Of a DNA stretch of 64,000 nucleotides, positions 1 to 64,000 are shown piece by piece. The number at the start of each line of letters is the position of its first letter. Position 1 is the first letter of the stretch. Location: assembly GCA_903960915.1 (NCBI GenBank), contig CAJCCO010000109.1, forward strand, positions 1 to 64,000, read 5' to 3'. The stretch comes from an uncultured beta proteobacterium (GTDB lineage: Bacteria > Pseudomonadota > Gammaproteobacteria > Burkholderiales > Burkholderiaceae_C). A model generated the notes under the pieces. The model was not told the origin of the DNA. It saw only the letters and a list, made by a program, of their open reading frames with translations, and ran no database searches. The position numbers and the translations under genes were made by a program.

Positions 1-16
1 CGCGCTGCTCAGCGCC

Positions 17-979
17 GTGCCCAAGCGCGTCAAACAGCCGATTCCAATGGCGGTATTTTTCATTTACCTGCTGGTCTACAGCTCGCTGAACGCCCTGCCC
101 AGCCTGATCCATCTGGGCTGGATCGAGCCCCATCCGATCGTGTTGTTTAGCAATTTGGCGCATACCGTGCTGGACGGTATCGTGATGTTTGTGATGCTGC
201 AGATCCGCGCCCGCGCCATGCGCAAGACTCAGATACAGAACACCCTGGACCTACAAAGCAGCCAGCAGCAGGCCAAGGCTGAAAAGCGCCACCGAGAAGA
301 ACAAAGCCAGCTCTTTGCGATGCTGGCACACGAGATGAAAACCCCGCTGGCCACGCTACGCATGTGGATGGAGGCGGGACAGCTCAAGCCCGAGGCCATG
401 GAGCGTGCGATTGCCGACATGAACGCCGTCATCGAGCTCTGTGTGCACACCGGGCAACTGGCCGACCAGGGCCTGCAGCCCGACTGGCAGGCCGTTGATC
501 CACTGGCGTTGACGCGGGCATCCCGTGAGAGTTGTCGAAGCCCGACCCGGGTGGATCTGGACCTGCCCGAACGCGCCGATCTGCTGGCAGTCGATGCACA
601 GATGCTGTCCATCGTGTTGGGCAATCTGCTGGACAACGCCTGCAAGTACAGCGCACCCGACAGCCGTATCACTCTCATGCTAAGGGCAACGACCGAAGAC
701 GATCGCGCCGGCTGGTGCTGGCAGGTGAGCAACCAGGTCGGTAAGGCTGGCTTGCCCGATGCTGGGCGCCTTTTTGAAAAGTATTACCGCAGCCCCCAGG
801 CGCAACGCGTTTCCGGCTCAGGGCTGGGGCTGTTTCTGGTCAAGGGCTTGCTGGACTTGATGCAGGGCCGCATTGGGTACGAGGTGCGGGGACAGCAGGT
901 CATTTTCAGCGTGTGGTTGCCGCTGGAGCCACACGGCTTGCAAGCAGTGCCTGGACCTCAAAAGCTCATGGCACGTTAG
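17..979 (+). CDS. Sensor histidine kinase (probably 5'-truncated by the window edge)
   Basis: H-box 'FAMLAHEMKTPLATLRM', N-box 'LGNLLDNACKYS', G-box 'GSGLGLFLVKGLL'; upstream hydrophobic segments; followed by a response regulator. Confidence 0.9.
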   Translation: MPKRVKQPIPMAVFFIYLLVYSSLNALPSLIHLGWIEPHPIVLFSNLAHTVLDGIVMFVMLQIRARAMRKTQIQNTLDLQSSQQQAKAEKRHREEQSQLFAMLAHEMKTPLATLRMWMEAGQLKPEAMERAIADMNAVIELCVHTGQLADQGLQPDWQAVDPLALTRASRESCRSPTRVDLDLPERADLLAVDAQMLSIVLGNLLDNACKYSAPDSRITLMLRATTEDDRAGWCWQVSNQVGKAGLPDAGRLFEKYYRSPQAQRVSGSGLGLFLVKGLLDLMQGRIGYEVRGQQVIFSVWLPLEPHGLQAVPGPQKLMAR

Positions 980-1053
980 GTTTTGTTGGTTGTGTTGCAT
1001 AAAAAGTCGCAACATGGCCAGCATCGGCACTTGGATCACACCTGAAAACTACC

Positions 1054-1749
1054 ATGCAAGACATCGCCCTCAAGATTCTGGTGGTCGAAGACAACGACGC
1101 GCTGCGCGAGGCCACACTGGCTTTCTTGCAAAACGAGGGGCACTACGTGCGGGGTGTCGCACAGGCCGAAGAAATCGACGAACTGCCTGGGGGTTTCGTA
1201 CCTGATGTGTATGTGATCGACCTGAACCTGCCCGACGAAGATGGACTAAGCTTGACCCGGCGACTGCGTGCAGCACACCCTAATGTGGGCATCGTCATCA
1301 CCACAGCGCGCACACAGATTGGCGAGAAGGTGTTGGGCTATGGCAGTGGTGCAGACCTCTACCTGAGCAAACCAGTACACCCGCGCGAACTGATGGCCGG
1401 CATAAGCGCTCTGGGAAAACGTGTGCGTACCATCGGCCTGCAAACGAAGGCCATGGTGCTCGATCTGAAGCGCATGGTGCTCATCGGCCCAGAAACCCAG
1501 GTGGAAATAACGGCCAGCGATGCGCTGGTGCTAAGCGCCCTAGCGCGTGCGCCCGGTCACAAACTCGAACGCTGGCAAATTGCCGAAATTGTGCGTGGAA
1601 CGGATACCGATACACCTTCGGCCGCCACCCTGGAAATGCGCATCAGCCGCCTGCGAAAAAAGCTCGCAGCGGTTGGCGCGCCTGCACCCCACATCAAGGC
1701 CGTGCACAAGGTCGGCTACACCCTGTGCACGCCGGTGGTAATGCAATAA
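1054..1749 (+). CDS. OmpR-family response regulator
   Basis: Receiver domain 'ILVVEDNDALREA...VYVIDLNLPDEDGLSLTRRLR', C-terminal winged-helix 'RISRLRKKL...IKAVHKVGYTL'. Confidence 0.92.
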   Translation: MQDIALKILVVEDNDALREATLAFLQNEGHYVRGVAQAEEIDELPGGFVPDVYVIDLNLPDEDGLSLTRRLRAAHPNVGIVITTARTQIGEKVLGYGSGADLYLSKPVHPRELMAGISALGKRVRTIGLQTKAMVLDLKRMVLIGPETQVEITASDALVLSALARAPGHKLERWQIAEIVRGTDTDTPSAATLEMRISRLRKKLAAVGAPAPHIKAVHKVGYTLCTPVVMQ

Positions 1750-2130
1750 CCCTGCCGTCTCAAAGGGGTCAATTCAACCGATCGGCAGACCAAGAGAACA
1801 TCAAAACATCAGTCGACAGCAAGCTACAACTCAGTTCATCATCAATCCGTTGTGATGTTGACATTTTTGACGGCCTATTTGTGCTCATGATCATTATTCT
1901 TGTTGTTGAGGCTGCTATTTGGTGCCGCCATGTAACTGGAAATTCGGATCAAATTGATTGCCTGCGCCAACGAAGCAACGATGCGCCTCCTCACACTTAT
2001 AGGACCACGCAACATGCAATCCATCACATGCGAAACCTGCTGGACTTGTGAGAGCTGGTTCCCGCCACGCCGGTTATTGGCGCCCTTCTCGCTTAAATGC
2101 CACCTGGTTGGCAACCGCCAAATTTTCAAC

Positions 2131-2916
2131 CTACCCCGAATGCCGCAGTAAAAAATCTCGCACCGCGGCAAAAGACGCTTCCCGCATTTCTTCAAAGTAG
2201 CCATGCCGGGCGCCGGGCAGCAGGTGCAGTTCTGCACCGGCAATGCGCTGTGCCAGCAGGTGGGCATTGCTGGTCAGGTTGACCTGGTCGTCGGTGCCGT
2301 GAATGACCAGCGTGGGGTGGGTGATGCCGGGCAAGTTGTCCCACGCGTTGTGGTCTTCGCTGGCCTGGTAGTGCAGGCGGCGGGCATGGGCCGGCAAGGG
2401 AGCGGCCCACAGCGCGGCTATTTCATCGGCCAACGCCCGGTTGGCAGCAATCCATGCAGGCGTGAACGAGGTTTCCAGCAAGGCCACCACATCCGCGCTG
2501 CGCAGCGCTTTATCCACTGCGGCCGGCCGTTGCACGCCGTGGGCATTGCCTGGCGTGGTGGCGCCCAGCACCAGCGCCCTTAGCCTGTGCGGGTGGTCAA
2601 TGGCCAACCATTGCGCCACGCGGCCGCCCATGGAAATGCCATAAACGTGCGCCTGGGCCACCTCTAAATCGTCCAGCACAGCGATGGCATCGGCGGCAAA
2701 ACCGCGTGTGCTGTAGGCGGGGGCGGGGGGTTTATCGCTCTGACCGGTGCCCCGGTAGTCCCACACGATGACCTGAAACTGCGTGGCAAAGTCTTGCGCC
2801 ACACGCGTCCACTCGCGGTGGTCGCAGCATTGCCCGGCCAGCAGCAGCAGCGCCGGTCCCCTGCCGTGAGACTCGTAATACAGTTGGGCGCCGTCGGCGC
2901 TGTGGGCAATGGGCAT
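2131..2916 (-). CDS. Alpha/beta hydrolase (3-oxoadipate enol-lactonase-like)
   Basis: 'VWDYRGTGQSDKP', nucleophile elbow 'GISMGG', C-terminal His 'GARHGYFEE'. Confidence 0.88.
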   Translation of the reverse strand: MPIAHSADGAQLYYESHGRGPALLLLAGQCCDHREWTRVAQDFATQFQVIVWDYRGTGQSDKPPAPAYSTRGFAADAIAVLDDLEVAQAHVYGISMGGRVAQWLAIDHPHRLRALVLGATTPGNAHGVQRPAAVDKALRSADVVALLETSFTPAWIAANRALADEIAALWAAPLPAHARRLHYQASEDHNAWDNLPGITHPTLVIHGTDDQVNLTSNAHLLAQRIAGAELHLLPGARHGYFEEMREASFAAVRDFLLRHSG

Positions 2917-3085
2917 CGTGTCTAAAAGTTCAAATCAAGCAGCAGCATACCAATCAATTTTAAAAATTGCATCCCTACCCCCGGCTGAATTCCCCCCTAA
3001 ACTGGCAGAATCATGACCGGCTTAGGCGCCAGTTGTGGCGCACGCACCGCTTGGTGAAACACCTTCCATTTTGTAGAGACTCAAC

Positions 3086-4015
3086 ATGACAACACACGCT
3101 TTGAAAATCGGTTTTATTGGCTTGGGCGCTTTGGGCGAGGGCCTTTGCAACAACCTGGTAAAGGCCGGCTACTCGGTCACGGTCAACGACCTGAACAAAG
3201 ACCTGGCGCAGCGCCTGCTGGCGGGTGGCGCCCAGTGGTCGGACGATGTGGCGGGCACCTGCCGCGATGCGGACGTGGTGATCACCGTATTGCCGTCGCC
3301 CGCTATTTCGCGCAAAGTGGTTGAAGGCGCCGGCGGCGTGTTTGACAACCTGAAGGCCGGCGGCACCTGGATTGAGATGAGCACCACCGACATGGAAGAC
3401 CTGCTGCGCCTGGCCGATGTGGCCAAAACCAAAGGCCTCACCGTGCTGGAATGCCCCGTCACCGGCGGCGTGCACCTGGCCAATTCAGGCGAAATCACCG
3501 TGCTGGTGGGCGGCGAGCAATCCACCTTTGACCGTGTCTCAAACGTGCTGAGCACCATGGGCGGCGAGATCATTTACATGGGCAAGATGGGCTACGCCTC
3601 GGTCGTGAAGGTAGTGACCAACATGCTGGCCTTTATTCACCTGATTGCAGCCGGCGAAGCCATGATGCTGCCCGCCAAATACGGCGTGGACCCTGATGCC
3701 ACCTACCGCGCCATTCGCGCCAGCTCAGGCAACAGCTTTGTGCATGAGACCGAGTCCAAGCTGGTGCTCTCGGGCAGCTACAACGTCAAGTTCACCATGG
3801 ACCTGGCCTGTAAAGATCTGGGCCTGGTCAACGGCATTGCCGAAAAAATTGGCGTGCCGCTGGAGCTGGGCTCCATGGCGCAACAAATCTTCCGCCGTGC
3901 GCGCGGTCTGTACGGCAGCCAGGCGCAGTCGCCTGAAGTGGTGCGCATGATTGAGCAGGCCTGCGGCCTGGAGTTGCGCGCCCCGGGTTACCCCACCGAG
4001 CTGGTAGCTGAATAA
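3086..4015 (+). CDS. NAD(P)-dependent oxidoreductase, 3-hydroxyisobutyrate dehydrogenase family
   Basis: N-terminal 'IGFIGLGALGEGLCNNL', 'ECPVTGGVHLANSGEITVLVGG', catalytic Lys region 'VVKVVTNML'. Confidence 0.9.
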   Translation: MTTHALKIGFIGLGALGEGLCNNLVKAGYSVTVNDLNKDLAQRLLAGGAQWSDDVAGTCRDADVVITVLPSPAISRKVVEGAGGVFDNLKAGGTWIEMSTTDMEDLLRLADVAKTKGLTVLECPVTGGVHLANSGEITVLVGGEQSTFDRVSNVLSTMGGEIIYMGKMGYASVVKVVTNMLAFIHLIAAGEAMMLPAKYGVDPDATYRAIRASSGNSFVHETESKLVLSGSYNVKFTMDLACKDLGLVNGIAEKIGVPLELGSMAQQIFRRARGLYGSQAQSPEVVRMIEQACGLELRAPGYPTELVAE

Positions 4016-4045
4016 GTTGTACGTTCTCCATTTCTAAGGTCTGCC

Positions 4046-5551
4046 ATGCATTCACTGAGTCACCAGGACTGGCTTGAAGAAGCCAAACACCTGAACATTG
4101 CCACCGGTTTGTTTCTGGACGGGCAGTATGTGCCGTCGCAAGACGGGGCCACGTTTGACTGCATCAACCCAGCCGATGGCTCGCTGATTGCAAAAATGGC
4201 CAAAGGCCAGGCCGCCGATGTGGACGCCGCCGTTGCCAGTGGCCTGCGGGCCTGGAACGACCGACGCTGGCGCGGCCTCGCCCCCCGGGCCCGCATGCAG
4301 GTGCTTTACAAGTTTGCCGACCTGATTGAGCAGCACGCCAATGAGCTGGCCTTGCTGGAAACGCTGGACATGGGCAAACCCATCAGCGATGTGCTGAACA
4401 TCGACCTGCCGGAAGTCACCAAAACCATTCGCTACTTTGCCGAGTGCATCGACAAAATGGAAGGCGCCGTCACGCACACCGCGCCTGAAGCCCTGCACCT
4501 CATCCTGCATGAGCCGCTGGGGGTGGTGGCTGCCATCACGCCGTGGAACTACCCCATGCTGATGGCCATCTGGAAGGTGGCACCGATTCTGGCTGCGGGC
4601 AACTGCGTGGTGCTCAAGCCGGCCGAGCAAGCGCCGCTGAGTTGCACCAAGCTGGCGCAACTGTTTGTAGAAGCGGGTGGCCCGGCCGGGGTGTTCAATG
4701 TGGTCAACGGCCTGGGGCCCGAGGCGGGCAAAGCGCTGGCTTTGCACCCCGATGTGATCAAGCTGTCGTTCACCGGTTCCACCGCCGTGGGCAAGCTGCT
4801 GCTGGGCTATGCCGGGCAGTCCAACATGAAGCGCGTGGCGCTGGAGACGGGTGGCAAAAGCCCGCAGATTTTCCTGTCCGACCTGTACGACCTGGACGCT
4901 GCCGTGGACCGCGCTGTGGGCGGCATTTATGACAACGCCGGCCAGGTCTGCAACGCCGGTTCGCGACTGCTGGTGCACCGTGACCTGCACGACGAGTTCG
5001 TCAAACGCTTCATCGCCCGCACCGCACAAACCTACGTGCCGGGCGACCCCCTGAACCCCGCCACCACGCTGGGCCCCTTGGTCAGCCATGCACAGCAAAG
5101 AAATGTGCAGGGCCGCATTCAGCGCGGGCTGCAAGAAGGTGCGCAACTGGTCATGGGCCGTGAAACCTTACCCGCACAGTTTGCCGCTGGTGCCTATGTG
5201 TGCCCTACCCTGCTGGTGTGCGCGCGGGCTGACTTGAGCGTGGTGCAAGAAGAAATTTTTGGCCCAGTCACCACGGTGCTCAGTTTTGAGACCGACGAAG
5301 AAGCCCTTGCCCTGGCCAACGACTCCGTCTACGGCCTGGCCGCCTCGGTATGGACGCGCGACCTGAAAAAAGCCAACCACTTTGTACGCGAACTAGAAGC
5401 CGGCGTGGTTTGGGTCAACTGCTTCGGCGACGGCGACATGACCCAGCCATTTGGCGGCTACAAACAGTCCGGCAACTCGCGCGACAAACACATGATGAGC
5501 CTGTTGTCTTACACCCAAAGCAAGTCAGCCTGGTTCAACATGGGGGCTTGA
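4046..5551 (+). CDS. NAD(P)-dependent aldehyde dehydrogenase (PuuC/betaine-aldehyde-dehydrogenase-like)
   Basis: 'ITPWNYPMLMAIWKVAPILAAGN', 'LETGGKSPQIF', 'NAGQVCNAGSRL', 'QEEIFGPV', 'PFGGYKQSGNSRDK'. Confidence 0.93.
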   Translation: MHSLSHQDWLEEAKHLNIATGLFLDGQYVPSQDGATFDCINPADGSLIAKMAKGQAADVDAAVASGLRAWNDRRWRGLAPRARMQVLYKFADLIEQHANELALLETLDMGKPISDVLNIDLPEVTKTIRYFAECIDKMEGAVTHTAPEALHLILHEPLGVVAAITPWNYPMLMAIWKVAPILAAGNCVVLKPAEQAPLSCTKLAQLFVEAGGPAGVFNVVNGLGPEAGKALALHPDVIKLSFTGSTAVGKLLLGYAGQSNMKRVALETGGKSPQIFLSDLYDLDAAVDRAVGGIYDNAGQVCNAGSRLLVHRDLHDEFVKRFIARTAQTYVPGDPLNPATTLGPLVSHAQQRNVQGRIQRGLQEGAQLVMGRETLPAQFAAGAYVCPTLLVCARADLSVVQEEIFGPVTTVLSFETDEEALALANDSVYGLAASVWTRDLKKANHFVRELEAGVVWVNCFGDGDMTQPFGGYKQSGNSRDKHMMSLLSYTQSKSAWFNMGA

Positions 5552-5595
5552 TAGGGGCTGAAAGCCGTGGCGATCTATGCTGAACAGCCAACAAC

Positions 5596-5714
5596 CTGGA
5601 TTGCCGCGCTTGCGCTCGCAATGACGAAGCGTTGGGCTAGCGGCGCTTTGATAACCTCAACAGTCTCGTCACTCAATAACAGCCGTCATCGCGAGCGAAG
5701 CGTGGCGATCCATG
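5596..5714. repeat. REP-like inverted pair of ~31-nt units between convergent genes
   Basis: ctggattgccgcgcttgcgctcgcaatgacg (5596-5626) and cgtcatcgcgagcgaagcgtggcgatccatg (5684-5714) are near reverse complements; partial third unit 'cgtggcgatctatg' at about 5566-5579. Confidence 0.75.
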
Positions 5715-5744
5715 GGGGCGTAACTGGCCTAGGCCGCCCCCACC

Positions 5745-6836
5745 TCAAATCGTAATCACCAGCTTGCCGAAGTGTTTTCGGGTCTTGAAGTCTTGTTGCG
5801 CTTGCACCAGGTCTTTGAGCGCATAGGTGGCGCTGAGCAAGGGTTTGAGCAGGCCGCGTTCTACGTAATCGACAATTTGCAAAGACTCGGCTTGCGAGCC
5901 CATGGTGGCGCCCAGGATGCTCAGGTGTTTGAGGTAAATCTTGCGCCAGTCCAGCGTCACCATGGCGCCGGCTATGGCGCCGGCGGTGACGTAGCGGCCG
6001 CCGTCGCACAGCAATTCCAGCAACTGCGGCACTTGCTCGCCGGCCACCAGGTCGGCCACCACATCTACGCTGGCACGGCCCAGTTGTTGTTGCAGTTGCC
6101 CCGCCAGGTCGGGCTCGCCCCTGAACATGACGGCGGCCACGTCCAGGCCTTGCAGCGCAGGCGCCTTGTCTTGCCCAATGATGACGGCCACGCGGGCGCC
6201 GCGGATGCGCGCGAGTTGCACCAGGGCCGAGCCGACACCGCCCGAAGCGCCGGGCACCAGCAGGGTCTCACCCGCTGCTAATTGGGCGCGGTTGAGCATG
6301 TGCTGGGCCGTCATGTAGGAGGTCATGAAGGTGGCGAGTTCAGCGTCGCTCAAGGGGGAGTTGACGGCGTGGGCATTGCTGTCAGGCAGGCACAGGTACT
6401 GCGCAAAGCCGCCGTCAAACTCGCTGCCCAGGTAGGTGGCCTGGAACAAAGACGCCGGGCCTGCGACTGGCGCGTACAGCGTGGGGTTGACCATGACGCG
6501 CTGGCCCAGGCGCTCTGGCGGCACGCCCTGCCCCAGCGCCACAATGCGGCCCACGGCATCCATGCCCTGAATGCGCGGAAAGGTGAACGCGCTGCCCTGC
6601 CAGCCGGCCTCTTCGCTGGCGCCGTAAGCGCCTTCGCGGGTCCAGACATCGGTGTTGTTGACGCCACACGCTCCCACTTCAATCAGCACCTGGTGCGGGC
6701 CGGGCGTGGGCACGGGCACATCGTCGCGGTACTGGAGTTTGTCTGTACTGCCAAAACCGGTGAGCAGCATGGCCCGCATGTGGGTGGGAGTGTGCGTAGG
6801 CATGTGGGTGGGAATGTGTTGTGAGGTGCTGGACAT
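5745..6836 (-). CDS. MDR-family alcohol dehydrogenase / quinone oxidoreductase-like
   Basis: 'GACGVNNTDVWTREGAYG', 'IQGMDAVGRIVALG', 'LVPGASGGVGSALVQLARIRGA'. Confidence 0.9.
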   Translation of the reverse strand: MSSTSQHIPTHMPTHTPTHMRAMLLTGFGSTDKLQYRDDVPVPTPGPHQVLIEVGACGVNNTDVWTREGAYGASEEAGWQGSAFTFPRIQGMDAVGRIVALGQGVPPERLGQRVMVNPTLYAPVAGPASLFQATYLGSEFDGGFAQYLCLPDSNAHAVNSPLSDAELATFMTSYMTAQHMLNRAQLAAGETLLVPGASGGVGSALVQLARIRGARVAVIIGQDKAPALQGLDVAAVMFRGEPDLAGQLQQQLGRASVDVVADLVAGEQVPQLLELLCDGGRYVTAGAIAGAMVTLDWRKIYLKHLSILGATMGSQAESLQIVDYVERGLLKPLLSATYALKDLVQAQQDFKTRKHFGKLVITI

Positions 6837-6848
6837 GGAGCGCCGTCC

Positions 6849-7631
6849 TTAAACCGGCCCCATACCCGTTGGCACCGGTGGGTGACTGGCCAGAAAAGCC
6901 TGCATGTGAAACTGCTGGTGCTCGCGGTGGTAGCGGTACGGCGTCCCCTGGGGACAGGCCTGGCGCGACTGGCACCCATTCTGATGGCAGGCCTGCCCGG
7001 CGGGCTGGTGCACATGGTTCACACACGCCTGCAACTGAAAGCCACCCTGACTGAACGCCTGCACCGGACAGGCGGCTAGGCAGGGTTGGCCGTCGCAGGC
7101 CACGCAAATGTCGGTGGGTATGGTTCGCGTGTTGTCCGTGGCAACGGTTGCCTCAGGTGGCGACGACTGGGCCAGATCAGCGGTGGCAATGGAGGGCAAG
7201 GCCAACGCAAATCGGTAGGCGTGCCACAGACCGTAGGTGGCGTGCATGCGCAGCATCAGCGGGCTGGCCTGCAGGGGTTCGGCGCGCGCTGCCCAGGTTT
7301 GAAACGGGTGGTACGGTGGCGGCCCGAAAGGAAACAGGGCCAGGCCGCCCCAGCGCTGGGCCAGGGCCTCGCCCACATGGCGACTCCAGCGGTCCAGCGG
7401 GTCAGGCAGGCCGTCCTGAAAAAATGCCGAGGCCTTGAAAAGGGGCCAAAAGCCGGAGCCGGCCACCCCCACCATCCAGACCACGGCCGGCGCTTGACCA
7501 CTTGGCGAACTGGGAGAGCTGGGAGAGCTGGGCAAGCTTGGCAACACTTCATCAGCCGTGGGCCGCCAACCACCGCGCAGCACCAGCCCAAAGGGGCTTA
7601 ATGCGGCTTGCAGTTCTTGGCGGGTAGGCAT
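6849..7631 (-). CDS. 4Fe-4S cluster protein with N-terminal domain resembling QueG/CblC (MMACHC)
   Basis: C-terminal Cys motif 'CVACDGQPCLAACPVQAF...ACVNHV...ACHQNGCQSRQACPQG'; N-terminal 'DPLDRWSRHVGEALAQ...HPFQTWAARAE' resembles cobalamin-processing folds by eye only. Confidence 0.7.
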   Translation of the reverse strand: MPTRQELQAALSPFGLVLRGGWRPTADEVLPSLPSSPSSPSSPSGQAPAVVWMVGVAGSGFWPLFKASAFFQDGLPDPLDRWSRHVGEALAQRWGGLALFPFGPPPYHPFQTWAARAEPLQASPLMLRMHATYGLWHAYRFALALPSIATADLAQSSPPEATVATDNTRTIPTDICVACDGQPCLAACPVQAFSQGGFQLQACVNHVHQPAGQACHQNGCQSRQACPQGTPYRYHREHQQFHMQAFLASHPPVPTGMGPV

Positions 7632-7647
7632 ATGGCAGCCTGTGGCG

Positions 7648-9684
7648 TCAGACTGGTTTCGTCAGGGGTGGGCCAAAAGCTGTGGCGGTGACTTGGGCCT
7701 CGAAGAACATGTGGCCGTCAATGTCGTTGCTCACGCTGTTGTCGGTCTGGCTGAATTGAAGCTCGATGCTGGCCGCACCGGCCTGGTAGGCACGGCGGCT
7801 GGCTTCGGCGGCAGCCAGGGTGCGGGCGTGCTCAAGGGCCGGGGCCACGGTCTCAAAGTCGAGCGGGCCTGCGGCGGTAAAAACCCGAAATATGCCGCGC
7901 ACCGGTTGGCTCACCGTGACATGCACCCGTTGCGCCACCTGACCAAACACGGCACCCACGGCGTTGGCTACGTGGGCATAAGGCGGCAGCACCAACTCCA
8001 CCCCCAGACCACGCGCCACCTCGGGGTAGTAACTGGCGGCGGGTGCGCCGACGGCAATCAGGGGCAGGTCGTGGGCAAACTGCAGCTTGAAGACCGGGGC
8101 GTGCGACAGCGCCTGGGGCTTGTCTTTTTTCACCAGGCGGTTTTGTAAAGCCATCTGGGTCAGCAAGGCTGCCACCTGCATGGCGCGGTCTTCGTTCAAT
8201 TCGCCGGCGTCGTTCAAACCGGCTTCAATCAGCTTTTGGCAAATGGTGTGAATGACTTTGTCCACCACCTGCTGCGAAGGCCCGATCTCGTCGCCCAGCA
8301 CCCAGGTGCCCAGGCCGTACATGTGACGCATCTGGCGGGCCCAGACGCGCGCGCCAAAAACCGCAGCGGGCCGGCTCCAGTGCGTCGACATGCCCAGCAC
8401 GTGCGCGGCATCGCTGGGGGTAAAACCACTGTAAATGGCCAGCCCCTTGCGCTCTAGCCGGGCCAGGGCGCGCGACAGCGGCCGGTCTTCTATGTTGGAC
8501 TTTTCCAGGTCGATCGGGCCTTTGGCCAGCAGCTCCCAGGCACGCAGCTCGTCGTCCGGCAGGTGGTCCACCATGGCCTGGTCAGCGCTCAGGCGCAGTG
8601 CGAAGCGAATTTGGCTGGCATGCGGGGTTTCGTTTTGCTGCCGCTCCAGCACCTTCAAAACCTGGGGGTGCTCATGCGCCAGCAGGCTCAGGGGCACCAC
8701 ACGGCGCGGCCCGATGGACAGCCCTGCGCAACCTTGAAAGCGCACCTCGCTGTCGCCGCCCAAGCCAATGGCGTAAACCTTGACGGCCTCGATCATGGGG
8801 CGCCAGTTGCCCACCATGGCACCGTCAAAGCTCAAATCGGGCAGGCCGTTTCTGACCACGGCAATGTCGGTGGTGGTGCCACCCATGTCGGCCACGATGG
8901 CGTTGCGCAGGCCGCTCAAAGCGCAGGCACCCAGCACGCTGGCCGCCGGGCCCGACAACACGGTACCCACTGGGCGTTGCATGGCGCTTTGCACGTTGAT
9001 GAGCGAACCGTCGCCCTTGACGATCATCAGCGGAGCGTCAATGTGGCGCACCTTGAGCATGCTTTGCACCGATTCGATCAAGGCCTTGACGTGAAAAATC
9101 ATGCGCGCGTTCAGCGCCACGGTCATGGCGCGTCGCGGGGCACCCAGGCTAGAGGCCAGTTCGTGTCCGCAGGTGACCGGTTTGTCGCACAGGGCTTCTA
9201 CCCAGGCGCGCAGTTGCAACTCGTGCGCCGGGTTGCGCACGCCAAAACTGGCCGAGATGGCAAACGCGCTCACGCGTGGCGCGTGTTTGAGAATGGCCGC
9301 CTTGGCTTGCGCTTCATCGAGGTCTTGCAAGGCCACGCCACCGGCGTCGTGCCCGCCCGGCAAAGACACCACGGCGTCTGCGCCCAGCAACTCCACCAGA
9401 CCGCTGCTCTTGATTTGAGGCGCTTCATAGCCGGCCAGCAGCACGCACACCGGCGAGCCCTTGCCTTCCACCACCGAGTTGGTGGTGAGCGTGGTAGACA
9501 AGGACACCAGCATCACCTGGCCCAGCAAGTCCGGGGGCAGTTGGTCCAGCGCGGCGCCAATACCCAGCGCCAGGTCAAAGCGCGTTGTCAGACTTTTGGC
9601 GGCGGATACCACCTGACGCTGCGCGTCCAGCAGCACGACATCGGTGAAAGTGCCACCCGTGTCAATGCCCAGAAAATACCTCAT
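7648..9684 (-). CDS. hyuA: Hydantoinase/oxoprolinase family protein, HyuA-type (ASKHA ATPase)
   Basis: 'FLGIDTGGTFTDVVLLD', 'VSLSTTLTTNSVVEGKG', 'VADMGGTTTDIAVV'. Confidence 0.92.
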   Translation of the reverse strand: MRYFLGIDTGGTFTDVVLLDAQRQVVSAAKSLTTRFDLALGIGAALDQLPPDLLGQVMLVSLSTTLTTNSVVEGKGSPVCVLLAGYEAPQIKSSGLVELLGADAVVSLPGGHDAGGVALQDLDEAQAKAAILKHAPRVSAFAISASFGVRNPAHELQLRAWVEALCDKPVTCGHELASSLGAPRRAMTVALNARMIFHVKALIESVQSMLKVRHIDAPLMIVKGDGSLINVQSAMQRPVGTVLSGPAASVLGACALSGLRNAIVADMGGTTTDIAVVRNGLPDLSFDGAMVGNWRPMIEAVKVYAIGLGGDSEVRFQGCAGLSIGPRRVVPLSLLAHEHPQVLKVLERQQNETPHASQIRFALRLSADQAMVDHLPDDELRAWELLAKGPIDLEKSNIEDRPLSRALARLERKGLAIYSGFTPSDAAHVLGMSTHWSRPAAVFGARVWARQMRHMYGLGTWVLGDEIGPSQQVVDKVIHTICQKLIEAGLNDAGELNEDRAMQVAALLTQMALQNRLVKKDKPQALSHAPVFKLQFAHDLPLIAVGAPAASYYPEVARGLGVELVLPPYAHVANAVGAVFGQVAQRVHVTVSQPVRGIFRVFTAAGPLDFETVAPALEHARTLAAAEASRRAYQAGAASIELQFSQTDNSVSNDIDGHMFFEAQVTATAFGPPLTKPV

Positions 9685-9717
9685 GCGCCCTCCCAGGCTT
9701 GGCTCACGCCATCAGCT

Positions 9718-10299
9718 TCAGTCGCCCGCTTCACACAGCCAGCGGTACAGGTAATCGGCAAAACTGCGGCGCACGGTCATCTCAAAATGCTCACCGGCTT
9801 GCACGCAAACGATGGTGGCGCCAGCCTTGGCCACATGGGTTTGGGCCACCGAACCCGCCTTGAACACGCTTGGGTGCAGGTCCAGCGGGCAACCGCGTGC
9901 CAGCAAATCAGCGGCAGCAGCGCCTTTGACCTGAAAGGTGGTGTTGCCGTCGCCCACGCGCACGACCGCGTGGTGCATGCCGGCCAGTGCCGTTTGCAGG
10001 GCCGACTCCAGCGCCTCGCCCTGGCCATCGTTGAGCTTGATGAGCCACTCATCCGGCCCCAACCACAGCACCTGGCGTTCGGCATTGGCGTGCACGGTGT
10101 TGGCGCTCAAGGGCAAGTCCAGCCCGATGCAGGCGGCAGCGGCGCTCAGAAAAGCGGCCTGCGAAGGCTCACCCCGCAGATTGATCATCTGGATAAAGGG
10201 GGTTTCTGAAAGGGTGCAGCTGTGGCCGTCCACCGTCAGCACGCGCTGGCCCAGACGGGTGATGCCCGCCAGCGGGCTTTGCAGTTCAATTTCAGACAT
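9718..10299 (-). CDS. soxG: Sarcosine oxidase gamma subunit
   Basis: Starts MSEIELQSPLAG; 'VLWLGPDEWLI', 'LARGCPLDLHPSVF'; start overlaps the 3' end of soxA. Confidence 0.88.
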   Translation of the reverse strand: MSEIELQSPLAGITRLGQRVLTVDGHSCTLSETPFIQMINLRGEPSQAAFLSAAAACIGLDLPLSANTVHANAERQVLWLGPDEWLIKLNDGQGEALESALQTALAGMHHAVVRVGDGNTTFQVKGAAAADLLARGCPLDLHPSVFKAGSVAQTHVAKAGATIVCVQAGEHFEMTVRRSFADYLYRWLCEAGD

Positions 10300-13294
10300 G
10301 GTGACGATCCCCTTTCGGGTCATAAAACACAGGGCTGCACACCGTGGCAGCCACATAACGACCATCGGCCAGGGCGGCATAGACTTTGCCGCCCATACGC
10401 TGCTGGCCCGAACGCACCACCGCCATGGCAATGGAGCGCTTCAAGGTGGGGCTGTAGTAGCTGGAGGTCACGTGCCCCAGCATGGGCACCGGCGGCGGAC
10501 TGGCCTGCGACTGCGCCGTCAATTGCGCGCCTTCGGGCAACACGATCTGCGGCTCGTCGGTGAGCAAGCCCACCAGCTGCTTGCGGTCTGCGCCCGCGGT
10601 GTGGCTGCGGGTGAGCGAGCGGCGGCCCAAAAAGTCTTTGGTCTTGGCCACCATGGCGCTCATGCCCAGGTCGTGCGGGGTGATGGAGCCGTCGGTTTCC
10701 TGGCCCACAATGATGTAGCCTTTTTCGGCCCGCAGCACGTGCATGGACTCGGTGCCGTAGGGCGTGATCTGGTGCTCGGCGCCCGCTTGCATCAAGGCTT
10801 TCCAAACAAACGCGCCGCAGTTGGACGGCACGTTCACTTCCAGCGACAACTCGCCTGAGAAGCTGATGCGCATGATGCGCGCTGCCACGCCGGCCACGGT
10901 GCCCTGGCGGTGCGTCATGAAGGGAAAGGCGGCTGCCGACAGGTCGACATCGGTGCAAACTTTTTCCAGCACGGCGCGGGCCTTGGGGCCAGCCAGCACA
11001 AAGGTGGACCATTGGTCGGTCACGGTGGTCATGAAGACCTTCATGTCGGGCCACTCGGTTTGTACCCAGCGCTCCATCCAGCCCAGCACGCGCGCTGCAC
11101 CACCGGTGGTGGTGGTCATCAAGAAGTGGTTCTCGCCCAGGCGCGCGGTGACGCCGTCGTCAAACACCATGCCGTTTTCGTCGAGCATGAGGCCGTAGCG
11201 GCACTTGCCCGCTTCCAGCTTGAGGAAGGGGTTGGTGTACATCCAGTTGAGCAGCTTGGCCGCGTCTGGGCCTTGAATGTCGATCTTGCCCAGGGTGGAG
11301 GCGTCCATGATGCCTACGCCATGGCGCACGGCCAACACCTCGCGCTCTACCGCCTGGTGCATGTCTTCTTGGCCCTGCGGGAAATACCAGGGCCGCTTCC
11401 ACTGGCCCACGTCTTCAAACAGGCAACTGGCGGCCACATGGTGTTCATGCGGGCTGGTCTTGCGGGCGGGGTCAAACAAATCACCGCGCTCGAGCCCGGC
11501 AAACAAGCCAAAGCTGATGGGCAGGTAGTTGGGGCGGAAGGTGGTGGTGCCCACCTTGTCGATGGGTTTTTTCAAGGCCCGGGCGGCCAGCGCCATGCCG
11601 TTGATATTGCCCAGCTTGCCTTGGTCGGTGCCAAAGCCTAAGGCGGTGTAGCGCTTGATGTGCTCGATGGATTCAAACCCTTCGCGAATGGCCAGCTCTA
11701 TGTCACTGGCCGACACATCGTTTTGGTAGTCCACAAAGGCCTTGGCCCGGCGTGAAACGGGTTCACCGGTTTCGGCAATCCAGAAAGGTTTGATGGGCTC
11801 GGTGACCGGCTCCACCACCTGCAGCGGCAGCGCCGTGGCCGTAAAACCGGTGCGGCTGGCCGCTTGCACAGCGCAGCGACTGGCGTCAGCCAGCGTCTGG
11901 CTCAGCGTCCAGGTGGCGTTGCAGGCCCCCACGCTGACCTGATCGGTCACGGGCTCGCCCGGGGCAAAACACACGGTCTGGTCGTTCCAGCGCACTTTGC
12001 CGCCCGAATGCGAATACAGATGAATAGCCGGGTTCCAGCCGCCGGACATGCCCAGCGCATCGCAGCTGATCTGGCGTTCGCTGCCATTGGCCTGGTCGCC
12101 CACCATCTGGCGCACGGTGATGGCACTGACGCTCAAACTGCCTTTGGCCTCCACCGGCACGTAACCGCGCAAGACCTCAATACCGGCGTCATGTGCTTTT
12201 TGCACCAGGCCGCCCACCACAGACTTGCCAGCGCGCACGTCCACCACGGTGACCTGCGCACCGGTTTGCTTGAGCAGCAAGGCATCGGCGTAAGCGCTGT
12301 CGTTGTTGGTGAGGAGCACGATGCGCTGGCCCACGCGCACGCCGTACAGCTGCGCGTAGTCGGCCATGGCCGAGGACAGCATGACACCGGGCAAATCATT
12401 GTTGCCAAACACCATGGGGCGCTCATGGGCGCCCGTGGCCAGAATCACCTGGTGGGCTCGCACGCGCCACATGCGCTCCCGAAAGCCCTGGCGGTCCTTG
12501 ACGGGTTGGTGGTCGGTCAACGACTCACGGATGGTCAGGAAGTTGTGGTCATGGCAACCAAACACCACACCACGGCGGATGATGCGCACATTGGCCATGC
12601 TGGCGAGCTCACGCTCGGCGCTCTTGACCCAGTCGCTGGCGGACTGGCCGTCTATCTTGCCCTGCAAGCGGTGGGCCGCACCGCCCAGGTGCGCACCGAG
12701 TTCAGCCAGGATGACGCGTGCGCCACTGCGCCCGCTCACCAGCGCGGCGGCCAAACCGGCCACGCCGCCACCGGCAATCAGTACATCGCAATGGACGTTT
12801 TGCTGCACATAACGGTCAGCGTCTTCCACCGCAGGCGCGGCACCCAGGCCACCGGCCTTGCGGATGAAACGCTCATAAAACATCCAGGCCTTGCTGGGCC
12901 ACATGAAGGTTTTGTAATAGAAACCGGCGGGGAACAAAGGCGTACCCCAGCGGTTGATACTGAACAGGTGCTTGAGCGGGCTAGGCCAGGGGTTCACGCT
13001 CTCGCCGTGGAGCGACTCATACAGCTCCACCTCGGGCAACTTGGCGTTGGGAATGGTGTAGGCACCGGTCTCCAGTTGCACCAGGGCCGAGGGCTCTTCA
13101 ATGCCACAACTCACCACGCTGCGCGGGCGGTGGTATTTCCAGGAGCGCGTGAGCGCAGGGTCACCCGCACCCAGCAGGGCCGAGGCCAGGGTGTCGCCGG
13201 CAAAGCCCTTGAACTTGGCGCCGTTAAAAGTAAAACTGACCTGACGGCTGCGATCAATGCGATCGCCTCGGTCGGAAATTCGGGTAGCGCTCAC
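10292..13294 (-). CDS. soxA: Sarcosine oxidase alpha subunit
   Basis: ~1000 aa, 'FTFNGAKFKGFAGDTLASALLGAG', 'DVLIAGGGVAGLAAALVSGRSGARVIL', C-terminal GcvT-like aminomethyltransferase domain. Confidence 0.96.
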   Translation of the reverse strand: MSATRISDRGDRIDRSRQVSFTFNGAKFKGFAGDTLASALLGAGDPALTRSWKYHRPRSVVSCGIEEPSALVQLETGAYTIPNAKLPEVELYESLHGESVNPWPSPLKHLFSINRWGTPLFPAGFYYKTFMWPSKAWMFYERFIRKAGGLGAAPAVEDADRYVQQNVHCDVLIAGGGVAGLAAALVSGRSGARVILAELGAHLGGAAHRLQGKIDGQSASDWVKSAERELASMANVRIIRRGVVFGCHDHNFLTIRESLTDHQPVKDRQGFRERMWRVRAHQVILATGAHERPMVFGNNDLPGVMLSSAMADYAQLYGVRVGQRIVLLTNNDSAYADALLLKQTGAQVTVVDVRAGKSVVGGLVQKAHDAGIEVLRGYVPVEAKGSLSVSAITVRQMVGDQANGSERQISCDALGMSGGWNPAIHLYSHSGGKVRWNDQTVCFAPGEPVTDQVSVGACNATWTLSQTLADASRCAVQAASRTGFTATALPLQVVEPVTEPIKPFWIAETGEPVSRRAKAFVDYQNDVSASDIELAIREGFESIEHIKRYTALGFGTDQGKLGNINGMALAARALKKPIDKVGTTTFRPNYLPISFGLFAGLERGDLFDPARKTSPHEHHVAASCLFEDVGQWKRPWYFPQGQEDMHQAVEREVLAVRHGVGIMDASTLGKIDIQGPDAAKLLNWMYTNPFLKLEAGKCRYGLMLDENGMVFDDGVTARLGENHFLMTTTTGGAARVLGWMERWVQTEWPDMKVFMTTVTDQWSTFVLAGPKARAVLEKVCTDVDLSAAAFPFMTHRQGTVAGVAARIMRISFSGELSLEVNVPSNCGAFVWKALMQAGAEHQITPYGTESMHVLRAEKGYIIVGQETDGSITPHDLGMSAMVAKTKDFLGRRSLTRSHTAGADRKQLVGLLTDEPQIVLPEGAQLTAQSQASPPPVPMLGHVTSSYYSPTLKRSIAMAVVRSGQQRMGGKVYAALADGRYVAATVCSPVFYDPKGDRHHV

Positions 13295-13587
13295 TCAACA
13301 CCTCCGGAAACTTGTGGCGTGTCGGGGTTCTCCCCCGGCTTGTAAAACTTGGTGAACGCGTAGCTCACGGTGTGGCGCTCGGCATTGAACCAACGCCGGC
13401 AGCCTTGCGCGTGCAGCCACTGCTCGCGGTGCAGGCCCTTGGGGTTTTTACGCATGAAGAGGTAGTCGGCCCACTCGGCGTCGGTCAGGGCATCGGTGTC
13501 GAGCGGGCGGGCGATATGCGCCTCACCGCCACAGCTGAATTCACTTTCGGCGCGGGGACCGCACCAGGGGCAGGTAATTTTTAGCAT
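13291..13587 (-). CDS. soxD: Sarcosine oxidase delta subunit
   Basis: 'MLKITCPWCGPRAESEFSCGGEAHIARP', 'RKNPKGLHREQWLHAQGCRRWFN'. Confidence 0.96.
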   Translation of the reverse strand: MLKITCPWCGPRAESEFSCGGEAHIARPLDTDALTDAEWADYLFMRKNPKGLHREQWLHAQGCRRWFNAERHTVSYAFTKFYKPGENPDTPQVSGGVE

Positions 13588-13611
13588 CTTGAAGGTTCTC
13601 TTGGATCGCGT

Positions 13612-14862
13612 TCAGTGCGCAACGCCGGCCGCGCCGTGTTCGTCAATCAGGTGGCCGGAGGTGAAGCGGTTCAGGTCAAACGCCGCGTTCAGTGCATGGG
13701 GCCGGTCTTGCGCCATGGTGTGCGCCATGACCCAGCCCGAGCCGGGCGTGGCCTTGAAGCCACCCGTGCCCCAGCCGCAGTTGAAGTACAGGCCCTTGAT
13801 ATGCGTCTTGGAGATGATGGGGCAGGCGTCGGGCGCCACGTCCACAATGCCGCCCCACTGGCGGTTCATGCGCACCCGGCGGAAGATGGGGAACAGCTCG
13901 CAAATGGCTTGCAGCGTGTGCTCAATCACCGGGAACGAGCCGCGCTGGCCGTAGCCCACATACGAGTCAATGCCCGCACCAATCACCAGGTCGCCCTTGT
14001 CAGACTGGCTGGCATAGGCGTGAATGGCGTTGGACATGACCACGGTGTGCAAAATAGGTTTCATGGGTTCAGACACCAGCGCTTGCAGCGGATGACTCTC
14101 CAGCGGCAGGCGAATGCCCGCCATGTCCGCAATCACGGTGCTGTGGCCGGCCGCGACCACACCAATCTTCTTGCTCTTGATGACGCCGCGGGTGGTCTCA
14201 ATCCCCACCACCTGGTCGCCGTCGCGCTGCACGCCAATCACTTCGCAGTTCTGGATGATGTCCACGCCCAGCCGATCGGCGGCGCGGGCAAAGCCCCAGG
14301 CAATCGCGTCGTGGCGCGCCACACCGGCGCGCGGCTGGAACGACGCGCCCATGACCGGATAGCGCAAGCTGTTGCTGGTGTTCATGATGGGCACCATGGC
14401 CTTGATTTCTTCGGGGCTGAGCACCACGCCGTCCACACCGTTCAAGCGGTTGGCATTCACGCGGCGGTGAATGTCGCGCATGTCTTGCAGCGAGTGGCCC
14501 ACGTTCATCACGCCACGCTGGCTGAACATGGTGTTGTAGTTGAGGTCTTGCGACAGGCCTTCCCACAACTGCAGCGCCTTTTCATACAAATGCGTGGCGT
14601 CGTCCCACAGGTAGTTGGAGCGCACGATGGTGGTGTTGCGCGCGGTGTTACCGCCGCCCAGCCAGCCGCGCTCGACCACCGCAATATTGCGCATGCCGTG
14701 CTCTTTGGCCAGGTAATAGGCCGTGGCCAAGCCGTGGCCGCCACCACCTACGATGATGGCGTCGTAACTGGCCTTGGGTTCAGGACTGCGCCACTGCTTT
14801 TGCCAGTTCTCGTGGTAAGACATGGCATTGCGGGCGAGGGAAAAAATTGAAAAATGGCTCAT
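13612..14862 (-). CDS. soxB: Sarcosine oxidase beta subunit
   Basis: '[52 protein letters not shown]'. Confidence 0.97.
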
Positions 14863-14952
14863 AAATATCTCGGTTCATCCGTTCCCCGCCTACTCAGGCA
14901 GGCTTGAGGCTTGCCCATGGCGGACAGCATGCGGCGGAGGTGTTCCACAGGT

Positions 14953-16356
14953 TTAGCATTCGATCACGTTGACGGCCAGGCCACCGCGGCTGGTTTCCTT
15001 GTATTTTGTCATCATGTCCCGGCCGGTATCGCGCATGGTCTTGATGACCTGGTCGAGCGAAACAAAGTGCGTGCCGTCGCCGCGCAGTGCCATGCGCGCC
15101 GCATTGAGCGCTTTGACCGAACCCATGGCGTTACGCTCGATGCACGGAATTTGCACCCGCCCACCCACCGGGTCGCAGGTCAGTCCCAGGTTGTGCTCCA
15201 TGCCAATTTCGGCGGCGTTTTCGACTTGCATCGGGGTGCCGCCCGTGACAGCAGCCAAACCGGCAGCCGCCATGGAGCAGGCCACACCGACCTCCCCCTG
15301 GCAGCCCACTTCAGCGCCGCTAATCGACGCATTTTCCTTGTACAACAAGCCAATCGCGCCTGCGGTCAGCAAAAAGTCGCGGATGCCATCCTGGTTGGCA
15401 CCGGCACAAAACCGGTCGTAGTAATGCATGACGGAAGGCACTATGCCAGCGGCCCCGTTGGTGGGCGCGGTGACCACACGGCCTCCGGCGGCGTTTTCTT
15501 CATTCACCGCCATGGCGTAGACGTTGACAAAGTCCAGGGTGGTGAGTTGGTCTTTGATGGCCTGCTCCGGGCGGCTGCTTAAGGAGCGGTGCAACTCGGC
15601 GGCACGGCGCTTGACCAACAAGTTGCCGGGCAGATGGCCTTCGGTGCGGATGCCGCGGTCCACGCAGGCTTTCATGGCGTCCCAGATGCGGTCCAGCCCG
15701 GCGTTGAGCTCAGCATCGGTGCGCCAGGACAGCTCGTTGGCGCGCATCACCTGGGCAATGGACAGGCCGCTGCCCGCACAGATGGCCAGCAAAGCATCGC
15801 CACTGGAAAAGGGAAACCGAACCTTGGTCGGGTCGGGCACGATGCGCGGCACCTCACCGGTGCTGGCGTTTTGGGCGTCTGCCACCTCCTGCGACACCAC
15901 AAAGCCACCGCCTACCGAAAAATAGCGCCGCTCCTGAATCAGCGTGCCAGCCGCGTCGAAGGCCATGAATTTGACCCCGTTGGGATGGTAAGACAAGGTC
16001 TCGCGGCGCAGGAAAAGAAGGTCCGTCTTTTCGGCGAAGGCGATGTCTTTTTGGCTATTCACCCGCAGTGTTTTGGCGGCGCGCATGGCCTTCAGGCGCC
16101 CGGTGATGGTGTCTGGGTCAATGGTGTCAGGCTGTGCGCCCTCCAGACCCAGCATCACCGCCGTGTCGGTGCCATGGCCTTTGCCCGTGGCACCCAGCGA
16201 GCCATAAAGACGCACTTCAATCCGCTCGGTTTGCGCCAACTGCCCATCGGCCTGGAGCGCCGCAGCAAACATGGCAGCGGCTTTCATGGGGCCCACCGTA
16301 TGCGAGGAAGAGGGGCCAATGCCAATCTTGAACAAATCAAAAACACTCAGTGCCAT
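14953..16356 (-). CDS. sdaA: L-serine ammonia-lyase (L-serine dehydratase, Fe-S type)
   Basis: '[24 protein letters not shown]', '[17 protein letters not shown]', '[17 protein letters not shown]'; start assigned at the internal MALSVFDLF. Confidence 0.96.
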
Positions 16357-16456
16357 GCTTAACTTTCTAGTTTTGACCTGCCGGGAATGCAGCCGGACTG
16401 CGGCAAAGGGTTGCCTGGGTTCGGCGCCACCCCGCTGCCATAGGTACATTGGAGGT

Positions 16457-16511
16457 ACGTTATCGGTGCGTTGTCGGTGCGTAATCGGTGCTTAATAGAT
16501 GCTTGTACTGG
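16457..16511. repeat. Short tandem array of ~11-nt units upstream of sdaA
   Basis: acgttatcggt / gcgttgtcggt / gcgtaatcggt / gcttaatagat / gcttgtactgg, period exactly 11 nt with decaying identity. Confidence 0.65.
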
Positions 16512-16629
16512 CTGTACCAAGTGCCTTGGATTGTGGAGAGTTGCAGGGCTTTCAGTGTCCGCTTTACGACATAGAGACAGTCTTATGCGACAAAGCAGCC
16601 TGCCGCGCGCTCTGAAGGCGGTATGGGCT

Positions 16630-17571
16630 TCAGGCAGGGACCGGCGCCTGATACGCTTTTGGCAGGCTTTCTACGCTCTCTCCCGTTTTCACCCCAGCCA
16701 ACTTGCCCAACTTGCCCAGCTTATCCGCCTGGCGCTTGGCCGCGTGCACCGTGTTGTAAACCAGCATGGTGACGGTCATGGGGCCCACGCCGCCCGGTAC
16801 CGGGGTGATGTACGAGGCTTTTTGGCGCACGCCTTCAAAATCGACGTCGCCCACCAAGCGGCCATCTGGCAGGCGGTTGATACCCACGTCAATCACCACC
16901 GCGCCGGTACGCACCATTTCCTTTGTAATGAGGTTGGGCCGGCCAGCAGCCACCACCAGAATGTCCGCCAGAATGGTGAACTGGGCCAGGTCACGCGTCT
17001 TGGCGTGGCAAATACACACGGTGGCGTCTTGCTGCATCAGCATCAGCGCCATGGGCTTGCCCACAATGTTGCTGGCGCCCACCACCACCACGTTTTGCCC
17101 CTCGATACGAATGTTCTCGAACTCCAGCATTTTTTGCACCCCAAACGGGGTACAAGGCGGAAATACGGTGTCGCCCAGCACCAGGCCACCCACGTTGTAG
17201 AGGTGAAAACCGTCCACATCCTTGTCAATGGAGATGGCGCCCAGCACCCGGCGCACATCAAAATGCTTGGGCAGCGGCAGCTGCACCAAAATGCCGTGCA
17301 CCGTGGGGTCGGCGTTCAGGCGCTCAATTTCTGCTTCTACAACGGCGCCTTCCACCCCGGCCTCAAAGGCGTACACCGTAGAGCTCAGGCCCACCTCCGA
17401 GCAGGCCTTGATCTTGTTGGCCACATAGACTTTGGAGGCCGGGTCGTTGCCCACAATGATCACCGCCAGGCCTGGCGTGACGCCCCCGGCCTTGAGTGAA
17501 TCGCTGATGTCACGGCACTGCGCCCTGACCTGACGGGCCACGGCATGGCCATCGATAATTTTTGCAACCAT
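16630..17571 (-). CDS. folD: Bifunctional methylenetetrahydrofolate dehydrogenase/methenyltetrahydrofolate cyclohydrolase
   Basis: 'VGNDPASKVYVANKIKACSEVG', 'DVDGFHLYNVGGLVLG', 'VVVGASNIVGKPMALMLM', 'TPVPGGVGPMTVTML'. Confidence 0.96.
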   Translation of the reverse strand: MVAKIIDGHAVARQVRAQCRDISDSLKAGGVTPGLAVIIVGNDPASKVYVANKIKACSEVGLSSTVYAFEAGVEGAVVEAEIERLNADPTVHGILVQLPLPKHFDVRRVLGAISIDKDVDGFHLYNVGGLVLGDTVFPPCTPFGVQKMLEFENIRIEGQNVVVVGASNIVGKPMALMLMQQDATVCICHAKTRDLAQFTILADILVVAAGRPNLITKEMVRTGAVVIDVGINRLPDGRLVGDVDFEGVRQKASYITPVPGGVGPMTVTMLVYNTVHAAKRQADKLGKLGKLAGVKTGESVESLPKAYQAPVPA

Positions 17572-17856
17572 GGGGGTCCTGAAATGTGGGGGCTGTTGGC
17601 GCACTTTTGCGCCGAGCGAATGCTATGCCCCGGCGCTGCAGGGCAGGACCGCAGCACACGACTACGACCATTCCGCTTGCGACAAGCGCTCTGGGCCGAC
17701 AAGCAGCCGGCGCCGCGCCTGCAGCATGGTGTCTGGGGGATGACGTTGGGTAACAAGCGCGGGTCGCTTGCTGACTACCCGAGAGCCTGTGGCTTCACCA
17801 TACTGCAGCCTATACGGGGTTGATTCGTAACCCCCAGCACGATCTGGAGTCAAGTT

Positions 17857-19452
17857 ATGAATGAGGCACTCACCCAAGTAGAAAACCCAGCAGAACAGGC
17901 ACCGCGCACCGGTCGCCGTGCTGGTGGTGGACGCGAGGCCAAGCGCGCCGCCCGCACTGCGCGCAGCGGCCAGTCCGTGCCTTACATCACCCGCAAAATT
18001 CCCTACTTTGAAGTGCTGGACGAAGAGGGTCTGCAAATCATCGAGCGCAACGCTGACACCATTCTGGAAGAAGTCGGTATCGACTTCCGCGACGATGCCG
18101 AGGCGCTGGACATCCTGCGCGCAGCGGGTGCCGACGTCAAAGGTGAGCGCGTTCGTTTCCCTCGCGGTTTGTGCCGCCAGTTGGTTCAGGCCACCGCCCC
18201 GCGTGAATTCACCCAGCATGCCCGCAACCCGGCGCACAACGTGGTCATTGGTGGCAAGAACACCGTGTTTGCCCCCGCTTACGGCTCGCCGTTTGTGCGC
18301 GACCTGGACAAGGGCCGCCGCTACGCCACCATTGAAGACTTTCAAAACTTCGTGAAGCTGGCTTACACGGCCCAGTCGCTGCACCATTCGGGCGGCACTA
18401 TTTGCGAGCCGGTTGACCTGCCAGTGAACAAACGCCACTTCGACATGGTGTATGCGCACATGAAATACAGCGACAAGCCCTTCATGGGCTCAGTCACCCA
18501 CCCCGACCGCGCCAAAGACACGGTAGAGATGACCAAGTTGCTGTTTGGCGACAACTACATGGACCCGTTGACCGGTCGCCCCAAGACCTGCGTCATCAAC
18601 CTGATCAACGCCAACTCGCCGATGACTTTCGACGAGACCATGCTGGGTGCCGCCAAGGTGTACGCCCGGGCCAACCAGGCCACCATCATCACGCCGTTCA
18701 TTCTGGCGGGTGCCATGTCGCCGGTCACCGTAGCCGGTACCGCCGCTCAAACCCTGGCTGAAGCGCTGGCTGGCATGGCGTTTGTGCAGCTGGTCAACCC
18801 CGGTGCGCCGGTGGTCATGGGCAGCTTTGCCTCCTCCATTTCCATGCAGTCTGGCGCGCCCACCTTTGGCACACCCGAGCCTGCGCTGGTCTTGTACGTG
18901 ATGGCTGCGCTGGCCCGCCGTCTGGGCGTGCCCTTCCGCTCCGGTGGCGGCTTGTGCGGCTCCAAAATTTCTGATGCCCAAGCGGCCTCCGAGTCGGCCA
19001 ACACCATGTTGCCCACCTGCTTGGGTGGCGTTAATTTTGTGTTGCACACCGCAGGTTGGCTCGAAGGCGGTTTGTCCATGGGCTATGAAAAGTTCATCAT
19101 GGACGTCGACCAGGCCGGCATGATGCACACCCTGCTCGCAGGCGTAGACATGAGCGAGAACGGTCAGGCCATGGACGCCATCCGCGAAGTCGGCCCCGGC
19201 AAGCACTTTCTGGGTTGCGCCCACACCCAGGCCAACTTCGAGAGTGCGTTCTACCGCTCCCCGATTACCGACAACAACAGCTATGAACAGTGGGAAGCCG
19301 AAGGCGCCCGCGACCTCACCTCACGCGCCAACGCCATGTGGAAGAAGCAGCTCTCCGAATACGAAGCACCGGCCATGGATGTCGCCACCGACGAGGCGAT
19401 TCTTGACTATGTGAGCCGGCGCAAGTCCTCGTTCCCTGACTCCAACGTCTGA
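17857..19452 (+). CDS. Trimethylamine methyltransferase (MttB) superfamily protein, non-pyrrolysine type
   Basis: 'VRDLDKGRRYATIEDFQNFVKLAYTAQSLHHSGGTICEPVDLPVNKRHFDMVYAHMKYSDKPFMGSV', 'GGGLCGSKISDAQAASESANTML'; 531-aa ORF with no in-frame amber codon. Confidence 0.92.
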   Translation: MNEALTQVENPAEQAPRTGRRAGGGREAKRAARTARSGQSVPYITRKIPYFEVLDEEGLQIIERNADTILEEVGIDFRDDAEALDILRAAGADVKGERVRFPRGLCRQLVQATAPREFTQHARNPAHNVVIGGKNTVFAPAYGSPFVRDLDKGRRYATIEDFQNFVKLAYTAQSLHHSGGTICEPVDLPVNKRHFDMVYAHMKYSDKPFMGSVTHPDRAKDTVEMTKLLFGDNYMDPLTGRPKTCVINLINANSPMTFDETMLGAAKVYARANQATIITPFILAGAMSPVTVAGTAAQTLAEALAGMAFVQLVNPGAPVVMGSFASSISMQSGAPTFGTPEPALVLYVMAALARRLGVPFRSGGGLCGSKISDAQAASESANTMLPTCLGGVNFVLHTAGWLEGGLSMGYEKFIMDVDQAGMMHTLLAGVDMSENGQAMDAIREVGPGKHFLGCAHTQANFESAFYRSPITDNNSYEQWEAEGARDLTSRANAMWKKQLSEYEAPAMDVATDEAILDYVSRRKSSFPDSNV

Positions 19453-19466
19453 ACGCACACACCCAC

Positions 19467-19498
19467 AAAAAAGCCCTGTACGAACAGGGCTTTTTTTT
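19467..19498. terminator. Rho-independent terminator, probably bidirectional
   Basis: aaaaaagccctgt-acga-acagggctttttttt between convergent mttB-like and ABC ATPase genes. Confidence 0.9.
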
Positions 19499-19538
19499 GC
19501 CTTGACTCGTTGAGAGCCAAGGCCGGAGTGCAGCGCCT

Positions 19539-21155
19539 TCAGGCGGTTGCGGCTTCGCGTTTGGCCAGCACGCCGTCCAGCCAGTCGCTGCGCATCACCG
19601 GCACCGCCGTGATGAGGCGCTCGGTGTAGGGGTGGTAAGGGCCTTCAAAAATGGTGTCGGTGTTCTCAAACGCCACAAACTCGCCCTTGAGCATGACCGC
19701 GGTGCGGTGGGCCACGCGGTGCACCACATCCAGGTCATGGGTGATGAGCACGTACGACAGACTCAACTCGGTTTGCAGGCGCCGCAGCAGCTTGAGAATT
19801 TCTTCTGCCACCAAGGGGTCGAGCGCCGAAGTGGGTTCGTCCAAAATGATCAGGTCCGGGTTGGCGGCCAGCGCACGGGCAATGCAAACGCGTTGCTTTT
19901 GTCCGCCAGACAACTCGCCGGGGCGACGGGTCAGGAAGTCTTCGGGCAGTTCCACCAGGGCCAACAATTCCTTGACGCGTTTGAGCGTCTCCTTGCGGCT
20001 GGCACCAAAATAAAACTGCACCGGCCGTCCAATGATTTCCAGCAAATTCTGGCGCGGGTTGATGGCCACGTCAGGGATTTGGTAAACCAACTGAATGCGG
20101 CGCTTGAGCTCTTTGTCACGCGCTTTCAAGGCCGCTGGCAACACTTTGCCCTGGAACACAATCTCGCCGCTACGGGAAGGCAACAGGCCGGTGACGATAC
20201 GCGCCAGGGTGGATTTACCCGAGCCCGACTCGCCCACAACCGCCACTGTCTCGCCACGGCGCACGTCCAGGGACACGCCCTTGACGACATGAAAATCACC
20301 GTAATACGCATGGATGTTCTTGAGGGACAAAACGGTCTCGTTCTTGACGGTACCTTGCACAGCACGCTCACTGGCTGCCGCACCGCGCACCGCCACCAGA
20401 CGGGCGGTGTAGTCTTGCGCCGCATTGTGCAGAATTTGGTCAGTCAGGCCCTCTTCCACTTCCTTGCCATGGCGCAGCACCTTGATACGGTCGGCCACCT
20501 GCGCCACCACCGCCAGGTCATGGGTGATGTAAATAGCGGCGGTGCCGTACTCCTTGATCAAAGACTTCAGCAGAATCAGCACCTCAATCTGGGTGGTGAC
20601 GTCGAGTGCCGTGGTGGGCTCATCAAGCACCAGCACATCAGGCCGGCATGACATGGCCATGGCGGCCATGGCACGCTGCAACTGGCCGCCAGAAGCCTGG
20701 TGCGGGTATCGGGCGCCAAAGCTGTCGGGATCGGGCAGGTCCAAGGAGCGGAACAACTGCCGCGCCCAGGCTTCTGCCTCGGTGCGCGTCATCAGTTTGT
20801 GAATCAGCGGGGCTTCACAGACCTGGTCCATCAAGGTATGGGCCGGGTTGAAGGCCGCTGCCGCCGACTGGGCAATGTAGGCAATGCGCTTGCCGCGCAC
20901 ACTGCGTCGGCCTTCAGCATCGAGGGCGCGAATGTTGGTGCCGCCCAAAACAACCTCGCCCTCAGCAATGTGCACCCCGGCGCGGGCGTAGCACAGGCTG
21001 GACAGGCCAATAGTGGATTTACCCGCGCCGCTCTCGCCAATGAGACCAAGCACCTCACCTTGCCTGAGTTGCAGGCTCACGTTGTCCACAATCAGCAGGC
21101 CAGAGACACTTTCGAGGCGCAAGCCTTTGATTTCAAGAATGATGGGTTCTTTCAT
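19539..21155 (-). CDS. Dipeptide/opine-type ABC transporter, fused dual ATP-binding protein
   Basis: Two ABC ATPase halves: Walker A 'GESGAGKST' and 'GESGSGKST'; signatures 'ASGGQLQRAM' and 'LSGGQKQRV'. Confidence 0.95.
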   Translation of the reverse strand: MKEPIILEIKGLRLESVSGLLIVDNVSLQLRQGEVLGLIGESGAGKSTIGLSSLCYARAGVHIAEGEVVLGGTNIRALDAEGRRSVRGKRIAYIAQSAAAAFNPAHTLMDQVCEAPLIHKLMTRTEAEAWARQLFRSLDLPDPDSFGARYPHQASGGQLQRAMAAMAMSCRPDVLVLDEPTTALDVTTQIEVLILLKSLIKEYGTAAIYITHDLAVVAQVADRIKVLRHGKEVEEGLTDQILHNAAQDYTARLVAVRGAAASERAVQGTVKNETVLSLKNIHAYYGDFHVVKGVSLDVRRGETVAVVGESGSGKSTLARIVTGLLPSRSGEIVFQGKVLPAALKARDKELKRRIQLVYQIPDVAINPRQNLLEIIGRPVQFYFGASRKETLKRVKELLALVELPEDFLTRRPGELSGGQKQRVCIARALAANPDLIILDEPTSALDPLVAEEILKLLRRLQTELSLSYVLITHDLDVVHRVAHRTAVMLKGEFVAFENTDTIFEGPYHPYTERLITAVPVMRSDWLDGVLAKREAATA

Positions 21156-21170
21156 GCTGTCGCTTTCTTC

Positions 21171-22010
21171 TTACAGTTCGGCCTGCGCGCCGGAGGGGCG
21201 GGCATCGATGGACAACATCCAGTCCACCACCAGATTGATCGACACCGTCAACAGCGCAATGGCTGTCGCGGGGTAGATGGGTGCCATCATGCCGAAGTTG
21301 ATGGCGGCGGCGTTCTCACGCACCATACCGCCCAGGTCGGCATAGGGTGGCTGAATACCCAGGCCCAAAAATGACAGACCGGCAATGAAGAGGAAGTTGA
21401 AACAAAAGCGCAGCCCGAATTCAGACACCAGGGGTGCCCAGGCATTGGGCAGAATCTCACGGCGAATCACCCACCACAGGCCTTCACCGCGCAGACGCGC
21501 GGCCTCGACATATTCCAGCACCGAGAGGTTCATGCCCAAGGCCCGCGCCAAGCGGAACACGCGGGTGGAGTCGAGGACGGCAATGGTCAAGATCAGCACC
21601 GGAATGCTAGAGCCAAACACGCCCAAAATAATCAGCGCAAAGATCAGGCTGGGAATAGACAACATCACATCCACCAGCCGGGTGAAGAAAATATCCACCC
21701 AACCGCCCACCACCGAACTGGTAAAGCCCAGCACGATGCCAATGAAGAACGACAGGGTGGTAATAGCCAAAGCCACCCCAATGGTCATGCGCGAGCCGTA
21801 CATCATGCGCGTGAGCATGTCACGGCCAATTTGGTCAGCGCCCAGCCAGAGTTTGGCTGAGGGCAAGTCCCAGGTTCCGCCTACATTGGCAGACTCGGCG
21901 TAAGGCGCCAACCAGGGGGTCAGCAGGGAGACCAGAATGAAAATAGCCACCACGGTCAGGCCGAAAGCGGCTGACAGGGTCAGTTTTTGCCCAAAAAGTT
22001 TCATGTGCAC
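21171..22010 (-). CDS. ABC transporter permease, DppC-like
   Basis: 'LGADQIGRDMLTRMMYGSRMTIGVAL', 'EYVEAARLRGEGLWWVIRREILPN'. Confidence 0.94.
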   Translation of the reverse strand: MHMKLFGQKLTLSAAFGLTVVAIFILVSLLTPWLAPYAESANVGGTWDLPSAKLWLGADQIGRDMLTRMMYGSRMTIGVALAITTLSFFIGIVLGFTSSVVGGWVDIFFTRLVDVMLSIPSLIFALIILGVFGSSIPVLILTIAVLDSTRVFRLARALGMNLSVLEYVEAARLRGEGLWWVIRREILPNAWAPLVSEFGLRFCFNFLFIAGLSFLGLGIQPPYADLGGMVRENAAAINFGMMAPIYPATAIALLTVSINLVVDWMLSIDARPSGAQAEL

Positions 22011-22031
22011 TTCTTTCTAAACGAGGATGCG

Positions 22032-22979
22032 TCAGGACCGGTGCCGAAGCCGCGGATTGACCAAAATAACCAGGACATCAGCCAGGGTGTTGAGAAACAC
22101 AAACACCAAAGCGAACACCAGACCACAGGCCTGAATCACCGGCACATCACGTTTGGAAACCGCATCAACCATCAATTGCCCGAGCCCCGGGTACACAAAC
22201 ACCGACTCGATCACCACCACGCCCACCACCAGATAAGCCATGTTCATGGCCACAATGGTGATGATGGGCGCCGCCGCATTGGGCAGCGCATGGCGGGTAA
22301 TGACCCGGTTGCGTTTGGCGCCCTTGAGGAAAGCCATTTCAATATAGGCCGTGGACATCACCGACAACACCGAACTGCGCGTCATGCGCTGCATGTGGGC
22401 GGCCACCAGCAAGGTGAGCGTGATGGCGGGCAGGGTTGACTGGTAAATCCGCTCTGAAAAAGGCATGCTGGGAAACACGGTGGACAACGAGGGGAACCAG
22501 GGAAAGTTGACCGCCAGGAGAATGATCAACAGGTAGCCAATGAAAAATTCAGGCAGAGAGATGGCCACAAGCGTCACGACGTTGGCCAACCGGTCTGAGA
22601 TTTTGCCTTCGTTGATGGCCGAAAAAATGCCGAGACCCACGGCCAGGGGAATGGCAATCAGCGCGGCATAACCGGCCAAAAAAAGCGTGTTGGACAAACG
22701 TGGAATGACTTCATTCACGATGTCGCGCTTGTTGGTCATGGCCACACCAAGGTCGCCTTGCAAGGCAGCCACCAGCCAATTCCAATACCTCAGGTGGGCC
22801 GGAACATCCAGGCCAAGCTCGCGGCGGTAAATAACCAGTGCCTCGGGCGTAGCGCCTTGACCCAGGACGGCAGAGGCCACATCACCGGGGAGAATTTGGG
22901 TGCATACAAAGATGAGCAGTGAAACTGCAAAAAGTGTCAGAACGCCCAATAACAGGCGTTGAATGATGAGTTTTCCCAT
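22032..22979 (-). CDS. ABC transporter permease, DppB-like
   Basis: 'LIIQRLLLGVLTLFAVSLLIFV', 'ILPGDVASAVLGQGA', 'YIEMAFLKGAKRNRVITRHALPNAAAPI'. Confidence 0.94.
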   Translation of the reverse strand: MGKLIIQRLLLGVLTLFAVSLLIFVCTQILPGDVASAVLGQGATPEALVIYRRELGLDVPAHLRYWNWLVAALQGDLGVAMTNKRDIVNEVIPRLSNTLFLAGYAALIAIPLAVGLGIFSAINEGKISDRLANVVTLVAISLPEFFIGYLLIILLAVNFPWFPSLSTVFPSMPFSERIYQSTLPAITLTLLVAAHMQRMTRSSVLSVMSTAYIEMAFLKGAKRNRVITRHALPNAAAPIITIVAMNMAYLVVGVVVIESVFVYPGLGQLMVDAVSKRDVPVIQACGLVFALVFVFLNTLADVLVILVNPRLRHRS

Positions 22980-23073
22980 ATATCTTTTTATAAATAGTGC
23001 ACCAAAGAGAGACGGAAGGTCTGGGCCAACAACTCCTACGCATGATCAGTGCCAAAAAGCTGTTGAATTAAAA

Positions 23074-23097
23074 ATGGGGCGGGAATTCCCGCCCCAT
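23074..23097. terminator. Strong intra-operon hairpin between substrate-binding protein and permease genes
   Basis: Perfect palindromic stem atggggcggga/att/cccgccccat with T-tracts on both strands. Confidence 0.8.
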
Positions 23098-23184
23098 CCT
23101 TTTTAAATACCGTGAACGTCTGGAGGGTAAGGCCAAGGGCAGGCTAAAGCCACCCTTGCTTACCACCCAGACATACAACGCTAA

Positions 23185-24759
23185 TTAGGCAAACCAGCCT
23201 TTTTCAGCGATACGGCCGTCACCCAGGTCGTAGCGGCCAGAAGGTGTCAAACCTTGCAGCTTGGTCACGTGTGCATCCAGGTAATCCTGCACTGCAAAGT
23301 TGACCATGCCTGAAGTTTGGGCAATCAGTTCCTGGCATCGTGCATACATCTGGGCACGTTTAGTTTGATCCAGCTCAACGCGAGCACCGACCAGCAGTTT
23401 GCTGAATTCGTCATTCACAAAGTGCGTGTCGTTCCATGGATTGCCCAAGCCGCCACCAAATGTGCTGGTCAACTGGTTATCAATGGTAGGACGGTTGCCC
23501 CAGTACACGGCACAGAATGGCACTTTGAGCCAGACGTTGTCCCAGTAGCCATCGCCAGACACGCGCTTCAGGTCCATCTTGATACCGGCTTGAGCCAACG
23601 ATTCCTGGAAGATCTGACCAGAGTCAGTAGCACCCGAGAACGCACCTTCAGACACTTGCAGCTCGATTGCCGCAGTGATGTTGGCCTTCTTGTAATGGAA
23701 CTTGGCTTTGTCTGGATCGTAGGCATTGACCTTTTGCTTGGTATCGAAATACTTCATGCGAGGGCCGACATTGTGGTCATTACCCACGGTTGCGTAGCCA
23801 GAGAAAACGTTTTCCACAATTTTCTTACGGTCGATACCATGCTTCAAAGCCAGCATCAGATCCTGGTTTTTGTACGGATCTTTGTCGGTATGCGCGACGA
23901 AGGCGTAGCGGTTACCCATACCTGGCGTACGAGCGACCTTCAGGGCACTGTTCTTGGCCAGCAATCCGGCAGTCTTTGGATCCACGCGGTTGATGACGTC
24001 GACTTGGCCAGTCACCAAGGCTTGGGTGCGGGCAGCACGGTCGCCGATGTAGCGCACTTCGATGCGGTCGAAGTTGCCACGGTTGGGCTTCCAGTAGTTG
24101 CCGGGCTTGCGCTTGAAGGTGGCACGCACGCCAGGCTGGAACTCTTCGAGCACGAAGGCGCCGGTACCGTCAGGCTTGGCCCAGTCTTTGAAGCCGTTTG
24201 GCACCACGATGATGTGGTAGTCGCTCAGGTTGTAAGGCAAGTCAACGTTGCCGTTCTTCATGAGAATCTGAATCTGGGTGGCGGAGATTTTTTTGATCTC
24301 GGTGATGTCAGCCAGCAGCGCTTTGGCAGGTGACTTGGACTCGCCGCGGTGCATGTTGAGGGAGTAGATCACGTCATCAGCATCCAGCGTTTTGCCAGAA
24401 GTGAAGGTGATGCCTTTACGGACGTTGAAGGTCCAGTCGGCAGCGCCAGGTTTGGCTGTCCAGCTCTCAAACAGTTCGCCGGTAGCGTCGCCGTTGTCAG
24501 CCACTTCAACCAAGTTGTTCCACAACATCAAGCTCATGCCGATTGGGATGGAGTCAGCGTAGGTCAGTGGGTCCAGGCTGTCGGAGGCAGAACCGCCTTC
24601 AAGCCCCATGCGCAGGGTGCCGCCCTTTTTTGGTGCGCCTTGTGCCATGGCAGGCATGGCACCGAAAACGGAAGACAAGCCCAGTGCCGAAGCGCCTGCG
24701 ATGATCTGACGACGGTCCAAAACAAGACCTGACTCAGATTTGGTTTCGATATTTGCCAT
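23185..24759 (-). CDS. Family 5 (DppA-like) ABC substrate-binding protein with Tat-like signal
   Basis: N-terminal 'LVLDRRQIIAGASALGLSSVFGAMPAMAQG', 'GGTLRMGLEGGSASDSLDPLTYAD', 'FTSGKTLDADDVIYSLNMH'. Confidence 0.93.
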   Translation of the reverse strand: MANIETKSESGLVLDRRQIIAGASALGLSSVFGAMPAMAQGAPKKGGTLRMGLEGGSASDSLDPLTYADSIPIGMSLMLWNNLVEVADNGDATGELFESWTAKPGAADWTFNVRKGITFTSGKTLDADDVIYSLNMHRGESKSPAKALLADITEIKKISATQIQILMKNGNVDLPYNLSDYHIIVVPNGFKDWAKPDGTGAFVLEEFQPGVRATFKRKPGNYWKPNRGNFDRIEVRYIGDRAARTQALVTGQVDVINRVDPKTAGLLAKNSALKVARTPGMGNRYAFVAHTDKDPYKNQDLMLALKHGIDRKKIVENVFSGYATVGNDHNVGPRMKYFDTKQKVNAYDPDKAKFHYKKANITAAIELQVSEGAFSGATDSGQIFQESLAQAGIKMDLKRVSGDGYWDNVWLKVPFCAVYWGNRPTIDNQLTSTFGGGLGNPWNDTHFVNDEFSKLLVGARVELDQTKRAQMYARCQELIAQTSGMVNFAVQDYLDAHVTKLQGLTPSGRYDLGDGRIAEKGWFA

Positions 24760-25125
24760 TTGTCTAAAACTCCATAAAGGTCGATAAACATATCCCAGGC
24801 AGTACAACACTGCATGAAGGAACTGGGTGTTAGCCCGAGGGCAATAAGCCTTGCACTCGTGACTGATATTAACGGACTATTTGAGCCTTCGGGTATACAG
24901 ATATTCCCTTATACAAAACGGTGCGTGCACGAGGGGCGTCATTTACTGACAATGAAAGAACAGCAAAATCAGCCGTCAAAGTCGCTAACTGATCACTTTA
25001 AGTCGTCTTTATCTCTAGGTTTGCGCATGCAGGTGCTAAGCGCTTAATTTTTCACCCAAGCGGCTGAAATGGGCCTCAACGGTTACCCATTTTTCAGAAC
25101 CCGTCGCCCACGGTTGTGATTTGCT

Positions 25126-26100
25126 TCATCCAGGCTTGGGGCTGGCGATGCGCAAAGCCATGCGCTCCTTGGCAGGGCTCAGGCCAAAACGCTGCCGGTA
25201 GGCCCTGGAAAAATGGGCCACCGAGCCAAAACCACAGGCCACACCCACTGCCAGCACACCCATGCCGGTTTGCTGCACCAACTGGCGTGAACGGTCCAGC
25301 CTGAAGCTCAGGTACAGGCCCGAAGGTGTCTGGTCCAGGTGGTGCCGAAAAAGCCGCTCCAGTTGGCGCGACGTCACCCCAATCAGGGCCGCCAGCTGCG
25401 CATTGGACAAAGGGTCTTCCAGGCTGCGCTGCATGGCGTGAATGACTTGCAGCACCTTGGGGTTGTGCACGCCAAAGCGCGATGCGGTCTCCAGGCGCTG
25501 ATGGTCAGACGGGCTGCGTATTTGGCTGAGCACGAATTGCTCAGACACCGAAGTGGCCAAATCACGGCCGAAGGTTTTCCCGATCAGGGCCAGCATCAGG
25601 TCAATGCCCGCCGTACCCCCGGCACAGGTGATGCAGCGAGGGCTCCATTCAAACAATTCCTGCGTGACCGACAACTTGGGGTAGCGCTCTGCAAAAGCCG
25701 AATGGGCTTCCCAATGCACGGTGACGGGGTACTGCCCGATCACATGGGCTTGCGCCAAAATGAAGGCGCCGGTATCCAGGGCGCCCAGGGTAGCGCCCTG
25801 CCCTTGGGCGGCACGCAACCAACTGCCCAGTTCGTCCCAGTAGCCATCCAGCGGATTGAAGCCCGCCACGATGAACACGGTGTCCACGCTTGACACGTCC
25901 ACCAGCGCACTTTGCGCGTTCACCGACATGCCGTTGCTGGCCACCACCGGCCCGCCGTCGCGGCTCATGATGTGCCACTGAAACGAGTGCTCCCGAAACC
26001 GGTTAGCCACCCGCAAGGGTTCAATGGCCGAGGCAAAGCCCAGGAATGAGAAACCCGGCAGCAGTAAAAAATGGAAAACCTGTGTACTCACGTCACGCAA
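25126..26100 (-). CDS. GlxA-family AraC-type transcriptional regulator (DJ-1/PfpI-like domain + HTH), CdhR/GbdR-like
   Basis: N-terminal 'FHFLLLPGFSFLGFASAIEPLRVANRF', 'CAGGTAGIDLMLALI', C-terminal 'LAALIGVTSRQLERLFRHHLDQTPSGLYLSFRLDRSRQLVQQT...VACGFGSVAHFSRAYRQRFG'. Confidence 0.92.
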   Translation of the reverse strand: MRDVSTQVFHFLLLPGFSFLGFASAIEPLRVANRFREHSFQWHIMSRDGGPVVASNGMSVNAQSALVDVSSVDTVFIVAGFNPLDGYWDELGSWLRAAQGQGATLGALDTGAFILAQAHVIGQYPVTVHWEAHSAFAERYPKLSVTQELFEWSPRCITCAGGTAGIDLMLALIGKTFGRDLATSVSEQFVLSQIRSPSDHQRLETASRFGVHNPKVLQVIHAMQRSLEDPLSNAQLAALIGVTSRQLERLFRHHLDQTPSGLYLSFRLDRSRQLVQQTGMGVLAVGVACGFGSVAHFSRAYRQRFGLSPAKERMALRIASPKPG

Positions 26101-26158
26101 TCAGGGCATGTGCTGAACAGGGATAACTGTGTTGGCCGCGAGCGTGGCGTGAGCGGGC

Positions 26159-26941
26159 TTACACACCGCGCCAATGCGGCGCGCGCTTCTCGGAGAAGGC
26201 CAAAGGGCCTTCTCTGGCGTCGCTGGAGGCGAGCATGGCCGGGTAGGCGGTCAGCGTGCCATGGCGCATGGTGTCGTACGCCTGCTGCACCGTTTGCCCT
26301 TCGGTTTCGCGCAACACTTCTTTGATGGCGGCCAGTGCCAGCGGGGCCGCTTTAACCAGCTGTTGCGCCAACGCTTGCGCGGCATCCAGCAATTGGTCGG
26401 CCGCCACCACTTGGTTGGCCAAGCCCCAACGCAAGGCTTCTTGCGCGCCCATGCGCCGCCCGGTCATCAACAACTCTGTGGCGACCGCACGGGGCACGCG
26501 CCGGGGTAAACGCAGAACGCCACCCGAGTCCGGGATCATGCCCAGGTTGACCTCGGAGAGCGCGAACTCGGCGTGCTCGGCCACCACCATCAAATCGGCG
26601 GCCAGCGCCAGTTCAAAGCCACCACCAATCGCCAGCCCGTTGACGGCGGCAATCACTGGTTTGCTCAGGCTATGGAACTCGGTCAAGCCAGCAAAACCGC
26701 CCGGGCCGTGGTTGGCATCAATGGCCTCCCCTTGCGTGGCCGCAGTCAAGTCCCAGCCGGCCGAAAAAAAGCGTCCGCTGCCGGTGATGATGGCCACGCG
26801 CAGGCTCGGGTCGTTTTGCAAGCGCGACAACGCAGCGTACAAAGCCAGGCTGGTGGGCACGTTGATGGCGTTGGCCTTGGGCCGGTTGAGCGTGATGGTC
26901 AGCACGCCCTCGTGCACCACCGTCAGAACTTCTTCGGTCAT
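26159..26941 (-). CDS. Enoyl-CoA hydratase/isomerase family protein (candidate crotonobetainyl-CoA hydratase)
   Basis: '[25 protein letters not shown]', '[59 protein letters not shown]'. Confidence 0.92.
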
Positions 26942-26973
26942 CGTTTATTCCTGGTTTCAGGGCCTATTAAGGC

Positions 26974-29067
26974 CTATTCAGACGTATTAAGCCGTATCAG
27001 CGCGTCTACCGCCAGCGCACCCTGGCCTTGCGGCAACACCAGCAAGGGGTTGACATCCAACTCCACCAAGGTATCAGCGTGGGCTTGCGCGTAAGCGGCA
27101 ATGGCCAGCACGGCATCCAGCAAAGCCGGCACGTCGCCCGCCAGGCGGCCCCGGTAGCCAGTCACCAGGGGCCAGAGCTTGAGCGACTGCAGAGCAGTCA
27201 GCACATCGTCGCGCGACACCGGCAGCAACAAGGTCGTACTGTCTTGCAGCAGCTCTACAAATATGCCACCCGCCCCCAGGGTCAGCGACAAGCCAAACTG
27301 CGGGTCGCGCTGCACCCCGACGATGAACTCGGCCAGCACGCCAACCGCCATTTGCTCCACCAGAAACTGATTCGACAAACCCGCCATGGCAGCCACCGCC
27401 TCGCGCACGTGCGCTGCCGTGTGCAGGTTCAGGCGCACCGCGCCGGCCTCGGTTTTGTGCGCCAACTGGTCAGAAACTGCCTTCACCACCACGGGGAATC
27501 CCAATTGCGCCGCCACCTCGGGCGCTTGCGCAGCCGACACCACCTGGCCCTGCGGCGTGCGCAGGCCAAAGGCAGCCAGGGCCTGTTTGCTCTTCGCCTC
27601 GTCCAGCAAGCGCACGGCACCCAAGGCCCTGGGCGGTAAATCGGGCAAGGCTTGGAGCTGCGCCAGCTTGTGTTGCGCGCGCCCGATCATGGCCGCGTGG
27701 GCAATAGCGTCCAGGCAGTCGGGCAAGCCCTGCATGGGCACCAGGCCCTGCGCCATCAGGTGTTGCGCCACCGCTTCGGGCAGGCTTTCGGGCAGACTGG
27801 ACACCACGATGCTGCAGCCGCCGTGCTGCTGGTGCGCCGCCACAAAAGCGTCCACCGTGGTGGTCCAGGAACTGGCCTCGCAGCGGTCGGCCCGGGGGAA
27901 ATCGAGCACCAGCACATGGGCGTCAAACCCGCAGTCCATCAAACCGGCAAAACACTCGGTCTGCGCGGCCAGATCGCCCCAAATGTAGGTGTGGTAATCG
28001 AGCGGGTTAGCCACGTTGACCTTGTCGCCCAACACCGCATGCAGACGCTGGTAGGCGGGTGCAGGCAGGGCTGGCATCTCGAGCCCGCGGGCTTGCGCCA
28101 GGTCGGCCACCAGCGAGGCCTCGCCGCCCGAACAGCTCGCCGAAATAAAGCGCGAGCCCGCCAGGGCGCCACGCACATGCAAGAGTTTCAAGGTTTCAAT
28201 CAGGCCCACCGGGTCAAACACGCGCGCCACGCCCAGGCGGGCAAACAGCGCGCTGTACAAGGCATCGGGCCCGGCCAGTGAACTGGTGTGGCTCATGGTG
28301 ATCTGCGCGCCCAGGGTGGAGCTGCCCGACTTGATCGCCACCAGCGGCACCTTGCGCGCCAGCGCCTTGAGCGCCACCCGCGAAAAAGCGGGTACGTCGT
28401 CCAGCCCCTCAATGTGCAGGCCGATGGCGGTGATGCGCTCGTCTTGCAACAAGGTGTCCACAATGGCCTCCATGCTGACACCGGCCTTGTTGCCAACCGT
28501 GATGAGGCAGGCCAAGGGCAAACCGCGCAGCTGCATGGTGAGGTTCAGGCCAATGTTGCCGCTTTGGGTCAGGATGGCCACGCCCCGGTTCACGCGCTGG
28601 CCACCGTGCTGGTCGGGCCAGGGCGCTGCGCCGTCCAGGTAATTGAGCATGCCGTAGCAATTGGGCCCGAGCAGCGCCATGTCGCCGGCGGCTTGCACCA
28701 GCTGCGCCTGTAAGGCTGCGCCCTGCGGGCCGACCTCGGCAAAACCGGAGGCATAGGCAATCACCCCGCCGCCACCGCGCGCCGCCAGTTGGCCCACGAT
28801 GTCTACCGTGGCGTGGCTGTGCACGGCAATAAAACTGGCATCTGGCGCGCCCGGCAAGTCGGCCACCGAGGCGTAGCAGGGCAAACCCTCCACGCTTTGA
28901 AGCTGCGGATGAACCGGCCAGATCTCGCCCGCAAAACCCAGTTTTTGGCATTGCCGCACCACCTCGGCTGCGGCACGCCCACCAAACACGGCCAGGCTGT
29001 CCGGCCGCAGCAAACGCTGCATGGGGCTGCGCTGGCTGGGCAACACGGGCGAACCGAGGGCTGACAT
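26974..29067 (-). CDS. ADP-forming acyl-CoA synthetase (CoA-binding + ligase + ATP-grasp fusion)
   Basis: 'LLRPDSLAVFGGRAAAEVVRQ', 'MALLGPNCYGMLNYLDG', 'ILTQSGNIGLNLTMQLRG', C-terminal ATP-grasp 'LGFPVVVKAVSDQLAHKTEAGAVRLNL...VELDVNPLLVLPQGQGALAVDALI'. Confidence 0.92.
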   Translation of the reverse strand: MSALGSPVLPSQRSPMQRLLRPDSLAVFGGRAAAEVVRQCQKLGFAGEIWPVHPQLQSVEGLPCYASVADLPGAPDASFIAVHSHATVDIVGQLAARGGGGVIAYASGFAEVGPQGAALQAQLVQAAGDMALLGPNCYGMLNYLDGAAPWPDQHGGQRVNRGVAILTQSGNIGLNLTMQLRGLPLACLITVGNKAGVSMEAIVDTLLQDERITAIGLHIEGLDDVPAFSRVALKALARKVPLVAIKSGSSTLGAQITMSHTSSLAGPDALYSALFARLGVARVFDPVGLIETLKLLHVRGALAGSRFISASCSGGEASLVADLAQARGLEMPALPAPAYQRLHAVLGDKVNVANPLDYHTYIWGDLAAQTECFAGLMDCGFDAHVLVLDFPRADRCEASSWTTTVDAFVAAHQQHGGCSIVVSSLPESLPEAVAQHLMAQGLVPMQGLPDCLDAIAHAAMIGRAQHKLAQLQALPDLPPRALGAVRLLDEAKSKQALAAFGLRTPQGQVVSAAQAPEVAAQLGFPVVVKAVSDQLAHKTEAGAVRLNLHTAAHVREAVAAMAGLSNQFLVEQMAVGVLAEFIVGVQRDPQFGLSLTLGAGGIFVELLQDSTTLLLPVSRDDVLTALQSLKLWPLVTGYRGRLAGDVPALLDAVLAIAAYAQAHADTLVELDVNPLLVLPQGQGALAVDALIRLNTSE

Positions 29068-29070
29068 GCT

Positions 29071-30231
29071 TTAAGCCCCGTGGGCGCGCAACATGGCGCG
29101 CGAAATGATGTGGCGCTGGATTTCGCTGGTGCCGTCCCAGATGCGCTCGACCCGGGCGTCGCGCCAGAAACGTTCAATGGGCATCTCGCTCATCAGGCCC
29201 ATGCCGCCAAAAATTTGCAGCGTCTGGTCGGTGATGCGCGCCAGCGCCTCCGAGGCAAACAACTTGGCCATGGCCGCATCCGAATCTGTCATGCGGCCCT
29301 GGTCGCATTTCCAGGCAGCGTGCAGGGTCAGCAGCTCGGCGGCTTGCAGCTCGGTGGCCATGTCGGCGAGCTTGAAGCCGGTGCCCTGAAAGCGGCCAAT
29401 GGCTTGGCCAAACTGGTGCCGGGTTGCGGCCCATTCGGTGGCCAGGTCCAGCACACGCCGCCCCCGCCCCACGCTGGTAGCAGCCACGGTCAGGCGCGTG
29501 GCGCCCAGCCATTCGCCCATCAGGTCAAACCCTTTGCCCTCTTCGCCCAGGCGCTTGTAGACCGGCACCTTGCAATCGGTAAAAAACAGTTCGCTTTGGT
29601 GGTAGCCGCGGTGCGACACGCAGGCCGGGCCACGGCGGGCGGTCAGCCCTGGGGTATCCAGATCGACCAGAAAGCCGGTGATTTTTTTCTTCGGGCCGTG
29701 CGCAGTTTCTTCAACATCGGTGGCGGCAAACAGCACCACAAAATCAGACTTGTCGGCATGGCTGATGAAATGTTTGCCGCCGTTGATGACGTAATGGTCG
29801 CCTTGCAGCACCGCCCGCGTGCGCATGCCGCGCACATCGGAGCCGGCGTTGGGTTCGGTCATGGCCAGGCAGTCGTGGCGCTCACCGCGAATGGTGGGCA
29901 GCAAGTACTCTTCAATCTGCTGGCCCTGGCAGGCGCGCAAGATATTGCTGGGGCGCGCCACCAGCATTTGCAGGCCGTAAGAGGCCCGACCCAGCTCGCG
30001 CTCCATCAGCGTGATGTCAAAGTTGTTCAGGCCACCACCACCGAATTCTTCGGGCATGTTGGCCGCGTACAGGCCCAGGTCGATGGCGCGTTGTTGCAAA
30101 TGCGCGGCCAGCTCTGCGGGCACGTCGTCCAGACGCTCGACCTCGGCTTCGTGCGGGTACAACTCTTTTTCGACAAAGGTGCGCACTGTGTCGACCAGCA
30201 TGGTTTGTTCGGTGGAGAGTTCGAAATGCAT
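29071..30231 (-). CDS. Acyl-CoA dehydrogenase (candidate gamma-butyrobetainyl/crotonobetainyl-CoA oxidoreductase)
   Basis: 'LAMTEPNAGSDVRGMRTRAV', 'RHQFGQAIGRFQGTGFKLADMATELQAAELLTLHAAW', 'LQIFGGMGLMSEMPIERFWRDARVERIWDGTSEIQRHIISR'; start at MHFELSTEQ. Confidence 0.94.
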   Translation of the reverse strand: MHFELSTEQTMLVDTVRTFVEKELYPHEAEVERLDDVPAELAAHLQQRAIDLGLYAANMPEEFGGGGLNNFDITLMERELGRASYGLQMLVARPSNILRACQGQQIEEYLLPTIRGERHDCLAMTEPNAGSDVRGMRTRAVLQGDHYVINGGKHFISHADKSDFVVLFAATDVEETAHGPKKKITGFLVDLDTPGLTARRGPACVSHRGYHQSELFFTDCKVPVYKRLGEEGKGFDLMGEWLGATRLTVAATSVGRGRRVLDLATEWAATRHQFGQAIGRFQGTGFKLADMATELQAAELLTLHAAWKCDQGRMTDSDAAMAKLFASEALARITDQTLQIFGGMGLMSEMPIERFWRDARVERIWDGTSEIQRHIISRAMLRAHGA

Positions 30232-30307
30232 CTGGGTTCTGCCTAAAAAATGGGTCAATAAAAACGCGGCATCGGAAACGGAAATGACAACGGCAACGGC
30301 AACAGCC

Positions 30308-30874
30308 TCAGCGCCTGATGCCGATAGCCTGGCCCGCCTGCTTGGGCCGGGGCAAAGCCGCATGGGCCTGGTGAATGGCTTGCAGGCGGTGCTGCAAATC
30401 GGCCGGCATGGGCGCGGCACGCCCGGCTTGCATGTTCACATGCACCAGCATCTGCTCGCCCGTGGCCAGCAACTCACCGCTTGTGGCGTGGTACATGGCG
30501 TGAAAAATATGCAGCCGCTTGTCGTCCAGGTCTAGCAGTTGCAGCGTCAGGCGCAAGGGCGCGTGAAGCGCGGCTTCGCGCAGGTTGTGTATTTGCGTCT
30601 GCACCGTGTAGAGCGAATGGCCACCCTGGTCGCGGTAGGCCTCGTCTATACCGATGGTGCGAAAGAAGGCGTCCGAGTTGTCGCCAAACACCAGCAAGTA
30701 GCACGACTCGCTCATGTGGCCGTTGTAGTCCACCCAGGCGGCTTGCACCTGGGTTTGCATGAGCTGCAGGGGCGCATCAATAGGCGCCTGCGGGTCCCAG
30801 GGGCGGTGGCCGGTGCCTTCGAGCGGCGTGGACAGACGCTCTGGTTTGGACGGTTGTTCGGGCAGTGTTGTCAT
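30308..30874 (-). CDS. Hotdog-fold acyl-CoA thioesterase, betainyl-CoA-thioesterase-like (paralogue 2)
   Basis: 'VDYNGHMSESCYLLVFGDNSDAFFRTIG', 'KRLHIFHAMYHATSGELLATGEQMLVHV'; start at MTTLPEQPS. Confidence 0.85.
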   Translation of the reverse strand: MTTLPEQPSKPERLSTPLEGTGHRPWDPQAPIDAPLQLMQTQVQAAWVDYNGHMSESCYLLVFGDNSDAFFRTIGIDEAYRDQGGHSLYTVQTQIHNLREAALHAPLRLTLQLLDLDDKRLHIFHAMYHATSGELLATGEQMLVHVNMQAGRAAPMPADLQHRLQAIHQAHAALPRPKQAGQAIGIRR

Positions 30875-30884
30875 GGGTTGGTCC

Positions 30885-31364
30885 TCAGCGCGGTTTCGGC
30901 AAGGCCATGACGCGCCCCACATGCTCGGGCCGGGGCAGCGCCTGGTGGGCTGCCGCCAGCGCCTGCACCTGCTCCAGTACCGGCGGCACAAACTCGGTGG
31001 CACGTGGCCCGTCCATGGCCACGTGCAGCAGCATTTGTTCATTGGCCGCCAGCACCGTGGGCTGACCGGCCAGGTGCAAGGTGTGGTGAATGTGCAGGCG
31101 CTTGGCGTCCAGGCCCAGCACTTGCGTGCGCACTTCCACCAGCGCGCCGACCTTGACCTCGTGCAGGTAATTCAGGTGGCACTCCAGCGTGAACAGGCTG
31201 TGGCCGGAGGCGGCGCGGCCCGCGCTGTCCAGACCGATCTGGTCCATCAGACCGTCGGTGGCGTAGCTGAAAATCAGCAGGTAATAGGCATCGCGCAAGT
31301 GCCCGTTGTAGTCCACCCAATCGGGCAACACCGGGCCTTGGTAGGTGGTTAACAAGCCAGACAT
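30885..31364 (-). CDS. Hotdog-fold acyl-CoA thioesterase, betainyl-CoA-thioesterase-like (paralogue 1)
   Basis: 'VDYNGHLRDAYYLLIFSYATDGLMDQIG', 'KRLHIHHTLHLAGQPTVLAANEQMLLHV'; start at MSGLLTTYQG. Confidence 0.87.
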   Translation of the reverse strand: MSGLLTTYQGPVLPDWVDYNGHLRDAYYLLIFSYATDGLMDQIGLDSAGRAASGHSLFTLECHLNYLHEVKVGALVEVRTQVLGLDAKRLHIHHTLHLAGQPTVLAANEQMLLHVAMDGPRATEFVPPVLEQVQALAAAHQALPRPEHVGRVMALPKPR

Positions 31365-31374
31365 GAACGCGCCC

Positions 31375-32349
31375 TTACTCGTCCAGCGAAATGCCGTGCT
31401 TGATCTTGGTGGCACGCACGGCAGCTTGCACGGCCAGCAGGCAGTCGTCGCGGTAACGCTCCAGGTCGGCAATGCTGTGCTTTCCGAGCTGCACCGTGGT
31501 GCCGTCCACCACGCCTTCAATCAGCGCGTCGGTCAACTCTGGCGCTTCCAGCTTGGTCCAGGGCAGCTTGAGGGCCGGGCCAAACTGGGCCATGAAGTGG
31601 CGCATACCAGCATCGCCACCGGCCAGGGTGTAGATCAAAAAGCTGCCCATGAAAGACCAGCGAATGCCCGCACCGTAGCGAATGGCGTCGTCAATTTCGC
31701 CCGTGGTGGCAATGCCGTCGTTGACCAAATGCAGCGACTCGCGCCACATCGCTTCGAGCAAGCGGTCAGCAATGAAACCAGGGATTTCCTTGCGTACATG
31801 CAAAGGCTTCATGCCCAGGTCGCGGTAGACCTGCATGGCAGCGGCCACGGCGTCGGGAGAGGTCTTGACCCCACCCACCACCTCCACCAGCGGCAGCAGG
31901 TAGACCGGGTTGAACGGGTGACCCACCACGCAGCGCTCGGGGTGCTGGGCCTGAGCGTAAAACTCGCTGGGCAACAGGCCTGAGGTGCTGGAGCCAATCA
32001 GCACATTGGCGCGTGCGGCAGCGGTAATTTTGGCGTGCAGCTCAATTTTCAGGTCCAGCCGCTCGGGCGCGCTTTCCTGGATGAAGTCGGCCGTGGCTAC
32101 GCATTCCTCAACCGTGGCGACAAAGCGCAAACGGCTGGGTGAAGCGCCGGCTTTTAAGCCCTGCTTTTCCAGCGCGGGCCAGGCATTGGCCACGCGCTTG
32201 CGCAGCTGCTCTTCAGCGCCGGGCGCTGGGTCCCAGGCGATAACGTCCAGCCCGTTGGCCAGCGCACGCGCCACCCAGCCGCTGCCGATGACGCCACTGC
32301 CAATGGCGGCAAAGGTTTTGATGTCAGTTACAAATGTTGAAGCACTCAT
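31375..32349 (-). CDS. lcdH: L-carnitine dehydrogenase (3-hydroxyacyl-CoA dehydrogenase superfamily)
   Basis: '[29 protein letters not shown]', '[20 protein letters not shown]', '[46 protein letters not shown]'. Confidence 0.88.
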
Positions 32350-32396
32350 GGCGATTCCTTGCAGTCTTGAAATGGTGGGGGGGCAAAAAGCCAGCT

Positions 32397-33287
32397 TTAT
32401 TGGCGGCGTGGCTTGAGGTTCATCTTGACCCGGCCTTGCGCTGGCGTCATGGGCTTGGCGCCCATGCAGCGAATCAGTTCAATCACCCGCTCCACCAGTT
32501 GGCCGTTGCTGGCGTGCACGCCTTTGTCGAGCCAGATGTTGTCTTCCAGCCCCACCCGCACCTGGCCGCCCAACAACACGGCTTGCGCAGCCATGGGCAT
32601 TTGCATGCGCCCAATGCCAAAGGCGGCCCAGGTGGCACCCTGGGGCACGTTGTCCACCATGGCCTTCATGGTGGTGGTGTCCGCCGGCGCGCCCCACGGA
32701 ATGCCCATGCAGAGCTGGAACAGCGGGTCGTGCAGCAAGCCTTCCTTGATCATCTGGTTGGCAAACCAGAGGTGACCGGTGTCAAAAATTTCCAGCTCGG
32801 CCTTCACGCCCAGCTCGGTGATGCGCTTGGCGCCTGCGCGCAAAGCCGCCGGGGTGGAGACGTAAATGGTGTCGCCGTCGCCAAAGTTGAGCGTGCCGCA
32901 GTCCAGGGTGCAAATGTCAGGCAACAGCTGCTCCACGTGCACCAGGCGGGTCAAAGGGCCCACCAGATCGGTGCCGGGGCCAAAGTTCATGGGGTTTTCG
33001 CCCGCGCCAATCTCCAGGTCACCGCCCATGCCGGCGGTCAGGTTGACGATGATGTCCACGCCCGAGTCGGCAATGCGCTCCATCACCTCGCGGTACAACA
33101 TGGGGTCGCGGCTGCCCTTGCCGGTTTGGGGGTCGCGCACATGGCAATGCACCACGGTGGCGCCGGCCTTGGCGGCCTCAACGGCAGCGGCGGCAATTTG
33201 CGCGGGCGTGACAGGAATGGCCGGGTGTTTGTCGACAGTGTCGCCAGCCCCGGTCAGGGCACAAGTAATGATGACGTCGTGGTTCAT
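32397..33287 (-). CDS. Beta-keto acid cleavage enzyme (BKACE, DUF849), candidate 3-dehydrocarnitine cleavage
   Basis: '[28 protein letters not shown]', '[30 protein letters not shown]', 'LTAGMGG', 'VGLEDNIWL'; start at MNHDVIITC. Confidence 0.93.
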
Positions 33288-33405
33288 GCAAGGGTTCCTC
33301 GGTAAGTGATCAAGGGCAGACGACCGGCCTGCGGTTTGGCTGGGGTCAGGGCCTTGGGGTACTTCGCAATGTAGCCCTGAACCTTGCCACACATCCAACC
33401 GATAC

Positions 33406-33431
33406 CGACATGGTATTGACATTTAGCGACA
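33406..33431. promoter_or_regulatory. Candidate operator: three helically phased (C/T)GACA repeats upstream of the carnitine operon
   Basis: cgaca at 33406, tgaca at 33417, cgaca at 33427 (about 10.5-nt spacing) in the divergent BKACE/MFS intergenic region. Confidence 0.4.
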
Positions 33432-33492
33432 CAACCTCACCCTCGTTTACCCTGTAGATGCGGCAGCACGCCACCTAGCACCCAGCGCGCTT

Positions 33493-34824
33493 GTGCCACA
33501 CTCGCGCCACTTCATGGCTGCGCTTGCTTCAAGATGCGCCATTTATTTCCAAGGATTTGTTTTGGGTAAATTACTGTTACCGCTCACCGCTTTGCTCAGC
33601 GGTGTCGGCATGCTGGTGGTAGGAACGGGCTTGTTGTTCTCAGCCATTGGTGCGCAGGCCGGCCAGGCCAAGTTTTCCAGCCTGGTGACCGGTTTGGTGA
33701 TGTCAGCCTACTTTGCCGGCTTTGTTTACGGCACCTATGCCTGCCCGGTCATCATTCGTACGGTGGGGCATATCCGGGCCTTTGCGGCCATGGCCTCCAT
33801 CGCCTCAGCGCTGCCCATTTTGCACGCGCTCTGGATCAACCCCTGGTCTTGGGGCGTGCTGCGCTTCGTCACCGGTGTGTGCCTGGTGGGGCTGTATATC
33901 GTGGTGGAGAGCTGGCTCAACGTGGTGGCCGTCAGCGAGCAACGCGGCAAGGTGTTTGCCATTTATATGGCGGTCAATGGCGTGGCCATGGCTTTGGGCC
34001 AGTGGCTGATTTTGGTGGGTGACCGCTTTGGTTTTGTGCCGTTTGCGATGGTCTCCATTCTGTTTTCTTTTGCGCTTTTGCCCATCACACTCACGCCGGT
34101 GCAAGAACCGCAGCCGACCGAGGCCCCCAAGCTGGGCTTGTTCAAGCTGTTTGCCATCTCGCCAATTGGCGTGATTGCGGCGGTGGGCTCGGGTTTGCTC
34201 AACGGTGCGCTTTACAGCCTGGGCCATTTGTTTGGCCAGGGCGTGGGCTTTAGCGAGGCCGGTATTGCCACCTTCATGGCCGCCACCATTTTGGGCGGCG
34301 CTGTTTTTCAGTGGCCGGTGGGGCACTTGTCTGACACCTATGACCGGCGTTGGGTGCTGTTTTGGGTGTGCGTGGCCAGTGCGGTCGTCGCCAGTACCGG
34401 CTTTTACCTGGCGCGCGAGTACGAAGGCTCTCTGATTGTGCTGGGCATCATCTACGGCGGCCTGTCTTTCACCATTTACGGCTTGGCAGTGGCCCACGTG
34501 AACGATTTGATTGACCAATCCAGGGTGTTGGAGGTGACGGGCGGCTTGCTGCTTTTGTACGGCATTGGCGCCACAATTGGCCCCACGCTGGGTGGCGCCA
34601 TCATGGACTGGCTGGGGCCAGAGAGCCTGATGCTTTACTTTGCGGTGATGCTGTTGCTGCTGGCGGTCAACATTTGGCACTTCACCCGCAGCAAGAAACG
34701 CGGCACCGTCAAACCCGAACACAAGGCCGACTATGTGCTCATGGGCAGTGGTTCGCAGGCTTTGTTGCAGATGGACCCACGCCGCGAACAGCCCCCCAAG
34801 CCTGAAGCACCGCCCCCACCCTAA
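33493..34824 (+). CDS. MFS transporter
   Basis: About 12 hydrophobic segments; 'LPLTALLSGVGMLVVGTGLLFSAIGAQAG', 'LYIVVESWLNVVAVSEQRGKVFAIYMAVNGVAMALGQ'; exact start uncertain. Confidence 0.88.
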   Translation: MPHSRHFMAALASRCAIYFQGFVLGKLLLPLTALLSGVGMLVVGTGLLFSAIGAQAGQAKFSSLVTGLVMSAYFAGFVYGTYACPVIIRTVGHIRAFAAMASIASALPILHALWINPWSWGVLRFVTGVCLVGLYIVVESWLNVVAVSEQRGKVFAIYMAVNGVAMALGQWLILVGDRFGFVPFAMVSILFSFALLPITLTPVQEPQPTEAPKLGLFKLFAISPIGVIAAVGSGLLNGALYSLGHLFGQGVGFSEAGIATFMAATILGGAVFQWPVGHLSDTYDRRWVLFWVCVASAVVASTGFYLAREYEGSLIVLGIIYGGLSFTIYGLAVAHVNDLIDQSRVLEVTGGLLLLYGIGATIGPTLGGAIMDWLGPESLMLYFAVMLLLLAVNIWHFTRSKKRGTVKPEHKADYVLMGSGSQALLQMDPRREQPPKPEAPPPP

Positions 34825-35021
34825 ACCCCAGCACCCCAGGAAACCCCGGCAAACCGGGCGCTCCACCCCAGCCCAGCCCAGCCCAGCCAGCGCGGGTCAA
34901 TTATTCAGATTGAAACCAGCCCGGCACAGGCCATGGCGCCCGGCGGGGTACGGGGCTTGCCCTACACTTTGCGGCAGCCCCCCGCAACCCGGGCGCGGCA
35001 TGATATTTTGAGAGGTGTGCC

Positions 35022-36641
35022 TTGACCCCGAATGAATACGATTACATCGTTGTTGGCAGTGGCTCAGCCGGCTGCGTGCTGGCCGACCGGCTGAGCGCCG
35101 ATGGCACCAACACCGTGTTGGTGCTCGAAGCCGGTGGCCACGACCGGCGCCTGTGGATCAACATGCCCATTGGCTACGGCAAGACGTTTTACGACGAGCG
35201 CGTGAACTGGAAATTTGAAGCCCAGCCTGATGCGGGCCTGCACGACCGACGCATCTACTTTCCGCGTGGCCGCGTGGTGGGAGGCTCCAGCTCCATCAAC
35301 GCCATGGTGTACTGCCGCGGCTTACCCGGTGACTTTGACGACTGGGCGAAGGCGGGCAACCCGGGTTGGTCCTGGAATGATGTGCGTCCGGTCTACGAGA
35401 AATTTGAACGCCGCGTGGATGCCCAGGGCCGGGCTGCCCAGGGCGGCCCCCTGTTTGTGAGCGATGTGCGCCAAGAACTGCACCCCATGGCAGACATCTT
35501 TTTTGAGGGCGCGCGCCAGATGGGCATTCCTTTCACTGAAGACTTCAACGGCCCGCAGCCTGAGGGCGTGGGCCGCTACCACATCAACACCCGCCATGGC
35601 ATGCGCTGGTCTGCGGCCGATGCGTTTTTGCGCCCTGCCCTGAAGCGGCCCCATGTCAAACTGCAAACCGGCGCCCTGGTGGAGCGCGTGCTGTTCGAGG
35701 GCAACAAAGCCGTCGGCGTGCGCTACCAGATGGACGGCGTGCAACACACCGCGCGGGCGCGCGCCGCCGTGGTCTTGAGCGCCGGAGCGGTGCAAACCCC
35801 GCAGCTGCTGCAACTCTCTGGCGTTGGGCCGGGGGCGCTCTTGCAAGAAAAAGGTATTCCTGTGTTGCTGGCGCAAAACAATGTGGGCGGCCATCTGCAA
35901 GACCACCTGGCCATGAGCTATTACTACAAGGCCACGCAACCCACCCTCAACAACGTGCTGAGCTCGCTCTGGGGAAAACTCAAGGTGGGTCTGCAATACG
36001 TCACCACCCTGGGCGGGCCCTTGAGCATCAGCGTCAACCAGGCGGGCGGCTTTGTCAAATCAAGTCCTGACGCTGCACAGGCTGATTTGCAGCTGTATTG
36101 CAACCCGGTGACCTACACACTGGCGCCGTCCACCAAGGGCACGCAAATCGTGCCGGACTCGTTTGCTGGATTTATTTTGTGCTTTCAGCCCTGCCGGCCG
36201 TTGAGCCGTGGCCGCATTGACATTGCCAGCCCCGACATTCACAGCGCCCCCTCCATTCAGCCCAATTACCTGTCGCACCCGGACGATGTGCAGGTGGCTT
36301 TGCGGGGTGCACAGCTGGTGAAACGCCTGAACCAGACGGCGGCCTTTCGCGGCCTGATCAAGGAGCCGATGGCCCCGGTGGTGGACTTGCTCGATGACGC
36401 CGGCATGATTGACGACTTCCGCGCCCGGGCCAGCACCTGCTACCACCCGGTGGGCACCTGCGTGATGGGCCGTGACCCGGCCCATTCCGTGGTGGACGCG
36501 AACCTCAAGGTGCACGGCCTGGACGGCCTGTACGTGGTGGACGCCTCGGTCTTTCCTACGGTCACCTCCGGCAACACCCACGCGCCCACCACCATGGTGG
36601 CGCACAAGGGGGCGGACGCCATTTTGGCGGCACGGCGTTAA
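35022..36641 (+). CDS. GMC-family oxidoreductase (choline/alcohol dehydrogenase-like)
   Basis: 'YDYIVVGSGSAGCVLADRLSADGTNTVLVLEAGG', 'FPRGRVVGGSSSINAMVY', C-terminal 'CYHPVGTCVMG...VHGLDGLYVVDASVFPTVTSGNTHAPTTMVA'; TTG start. Confidence 0.94.
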   Translation: MTPNEYDYIVVGSGSAGCVLADRLSADGTNTVLVLEAGGHDRRLWINMPIGYGKTFYDERVNWKFEAQPDAGLHDRRIYFPRGRVVGGSSSINAMVYCRGLPGDFDDWAKAGNPGWSWNDVRPVYEKFERRVDAQGRAAQGGPLFVSDVRQELHPMADIFFEGARQMGIPFTEDFNGPQPEGVGRYHINTRHGMRWSAADAFLRPALKRPHVKLQTGALVERVLFEGNKAVGVRYQMDGVQHTARARAAVVLSAGAVQTPQLLQLSGVGPGALLQEKGIPVLLAQNNVGGHLQDHLAMSYYYKATQPTLNNVLSSLWGKLKVGLQYVTTLGGPLSISVNQAGGFVKSSPDAAQADLQLYCNPVTYTLAPSTKGTQIVPDSFAGFILCFQPCRPLSRGRIDIASPDIHSAPSIQPNYLSHPDDVQVALRGAQLVKRLNQTAAFRGLIKEPMAPVVDLLDDAGMIDDFRARASTCYHPVGTCVMGRDPAHSVVDANLKVHGLDGLYVVDASVFPTVTSGNTHAPTTMVAHKGADAILAARR

Positions 36642-36723
36642 CGCTCGGTTGGCCTGAACCCCACCTCCCTCACCCCACCCCCCCAAACCCCCAACCTGAA
36701 TTCCTCATTTTCTGGAGATTTGC

Positions 36724-37917
36724 ATGAAACTCGAATCGATCAAGACCTTCATCGTGGCCAACCCGCCCCCCAGCTTTGGCGGGCGCTATTTCGTCTTTGT
36801 CAAAATCCGCACCACCTGCGGTATCGAAGGCGTGGGCGAAGCCTATGCCGCCACCTTCAGCCCGCAAGTGGTGGCCAGCATGGCCGAAGACTTGTTTGAG
36901 CGCGTATTTGCCGGCCAGGACCCCATGCAAGTGGAAACGCTGTGGCGCAAGGCCTATGGCGAAGGCTTCTCCCTGCGGCCCGATATTTCGCTGATGGGCG
37001 TGCTCAGCGCGCTGGAGATGGCGTGCTGGGACATCACCGGCAAAGCCCTGAACCAGCCGGTCTACAAACTGCTGGGTGGCCTGGTGAACCCGCGCCTGCG
37101 CAGCTACACCTACCTGTACCCCGACGCTGACGAGGACGACTCGTTTTATGGCGACCCCGACCGCTCGGCCGAGCGTGCCGCACGCTACGTGCAAGAGGGT
37201 TTCACCGCCGTCAAGTTTGACCCGGTGGGCGGCTATTCGGTGTTTGATCCGCGCCAGCCCACGCTGGAACGCATGGATTTGTCCGAGCGTTTTTGCGCCC
37301 GCATTCGTGAAGCTGTGGGCGACAAGGCCGACTTGCTGTTTGGCACCCACGGCCAGTTCACCGTGTCGGGGGCCAAGCGCCTGGCGCGCCGCCTGGAGCC
37401 CTACAACCCATTGTGGTTTGAAGAGCCCACACCACCCGAGCGCCCTGAGATGATGGCCGAGGTGGCGCACTACACCTGCATTCCGGTGGCCACGGGCGAA
37501 CGCCTGACCACCAAATACGAGTTTGCCCGCGTGCTGGAAACCGGTGCGGCCACTATTCTGCAACCCAACCTGGGCCGCGTGGGCGGCATTCTGGAAGCCA
37601 AGAAAATTGCCGCACTGGCTGAAGTGCATTACGCGCAAATTGCGCCCCACCTCTACTGCGGCCCCATCGTGGCGGCGGCCAATATTCAATTGGCGGCCTG
37701 CATTCCCAACTTCCTGATTCTCGAAAGCATTCAGCAGTTTGGCGGCTTCCACGCCGAGTTGTTGAAGAAGCCGCTGCAGTGGGAAGGCGGCTATGTGATT
37801 CCGAGCAAAGAACCCGGCCTGGGCGTGGAGTTGAACGAAGAGGTGGCACTGGCCCACCCCTACGACAGCCGCCGCCTGCACCTGGACATGGCGCAGCACC
37901 CGCTGGGCTACTTCTGA
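36724..37917 (+). CDS. Mandelate racemase/muconate lactonizing enzyme family (enolase superfamily) sugar-acid dehydratase-like
   Basis: 'YFVFVKIRTTCGIEGVGEAYAATF', 'ALEMACWDITGKALNQPVYKLLGG', 'LFGTHGQFTVSGAKRLARRLEPYNPLWFEEPTPPERPEMMAEVA'. Confidence 0.92.
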   Translation: MKLESIKTFIVANPPPSFGGRYFVFVKIRTTCGIEGVGEAYAATFSPQVVASMAEDLFERVFAGQDPMQVETLWRKAYGEGFSLRPDISLMGVLSALEMACWDITGKALNQPVYKLLGGLVNPRLRSYTYLYPDADEDDSFYGDPDRSAERAARYVQEGFTAVKFDPVGGYSVFDPRQPTLERMDLSERFCARIREAVGDKADLLFGTHGQFTVSGAKRLARRLEPYNPLWFEEPTPPERPEMMAEVAHYTCIPVATGERLTTKYEFARVLETGAATILQPNLGRVGGILEAKKIAALAEVHYAQIAPHLYCGPIVAAANIQLAACIPNFLILESIQQFGGFHAELLKKPLQWEGGYVIPSKEPGLGVELNEEVALAHPYDSRRLHLDMAQHPLGYF

Positions 37918-37976
37918 ACTTTGCCCACCATTTGCCTGACTCCTTTGCCCTCATCCCGTTACCCACGGCCGTACCC

Positions 37977-39401
37977 ATGAAAAGTTACCTCAACCTCATC
38001 AACAACCAATGGGTCGCCAGTGACACGGGCGCCAGCTTCTCGGTGGACAACCCGGCCACGCAAGCAGTCATTGGCCAGGTTAGCGCCGCCAGCACGGCTC
38101 AGGCCATGGCGGCCTGCGACGCGGCAGCAGCGGCGCAAAAAGGCTGGCGCAAACTCAGCAGCGTAGAACGTGGCCAGTACCTGCACAAACTGGCCGTCGC
38201 CCTGGACGCGCGCAAAGAGGCGATTGGCCAGGCGCTGGCACTGGAATCTGGCAAGAGCCTGGAAGACGCCACCTTCGAGGCGGTCTACGCCGCTGAGGTG
38301 ACGCGCTACCACGCCGAATGGGCGCGCCGGATTGAAGGCGAGATCATCCCCAGCGACTCGCCCAACGAAAACCTGATGCTGCACCGCGAACCAATGGGCG
38401 TGGTGGCCTGCCTGATTCCGTTCAACTACCCCGTCTACACCTTGCTGCGCAAGATTGCGCCCGCGCTGATCACCGGCAACACCGTGGTGGTGCGCCCCAG
38501 CAACAACACGCCCTGCTCCGCCTTCGAGAGTGCGCAGGCCGTGCTCGACGCTGGACTGCCCGCCGGCGTGGTGAACATTTTGACCATGGGCCATGCCGAA
38601 GCGCAGGCCATGTGCACGCACCCCAAGGTGGCCATGATCACGCTCACCGGTGGCTTGAGCGCAGGCCGGCGCGTGCTGGACTACGCCAAAACCAACATCG
38701 CCAAATCGTCGCTGGAGCTCGGCGGCAAAACGCCCGCCATTGTGGCCGCCGATGCCGATCTGGAAAAAGCCGCCAGCGACATCGTGCGCTCCAAAACCAC
38801 CAACTGCGGCCAACTGTGCACGGCCGTGGAGCGGGTGTATGTGCAGCACAGCGTGCACGACGCACTGGTGGCCAAGCTGCAGGAAAAACTGGCGGCCCGC
38901 ACCTTTGGCGACCGCGCGCAACACCCCGATCGCATGGGACCACTGATCAGCGCCGAGGCGCGCCAGGGCATTCATGCCATGGTGGAACAAGCTATGGCAG
39001 AGGGCGCGCAGCTTTTGTGTGGCGGCGTCATGCCCGATGGCCCGGGTTATTTTTACCCGCCCACCTTGCTGACCCAGGTGCGCCAGGACATGGCCATCGT
39101 GCAAGAAGAAGTGTTTGGCCCGGTGCTGTGCGTGCTGCCCTACACCGACATTGAGCATGCGTTGGCGCTGGCCAACGACCACCAGTTTGGCCTGGCCTCG
39201 GTGCTTTACACCGAGGACTACCGCAGCGTGATGAAAGCCAGCAACGAGATTGAAGCCGGTGAGCTCTACATCAACCGCACCCCGGCCGACCCCTACCAGG
39301 GTTACCACGCGGGCTGGAAACGCTCAGGGCTGGGCGGCGACGACGGCAAGCACGGCATGCTGGAATTTACCCAGACCCGGCTGGTCATCATGAATTATTG
39401 A
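37977..39401 (+). CDS. Aldehyde dehydrogenase (AldA-like)
   Basis: 'IEGEIIPSDSPNENLMLHREPMGVVACLIPFNYPVYTLLRKIAPALITGNTVVVRPSNNTP', 'LELGGKTPAIV', 'NCGQLCTAVERV', 'QEEVFGPVL'. Confidence 0.93.
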   Translation: MKSYLNLINNQWVASDTGASFSVDNPATQAVIGQVSAASTAQAMAACDAAAAAQKGWRKLSSVERGQYLHKLAVALDARKEAIGQALALESGKSLEDATFEAVYAAEVTRYHAEWARRIEGEIIPSDSPNENLMLHREPMGVVACLIPFNYPVYTLLRKIAPALITGNTVVVRPSNNTPCSAFESAQAVLDAGLPAGVVNILTMGHAEAQAMCTHPKVAMITLTGGLSAGRRVLDYAKTNIAKSSLELGGKTPAIVAADADLEKAASDIVRSKTTNCGQLCTAVERVYVQHSVHDALVAKLQEKLAARTFGDRAQHPDRMGPLISAEARQGIHAMVEQAMAEGAQLLCGGVMPDGPGYFYPPTLLTQVRQDMAIVQEEVFGPVLCVLPYTDIEHALALANDHQFGLASVLYTEDYRSVMKASNEIEAGELYINRTPADPYQGYHAGWKRSGLGGDDGKHGMLEFTQTRLVIMNY

Positions 39402-39423
39402 GTGCGGGGCAAGAGAAGCGCCC

Positions 39424-40347
39424 TCAGGCCTCAGTTGACGGGCCCATTTCACGCAACAGCCAGCCTTTGAACGCCAACGCGGCGGCGTTGATGCGCGTGC
39501 CCTCAGGCGCAATCAGAAAGTAAGCTTCTTTCATGGGCAGCGCAAAGGGCAAGGGGCGCACCAAGCGGCCCGAGGCGATCAAATCTTGCGCCACCGTGTC
39601 GTGCGCCAAGGCCACCCCCAAACCGTTTTGCGCCCACGCCAGGCTGACCGCCCAGGTGCTGGCACGGTGAATCATGGGCACCGGGCGCTGAGGCTTGTCC
39701 GGCACGGCCTCCAGCCAGCTGTCCCAGCTTTGCAGCGTACCGGGCAAGTCAAACAGACGCTGTTGCAGCAAGTCGTCCACGCTGTGAATACGTGCTGCCA
39801 CCTCGGGCGAACAGACGGGGAATATGTGGTCGTGCGTGAGGCGCTTGCCGACGCGGCTTTCCCATTTGCCCTGCCCAAACACAATCTCCACGGCGGCTGA
39901 GGCGCTGGGTTTTTCTTCGGCCCAGATGGAGGTCTCGACGTTGAGCTGCACCCAGGGAAATTCGTCCATGAAACGGCCCAGCCGGGGCGAGAGCCAAAAC
40001 AGCGCGAACGACAGGTTGACGTGCAGCTCCAGCACATCGGGGTCATTGCGGCCGGTGAGCACGCTGGTGCCCTCCTCCAGCATGGCAAACGCGGCCTGCA
40101 CGGTGGGCAAATAGCCCCGTCCTTCGTCGGTGAGCTCCAGCCCGCGCACGCGCCGCACAAACAACAAACGCCCGAGCGCGCTCTCCAGACTTTTAATCTG
40201 CTGGCTGACGGCCGACTGGGTCATGTTGAGTTCCTGCGCCGCCGCCGTGAAACTCAGGGCACGGGCCGAGGCTTCAAAGGCGCGCAGCCAGTTCAAGGGG
40301 GGAAGTCGGGCCATGGCGGATTTGCGCGTGGGGGGTGAGGCGGTCAT
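39424..40347 (-). CDS. LysR-family transcriptional regulator (GcvA-like)
   Basis: 'LPPLNWLRAFEASARALSFTAAAQELNMTQSAVSQQIKSLESALGRLLFVRR'; start may be internal at about 40314. Confidence 0.93.
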   Translation of the reverse strand: MTASPPTRKSAMARLPPLNWLRAFEASARALSFTAAAQELNMTQSAVSQQIKSLESALGRLLFVRRVRGLELTDEGRGYLPTVQAAFAMLEEGTSVLTGRNDPDVLELHVNLSFALFWLSPRLGRFMDEFPWVQLNVETSIWAEEKPSASAAVEIVFGQGKWESRVGKRLTHDHIFPVCSPEVAARIHSVDDLLQQRLFDLPGTLQSWDSWLEAVPDKPQRPVPMIHRASTWAVSLAWAQNGLGVALAHDTVAQDLIASGRLVRPLPFALPMKEAYFLIAPEGTRINAAALAFKGWLLREMGPSTEA

Positions 40348-40374
40348 GCGGTCAGACAGTCATGCGGTCATGCA

Positions 40375-41451
40375 TTAAAGCGCAAGTGGCGGGAAGACGT
40401 GGGCCATACCCTGCACGCGCACCCGCACCTTGGCGCCAGGTGCGGGGGCTTGCAAACCGGCGGTGTGGATGTGAATGGGCTTGTCTTGGGGGTGCTCATT
40501 CAGGCTGACCAGCAGGTCGCAGGTGGGGCCAAAAAAATCCACCTCCTGCACCACGCCCAGGCAAGCCAGATCATCCAGCGCGGGTGCGGGGTTTGTGTCA
40601 TCTAGCACCTCCAGATGCAACTGCTCGGGGCGCAGCATGACAGTGGCCATGCCGCTGCGCTGGGCGTCGTCCACGGCAATTCGGCCCAAGGGGCACTGGC
40701 ACCAACCTTGGGACACGGGCGCCTGCATCACCAGCGCCTCACCCAAAAATTCGGCGGTCAGCGGGTCTGCCGGGCGCAAGTACACGTCTCTGGGCGCACC
40801 GGTTTGCACCAGTTGGCCGTTTCGCATGATGGCGACCTGGTCTGCAAAAGACAGGGCCTCGCCTTGGTCGTGGGTGACCAGAATGGTGGTGATGCCGGCC
40901 TTGTCGAGCAACTGGGCCACCGCTTTGCGGGTGGCCGCGCGCAGGCCAGTGTCGAGGGCCGAGAACGGCTCGTCCATCAGCATCAGCTTGGGGCGTTGCG
41001 CCAGGGCGCGGGCCAGCGCCACGCGTTGTTGCTGTCCACCGGAGAGTTCATGCGGGCGGCGTTGGAGCATGGCACGGTCCAGCGCCACCATGTCCATCAA
41101 TTCTTCTATGCGGTGCTTGCGCTGCGCGTCATGGCGGGGCAAGCCAAATCCCACGTTGTCGGCAATGCTCAAGTGGGGAAACAACGCGCCTTCCTGGGGC
41201 ACATAACCAATACCGCGCCGATGGGCTGGCACCAGGGTGGTGGCGTCGGCCAGCAGTTCACCGTCAAGCACCAGCTGGCCGGCATCTGGCGCTTCAAAGC
41301 CCGCAAGAATTCTGAGCAAGGTGGTTTTGCCAGAGCCCGAAGGGCCCACGATGGCGGTGTGGCTGCCTTTTTCAACCGCCAGCGAAACGCCGCTCAGCGC
41401 TTGCACCGAGCCATAGGATTTGCGCACTGCGCTTATGTGTAGAAAGGTCAT
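40375..41451 (-). CDS. ABC transporter ATP-binding protein, FbpC-like
   Basis: '[58 protein letters not shown]', '[32 protein letters not shown]'; upstream part of the listed ORF is out-of-gene extension. Confidence 0.94.
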
Positions 41452-42992
41452 CGGCCTGCCAAGCGTTGGGATTGGGTGTGAAGAAGCCAGGTCAGCGGCA
41501 GCGACAGCAGCACCATCAGCACCGCGTGGGGGGCCGCCGCGGCGTAGTCGATCTCGCTGCTGTGGGCCCAGAAAGCGGTGGCCAGTGTTTGCGTGCCATT
41601 GGGCGCCAGCAACAAGGTGGCGGTCAGTTCGTTGGTGATGGCCAGGAACACCATGGCCATGCCGCTGGCCACACCAGGCGCTGCCAGGCGCAGGGTGATG
41701 TGCCAGAGGGCTTGCGCAGGGGTGCGGCCCAGGCTGCGGGCAGCCTGCTCCAGTTCCAGCGGTGCCTGCGCAATGCCGGCACGCAGGTTGATCATGGCGC
41801 GTGGCAAGAACATCAGCACGTAGGCCAGCAGCACACTGAACACGGTTTGGTACAGCGGCAACGCCACCCGCACGGTGAGGGTCACCAGGGCTAAGGCAAT
41901 GACGATACCGGGCAAGGAGCCCGTCAGGTAATTGCTGCTTTCCAGCCAGCGCTGCAAACGTCCCGGCGCACGGATGGACAGCCAGGCCATGGGCACGGCC
42001 ACCAGCGTGGTGAGTACAGCCCCCGCTGCGGCCAGCCCCAGGGTTTGCGTCAGCGCGGCGGACAGCTCGTTCCAGCGCCAAACCTCTGCCCCACCCGCGA
42101 TCAACCAGCGCGTCAGCGTTGCCAAGGGCACACCCAAAGACAAAGCGGCGGTGAGCGTGGGCAGCAGCAAGACCAGCCAGGTCCAGGTGCCCAAGCGCTG
42201 CCGCTGGGGCAGGCGCGCCGAGCTGCTACCGACCCGGGCATAGCGCTCATGGCCACGCGTGCCGCCTTCGAGCCCCAGCAACACCAAGCAGCACAGCACC
42301 AGCACGCCGGCCAGCATATTGGCCGCCGGGCCGTTGTAGGTGGACTGGTACTGGTCGACGATGGCGGTGGTGAAGGTGTCAAAGCGAATCATCACAAACA
42401 GGCCGTACTCGGCCAACAGATGCAAGCCCACCAACAGGGCGCCGCCCCAGATAGCCAGCTTGAGCTGGGGCAGAACCACCCGCACATACACCGCCCAGGC
42501 GCCCCAACCGAGCGAGGCTGCGGTGTCTTCCAGGGCCGGGTCAAGTCGGCGCATGGCGGCGGCTATGGGCAAGTACAAAAAGGGGAAATAGGCCAGCACC
42601 GACACCAACACAGCGCCACCCAGCCCGTGCAGCCCAGGTACCACAGAGATCCAAGCGTAGCTGTGCACAAAGGCCGGCACGGCCAGGGGGGCTGCGGCCA
42701 GCCAAGCCCAGGTGCGCGCCCCGGGCAGGTCACTGCGTTCGGTCAACCAAGCCAGGGCCAGGGCCAGCACGGTGGCCAGCGGCACGGTGACGCCTACCAG
42801 CCAGAAGGTGTTGATCAGCAGTTCGGCCACACGCGGCCGAAACACCAGCGTCAGCACGGTTTGCCAGCCGGACTGCACCGCGACCCACAGCACAAAACCG
42901 AGCGGCAGCAGCGCCAGTACCGACACCGCCAGCGCAGCCGCAGCCATCCAGGGCATGCGGGTGAAGGCAGGTAAGCCGGAATTCATGGGCAA
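41448..42992 (-). CDS. Iron(III)-type ABC transporter permease, FbpB-like
   Basis: Two permease domains; '[34 protein letters not shown]', '[32 protein letters not shown]'. Confidence 0.94.
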
Positions 42993-43037
42993 GGCTATCA
43001 GGGCAAGTGAGGAAAGCGTTTGGGGTGCAGGCCGGGG

Positions 43038-44072
43038 TCAGAACAAGCCGGCTTGGGTCATCAGGTCAGACACCTTTTTACTGTTGAGCTTGGACGGCTC
43101 CACCTTGGGCGATTGCAACTCGGCCAAAGGCACCAGTTGGGGGTGGGAGGCAGCGCCTGTGCCCACGGCATATTCGAAGGAGTCGCCCGTGCGCAAAATA
43201 CCCTGCCCGCCCTTGCCAGTGACCCATTTCACAAAGGCCTGTGCCTGCGCCTGGCGTTTGCTGGAGGCCAGCACGCCGCCGCCAGAAATGCTGACGAAAG
43301 CGCCTGGGTCTTCATTTTTAAAGTAATGCACCCCCAGGTTGTTGCTGTTCTCGCCGGTCTTGGCCTGGTCGGCCACGCGGTAGTAGTGGTAGATGACAGC
43401 GGCGTCCACTTGTCCGGCGTTCACCGCTTTCATGGCCACACCATTGCCTTTGAAAGTGACAGCGTTTTCCTTCATGGCCTTGAGCCAGGCCAGGGTGCTG
43501 GCCTCGCCTTTGAGTTCCAGTAGCGCGCTGACGATGGCCTGGAAGTCTGCGCCCGCTGGCGATGCAGCCCAGCGGCCTTTCCATTCGGGCTTGGCCAGGT
43601 CCAGCAACGATTTGGGCAATTGCGCCGGCGACAGGCTGCGTTTGTTGTAGACAAACACCGTGCTGCGCGCGGCAATGCCGGTCCATCGGCCATGGGCTGG
43701 GCGGTAGTTGGCGACTGTTTGCGCCAGCGTGTCGCCGGCCAACGGCGCCAACAGGCCACGCGAATCAACCAGCGCGATGGCGGGTGAGTTTTCGGTCAGA
43801 AATACGTCGGCCGGAGACGCCGCCCCTTCCTGCACGATCTGGTTACCCAGCTCGGTATCACTGCCATTGCGCAGGGTAACCTTGATACCGGTCTCGGCGG
43901 TAAATGCTTGTGCCCAGGCCTGGGTCAGGCTGACGTGCTGCGCGTTGTAAACCAGAATACCTTCCGGGTTGGCCCCGGTTTGGGCCGCAGACAAAGTGGC
44001 GCTGGCCAGTAAACCGAAAGCCAGTGCCCCGCCGCTGAGGCGACGCACCATCGAAAAAACTGCTTTTCTCAT
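43038..44072 (-). CDS. Iron(III) ABC transporter substrate-binding protein, FbpA-like
   Basis: Signal peptide; 'GILVYNAQHVSLTQAWAQAFTAETGIKVTLRNGSDTELGNQIVQEGAASPADVFLTENSPAIALVDSRGLLAPL'. Confidence 0.94.
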   Translation of the reverse strand: MRKAVFSMVRRLSGGALAFGLLASATLSAAQTGANPEGILVYNAQHVSLTQAWAQAFTAETGIKVTLRNGSDTELGNQIVQEGAASPADVFLTENSPAIALVDSRGLLAPLAGDTLAQTVANYRPAHGRWTGIAARSTVFVYNKRSLSPAQLPKSLLDLAKPEWKGRWAASPAGADFQAIVSALLELKGEASTLAWLKAMKENAVTFKGNGVAMKAVNAGQVDAAVIYHYYRVADQAKTGENSNNLGVHYFKNEDPGAFVSISGGGVLASSKRQAQAQAFVKWVTGKGGQGILRTGDSFEYAVGTGAASHPQLVPLAELQSPKVEPSKLNSKKVSDLMTQAGLF

Positions 44073-44133
44073 TGAATAAACTCACAAGGATGAACGGACA
44101 CCAACGTCCGAATTAACATACCTTCATTCTAAA

Positions 44134-44148
44134 TGAGAACAGTTACTA
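44134..44148. promoter_or_regulatory. Candidate Fur-box-like site upstream of the FbpA-like gene
   Basis: tgagaac-a-gttacta, a partial match to the 7-1-7 TGATAAT-N-ATTATCA pattern, about 60 nt upstream of the start codon. Confidence 0.45.
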
Positions 44149-44202
44149 TTTGCATCAAAGGCAGAAAAAAACCGCCCAACGCGCGCCCCGCGCGCGCTGA
44201 AA

Positions 44203-45645
44203 TTACAAAATTTTGAAGGCCGATTTCATCAAGCGACGCACCAGGACGGGTACTTTGCCGGCAGAAAACAGCGTTGCCACCAAGGAAATTTGCGTGCGAA
44301 CCACGGCCCGCTCATGGCTGAACGCCATAAAGCCGTAATGCCCGTGCGCGTTGCCAATGCCTGAGTTGTTGATGCCGCCAAACGGCAGGTTGCCGTGCAA
44401 AAACTGCATCAGCGCATGGTTGACGCAGGCGCCGCCGGACACGGTGTTCATCAGCACACGGTCAATGTTGGCGTTGTCGCGGCTATAGATATAGAGCGAA
44501 AGCGGCTTGGGACCGGCATTGATGCTGGCCACCACCGCGTTGATGTCGGTGTAGCCAATAACTGGCAACAGCGGGCCAAACACCTCTTCATGCATGATGC
44601 GCGCGTTGCCTGGAATTTGGTCAAGCAAAGTGGGCTGCACAAAACAATCGGCGGTCACCGCCTCGCCCCCGGTGAGGGTACGAGCGCCCAGCGCTTTGGC
44701 ATCATCGAGCAAAGCTTTCACGCGGGAGGTATGACGCGCATTGACGATGTGCGCCAGGTGCGGGCTGTTTTGCTGCTCAGCCAGGCTGGCGCCATAGGCC
44801 CGAGTCAACTCTGCGCGGCACAGGGTGACCCACTGCTCCTTGACACTTTCGTGGACAAACACGTGGTCTGGCGCGATGCAGGTTTGCCCGGAGTTGGCAA
44901 ACTTGGCCCACATGATGTTGGTGGCGGCCAGCTTCAGGTTGGCGGAGGCGTCGATGATGGTAGGACTTTTGCCCCCCAGCTCAAGCGTCACGCTGCTGAG
45001 GTTTTTGGCCGCAGCGGTCATGACATGGCGGCCAATAGCCGGGCTGCCAGTGAAGAAGATGTGGTCAAACGGCAGTTCCAGCAAGGCTTGCGCCACATCC
45101 GCCTCCCCTTCAAAAATGGCCACTTCGTCTTCGCTGAAAATTTCCTGCACCAGCTTGACCATCAAGGCCGACAAATGGGGCGTCAACTCGGACGGTTTGA
45201 GAATGGCGGTGTTGCCCGCCGCAATGGCCGACACCAGCGGCCCCAACGTGAGGTTGACCGGGTAATTGAACGGCCCCACGATCAGGCAGCGCCCACGGGG
45301 CACATATTGCACATGGCTGCGGGTTCCACCGGTCAAAAGCGTGGGCCAGACACGCTTGGGTTTCATCCATTTCTTGAGGTGGCGAATGGCGTCGTTGGCC
45401 TCCACACACACCGGCAAAATCTCGGCCAGATCAACCTCGCCCTGGGGCTTTTTGAAGTCTGCGTAGGCGGCGCGGTACCAGTCCTCGGTATGTGCAATCA
45501 CCGCGTCGCGCAAGCGGCGAATCTTGGCAATACGCTCCAGCGCCGTAGAACTGCGCAAGCGCAGAGCCGTCGCTTCCTGACGCGCAAACACGTCTTGCAT
45601 GCGGGTCTTGCTCACAACAGATTGGGGCGTATCAAGGTTCATCAC
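44203..45645 (-). CDS. Aldehyde dehydrogenase (coniferyl-aldehyde-dehydrogenase-like)
   Basis: 'GPFNYPVNLTLGPLVSAIAAGNTAILKPSELTPHLSALM', 'LELGGKSPTIID', 'NSGQTCIAPDHV', 'HEEVFGPLLPV'. Confidence 0.92.
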   Translation of the reverse strand: MMNLDTPQSVVSKTRMQDVFARQEATALRLRSSTALERIAKIRRLRDAVIAHTEDWYRAAYADFKKPQGEVDLAEILPVCVEANDAIRHLKKWMKPKRVWPTLLTGGTRSHVQYVPRGRCLIVGPFNYPVNLTLGPLVSAIAAGNTAILKPSELTPHLSALMVKLVQEIFSEDEVAIFEGEADVAQALLELPFDHIFFTGSPAIGRHVMTAAAKNLSSVTLELGGKSPTIIDASANLKLAATNIMWAKFANSGQTCIAPDHVFVHESVKEQWVTLCRAELTRAYGASLAEQQNSPHLAHIVNARHTSRVKALLDDAKALGARTLTGGEAVTADCFVQPTLLDQIPGNARIMHEEVFGPLLPVIGYTDINAVVASINAGPKPLSLYIYSRDNANIDRVLMNTVSGGACVNHALMQFLHGNLPFGGINNSGIGNAHGHYGFMAFSHERAVVRTQISLVATLFSAGKVPVLVRRLMKSAFKIL

Positions 45646-45856
45646 TCGGCCTTTAAATAGTTAACTGGCGGGTTGGGTAAAGCTGGAGCGATTACAGCAC
45701 TTTCTGGATGCGGCCTGCATTGGGGAAGCTCCTACTGAACACAGAGCTATGCATCAGCACCAGTTGTCCAGATGCAAAGCCAGGGGAATGATTAATTCAA
45801 AGGTGCAACGGGAATTAAGAAACTTTCAGCCATTTGCTTAGATGCAAGGAATTTTT

Positions 45857-46789
45857 TCATCGAAAACGCGTATCCCCGTTCAATATATCTTCGTATAAAG
45901 CCACATAATTTTCTGCACATTTTTTTGACGAAAATTTGCTGACTGCATACTCTCTGCAGTCCATTGGCGAACAAGACAAGGCGTGCTCCAATGCTTGTTC
46001 GAACTCGTCATCCTTCTCAAACAACGCCCCTACAACATCTGTAATTAACTCCGGGACGGAACCTCTTGGCGTTGCAATGACAGGCGTTCCGGACATGAGT
46101 GCCTCAATCATGACGAGACCAAAGGGCTCATCCCAGTCAATGGGGAAAACTAACGCCTTGGCATCTGCAAAACAGTTCGCTTTTTCAACGCCACCTATTT
46201 CACCCATAAATCGTATGTCGCGGTTAAGACTATCCATGAAGCCGCCGACCTTCAACAAGTCGAGACGATTACCACCTGCAAAGACCATTTTTTGACGAAA
46301 CTTCTTCGCAAGTTCTAAAGCGCGTCTTGCGCCCTTTACACGACGTCGTACTTTGGAAAAAAACAGCAAAAAATCATGCTTACTTTGTTTAAAAATGAAT
46401 TCTTCAGGGTCAATCCCGTTGTAGACAAACCGTCTTAGTCCATGGCGAATGGCATGGTCTGAACTAATTCCCACCGTATGCAAGGGCAACAAATGCAAAT
46501 TGTTAGTGTTGCCGTGGAGTGTGTATACCCAGGGTTTAGAGTAATGTTCCGATGGCGCCCATCCATGAAAATGAACGAAATCAGCATCTTGAGGTACAGC
46601 TAGTAATGCTTGGTGGGCATTTCTGGCAGGAAAACAAGTCACCCCTGGCAAACTGGAGCTGGGTTGGGCTACCAAACTTACCTGGTGCCCCATGCGAACT
46701 AACTCCTTGGCCAACCATTGAACAATTCGCTCAGTCCCTCCATAATTTTTGACAGGTATGCGTGCTTCACTAACAAGACAAATATGCAT
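45857..46789 (-). CDS. Group 1/GT4-type glycosyltransferase in an AT-rich islet
   Basis: 'MHICLVSEARIPVKNYGGTERIVQWLAKELVRMGHQVSLVA', 'FPIDWDEPFGLVMIEALMSGTPVIATPRGSVPELI'. Confidence 0.9.
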   Translation of the reverse strand: MHICLVSEARIPVKNYGGTERIVQWLAKELVRMGHQVSLVAQPSSSLPGVTCFPARNAHQALLAVPQDADFVHFHGWAPSEHYSKPWVYTLHGNTNNLHLLPLHTVGISSDHAIRHGLRRFVYNGIDPEEFIFKQSKHDFLLFFSKVRRRVKGARRALELAKKFRQKMVFAGGNRLDLLKVGGFMDSLNRDIRFMGEIGGVEKANCFADAKALVFPIDWDEPFGLVMIEALMSGTPVIATPRGSVPELITDVVGALFEKDDEFEQALEHALSCSPMDCREYAVSKFSSKKCAENYVALYEDILNGDTRFR

Positions 46790-47252
46790 TTTTCCCTTTA
46801 TTTTTTCCCACCAATGGGCCGACTTGAAGAAAAATTGCTCAATACTCTCTTGTCAAATTCGACATGATCAACAGCGTTTTTTTTGTTGTCAGGCTAACTA
46901 TTTACGATACCTACGAAAAATTTCTAGAGAGAAATATATTTCCTTTAAAAATTATATCCAAATAACAATTATTATAAAAATAGATAAGTTATCTGGCGAA
47001 GACTCCACCCACTCTGTAAGGATCCTGAAAAGCTTTCGCTTACAATGAAAACATGCAACGCACCCAATTCACACCACATCAGGCTATGCACTGCGCAATG
47101 GGTCTGGTCGCGGGTGCGGGTTCGCTGGCTGGTTTTTCAACCACCAAAACGACAACCATTAAAGGCTGACACAGCCCGGTTCGTCGCGCCCCTCCCGGCC
47201 AGACGAGCCGGGCAGATGAAATCCTTGTATTTCAACCATCTGAAAGGGCATC

Positions 47253-48392
47253 ATGAAAAAAATTGGCAATCTGGTCGGCTTGGTAGGCTGGCGTGGCATG
47301 GTGGGCTCGGTCCTGATTGACCGCATGCAAGCTGAAGGCGACTTCGCGCTGATAGAACCGGTGTTTTTCTCCACCTCCAACGCCGGCGGCAAAGCCCCAG
47401 CGCTGGCCAAGAACGAGACCACGCTGAAAGACGCGTTTGATATTTCGGCCCTCATCAAGTGCGACATCATCATCAGCGCCCAGGGCGGCGACTACACCAC
47501 CGAAGTGTTCCCCAAGCTGCGTGCTGCAGGCTGGGCGGGCCACTGGATTGACGCCGCCTCCACCCTGCGCATGGAAAAAGACGCGGTCATCATTCTGGAC
47601 CCCGTCAACATGCCCGTTATTCAGAACGCGCTGACCCAGGGTGGCAAAAACTGGATAGGCGGCAATTGCACGGTGAGTTGCATGCTGATGGGCGTGGGCG
47701 CTTTGTACAAGGCCGGACTGGTGGAGTGGATGAGCACCCAAACCTACCAAGCGGCCTCTGGCGGTGGCGCCCAGCATATGCGGGAACTGCTGACGCAATA
47801 CGGCACCCTGAATGCGGAAGTCAAAGCCCTGCTGGACGACCCCAAGAGCGCCATTTTGGAGATTGACCGCAAGGTGATTGCCAAGCAGCGCGCGCTGACA
47901 GCGTCTGAGATGGCCAACTTTGGCGCACCCCTGGGCGGCTCCCTGATTCCCTGGATTGACAAAGATCTAGGCAATGGCATGTCCAAAGAGGAATGGAAAG
48001 GCATGGCCGAGACCAACAAGATTTTGGGCATGGGCGAGGGTTTCAACTCCGCCGCCATCCCTGTGGATGGCTTTTGCGTTCGGGTGGGCGCCATGCGCTG
48101 CCACAGCCAGGCGCTGACCATCAAGCTGAAGAAAGATGTGCCCGTAGCCGATATTGAAGCCATGATTGCCGCTGACAACCCCTGGGTCAAAGTGGTGCCC
48201 AACACGCGTGAAGCTACCCTGCAGGACCTGACGCCCGTGGCCGTCACCGGCACCATGACCATTCCTGTGGGCCGTATCCGCAAAATGGCCATGGGGCCGG
48301 AGTATCTGGGCGCCTTCACCATTGGCGACCAATTGCTGTGGGGCGCTGCGGAGCCGCTGCGGCGCATGTTGCGGATTTTGCTGGCGGCCTGA
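47253..48392 (+). CDS. asd: Aspartate-semialdehyde dehydrogenase
   Basis: '[39 protein letters not shown]', '[44 protein letters not shown]'. Confidence 0.97.
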
Positions 48393-48421
48393 TTCCCGCG
48401 CCAGTCAGAAAAATGCAAGCA

Positions 48422-48453
48422 AAAAGGCCCGGGGCTTCCAGCCTCGGGCCTTT
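48422..48453 (+). terminator. Rho-independent terminator after asd
   Basis: aaaggcccggggcttccagcctcgggccttt hairpin followed by cttatt, about 30 nt after the asd stop. Confidence 0.8.
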
Positions 48454-48562
48454 CTTATTGCGGCTTAAAATGCGCCGAACAGGCGGTTTACAGATAGTAT
48501 GGACAGCCAACTGTTCTAGCCTTGGCGCTTAGTCCAGGGTTTCATACCCGGGAGTTCACAAA

Positions 48563-50455
48563 TTGGTTTTTAAATCAAAACAATGGCAACACCATGCCAT
48601 GGCTGCTGCGGTGGCCACACTGGTAGGTTTGTGGAGCACCCAAACGCTGGCGCTCTCCCTCGGCCGGCTCACGGTTGAATCCGCGCTGGGTGAAGCTTTT
48701 CGTGCCCAGGTAGATATCGCTGCCATCAGCGAGGAAGAAGCCGCCACCTTGAAAACCACCGTAGCCTCGCCAGAAGCCTACAAGGCGGTCGGCTTGAACT
48801 ACAACCCCGCCCTGCCCGGCATGAACATTGCCCTGCAAAAGCGCGCCAACGGCAGCTACTACTTTCAGTTAAGCAGCGAACAGTCCATCAATGATCCATT
48901 TATTGATCTGATTTTGGAAGCCAACTGGGCCTCGGGCCGCCTGGTGCGCAGTTACGCCATGTTGTTTGACACGCCCAAGCCCAAAACCCCGGACGCGGTT
49001 GAAGTGACGCCGGCTCAACTTACAGCACCAGCCACCCCAGCGGCACCGGCACCTGTGCCGGCGGTAACGCCAGCGCCATTACCTGCCACATTACCTGCGC
49101 CAGCAACTGCACCAGCGACTGCACCAACACCCGCCCCAGCCAAGGCAGCTGCGACCCAACCCGCCGAGTCCGTCAAGGTCAAAGCTGGCGACACCGCCGG
49201 GGCGATTGCCGCCACCCTCAAACCCGCAAACATTTCGCTAGACCAGATGCTGGTGGCCATGCTGGCCGCCAACCCGGATGCGTTCATTCAGGGCAATGTC
49301 AACCTGCTCAAAGCCGGTGCCACCCTCAGCCTGCCGTCTGCCGAGCAGGCCAGCGCCACGTCTGCCGCTCAGGCGCAACAAATCATCGTCACGCAAAGCA
49401 AAGACTTCAACGCCTTGCGCGCCAAGCTGGCTGGCAGTGCGCCCATGACTGCGGTCGATATGGCCGACCGCCAGGCCAGCGGCAAGGTGCAGGCCAAAGT
49501 TGAAGAAAAAAAATCAGCCGCCCCCACACCCGACAAGCTCACCCTCTCCAAGGGCGCTGTTCAAAGCAATGCCGCCGAAGACAATCTGGCCAAAGAGCGC
49601 AGTGGCAAAGAAACGGCCAGCCGATCGGCGGAGATTGCCAAGAACCTCAGCGATCTGAACAAGCTGGGCTTGGCCTCCAGCACCCCGGCATCCGGCGCAT
49701 CAGCCGCTGCTTCTGCGGCCAGCGCCGCCAGTCCAACTCTGGCGATGGAAACTCCAGCACCAGCCAAACCCGCAGCCGCCAACACCGGTTTGATGGCCCA
49801 GCTGATCAAAAATCCCCTGCTGTCCGCTGGCGCCGGCGGACTCATTGCCTTGCTGCTGGGCTTGGCTTTTTACCGCGCCAGACAGCGCAATAAAGAATTG
49901 CTTGAAGAGCATGTCTTTCTGAACAGCATCAAGCCGGTCCCCTTTGAAGCCGACGAATCTCTGGCCGATGAACCGGTATTTGGGCCATCTGCCACAAGCC
50001 CAGAGACAGCGACGAAGGCCAGTGCGGCTACGGCGAGTTTTCAAGAGGCGGTTGCCGGGCTCGACCTGAATTTGAATCCGGATGTGAATGGCGATCAAGC
50101 GCCAGTCGACAGACCGGCGCTGGCAGCCTCCCCGCTGCCAGAACTGGAAGAAGAAGCAACAGAAGCCACCGAGCCCACAGCCGGGCCAGCCCAGTCTGCC
50201 GTCAAGCTGGACTTCGACTTTGGTGACTTGTCGCTTGACCTGGATGCGCCTGTTACGCCCAGCAGCAGCCTGGCTTCTGCAGACCTGGCGGAGCAGGAAG
50301 ACCCATTGGCCACCAAGCTGGCCTTGGCCGAGGAGTTCAGTGCCATTGGTGACCATGAGGGTGCCCGCGCCTTGATGGAAGAAGTCTTGGCCCAAGCCTC
50401 TGGCGACTTGAAAACCAGCGCGCAAGCCGCTCTGGACAAGTTGCCTGCCGCCTGA
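48563..50455 (+). CDS. fimV: FimV/TspA-like pilus-assembly scaffold protein
   Basis: N-terminal 'ALSLGRLTVESALGEAFRAQVDIAAISEEEAATLKTTVASPEAYKAVGLNYNPAL', LysM-like segment, Pro/Ala linker, one TM, acidic region and C-terminal FimV-type 'KLALAEEFSAIGDHEGARALMEEVLAQASGDLKTSAQAALDKL'. Confidence 0.9.
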   Translation: MVFKSKQWQHHAMAAAVATLVGLWSTQTLALSLGRLTVESALGEAFRAQVDIAAISEEEAATLKTTVASPEAYKAVGLNYNPALPGMNIALQKRANGSYYFQLSSEQSINDPFIDLILEANWASGRLVRSYAMLFDTPKPKTPDAVEVTPAQLTAPATPAAPAPVPAVTPAPLPATLPAPATAPATAPTPAPAKAAATQPAESVKVKAGDTAGAIAATLKPANISLDQMLVAMLAANPDAFIQGNVNLLKAGATLSLPSAEQASATSAAQAQQIIVTQSKDFNALRAKLAGSAPMTAVDMADRQASGKVQAKVEEKKSAAPTPDKLTLSKGAVQSNAAEDNLAKERSGKETASRSAEIAKNLSDLNKLGLASSTPASGASAAASAASAASPTLAMETPAPAKPAAANTGLMAQLIKNPLLSAGAGGLIALLLGLAFYRARQRNKELLEEHVFLNSIKPVPFEADESLADEPVFGPSATSPETATKASAATASFQEAVAGLDLNLNPDVNGDQAPVDRPALAASPLPELEEEATEATEPTAGPAQSAVKLDFDFGDLSLDLDAPVTPSSSLASADLAEQEDPLATKLALAEEFSAIGDHEGARALMEEVLAQASGDLKTSAQAALDKLPAA

Positions 50456-50519
50456 AGCCCACCCGGCCGCGGCTGATGTCTGTGTTGCGAGACCTGCGTG
50501 AAGACGCTGTGACAAAACC

Positions 50520-51302
50520 GTGAGGCTGGCGCTCGGCATCAGTTACCACGGCGGTGCCTACCAAGGCTGGCAAAGCCAGTTGTCCGGCCTCACCGTGCAG
50601 GACAAGCTCGAAGCTGCTTTGGGGAAATTTACCCGGCAACGCGTGTCTACCTTGTGTGCGGGCCGCACCGATGCCGGCGTGCACGGCCTCATGCAAGTGG
50701 TCCATTTCGACACCCAGGTGGACCGGACAGCATCGTCCTGGGTCCGCGGCACCAACGCATTTTTACCCCGTGACATTGCGGTGCAGTGGGCCCAGGTGGT
50801 GCCCGACAGCTTTCATTGCCGTGCCAGCGCCACCTCACGCCGCTACGCCTACATCGTGCTCGAATCTGCCGTGCGCCCCTGCTTAGACCATGGCCGCGTC
50901 GGTTGGGCTTACCGCCCGCTCGACCAAGACGCCATGCTCGCTGCGGCCGCGCACCTCCTGGGTGAGCACGACTTCACCTCGTTTCGGGCCTCGGCCTGCC
51001 AGGCCTTGTCGCCCGTCAAGACGCTGCAACGGCTGGAGATTTCAAGGCGTGGGGCTTACTGGCGCTTTGAGTTCGAGGCCAATGCCTTCTTGCACCACAT
51101 GATTCGCAACATCATGGGTTGCCTGGTGGCGGTGGGACAGCACAAACACGGGCCGGCCTGGATAGTTGACGTGTTGGCCGCCCGCGACCGCGACGCCGCT
51201 GCCCCCACCTTTTCCCCCGATGGCCTGTATTTTTTAGGGCCGCGCTACGACCCCCACTGGGGCCTGCCCGAGCGCACGCCCGCTTTTGATGGACTGCCAT
51301 GA
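50520..51302 (+). CDS. truA: tRNA pseudouridine(38-40) synthase
   Basis: 'ISYHGGAYQGWQSQ', 'CAGRTDAGVHGLMQVVHFDTQVDR', 'FLHHMIRNIMGCLVAVG'. Confidence 0.97.
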   Translation: MRLALGISYHGGAYQGWQSQLSGLTVQDKLEAALGKFTRQRVSTLCAGRTDAGVHGLMQVVHFDTQVDRTASSWVRGTNAFLPRDIAVQWAQVVPDSFHCRASATSRRYAYIVLESAVRPCLDHGRVGWAYRPLDQDAMLAAAAHLLGEHDFTSFRASACQALSPVKTLQRLEISRRGAYWRFEFEANAFLHHMIRNIMGCLVAVGQHKHGPAWIVDVLAARDRDAAAPTFSPDGLYFLGPRYDPHWGLPERTPAFDGLP

Positions 51303-52024
51303 CCGCTGAAACGATTGCCCCAAGAACCCGCATCAAGATCTGCGGCCTGACCCGTGAAGAAGATGTAGACGCGGCCGTCGCAGCCGGGGTAGATGCCATT
51401 GGGTTCGTCATGTACGAGAAAAGCCCGCGCTATGTATCACCCCTGCGCGCAGCCGAACTGGCCCGCCGACTGCCCCCTTTCATCACCCCGGTGTTGCTGT
51501 TCGTCAATGAAGATGCCGCCAAAATAGCTGCGGCCTGCGCGTTATTGGCCAGCGCCACCGTTCAATTTCATGGCGATGAAACACCCGCCCAGTGCTTCAC
51601 CAGCGCACAACATGGCGCAAGGCCCTATATGCGGGCGGCGCGTATTCCCCTGGGCGAAGCAGGCCGCAGCTTCGATCTCGTAAAATACGCGCAAGATTAT
51701 TTCCAGGCTCAGGCCATCTTGCTCGATGCAGACATTGCAGGGTACGGTGGTGGCGGGCAAACATTCAATTGGTCACTGCTTCCTCCAAACGTCAACGCTC
51801 ACCTCGTCTTGAGTGGTGGGCTGAACGCTGCCAACGTGATCGACGGCATTGCCCAGCTACGGCCACGTTGTAAAACGCTGGCTGTGGATGTGAGCTCCGG
51901 GGTGGAGTTATCCGGCCCAGACGGTCAAGGCTTGAAAGGCCTGAAAGACCCCCACAAAATCAATCAGTTTGTCGCCGCCGTTCGTGCCGCCGACCAACAA
52001 TTTACAGAGATGCACCATGTTTGA
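51299..52024 (+). CDS. trpF: Phosphoribosylanthranilate isomerase
   Basis: '[37 protein letters not shown]', '[22 protein letters not shown]'; 8-nt overlap with trpB. Confidence 0.96.
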
Positions 52025-53318
52025 CTACCAACAACCGGACGCCAAGGGCCACTTTGGCATGTATGGCGGCAGTTTTGTCTCCGAGACGCTGACCCACGCC
52101 ATCAACGAACTCAAGGCCGCCTACGCCAAGTACCAGCACGACCCAGCCTTCATGGCCGAGTTCAAGTACGAGCTGGCCCACTTTGTTGGCCGCCCCTCCC
52201 CCATTTACCACGCCGACCGCATGAGCCGTGAAATGGGTGGGGCACAAATTTTTCTCAAGCGTGAAGACCTGAACCACACGGGTGCGCACAAGGTTAACAA
52301 CACCATTGGCCAAGCCATGTTGGCCAAGCGCATGGGCAAGCCGCGCATCATTGCCGAAACCGGCGCGGGTCAGCACGGCGTGGCCACCGCCACCATCTGC
52401 GCACGCTACGGCCTGGAATGTGTGGTTTACATGGGCAGCGAGGACATCAAACGCCAAAGCCCCAACGTCTACCGCATGAAGCTCTTGGGCGCCACTGTGG
52501 TACCGGTCGAATCAGGCAGCCGCACGCTGAAAGACGCGCTCAATGAAGCCATGCGCGACTGGGTGGCCAACGTGGACAACACCTTCTACATCATTGGCAC
52601 CGTGGCCGGGCCGCACCCCTACCCCATGATGGTGCGTGACTTTCAAAGCGTCATCGGCAACGAATGCCTGGTGCAAATGCCAGAGATGCTGGCCCAGCAA
52701 GGCTGCACCAACAGCCAGCCCGATGCGGTGCTGGCCTGCGTGGGTGGCGGCTCCAACGCGATGGGCATTTTTCACCCTTACATTCGCCATGAAAACACCC
52801 GCCTGATTGGCATTGAAGCCGCTGGCGAAGGCATGGACAGTGGCAAACACTCGGCCTCGCTGCAACGCGGCAGCCCCGGTGTGCTGCACGGCAACCGTAC
52901 CTATGTGCTGCAGGACGACAACGGCCAGGTGACCGAAACCCACAGCATCAGCGCCGGTCTGGACTATCCCGGCGTAGGCCCCGAGCACGCCTTCCTCAAA
53001 GACATTGGGCGTGCCGAGTACGTCGGTATCACCGACACCGAAGCGCTGGCCGCCTTTCACTACCTGTGCCAAACCGAGGGCATCATTCCCGCGCTCGAAT
53101 CCAGCCACGCCATTGCCTACGCCATGAAGCTGGCCAAAACCATGCGCACTGACCAGTCCATTCTGGTCAACCTCTCAGGCCGGGGTGACAAGGACATTGG
53201 CACCGTGGCTGACCTGAGCAACGCCGACTTTTACTGCCGCCCTAGCTGCAAAGGCCAATCCGTCAAAGGCGGGGCCGAGCAGCCCATCCAGATGGTGAAC
53301 CTGGGAGCACGCGCATGA
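52017..53318 (+). CDS. trpB: Tryptophan synthase beta subunit
   Basis: '[30 protein letters not shown]', '[13 protein letters not shown]', '[12 protein letters not shown]'. Confidence 0.98.
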
Positions 53319-54136
53319 GCCGCATTGACGCCACCTTTGCCCAGCTCAAGGCTTCTGGCCGCAAGGCGCTGATCCCCTATGTGACGGCCGGCTTTCCGTT
53401 CCCCGATGTCACGCCTGAGCTGATGCATGCCATGGTGGCAGGCGGCGCAGACGTGATTGAACTCGGCGTGCCGTTTTCAGACCCCAGCGCGGACGGCCCG
53501 GTGATTCAAAAAGCCGGTGACAAGGCCCTGGCCGCCGGCATTGGCATGGTGCAGGTGCTGGCCATGGTGAGCGCCTTTCGCACCACAAACGCCACCACGC
53601 CCGTGGTGCTGATGGGCTACGCCAACCCGGTGGAGCGCTACAACCAGAAGCACAAGCGCCAGGATGGCGCAAGCGCGTTTGTGGTGGACGCTGCTGCTGC
53701 GGGCGTGGACGGTATGCTGATCGTCGACTACCCGCCTGAAGAATGCGAAGAATTTGCTGCCGAATTGAAAAGCCACGGCCTGGACCTGATTTTTTTGCTG
53801 GCCCCCACCAGCACCGACGAACGCATGGCGCAAGTGGCCCGTGTGGCCAGTGGCTATGTGTATTACGTATCGCTCAAGGGTGTCACCGGCTCGGGCGCGC
53901 TCGATACCGATGCCGTAGAAGCCATGCTGCCCCGCATTCGCCAGCATGTGCGCGTGCCGGTCGGCGTGGGCTTTGGCATACGCGACGCAGCCACCGCCCG
54001 CACCATCGGTCAGGTGGCCGATGCGGTCGTGATCGGCAGCAAAATCATTCAATTGATTGATCAGCAGCCGCGCGACCAGGTAGCCCCGGTGGCGCAACAG
54101 TTTTTAAGCGAAATTCGCGCTGCTTTAGACTCATAA
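53315..54136 (+). CDS. trpA: Tryptophan synthase alpha subunit
   Basis: '[50 protein letters not shown]'. Confidence 0.98.
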
Positions 54137-54197
54137 TCCCGGCATGACACCTGGTGGGACTGCGCGCAGCCCCACCCTACTGAGGAAGGAACTCTCC

Positions 54198-55070
54198 ATG
54201 AGCTGGCTTGAAAAACTACTCCCCCCAAAAATTCTGCACACCGACCCGGCCGACCGGCGCAGTGTGCCCGAAGGGCTGTGGATCAAATGCCCCAGTTGCG
54301 AAACCGTGCTGTACAAGACCGACCTGGAACAAAACCAAAATGTCTGCCCCACCTGCAGCCACCACCACCGCATGGGCGCACGGGCGCGGCTCAACGCCTT
54401 TCTGGACAATGAAGGCCGCTTTGAGATTGGCCAGGAAGTGTTGCCCGTGGATGCGCTCAAGTTCAAGGACAGCCGCAAATACCCCGAACGTCTGAAAGAA
54501 GCGCTGGAAAACACGGGCGAAACTGACGCCCTGGTGGTCATGGGGGGCTCCGTGCTGGGCATAGGCGCTGTGGCGGCCTGCTTTGAATTCGACTTCATGG
54601 GCGGCAGCATGGGCTCGGTGGTGGGCGAGCGCTTTGTGCGTGGCGTTCACACAGCCATTGAGCAAAAAGTGCCCTTCATCTGCTTTACCTCCACCGGTGG
54701 CGCACGCATGCAGGAAGGGTTGCTCAGCCTGATGCAAATGGCCAAAACCAACGCTTCACTGACCCACCTGGCCAAGAAGGGCTTGCCCTACATCAGCGTG
54801 CTGACCGACCCCACCATGGGTGGCGTCAGCGCCGGCTTCGCCTTTTTGGGTGACGTGGTGATTGCCGAGCCCAAGGCCCTGATCGGCTTTGCTGGCCCGC
54901 GCGTGATTGAAAGCACCGTGCGTGTGACCTTGCCTGAAGGTTTTCAACGTGCCGAATTCTTGCAGACCAAAGGCGCCATTGACTTTATCTGCGACCGCCG
55001 TGAATTGCGCAAAACCATTGCCAACACCCTGGCCATGTTGCAACGCCAACCGGCAGACGCTGTCAGCTAA
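54198..55070 (+). CDS. accD: Acetyl-CoA carboxylase carboxyltransferase subunit beta
   Basis: '[28 protein letters not shown]', '[22 protein letters not shown]', '[35 protein letters not shown]'. Confidence 0.98.
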
Positions 55071-55094
55071 GACGCTTCCGGGCTGAGTCTCTAC

Positions 55095-55661
55095 TCAGCC
55101 CATCATCAACACCCAGCCCTGCAACTGGCCCACCACAATAGAGGCCACTTGCAGCAACACCAGCAGCGCCAGGGTGGACAAATCGATGCCGCCTACCAAA
55201 GGCACATAGCGCCGTACCGGTGCCAGCAGTGGCGCGCACAGCCGGTCAATCAAATCTGCTACGGGTGAGCGACTGGGCATCCAGGACAAGAGCGCATAAA
55301 CAATCACCAGCCCGGTCATGCCCGACAGCGCCATGCGCACCACGCCAAACACCGCCAAAATGGCCAACGAACCCAGACCGCTGTGCCCCCCGGCTAACAA
55401 CCACAGCACCAGAAACTGCAGCAACTCGAGCAACAAGACCGCCACCAGGCTGGCCAGATCCCAGCGCCCAAGTGGCGGTACGATTTTGCGCAGCGGCAGC
55501 ACCAACCAGTCCGTCAGGGCAAAGATAAAGCTGCCCAGCGGGTTGCCTGATCGACTGGACATGGGAATGCGCTGAAACTGCATGTACAAGCGCAGCAGAC
55601 AGGCCCCGCCTATCAAACCGGTCAAAACTTCAAGCAGGAGCGAAATGATGGAGTAAAGCAT
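55095..55661 (-). CDS. YggT family membrane protein
   Basis: Two repeated YggT modules: 'LRLYMQFQRIPMSSRSGNPLGSFIFALTDWLVLPLRKIVPP' and 'VYALLSWMPSRSPVADLIDRLCAPLLAPVRRYVPLVGGIDLS'. Confidence 0.92.
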   Translation of the reverse strand: MLYSIISLLLEVLTGLIGGACLLRLYMQFQRIPMSSRSGNPLGSFIFALTDWLVLPLRKIVPPLGRWDLASLVAVLLLELLQFLVLWLLAGGHSGLGSLAILAVFGVVRMALSGMTGLVIVYALLSWMPSRSPVADLIDRLCAPLLAPVRRYVPLVGGIDLSTLALLVLLQVASIVVGQLQGWVLMMG

Positions 55662-55905
55662 GGGCGTTTTCTCAGGCTTGTGGCCCCGCGCCAGGGGCTG
55701 GGCGGAATTCTTGCCAGGTGGACGAAAAAGTTATTCTTGCCGAATCATAGCGGCGAGGTGCAGGCCACTTAAAATCAGCACTTTTAGCTTGCGGGCGGCT
55801 TTCATACCGTGTGAGCTGAGACCCTGAGAATTCTCACCAGACCCGTCCCCAAGACCCTGTCTGAACTATTTGCCCTGTCCCTTTACCGTTTTGAATTTGC
55901 GCCCC

Positions 55906-57462
55906 ATGTCTGACCACTACACCCCACCAGCCGCCCCCCAGGATGAAAACCAGCTGATTCTGGAGCGTCGCGAGAAGCTCAAGGTCATTCGCCAGCAGCA
56001 GGCTTTGGGCAAAGGCGTGGCCTTCCCCAACGATTTCAAACCGGCTCACCATGCCGCTGCTATTTTTGCCGCCCACCAGGGCCAAACCCCTGAAGGTTTG
56101 CTGGAACAAGGCGCCATCGTCACCGTGGCCGGACGCATGATGCTCAAGCGCGTGATGGGCAAAGCCAGCTTTGCCACTCTGCAGGACAGCACCGGTCGCA
56201 TCCAGGTCTACATCAAGGGCGAGGAAGTGGGCGAAGAACTCTACGCCAGCTTCAAACACTGGGATTTGGGCGACATCGTGGGCGCCGTTGGCCGGGTCTT
56301 TAAAACCAAGACAGGTGAGCTGTCCATTCATGCCACCGAGGTGCGCCTGCTGACCAAAAGCCTGCGTCCCATGCCCGACAAATTTCATGGCATGAACGAC
56401 CAAGAAGTGAAGTACCGCCAACGCTACGTGGACCTGATGACCGACGAAGATGCCCGCAAGCGCTTCACGGCCCGCTCCAAAGCCGTCAGCGGCATTCGCG
56501 AGTTCATGGTGGCACACAACTTTCTAGAAGTTGAAACCCCCATGCTGCACCCCATTCCCGGCGGTGCCAATGCCAAGCCCTTCACCACGCACCACAATGC
56601 GCTGGACCAGCAAATGTTCTTGCGCATCGCCCCCGAGCTGTATTTGAAGCGCCTGATCGTGGGTGGCTTTGACCGCGTGTTTGAGATCAACCGCAGCTTT
56701 CGCAATGAAGGCATTTCAGTGCGCCATAACCCTGAATTCACCATGATGGAGTTCTACGCCGCGTACTGGGACTACCAAGACCTGATGACCTTCACCGAAG
56801 CGCTGATTCGCGATGCCGCGCAGAAATCCGTGGGCACATTGGCCCTGAGCTACGGCGGCAAGGCGGTCGACCTGAGCCTGCCGTTTGAGCGCCTCACCAT
56901 CCATGAGGCCATCTGCAAATACACCGAAGCGGCCCTGCCGCTGGAAGACGGCATTGGTTTGCGCGTGGACAACGCCGCCTGGCTCATCAACGCCCTGCGC
57001 AAGCTCGGCCTCTCCGAAGGCAAAAACAAACTCTCCACCCGCTCGCTGGCCAGCCTGCAGGTGATGTATTTTGAAGAAACCGTGGAAGAAAAACTCTGGC
57101 AGCCCACCTTCATCTGTGAACACCCGGTTGAGATCTCGCCCCTGGCCCGCGCCAGCGACCACAAACCTGGCGTGACCGAGCGCTATGAGCTTTACATCAC
57201 CGGCCGCGAATTCGGCAACGGCTTCTCCGAGCTCAACGATGCCGAAGAGCAAGCTGCCCGCTTTCACGCCCAAGTGGCGGCCAAAGACGACGGCGATGAC
57301 GAAGCCATGTACTACGACCACGACTTCATCCGCGCCCTCGAATACGGCATGCCGCCCACGGGCGGTTGTGGCGTAGGCCTGGACCGGCTGATGATGCTCT
57401 TGACCGACAGCAGCAGCATTCGCGACGTGATTCTGTTCCCGGCCCTGCGCCGGGAAGCCTGA
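55906..57462 (+). CDS. lysS: Lysyl-tRNA synthetase (class II)
   Basis: '[22 protein letters not shown]', '[21 protein letters not shown]', '[29 protein letters not shown]', '[20 protein letters not shown]'. Confidence 0.98.
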
Positions 57463-57487
57463 CCGAAAACTGGCGACAAAAAGCGCC

Positions 57488-58072
57488 TTGGCGGAGCCCG
57501 TCATGACAGCCCACGCGCTGCGCTACCTGCAGGGTTACCCGCCAGACGTGCTGGCCCAGGTGGCGCAACTGCTCGCAGACAACCGGCTGGGTGAACGGCT
57601 GAAGAAGAAATACGCCCTGGCCCACGCGGTGCGCACCGACAAAGCGCTCTACGACTACGTGCAAGACCTCAAACAAGACTACTTGCGCGGTGCAGAAACG
57701 CTGAGCAAGGTGGCCTTCGACAGCAAGTTGCATGTGGTGCAACACGCGCTGGGCACACACACCACCATCTCGCGGGTACAGGGCAACAAACTCAAATCCA
57801 AGCGGGAGATTCGCATTGCTTCCCTGTTCAAGGACACGCCGCCCGAGTTTTTAAAGATGATCACGGTGCATGAGCTGGCGCACTTGAAAGAACGCCAGCA
57901 TGACAAGGCGTTTTACCAACTGTGCGCCTACATGGAGCCCAGCTACCACCAGCTTGAATTTGATGTGCGCCTGTACCTGACGCACCTAGAGGCCACCGGC
58001 ACGCGCCTGTGGGGCGCCACCACGCTGGACAACGCCAGCCCGGACTCAGCCGACGTTGCACTCCCGCCGTAA
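57488..58072 (+). CDS. YgjP-like/DUF45-type zinc metallopeptidase domain protein
   Basis: 'MITVHELAHLKERQHDKAFYQLCAYMEPSYHQLEFDVRLYL' with HELAHLKE..H motif. Confidence 0.85.
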   Translation: MAEPVMTAHALRYLQGYPPDVLAQVAQLLADNRLGERLKKKYALAHAVRTDKALYDYVQDLKQDYLRGAETLSKVAFDSKLHVVQHALGTHTTISRVQGNKLKSKREIRIASLFKDTPPEFLKMITVHELAHLKERQHDKAFYQLCAYMEPSYHQLEFDVRLYLTHLEATGTRLWGATTLDNASPDSADVALPP

Positions 58073-59341
58073 CACGGCCAGCGCGTCGTTCAGCGCGTAG
58101 TCCATGTCACTTTGCAGCGTGCGTTGCGACTCTTCCATGAAGTCTTGCCACAGCGCGGCGTAGCCCTCCTGCAGCGGCTGGGGCGCGTGGGTCTGAATAA
58201 AGGCCTCGGCCAGGTCTGACTGCAGGCCGCTTTTGCGAATCTTGCGAATCAGGGTGGCGGCCGCTTTTTCGGTCAGGAGAGTTTTGGGCGGGCTGCCAGC
58301 GGCGACACACAAAAAGAGCGTGAGCAGCGAGCCCTCGTCGCTGTGCCCACCGGTGAATTTTTGCCAGACGCCTGAGATCTCGCGCTCAAAGTGATCCACC
58401 TCAGCCAAGCTGTCTTCGAGCCAGAAGTAGCGGCCCATGAAGGCCGGGGTCTGGTCGAACAACTGACGCACCGGCAAGCTTGTGTCCAGAATTTTGGGGC
58501 CATCGGCCAGGATGGAGCGCCACAGCTTGTTCACCACCGCTTGAAAAGCAGGGGGCATGCCCGGCGGCACCAGCAGCTTCAAAGCCAGTGCGGCCAGCGC
58601 GGGTTGACCCTTGGGCTCAGGTTTGTCTGTGGGCTCGGATTGGCCCGCCTTGTGTTTTTTACGCAGCGCGGTGATCAGTTTTTCAAAGCCCACCCAATCG
58701 GGCATGTCCGTGCGTTTGAGTGCCAACATCAGCAAAGCGGTGCGGATCACGGCCTCTCCGTCCTTGCCCGCATCTTCCAGCGCTGCCTCGTACAGCCCCA
58801 GCTGATCGGCCAGCCAAATAGCCGCGTCGGTGACCTGCGCCACCTGGCTGCGTTTGGCCAGCTCTTGCTGGTAATCGGGCAAGCTTTTGAGCGTCCACTT
58901 GGCCAGCACGGGAATCTGATCGTCGCTAAAACCAGCGCGCTCGTTCATGCCGAAATGGCTGTTTTGCGGCATGGCAATCAGCGCCTTGAGCAGGTCTGAG
59001 CCCCCTTTGGAGCGCGACAAAAAGGAGTTGTCCCGCAGCAACACGGCGGCCTGGTGCACATCACCGCCGGTGGCGTGCTCAAGTTGCAAACTCACCAAAT
59101 TAACCAGCCGGTCCCGGGCTTTCTCGAGGTCGGGGCGCAGGAACTCGTTGCCGAAATAACGCGCAATTTGCACCATGCCTTTGGGCGCATCGGTGCAGAT
59201 GGCGTCAAGCTTGTCCTGGTTGATGAGACCGTGCTGCACGCCGTAAGCCAGCGCTTTCTCAAAAAACGGGCGGGCGTCAAACAGCGAGACGCCTGAAGAC
59301 ACGGGAGAAGTGTGGGCAGAAGTGCGGGCAGAGGCGGACAA
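58046..59341 (-). CDS. Uncharacterised ~430-aa protein in J-domain operon
   Basis: Long ORF in the same strand/operon as neighbours with short gaps; no family recognised. Confidence 0.82.
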   Translation of the reverse strand: MSASARTSAHTSPVSSGVSLFDARPFFEKALAYGVQHGLINQDKLDAICTDAPKGMVQIARYFGNEFLRPDLEKARDRLVNLVSLQLEHATGGDVHQAAVLLRDNSFLSRSKGGSDLLKALIAMPQNSHFGMNERAGFSDDQIPVLAKWTLKSLPDYQQELAKRSQVAQVTDAAIWLADQLGLYEAALEDAGKDGEAVIRTALLMLALKRTDMPDWVGFEKLITALRKKHKAGQSEPTDKPEPKGQPALAALALKLLVPPGMPPAFQAVVNKLWRSILADGPKILDTSLPVRQLFDQTPAFMGRYFWLEDSLAEVDHFEREISGVWQKFTGGHSDEGSLLTLFLCVAAGSPPKTLLTEKAAATLIRKIRKSGLQSDLAEAFIQTHAPQPLQEGYAALWQDFMEESQRTLQSDMDYALNDALAVLRRECNVG

Positions 59342-59373
59342 ATGAAAGGGTCTCCAGCGTGGGCTGTACGGGC

Positions 59374-60135
59374 TTAAATGGCCGACTCTTCATCCGACTC
59401 CAGCACCGCAGGCGTAGCCTTGCCACGGTCGGTGTCGCCGGTTTCCACCTTGCCGTCATCGTCGTCTTCGCTGCCTGATGCGCTGTCGTCTTCGTCCAGG
59501 CCCAGGTCATGGGCACGGGCTTTGGCGCGCAGCACAATCAGCATTTCAGAAAACAGGTCCGGGCATTCGTGGCGCAACAGCCAGGCGGCCTGCATCCAGT
59601 CCTGGTCGGCCACTTCGTCAAGCTCCACTCGCGGGCTCACGTAGGCGCTGGCCAGCAGCGCGGCCTCCGACAGCATCTCACCGTCATCTTCGGCGGTGTC
59701 AAACGTACCGCAGCGGGCAAAGGCTTCCACCCGGCTCCATTTTTCAGAAAAATAGTCGGCCAGCGCTTCACTGCCGCCCTCCAAATCACCAATGGCGGTC
59801 AAGAACTCGATGGGGTCAGCGTCTTCGCGAAAGATGATGGCGTTGACCATGCCGCGCAGGTGGGTGCGGGTCAGGTCTTTGTATTGCTTTTCAATCACCA
59901 CGGCGCGTGCAAACTGGGCCGGCGTGACCATGAGGTTGATGACCGATTCTTTGGAATTGTCGTACTCGCGAATCACGGCCAGAATATCTTTGGCAGGCAA
60001 TTGCTCCAGCACCAGCATCAGCGCTGAGTCGCCTTCGGTGTCGGCCAGTTCTACCAGCGCCGACTCGGCGCCCACGATGTCGCCAGCGGCAATCAGGCTT
60101 TGGGTTTTGGTGATCAGGGCCAGGTGGTTTGTCAT
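59374..60135 (-). CDS. Uncharacterised protein with acidic C-terminal tail
   Basis: Start at MTNHLALITKTQSL; tail 'LGLDEDDSASGSEDDDDGKVETGDTD'; 33-nt gap to the downstream gene. Confidence 0.82.
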   Translation of the reverse strand: MTNHLALITKTQSLIAAGDIVGAESALVELADTEGDSALMLVLEQLPAKDILAVIREYDNSKESVINLMVTPAQFARAVVIEKQYKDLTRTHLRGMVNAIIFREDADPIEFLTAIGDLEGGSEALADYFSEKWSRVEAFARCGTFDTAEDDGEMLSEAALLASAYVSPRVELDEVADQDWMQAAWLLRHECPDLFSEMLIVLRAKARAHDLGLDEDDSASGSEDDDDGKVETGDTDRGKATPAVLESDEESAI

Positions 60136-60145
60136 GGGGTTCTCT

Positions 60146-60712
60146 TCAGTCTTTGCGGTCAAAGCCTTGCTCGACCATCCAGTCGGCACCGGCTTCTTCA
60201 CGGGCACGGGCGTCGTCTTCGTCGCCGTCTTCGTCCGCGTTGTAGGCGTTGCGCTCATCGTGTGCGGCTTCGTCTTCGTCCTTGTCGTCGCTGTGGGTGT
60301 CGCCACTCGCAGCGCGCGTCTTGTCGGGGCGGCTGTACATGTACTCCAGCCCGGCCGCCACGCTCATGAACCACTCGCCGGTGGGTTCTTTCACGATCAC
60401 ATCGGCCAGCGCCTGCGCCCAAGGGGTGAGCACCAGCGCATCGGCCAGCACGTCCCAACCGGGAAATTCGTCCGACTCCTGGGTCAGCAAGTGCTCCATG
60501 GCCGCGGGTGATTTGAACTGAAAACCTTGGTGAAACACCACCGCCACCATCTCCGGACTCAGGTCGAGCATGCTGAGCAAAAAACCCAGCTCCTTGCGTC
60601 TTTCGGACAGGCGCTGGCGCAGCACGTCGCGGCCATCCGAGTCAAAGGTCATGTCGTCAATTTCGGCCTGGTAGGCCGAGCGCAGCTCGTGGAAAAAAGG
60701 AGAAATGCTCAT
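60146..60712 (-). CDS. Uncharacterised protein with acidic C-terminal region
   Basis: 'MSISPFFHELRSAYQAEIDDMTFDSDGRDVLRQRLSERRKEL', tail 'DDKDEDEAAHDERNAYNADEDGDEDDA'. Confidence 0.82.
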   Translation of the reverse strand: MSISPFFHELRSAYQAEIDDMTFDSDGRDVLRQRLSERRKELGFLLSMLDLSPEMVAVVFHQGFQFKSPAAMEHLLTQESDEFPGWDVLADALVLTPWAQALADVIVKEPTGEWFMSVAAGLEYMYSRPDKTRAASGDTHSDDKDEDEAAHDERNAYNADEDGDEDDARAREEAGADWMVEQGFDRKD

Positions 60713-60751
60713 GCGGTGGTCGGTTTCAAAATCAAGGGGTCAAAGTCAAAA

Positions 60752-61027
60752 TCAAACGATCTGGCTGAAGTAGTTCTGCCAAATGGTGCGCGCTGTCTCC
60801 AGCGGGTTGTCGAGCAGGTTGCGCCTGCGGTTGTCGTCATAAGCCTGGCGGCGCGCGTCGTCCGAGAGCACCTCATAGGCCTCCTGGACTTGGCGAAAAC
60901 GCTGCGCTGCATCCGCCGCCGGGTTGCGGTCAGGATGGAAAAAAGAAGCTTTTTGCCGAAAGGCTTTTTTAACGTCGGCCAACGAGGCGGCGCTGTCCAG
61001 ACCCAAAGCGGCGTAGTGGTCGGTCAT
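60752..61027 (-). CDS. Short J-domain (DnaJ-like) protein
   Basis: '[62 protein letters not shown]' with HPD motif. Confidence 0.95.
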
Positions 61028-62064
61028 GAGGATGAACGTTCAGCGTTTTCAACGTTTTCAACCAAGGGACGCATGGCAGCGGCGGCGATGTCGAGCGAGC
61101 GCAAACGCAGCGCGGGGTCAAAAATATCGCAGACCAGCATGAATTCATCGGCCTGGGTCACTCGCGCTAACTCGCTGAGGCCACGGCGCACGGTGTCGGG
61201 CCCACCAATCACGGCGGCGGCTAGAAAGTCGGCAATAGCGTTGCGTTCCTGGGGCTGCAATTGCGCCATGTAGTGGGCTTGTGGCGGCTGCAAGCGGCGG
61301 CGACTGCCGGTCAGTATGCCCAAGATGCGCTGGTAGGTGCTGCTGGCCAGGAAATCGGCTTCCTCGTCAGTGGGCGCTGCTATCAGCGGCACGCCAATCG
61401 CCACCCGGGGCTGGGCCAACGTGGCCGAGGGCTTGAAACGGCTGCGGTAAACATCGAGCGCTTGCAACAGCAAGCCCGGTGCAAAGTGCGAGGCAAAGGC
61501 AAAGGACAGGCCGCGCTCAGCCGCCAAGCGGGCAGAGAACAGGCTGGAGCCCAGCAGCCAGATGGGCACATGGGTGCCCGCACCGGGCATGGCCACCAGG
61601 CGCTGGCCCGGCTGGGCATCGCCCAGCAGGTACTGGAGTTCGAGCACGTCACGCGAGTAGTCGTCTTCGCTTTCGACACGGTCACGGCGCAGGGCGCGCA
61701 TGGTGGCGCCATCGGTGCCGGGGGCGCGGCCCAGCCCCAGGTCGATGCGGTCGGGGTACAACTCGGCCAAGGTGCCAAAGGCTTCAGCCACCACCAGCGG
61801 CGCGTGGTTGGGCAGCATGATGCCGCCCGAGCCCACCCGAATGCGCTGGGTGCCGCCCGCAATATGCCCCACCAGCACCGCAGTGGCAGAACAGGCAATG
61901 CCCACCATGTTGTGGTGTTCAGCCAGCCAGTAGCGTTTGAAACCTAGCGACTCGGCATGTTGCGCGGTGCGCAAGGCGACGGCGATGGCGTCGGCCACCG
62001 AGGTGCCCTCGCGCACCGAGACCAGGTCGAGCATGGACAGGGAGATATCTGGAAGTGCTTTCAT
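61024..62064 (-). CDS. LLM-class flavin-dependent oxidoreductase (luciferase-like)
   Basis: '[91 protein letters not shown]'. Confidence 0.95.
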
Positions 62065-62174
62065 GGGGAGTGATTGTCGTTGCTTGCCGCCTCGCGTGCC
62101 ACGGCACGGACTTTGGCTGGCATTTGGTTCGTCCTTCGGGTGCTTGTCTCGGGTGCTTGTATCAGGTGTGTGTT

Positions 62175-62417
62175 TCAGGTGTGTGACCCTGGCCGCTTGG
62201 GCACGCTTCCCGTGCGCAGGGGCTTGAGCAGGTCGGACAAGCCATTGTGGTCAATCTCGTGCATGAGCGCCAGCAGTCGGCCAATTTCGCCCTTGGGCAC
62301 GCCTTCGCGCGCAAACCATTGCAGGTAATTGCCGGGCAAATCAGCCAGCAAACGGCCTTTGTATTTGCCAAAGGGCATGGTGCGCGTCACCAACAGTTGC
62401 AGGTCTTCGGGGTTCAT
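62175..62417 (-). CDS. DUF3820 family protein
   Basis: '[47 protein letters not shown]'. Confidence 0.88.
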
Positions 62418-62441
62418 AGCGGGTAAGGGTGAGGCAAGGGC

Positions 62442-62804
62442 TTAGCCACCCGCGCGCTTGACGGTGAATCCCTGCTTCTTGAGGGCCTCCATGACACGCT
62501 CCACATGGTCGCCCTGCACTTCAATCACGCCGTCTTTGACGGTGCCACCCGAGCCGCAGGTGGCTTTAAGTTGCTTGCCCAGGGCGATGAGCGCCTCGCT
62601 CTCCAGGGCCACCCCTTTGACCAAAGTCACCCCCTTGCCGGCGCGGCCCTTGGTCTCACGGGAGACTCGCACGATGCCATCGCCTGCAGGGAGGGGCTTG
62701 GCGGTGCGGCACTGGCACTGGGCTTGGGGTTGGCGGCACACCGGGCACATGCGCCCGCTGTCGGTGGAGTAGACAAGACCGCCAGTGGCTGGGCGAGATT
62801 TCAT
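62442..62804 (-). CDS. SUI1/YciH-type translation initiation factor-like protein
   Basis: 'RVSRETKGRAGKGVTLVKGVALESEALIALGKQLKATCGSGGTVKDGVIEVQGDHVERVMEALKKQGFTVKRAGG'. Confidence 0.95.
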   Translation of the reverse strand: MKSRPATGGLVYSTDSGRMCPVCRQPQAQCQCRTAKPLPAGDGIVRVSRETKGRAGKGVTLVKGVALESEALIALGKQLKATCGSGGTVKDGVIEVQGDHVERVMEALKKQGFTVKRAGG

Positions 62805-62942
62805 GGGGTAGTGCTTTCCAGGTTCGGTGGGCTAAAGGGGGAGAAGATACCAGTTTGCAGCGCTGGCACTTAAGGGCCGTGTGCCACAATGGTTTGCGCC
62901 ATTGAGGCGTGTGTTCAACGTCTGTCTGTCAGGATCAATTTC

Positions 62943-63170
62943 ATGTCGCGTCAAAGTGTGTGGGCCAGCAAGGTAGCCGCCCTGATTCAAGGGGGCAACG
63001 CGGCGGCGGCTCTGGCGCAGATCAAGGTGGCCCCCACGGTGAAAGACCTGAAAGACTTGCGCGCCCTGCTCACGGCCAGCAAGCTGATGGCCAAACACCC
63101 CAACGTGGATGCGGCCACGGCAGACCAGATCGTGGCGCTGTCGTCCCCCCGGCTACACCGTTCGCCCTGA
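62943..63170 (+). CDS. Small conserved-type hypothetical protein
   Basis: MSRQSVWASKVAALIQGGNAAAALAQIKVAPTVKDLKDLRALLTASKLMAKHPNVDAATADQIVAL; coding-like composition, no competing ORF. Confidence 0.6.
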   Translation: MSRQSVWASKVAALIQGGNAAAALAQIKVAPTVKDLKDLRALLTASKLMAKHPNVDAATADQIVALSSPRLHRSP

Positions 63171-63267
63171 CTATTTTCCCCTTCTTCTTTCACTTTTACG
63201 GATGACTTCGCGCTGAGTAGCCAGCCGCTTTTGTGGCTGGGCTTCTGGTCATTGGTCGATCAAGTAA

Positions 63268-64000
63268 TCAGGCAATCAGGCTCAGGGCCTGCATGTAGTC
63301 AGACTGCACCATCAAGTCGTCCCACACCGGCGCCGGGCTGCGTGGCAACAAGGCCAGTCGACGCTCTTCACTGCGCTCTTCTGGCTGCCACTGCCCTTTG
63401 AGCTGGGCTTCGGTCAGGCCGTTGATCAAGGCGTCCAAACCAGCGCCGCCGTTCAGTGACTGGTTACACAACAACACCAGATCACAACCGGCATGGAGCG
63501 CCGCCAGGGCGGCCTCGGTGTAGCTGACCTGCTGGCCATCTATCAGGCGGGCACCGGCCATGGACAGGTCGTCGCTGAAGATGGCGCCGCCAAAGCCGAG
63601 TTGAGCGCGCAAAATTTCGTTGAGCCATTTGCTGGAGAAACCGGCCGGGCGCGTGTCTACTTTGGGGTAGATCACGTGCGCGGGCATCACGCTGGACAGG
63701 CTGTTGCCGAGCCAGCCGTAAGGGGCGGCGTCATCTGCCAAAAGGGTTTTTAGGCTGCGTTTGTCCACGGGAACGTCGGTGTGCGAGTCGGCTTTGACAC
63801 CCCCATGGCCGGGAAAGTGTTTGCCACAGTTGGCCATGCCGCTTTGCAGCAGACCGTGCATCAGGCTTTTGGCCAGCAGGCTGACCACGCGCGGGTCACG
63901 CGCCAGGGCGCGGTCGCCAATCACGCTGCTCTCGCCAAAGTCCAGATCAAGCACAGGCGTGAAGCTGAAGTCGACACCGCAGGCGCGCAACTCGGCGCCC
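63268..64000 (-). CDS. nagZ: Beta-N-acetylhexosaminidase, glycoside hydrolase family 3 (5' end beyond the window)
   Basis: 'CGVDFSFTPVLDLDFGESSVIGDRALARDPRVVSLLAKSLMHGLLQSGMANCGKHFPGHGGVKADSHTDVPVDKRSL', 'FSDDLSMAGA'. Confidence 0.94.
   Translation of the reverse strand, partial: GAELRACGVDFSFTPVLDLDFGESSVIGDRALARDPRVVSLLAKSLMHGLLQSGMANCGKHFPGHGGVKADSHTDVPVDKRSLKTLLADDAAPYGWLGNSLSSVMPAHVIYPKVDTRPAGFSSKWLNEILRAQLGFGGAIFSDDLSMAGARLIDGQQVSYTEAALAALHAGCDLVLLCNQSLNGGAGLDALINGLTEAQLKGQWQPEERSEERRLALLPRSPAPVWDDLMVQSDYMQALSLIA

Follow-up and report, generated by a model that had tools for sequence, protein, structure and literature searches.

A distant betaproteobacterial form of the atcJABC J-protein operon

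The window, by which we mean the whole 64,000-nucleotide stretch of DNA that was analysed, carries on its minus strand a block of four genes (58046-61027) encoding a short J-protein and three partner proteins, here called J, A, B and C in their order (Table 1). Five minus-strand open reading frames, counting the LLM flavin oxidoreductase gene that precedes J, the ATGA sequence in which these two genes overlap, and the acidic stretches quoted by an earlier reading made from the sequence only were all present where that reading had placed them. Against the spacing of 11-40 nt that it gave, we measured 39 nt between J and A, 10 nt between A and B, and 32 nt between B and C. Computed isoelectric points are 4.29 for the A-protein and 4.18 for the B-protein. 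The exact start of the C gene is uncertain, since the codon is TTG and the first 19 residues are predicted to be disordered.

Table 1. Features of the J-protein gene block and the gene preceding it, in window coordinates
Feature	Coordinates	Strand	Evidence
MsnO8-family LLM flavin oxidoreductase	61024..62064	-	TIGR03558 1e-123; 4-nt overlap with atcJ
atcJ homologue, 91 aa, J-domain and ~21-aa C-terminal extension	60752..61027	-	Pfam DnaJ 3.7e-21; NF050028 1.5e-14
HPD motif, J residues 31-33	60929..60937	-	sequence; numbering same as in S. oneidensis AtcJ
P-x7-W motif (P75-W83) in the J C-terminal extension, predicted AtcC-docking peptide	60779..60805	-	sequence
atcA homologue, 188 aa, acidic tail ending in GFDRKD	60146..60712	-	hhalign vs gamma AtcA E=1.2e-6
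atcB homologue, 253 aa, all-alpha body (1-210) and disordered acidic tail ending in DEESAI	59374..60135	-	hhalign vs gamma AtcB E=6.4e-7; AlphaFold
atcC homologue, 431 aa, all-alpha, TTG start	58046..59341	-	NCBIfam AtcC 1.5e-4; hhalign vs gamma AtcC E=3.7e-7

A YgjP-like/WLM metallopeptidase-type protein is encoded on the plus strand (57488-58072), convergent on the end of the C gene and overlapping it by 27 nt. Upstream of the block and on the same strand lie genes for a QSregVF_b protein (62175-62417, minus) and a YciH/SUI1-family protein (62442-62804, minus), neither of which was found beside the block in related loci. Elsewhere in the window, positions 44000-48000 have a lower G+C content (50-55%) and include a glycosyltransferase-like open reading frame (45857-46789, minus); this region was possibly acquired. 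The genome containing the window comprises 3.72 Mb in 146 contigs, and DnaK-family genes exist in it.

Among the five open reading frames, Pfam supplied names for the LLM enzyme and the J-domain only. The NCBIfam families of the Atc proteins, known from the four-gene cold-adaptation operon atcJABC of Shewanella oneidensis (Maillot et al., 2019; PMC6715715), gave matches of varying strength: the J-protein aligned through residues 1-87 with the full length (1-93 of 93) of the short cold-adaptation J-protein model, below its curated cut-off; the C-protein matched AtcC through its N-terminal 88 residues, again under the cut-off; the A-protein matched AtcA at 6.2e-3, with 6.9e-7 for the best relative; and a direct NCBIfam search with the window B-protein returned no match. 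Against the curated cut-offs of the equivalogs NF050028, NF047888, NF047889 and NF047890, the results were 54.3 of 150 bits, 16.4 of 200 bits, no match, and 21.4 of 370 bits, respectively. The match to atc is distant, because none of the four proteins reaches its curated cut-off, and, judged by their sequences, the window proteins are homologues outside the curated equivalogs.

Profile-profile comparison assigned the three partners, which the sequence-only reading had been unable to place, to AtcA, AtcB and AtcC. Betaproteobacterial (beta) profiles were built from orthologues in relatives and compared by hhalign with profiles from gammaproteobacterial (gamma) operons located with the AtcC model, the gamma side being shallow (4 sequences). 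Each beta profile matched its gamma counterpart (Table 1), the six crossed pairs all had E-values of at least 0.16, and the real profiles scored 46-57, while the highest score reached when the columns of each pair were shuffled 40 times was 22.6. A and B might still be suspected of being acidic-tailed proteins unrelated to Atc and alike in composition only, as the weak direct NCBIfam match of A and the missing one of B would allow, but the profile matches of A, B and C fall in folded N-terminal parts and outside the acidic tails, neither crossed pairs nor shuffled columns produced a match, and the gene order coincides as well; we consider such a chance likeness highly improbable. The N-terminal halves of beta and gamma AtcC, compared alone, gave an E-value of 2.4e-8, whereas no homology was detectable between the C-terminal parts of either AtcB (E 0.29) or AtcC (E 0.57) by hhalign against the gamma profile of four sequences.

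A scan of named genomes with the AtcB alignment found 424 places that encode the protein. The closest matches are in Rhodoferax assemblies, which makes a betaproteobacterium of Comamonadaceae type the probable source of the window. Hosts among the best 80 of the 424 include Rhodoferax, Polaromonas, Limnohabitans, Curvibacter and Aquabacterium, the rest being other Comamonadaceae and Burkholderiales. These best 80, together with the window and 10 relatives, make up a set of 91 betaproteobacterial loci that are not all independent, as some of the 10 relatives may duplicate assemblies of the named loci. J, A and B occur together in 91 of 91 loci, window included, and C is present too in 89; the order J-A-B-C is conserved on one strand with short spacings (median gaps of 12, 20 and 18 nt). 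The gene block at the window is therefore more than a chance arrangement, and the proposal that a minimal J-protein is encoded in a conserved operon with dedicated partners was borne out. The HPD motif is present in every one of the 91 J-proteins and P-x7-W in 90 of them. P-x7-W also occurs in all four gamma loci examined (labelled L030-L033), which have the order J-A-B-C and, in three cases, an AtcC that scores over its curated cut-off. The homology, the order of the genes and the conserved motifs were thus all observed directly. Further conserved members were sought upstream of J and downstream of C, where the largest co-directional groups comprised 9 and 5 loci. The distribution of the operon is patchy: of 301 genomes from the family, 48 have AtcB, and of 369 genomes sampled across the class, the window genome is the only one with it.

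Several loci in these sets had features of their own. One Polaromonas assembly (NZ_JACPOF01) has two atcB loci (L040 and L063), each on its own contig, and a single bin likewise contains two (L068 and L072); either these genomes carry the operon twice or sequences were binned wrongly. Among the gamma loci, L033 is a strongly diverged atc operon whose AtcC is 18% identical to that of L030 and has its own acidic tail, representing an intermediate branch.

The LLM oxidoreductase had been read as part of the operon, and the ATGA overlap means that it is probably co-translated with J in the window genome, where the LLM and atc genes may share one transcript. From this one could construct a redox-stress operon of five genes, with the flavoenzyme as the client of the J-protein system. 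The LLM gene, however, adjoins J in the window only (1 of 91 loci), and its orthologues in relatives, 77-80% identical, sit elsewhere, as in a one-contig genome with the LLM gene at 3.34 Mb and the operon at 0.50 Mb, so that we give this idea almost no credence. With linkage in a single locus and orthologues at unrelated positions, the LLM oxidoreductase was rejected as a system component; it is an incidental neighbour of the conserved system.

The acidic tails are features of the families, and gamma AtcA has one too. AtcB ends in EE[SL]A[IL] in all 91 loci and AtcA mostly in GFDxK, while gamma AtcB ends in DDMFSFLD; conserved ends on disordered tails are, we infer, typical of docking peptides. 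AlphaFold predicts an all-alpha AtcC (pLDDT 89.2) and an all-alpha AtcB (pLDDT 80.9) in which residues 233-253 fall below 50, forming the disordered acidic tail. Neither protein had a match in Pfam or in a sequence search of the PDB, and Foldseek against the PDB found no solved structure alike, the best hits having E-values of 0.11 (B) and 1.6 (C) and low TM-scores; the function of B and C is thus not readable from their fold.

In S. oneidensis (Maillot et al., 2019; PMC6715715), where the atcJABC loci are SO_1850, SO_1849, SO_1848 and SO_1846, the small J-protein recruits DnaK to a few dedicated partners, and growth at 7 C requires AtcJ, AtcB and AtcC, with AtcA dispensable; AtcJ carries 31HPD33, and AtcB is a binding partner of AtcC. 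A contact between AtcB and RNA polymerase has also been reported. The system at the window is a conserved, diverged form, from a freshwater betaproteobacterium, of an already known kind, and taken as a whole it cannot be called uncharacterised. It is very probable that the four genes constitute an atcJABC operon of betaproteobacterial type, delivering DnaK to one dedicated place for cold growth. The J-domain of AtcJ would bind DnaK, and its C-terminal extension, with P-x7-W, would dock on AtcC, probably on the conserved N-terminal helical part; AtcC would hold AtcB, and AtcB would link the assembly to its target, reportedly RNA polymerase in Shewanella. The network would in this way direct DnaK to a single site on which cold growth depends, with AtcA as a putative accessory protein. 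What makes the same AtcJ-AtcC-AtcB chain the best reading is that the HPD and P-x7-W motifs are conserved, as is the structure of the operon, and that AtcB and AtcC share their N-terminal regions with the gamma proteins. By homology, binding of the beta AtcJ extension to AtcC and of AtcC to AtcB is likely, as is a role in low-temperature growth; these contacts, the identity of the target and the phenotype in the cold are all carried over from Shewanella.

A DnaK-linked stress system, as the sequence-only reading had suggested, is most likely what the homology to atcJABC points to, but the stresses it named, heat and oxidative, differ from the Shewanella phenotype, which is growth in the cold. 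That reading had also held that it would fall if the proteins belonged to known families with unrelated roles; the families are known, but the role is that of a J-protein system.

A different target is conceivable. The beta branch may have kept the DnaK-AtcJ-AtcC core of an ancestral atcJABC while its lineage-specific C-terminal modules and tail peptides came to dock DnaK on a machine other than that of Shewanella, in which case the role may not be cold growth. The C-terminal halves of B and C that are unmatched in gamma, the ~110-130 additional residues of AtcC, and the differing ends of the tails (EE[SL]A[IL] and GFDxK in beta, DDMFSFLD in gamma AtcB) would all fit such a change. Fast divergence alone can wipe out C-terminal similarity, however, the gamma profiles are shallow, and the operon, the J-C docking motif and the N-terminal parts are all shared with the gamma system; we regard retargeting as unlikely. 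If true, it would make atc a modular chassis for DnaK targeting.

A gene block without annotation, encountered at 424 places of one genome collection in the AtcB search, is now assigned to a DnaK network that has been studied, and a second, strongly diverged atc branch is available for comparison with Shewanella. This comparison suggests a core made up of the J-domain, the P-x7-W peptide and the N-terminal parts of AtcB and AtcC, with the other parts at liberty to vary. The peptides conserved at the tails could serve directly as handles in a search for what the system targets.

The operon at the window resembles atcJABC of S. oneidensis in gene order, in its short J-protein with a ~21-aa extension, in its AtcA-, AtcB- and AtcC-like partners, in the acidic AtcA tail and in its short intergenic gaps. 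It differs in that detectable similarity of its AtcB and AtcC to those of Shewanella or other gamma sequences is confined to their N-terminal regions, in the length of AtcC (431 aa compared with ~297 in S. oneidensis), in the beta tail peptides (GFDRK[DE] on AtcA, DEESAI on AtcB), which are unlike those of Shewanella, and in that its sequences fall far under the cut-offs of the curated Atc families. A dedicated class C J-protein is also found in the HscB-HscA-IscU system, where the J-protein is encoded with its partner and has its own Hsp70 (HscA). The two systems are alike in encoding a dedicated J-protein beside its partner but are unrelated beyond the J-domain, and the atc operon, unlike HscB-HscA-IscU with its HscA, is without an Hsp70 gene. 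A short AtcJ subfamily of beta- and gammaproteobacteria with a conserved PX7W motif was reportedly described by Weber et al. in 2023 (in Environ Microbiol), in a paper on Atc proteins from environmental proteobacteria; precisely this motif is present in the J-protein of the window.
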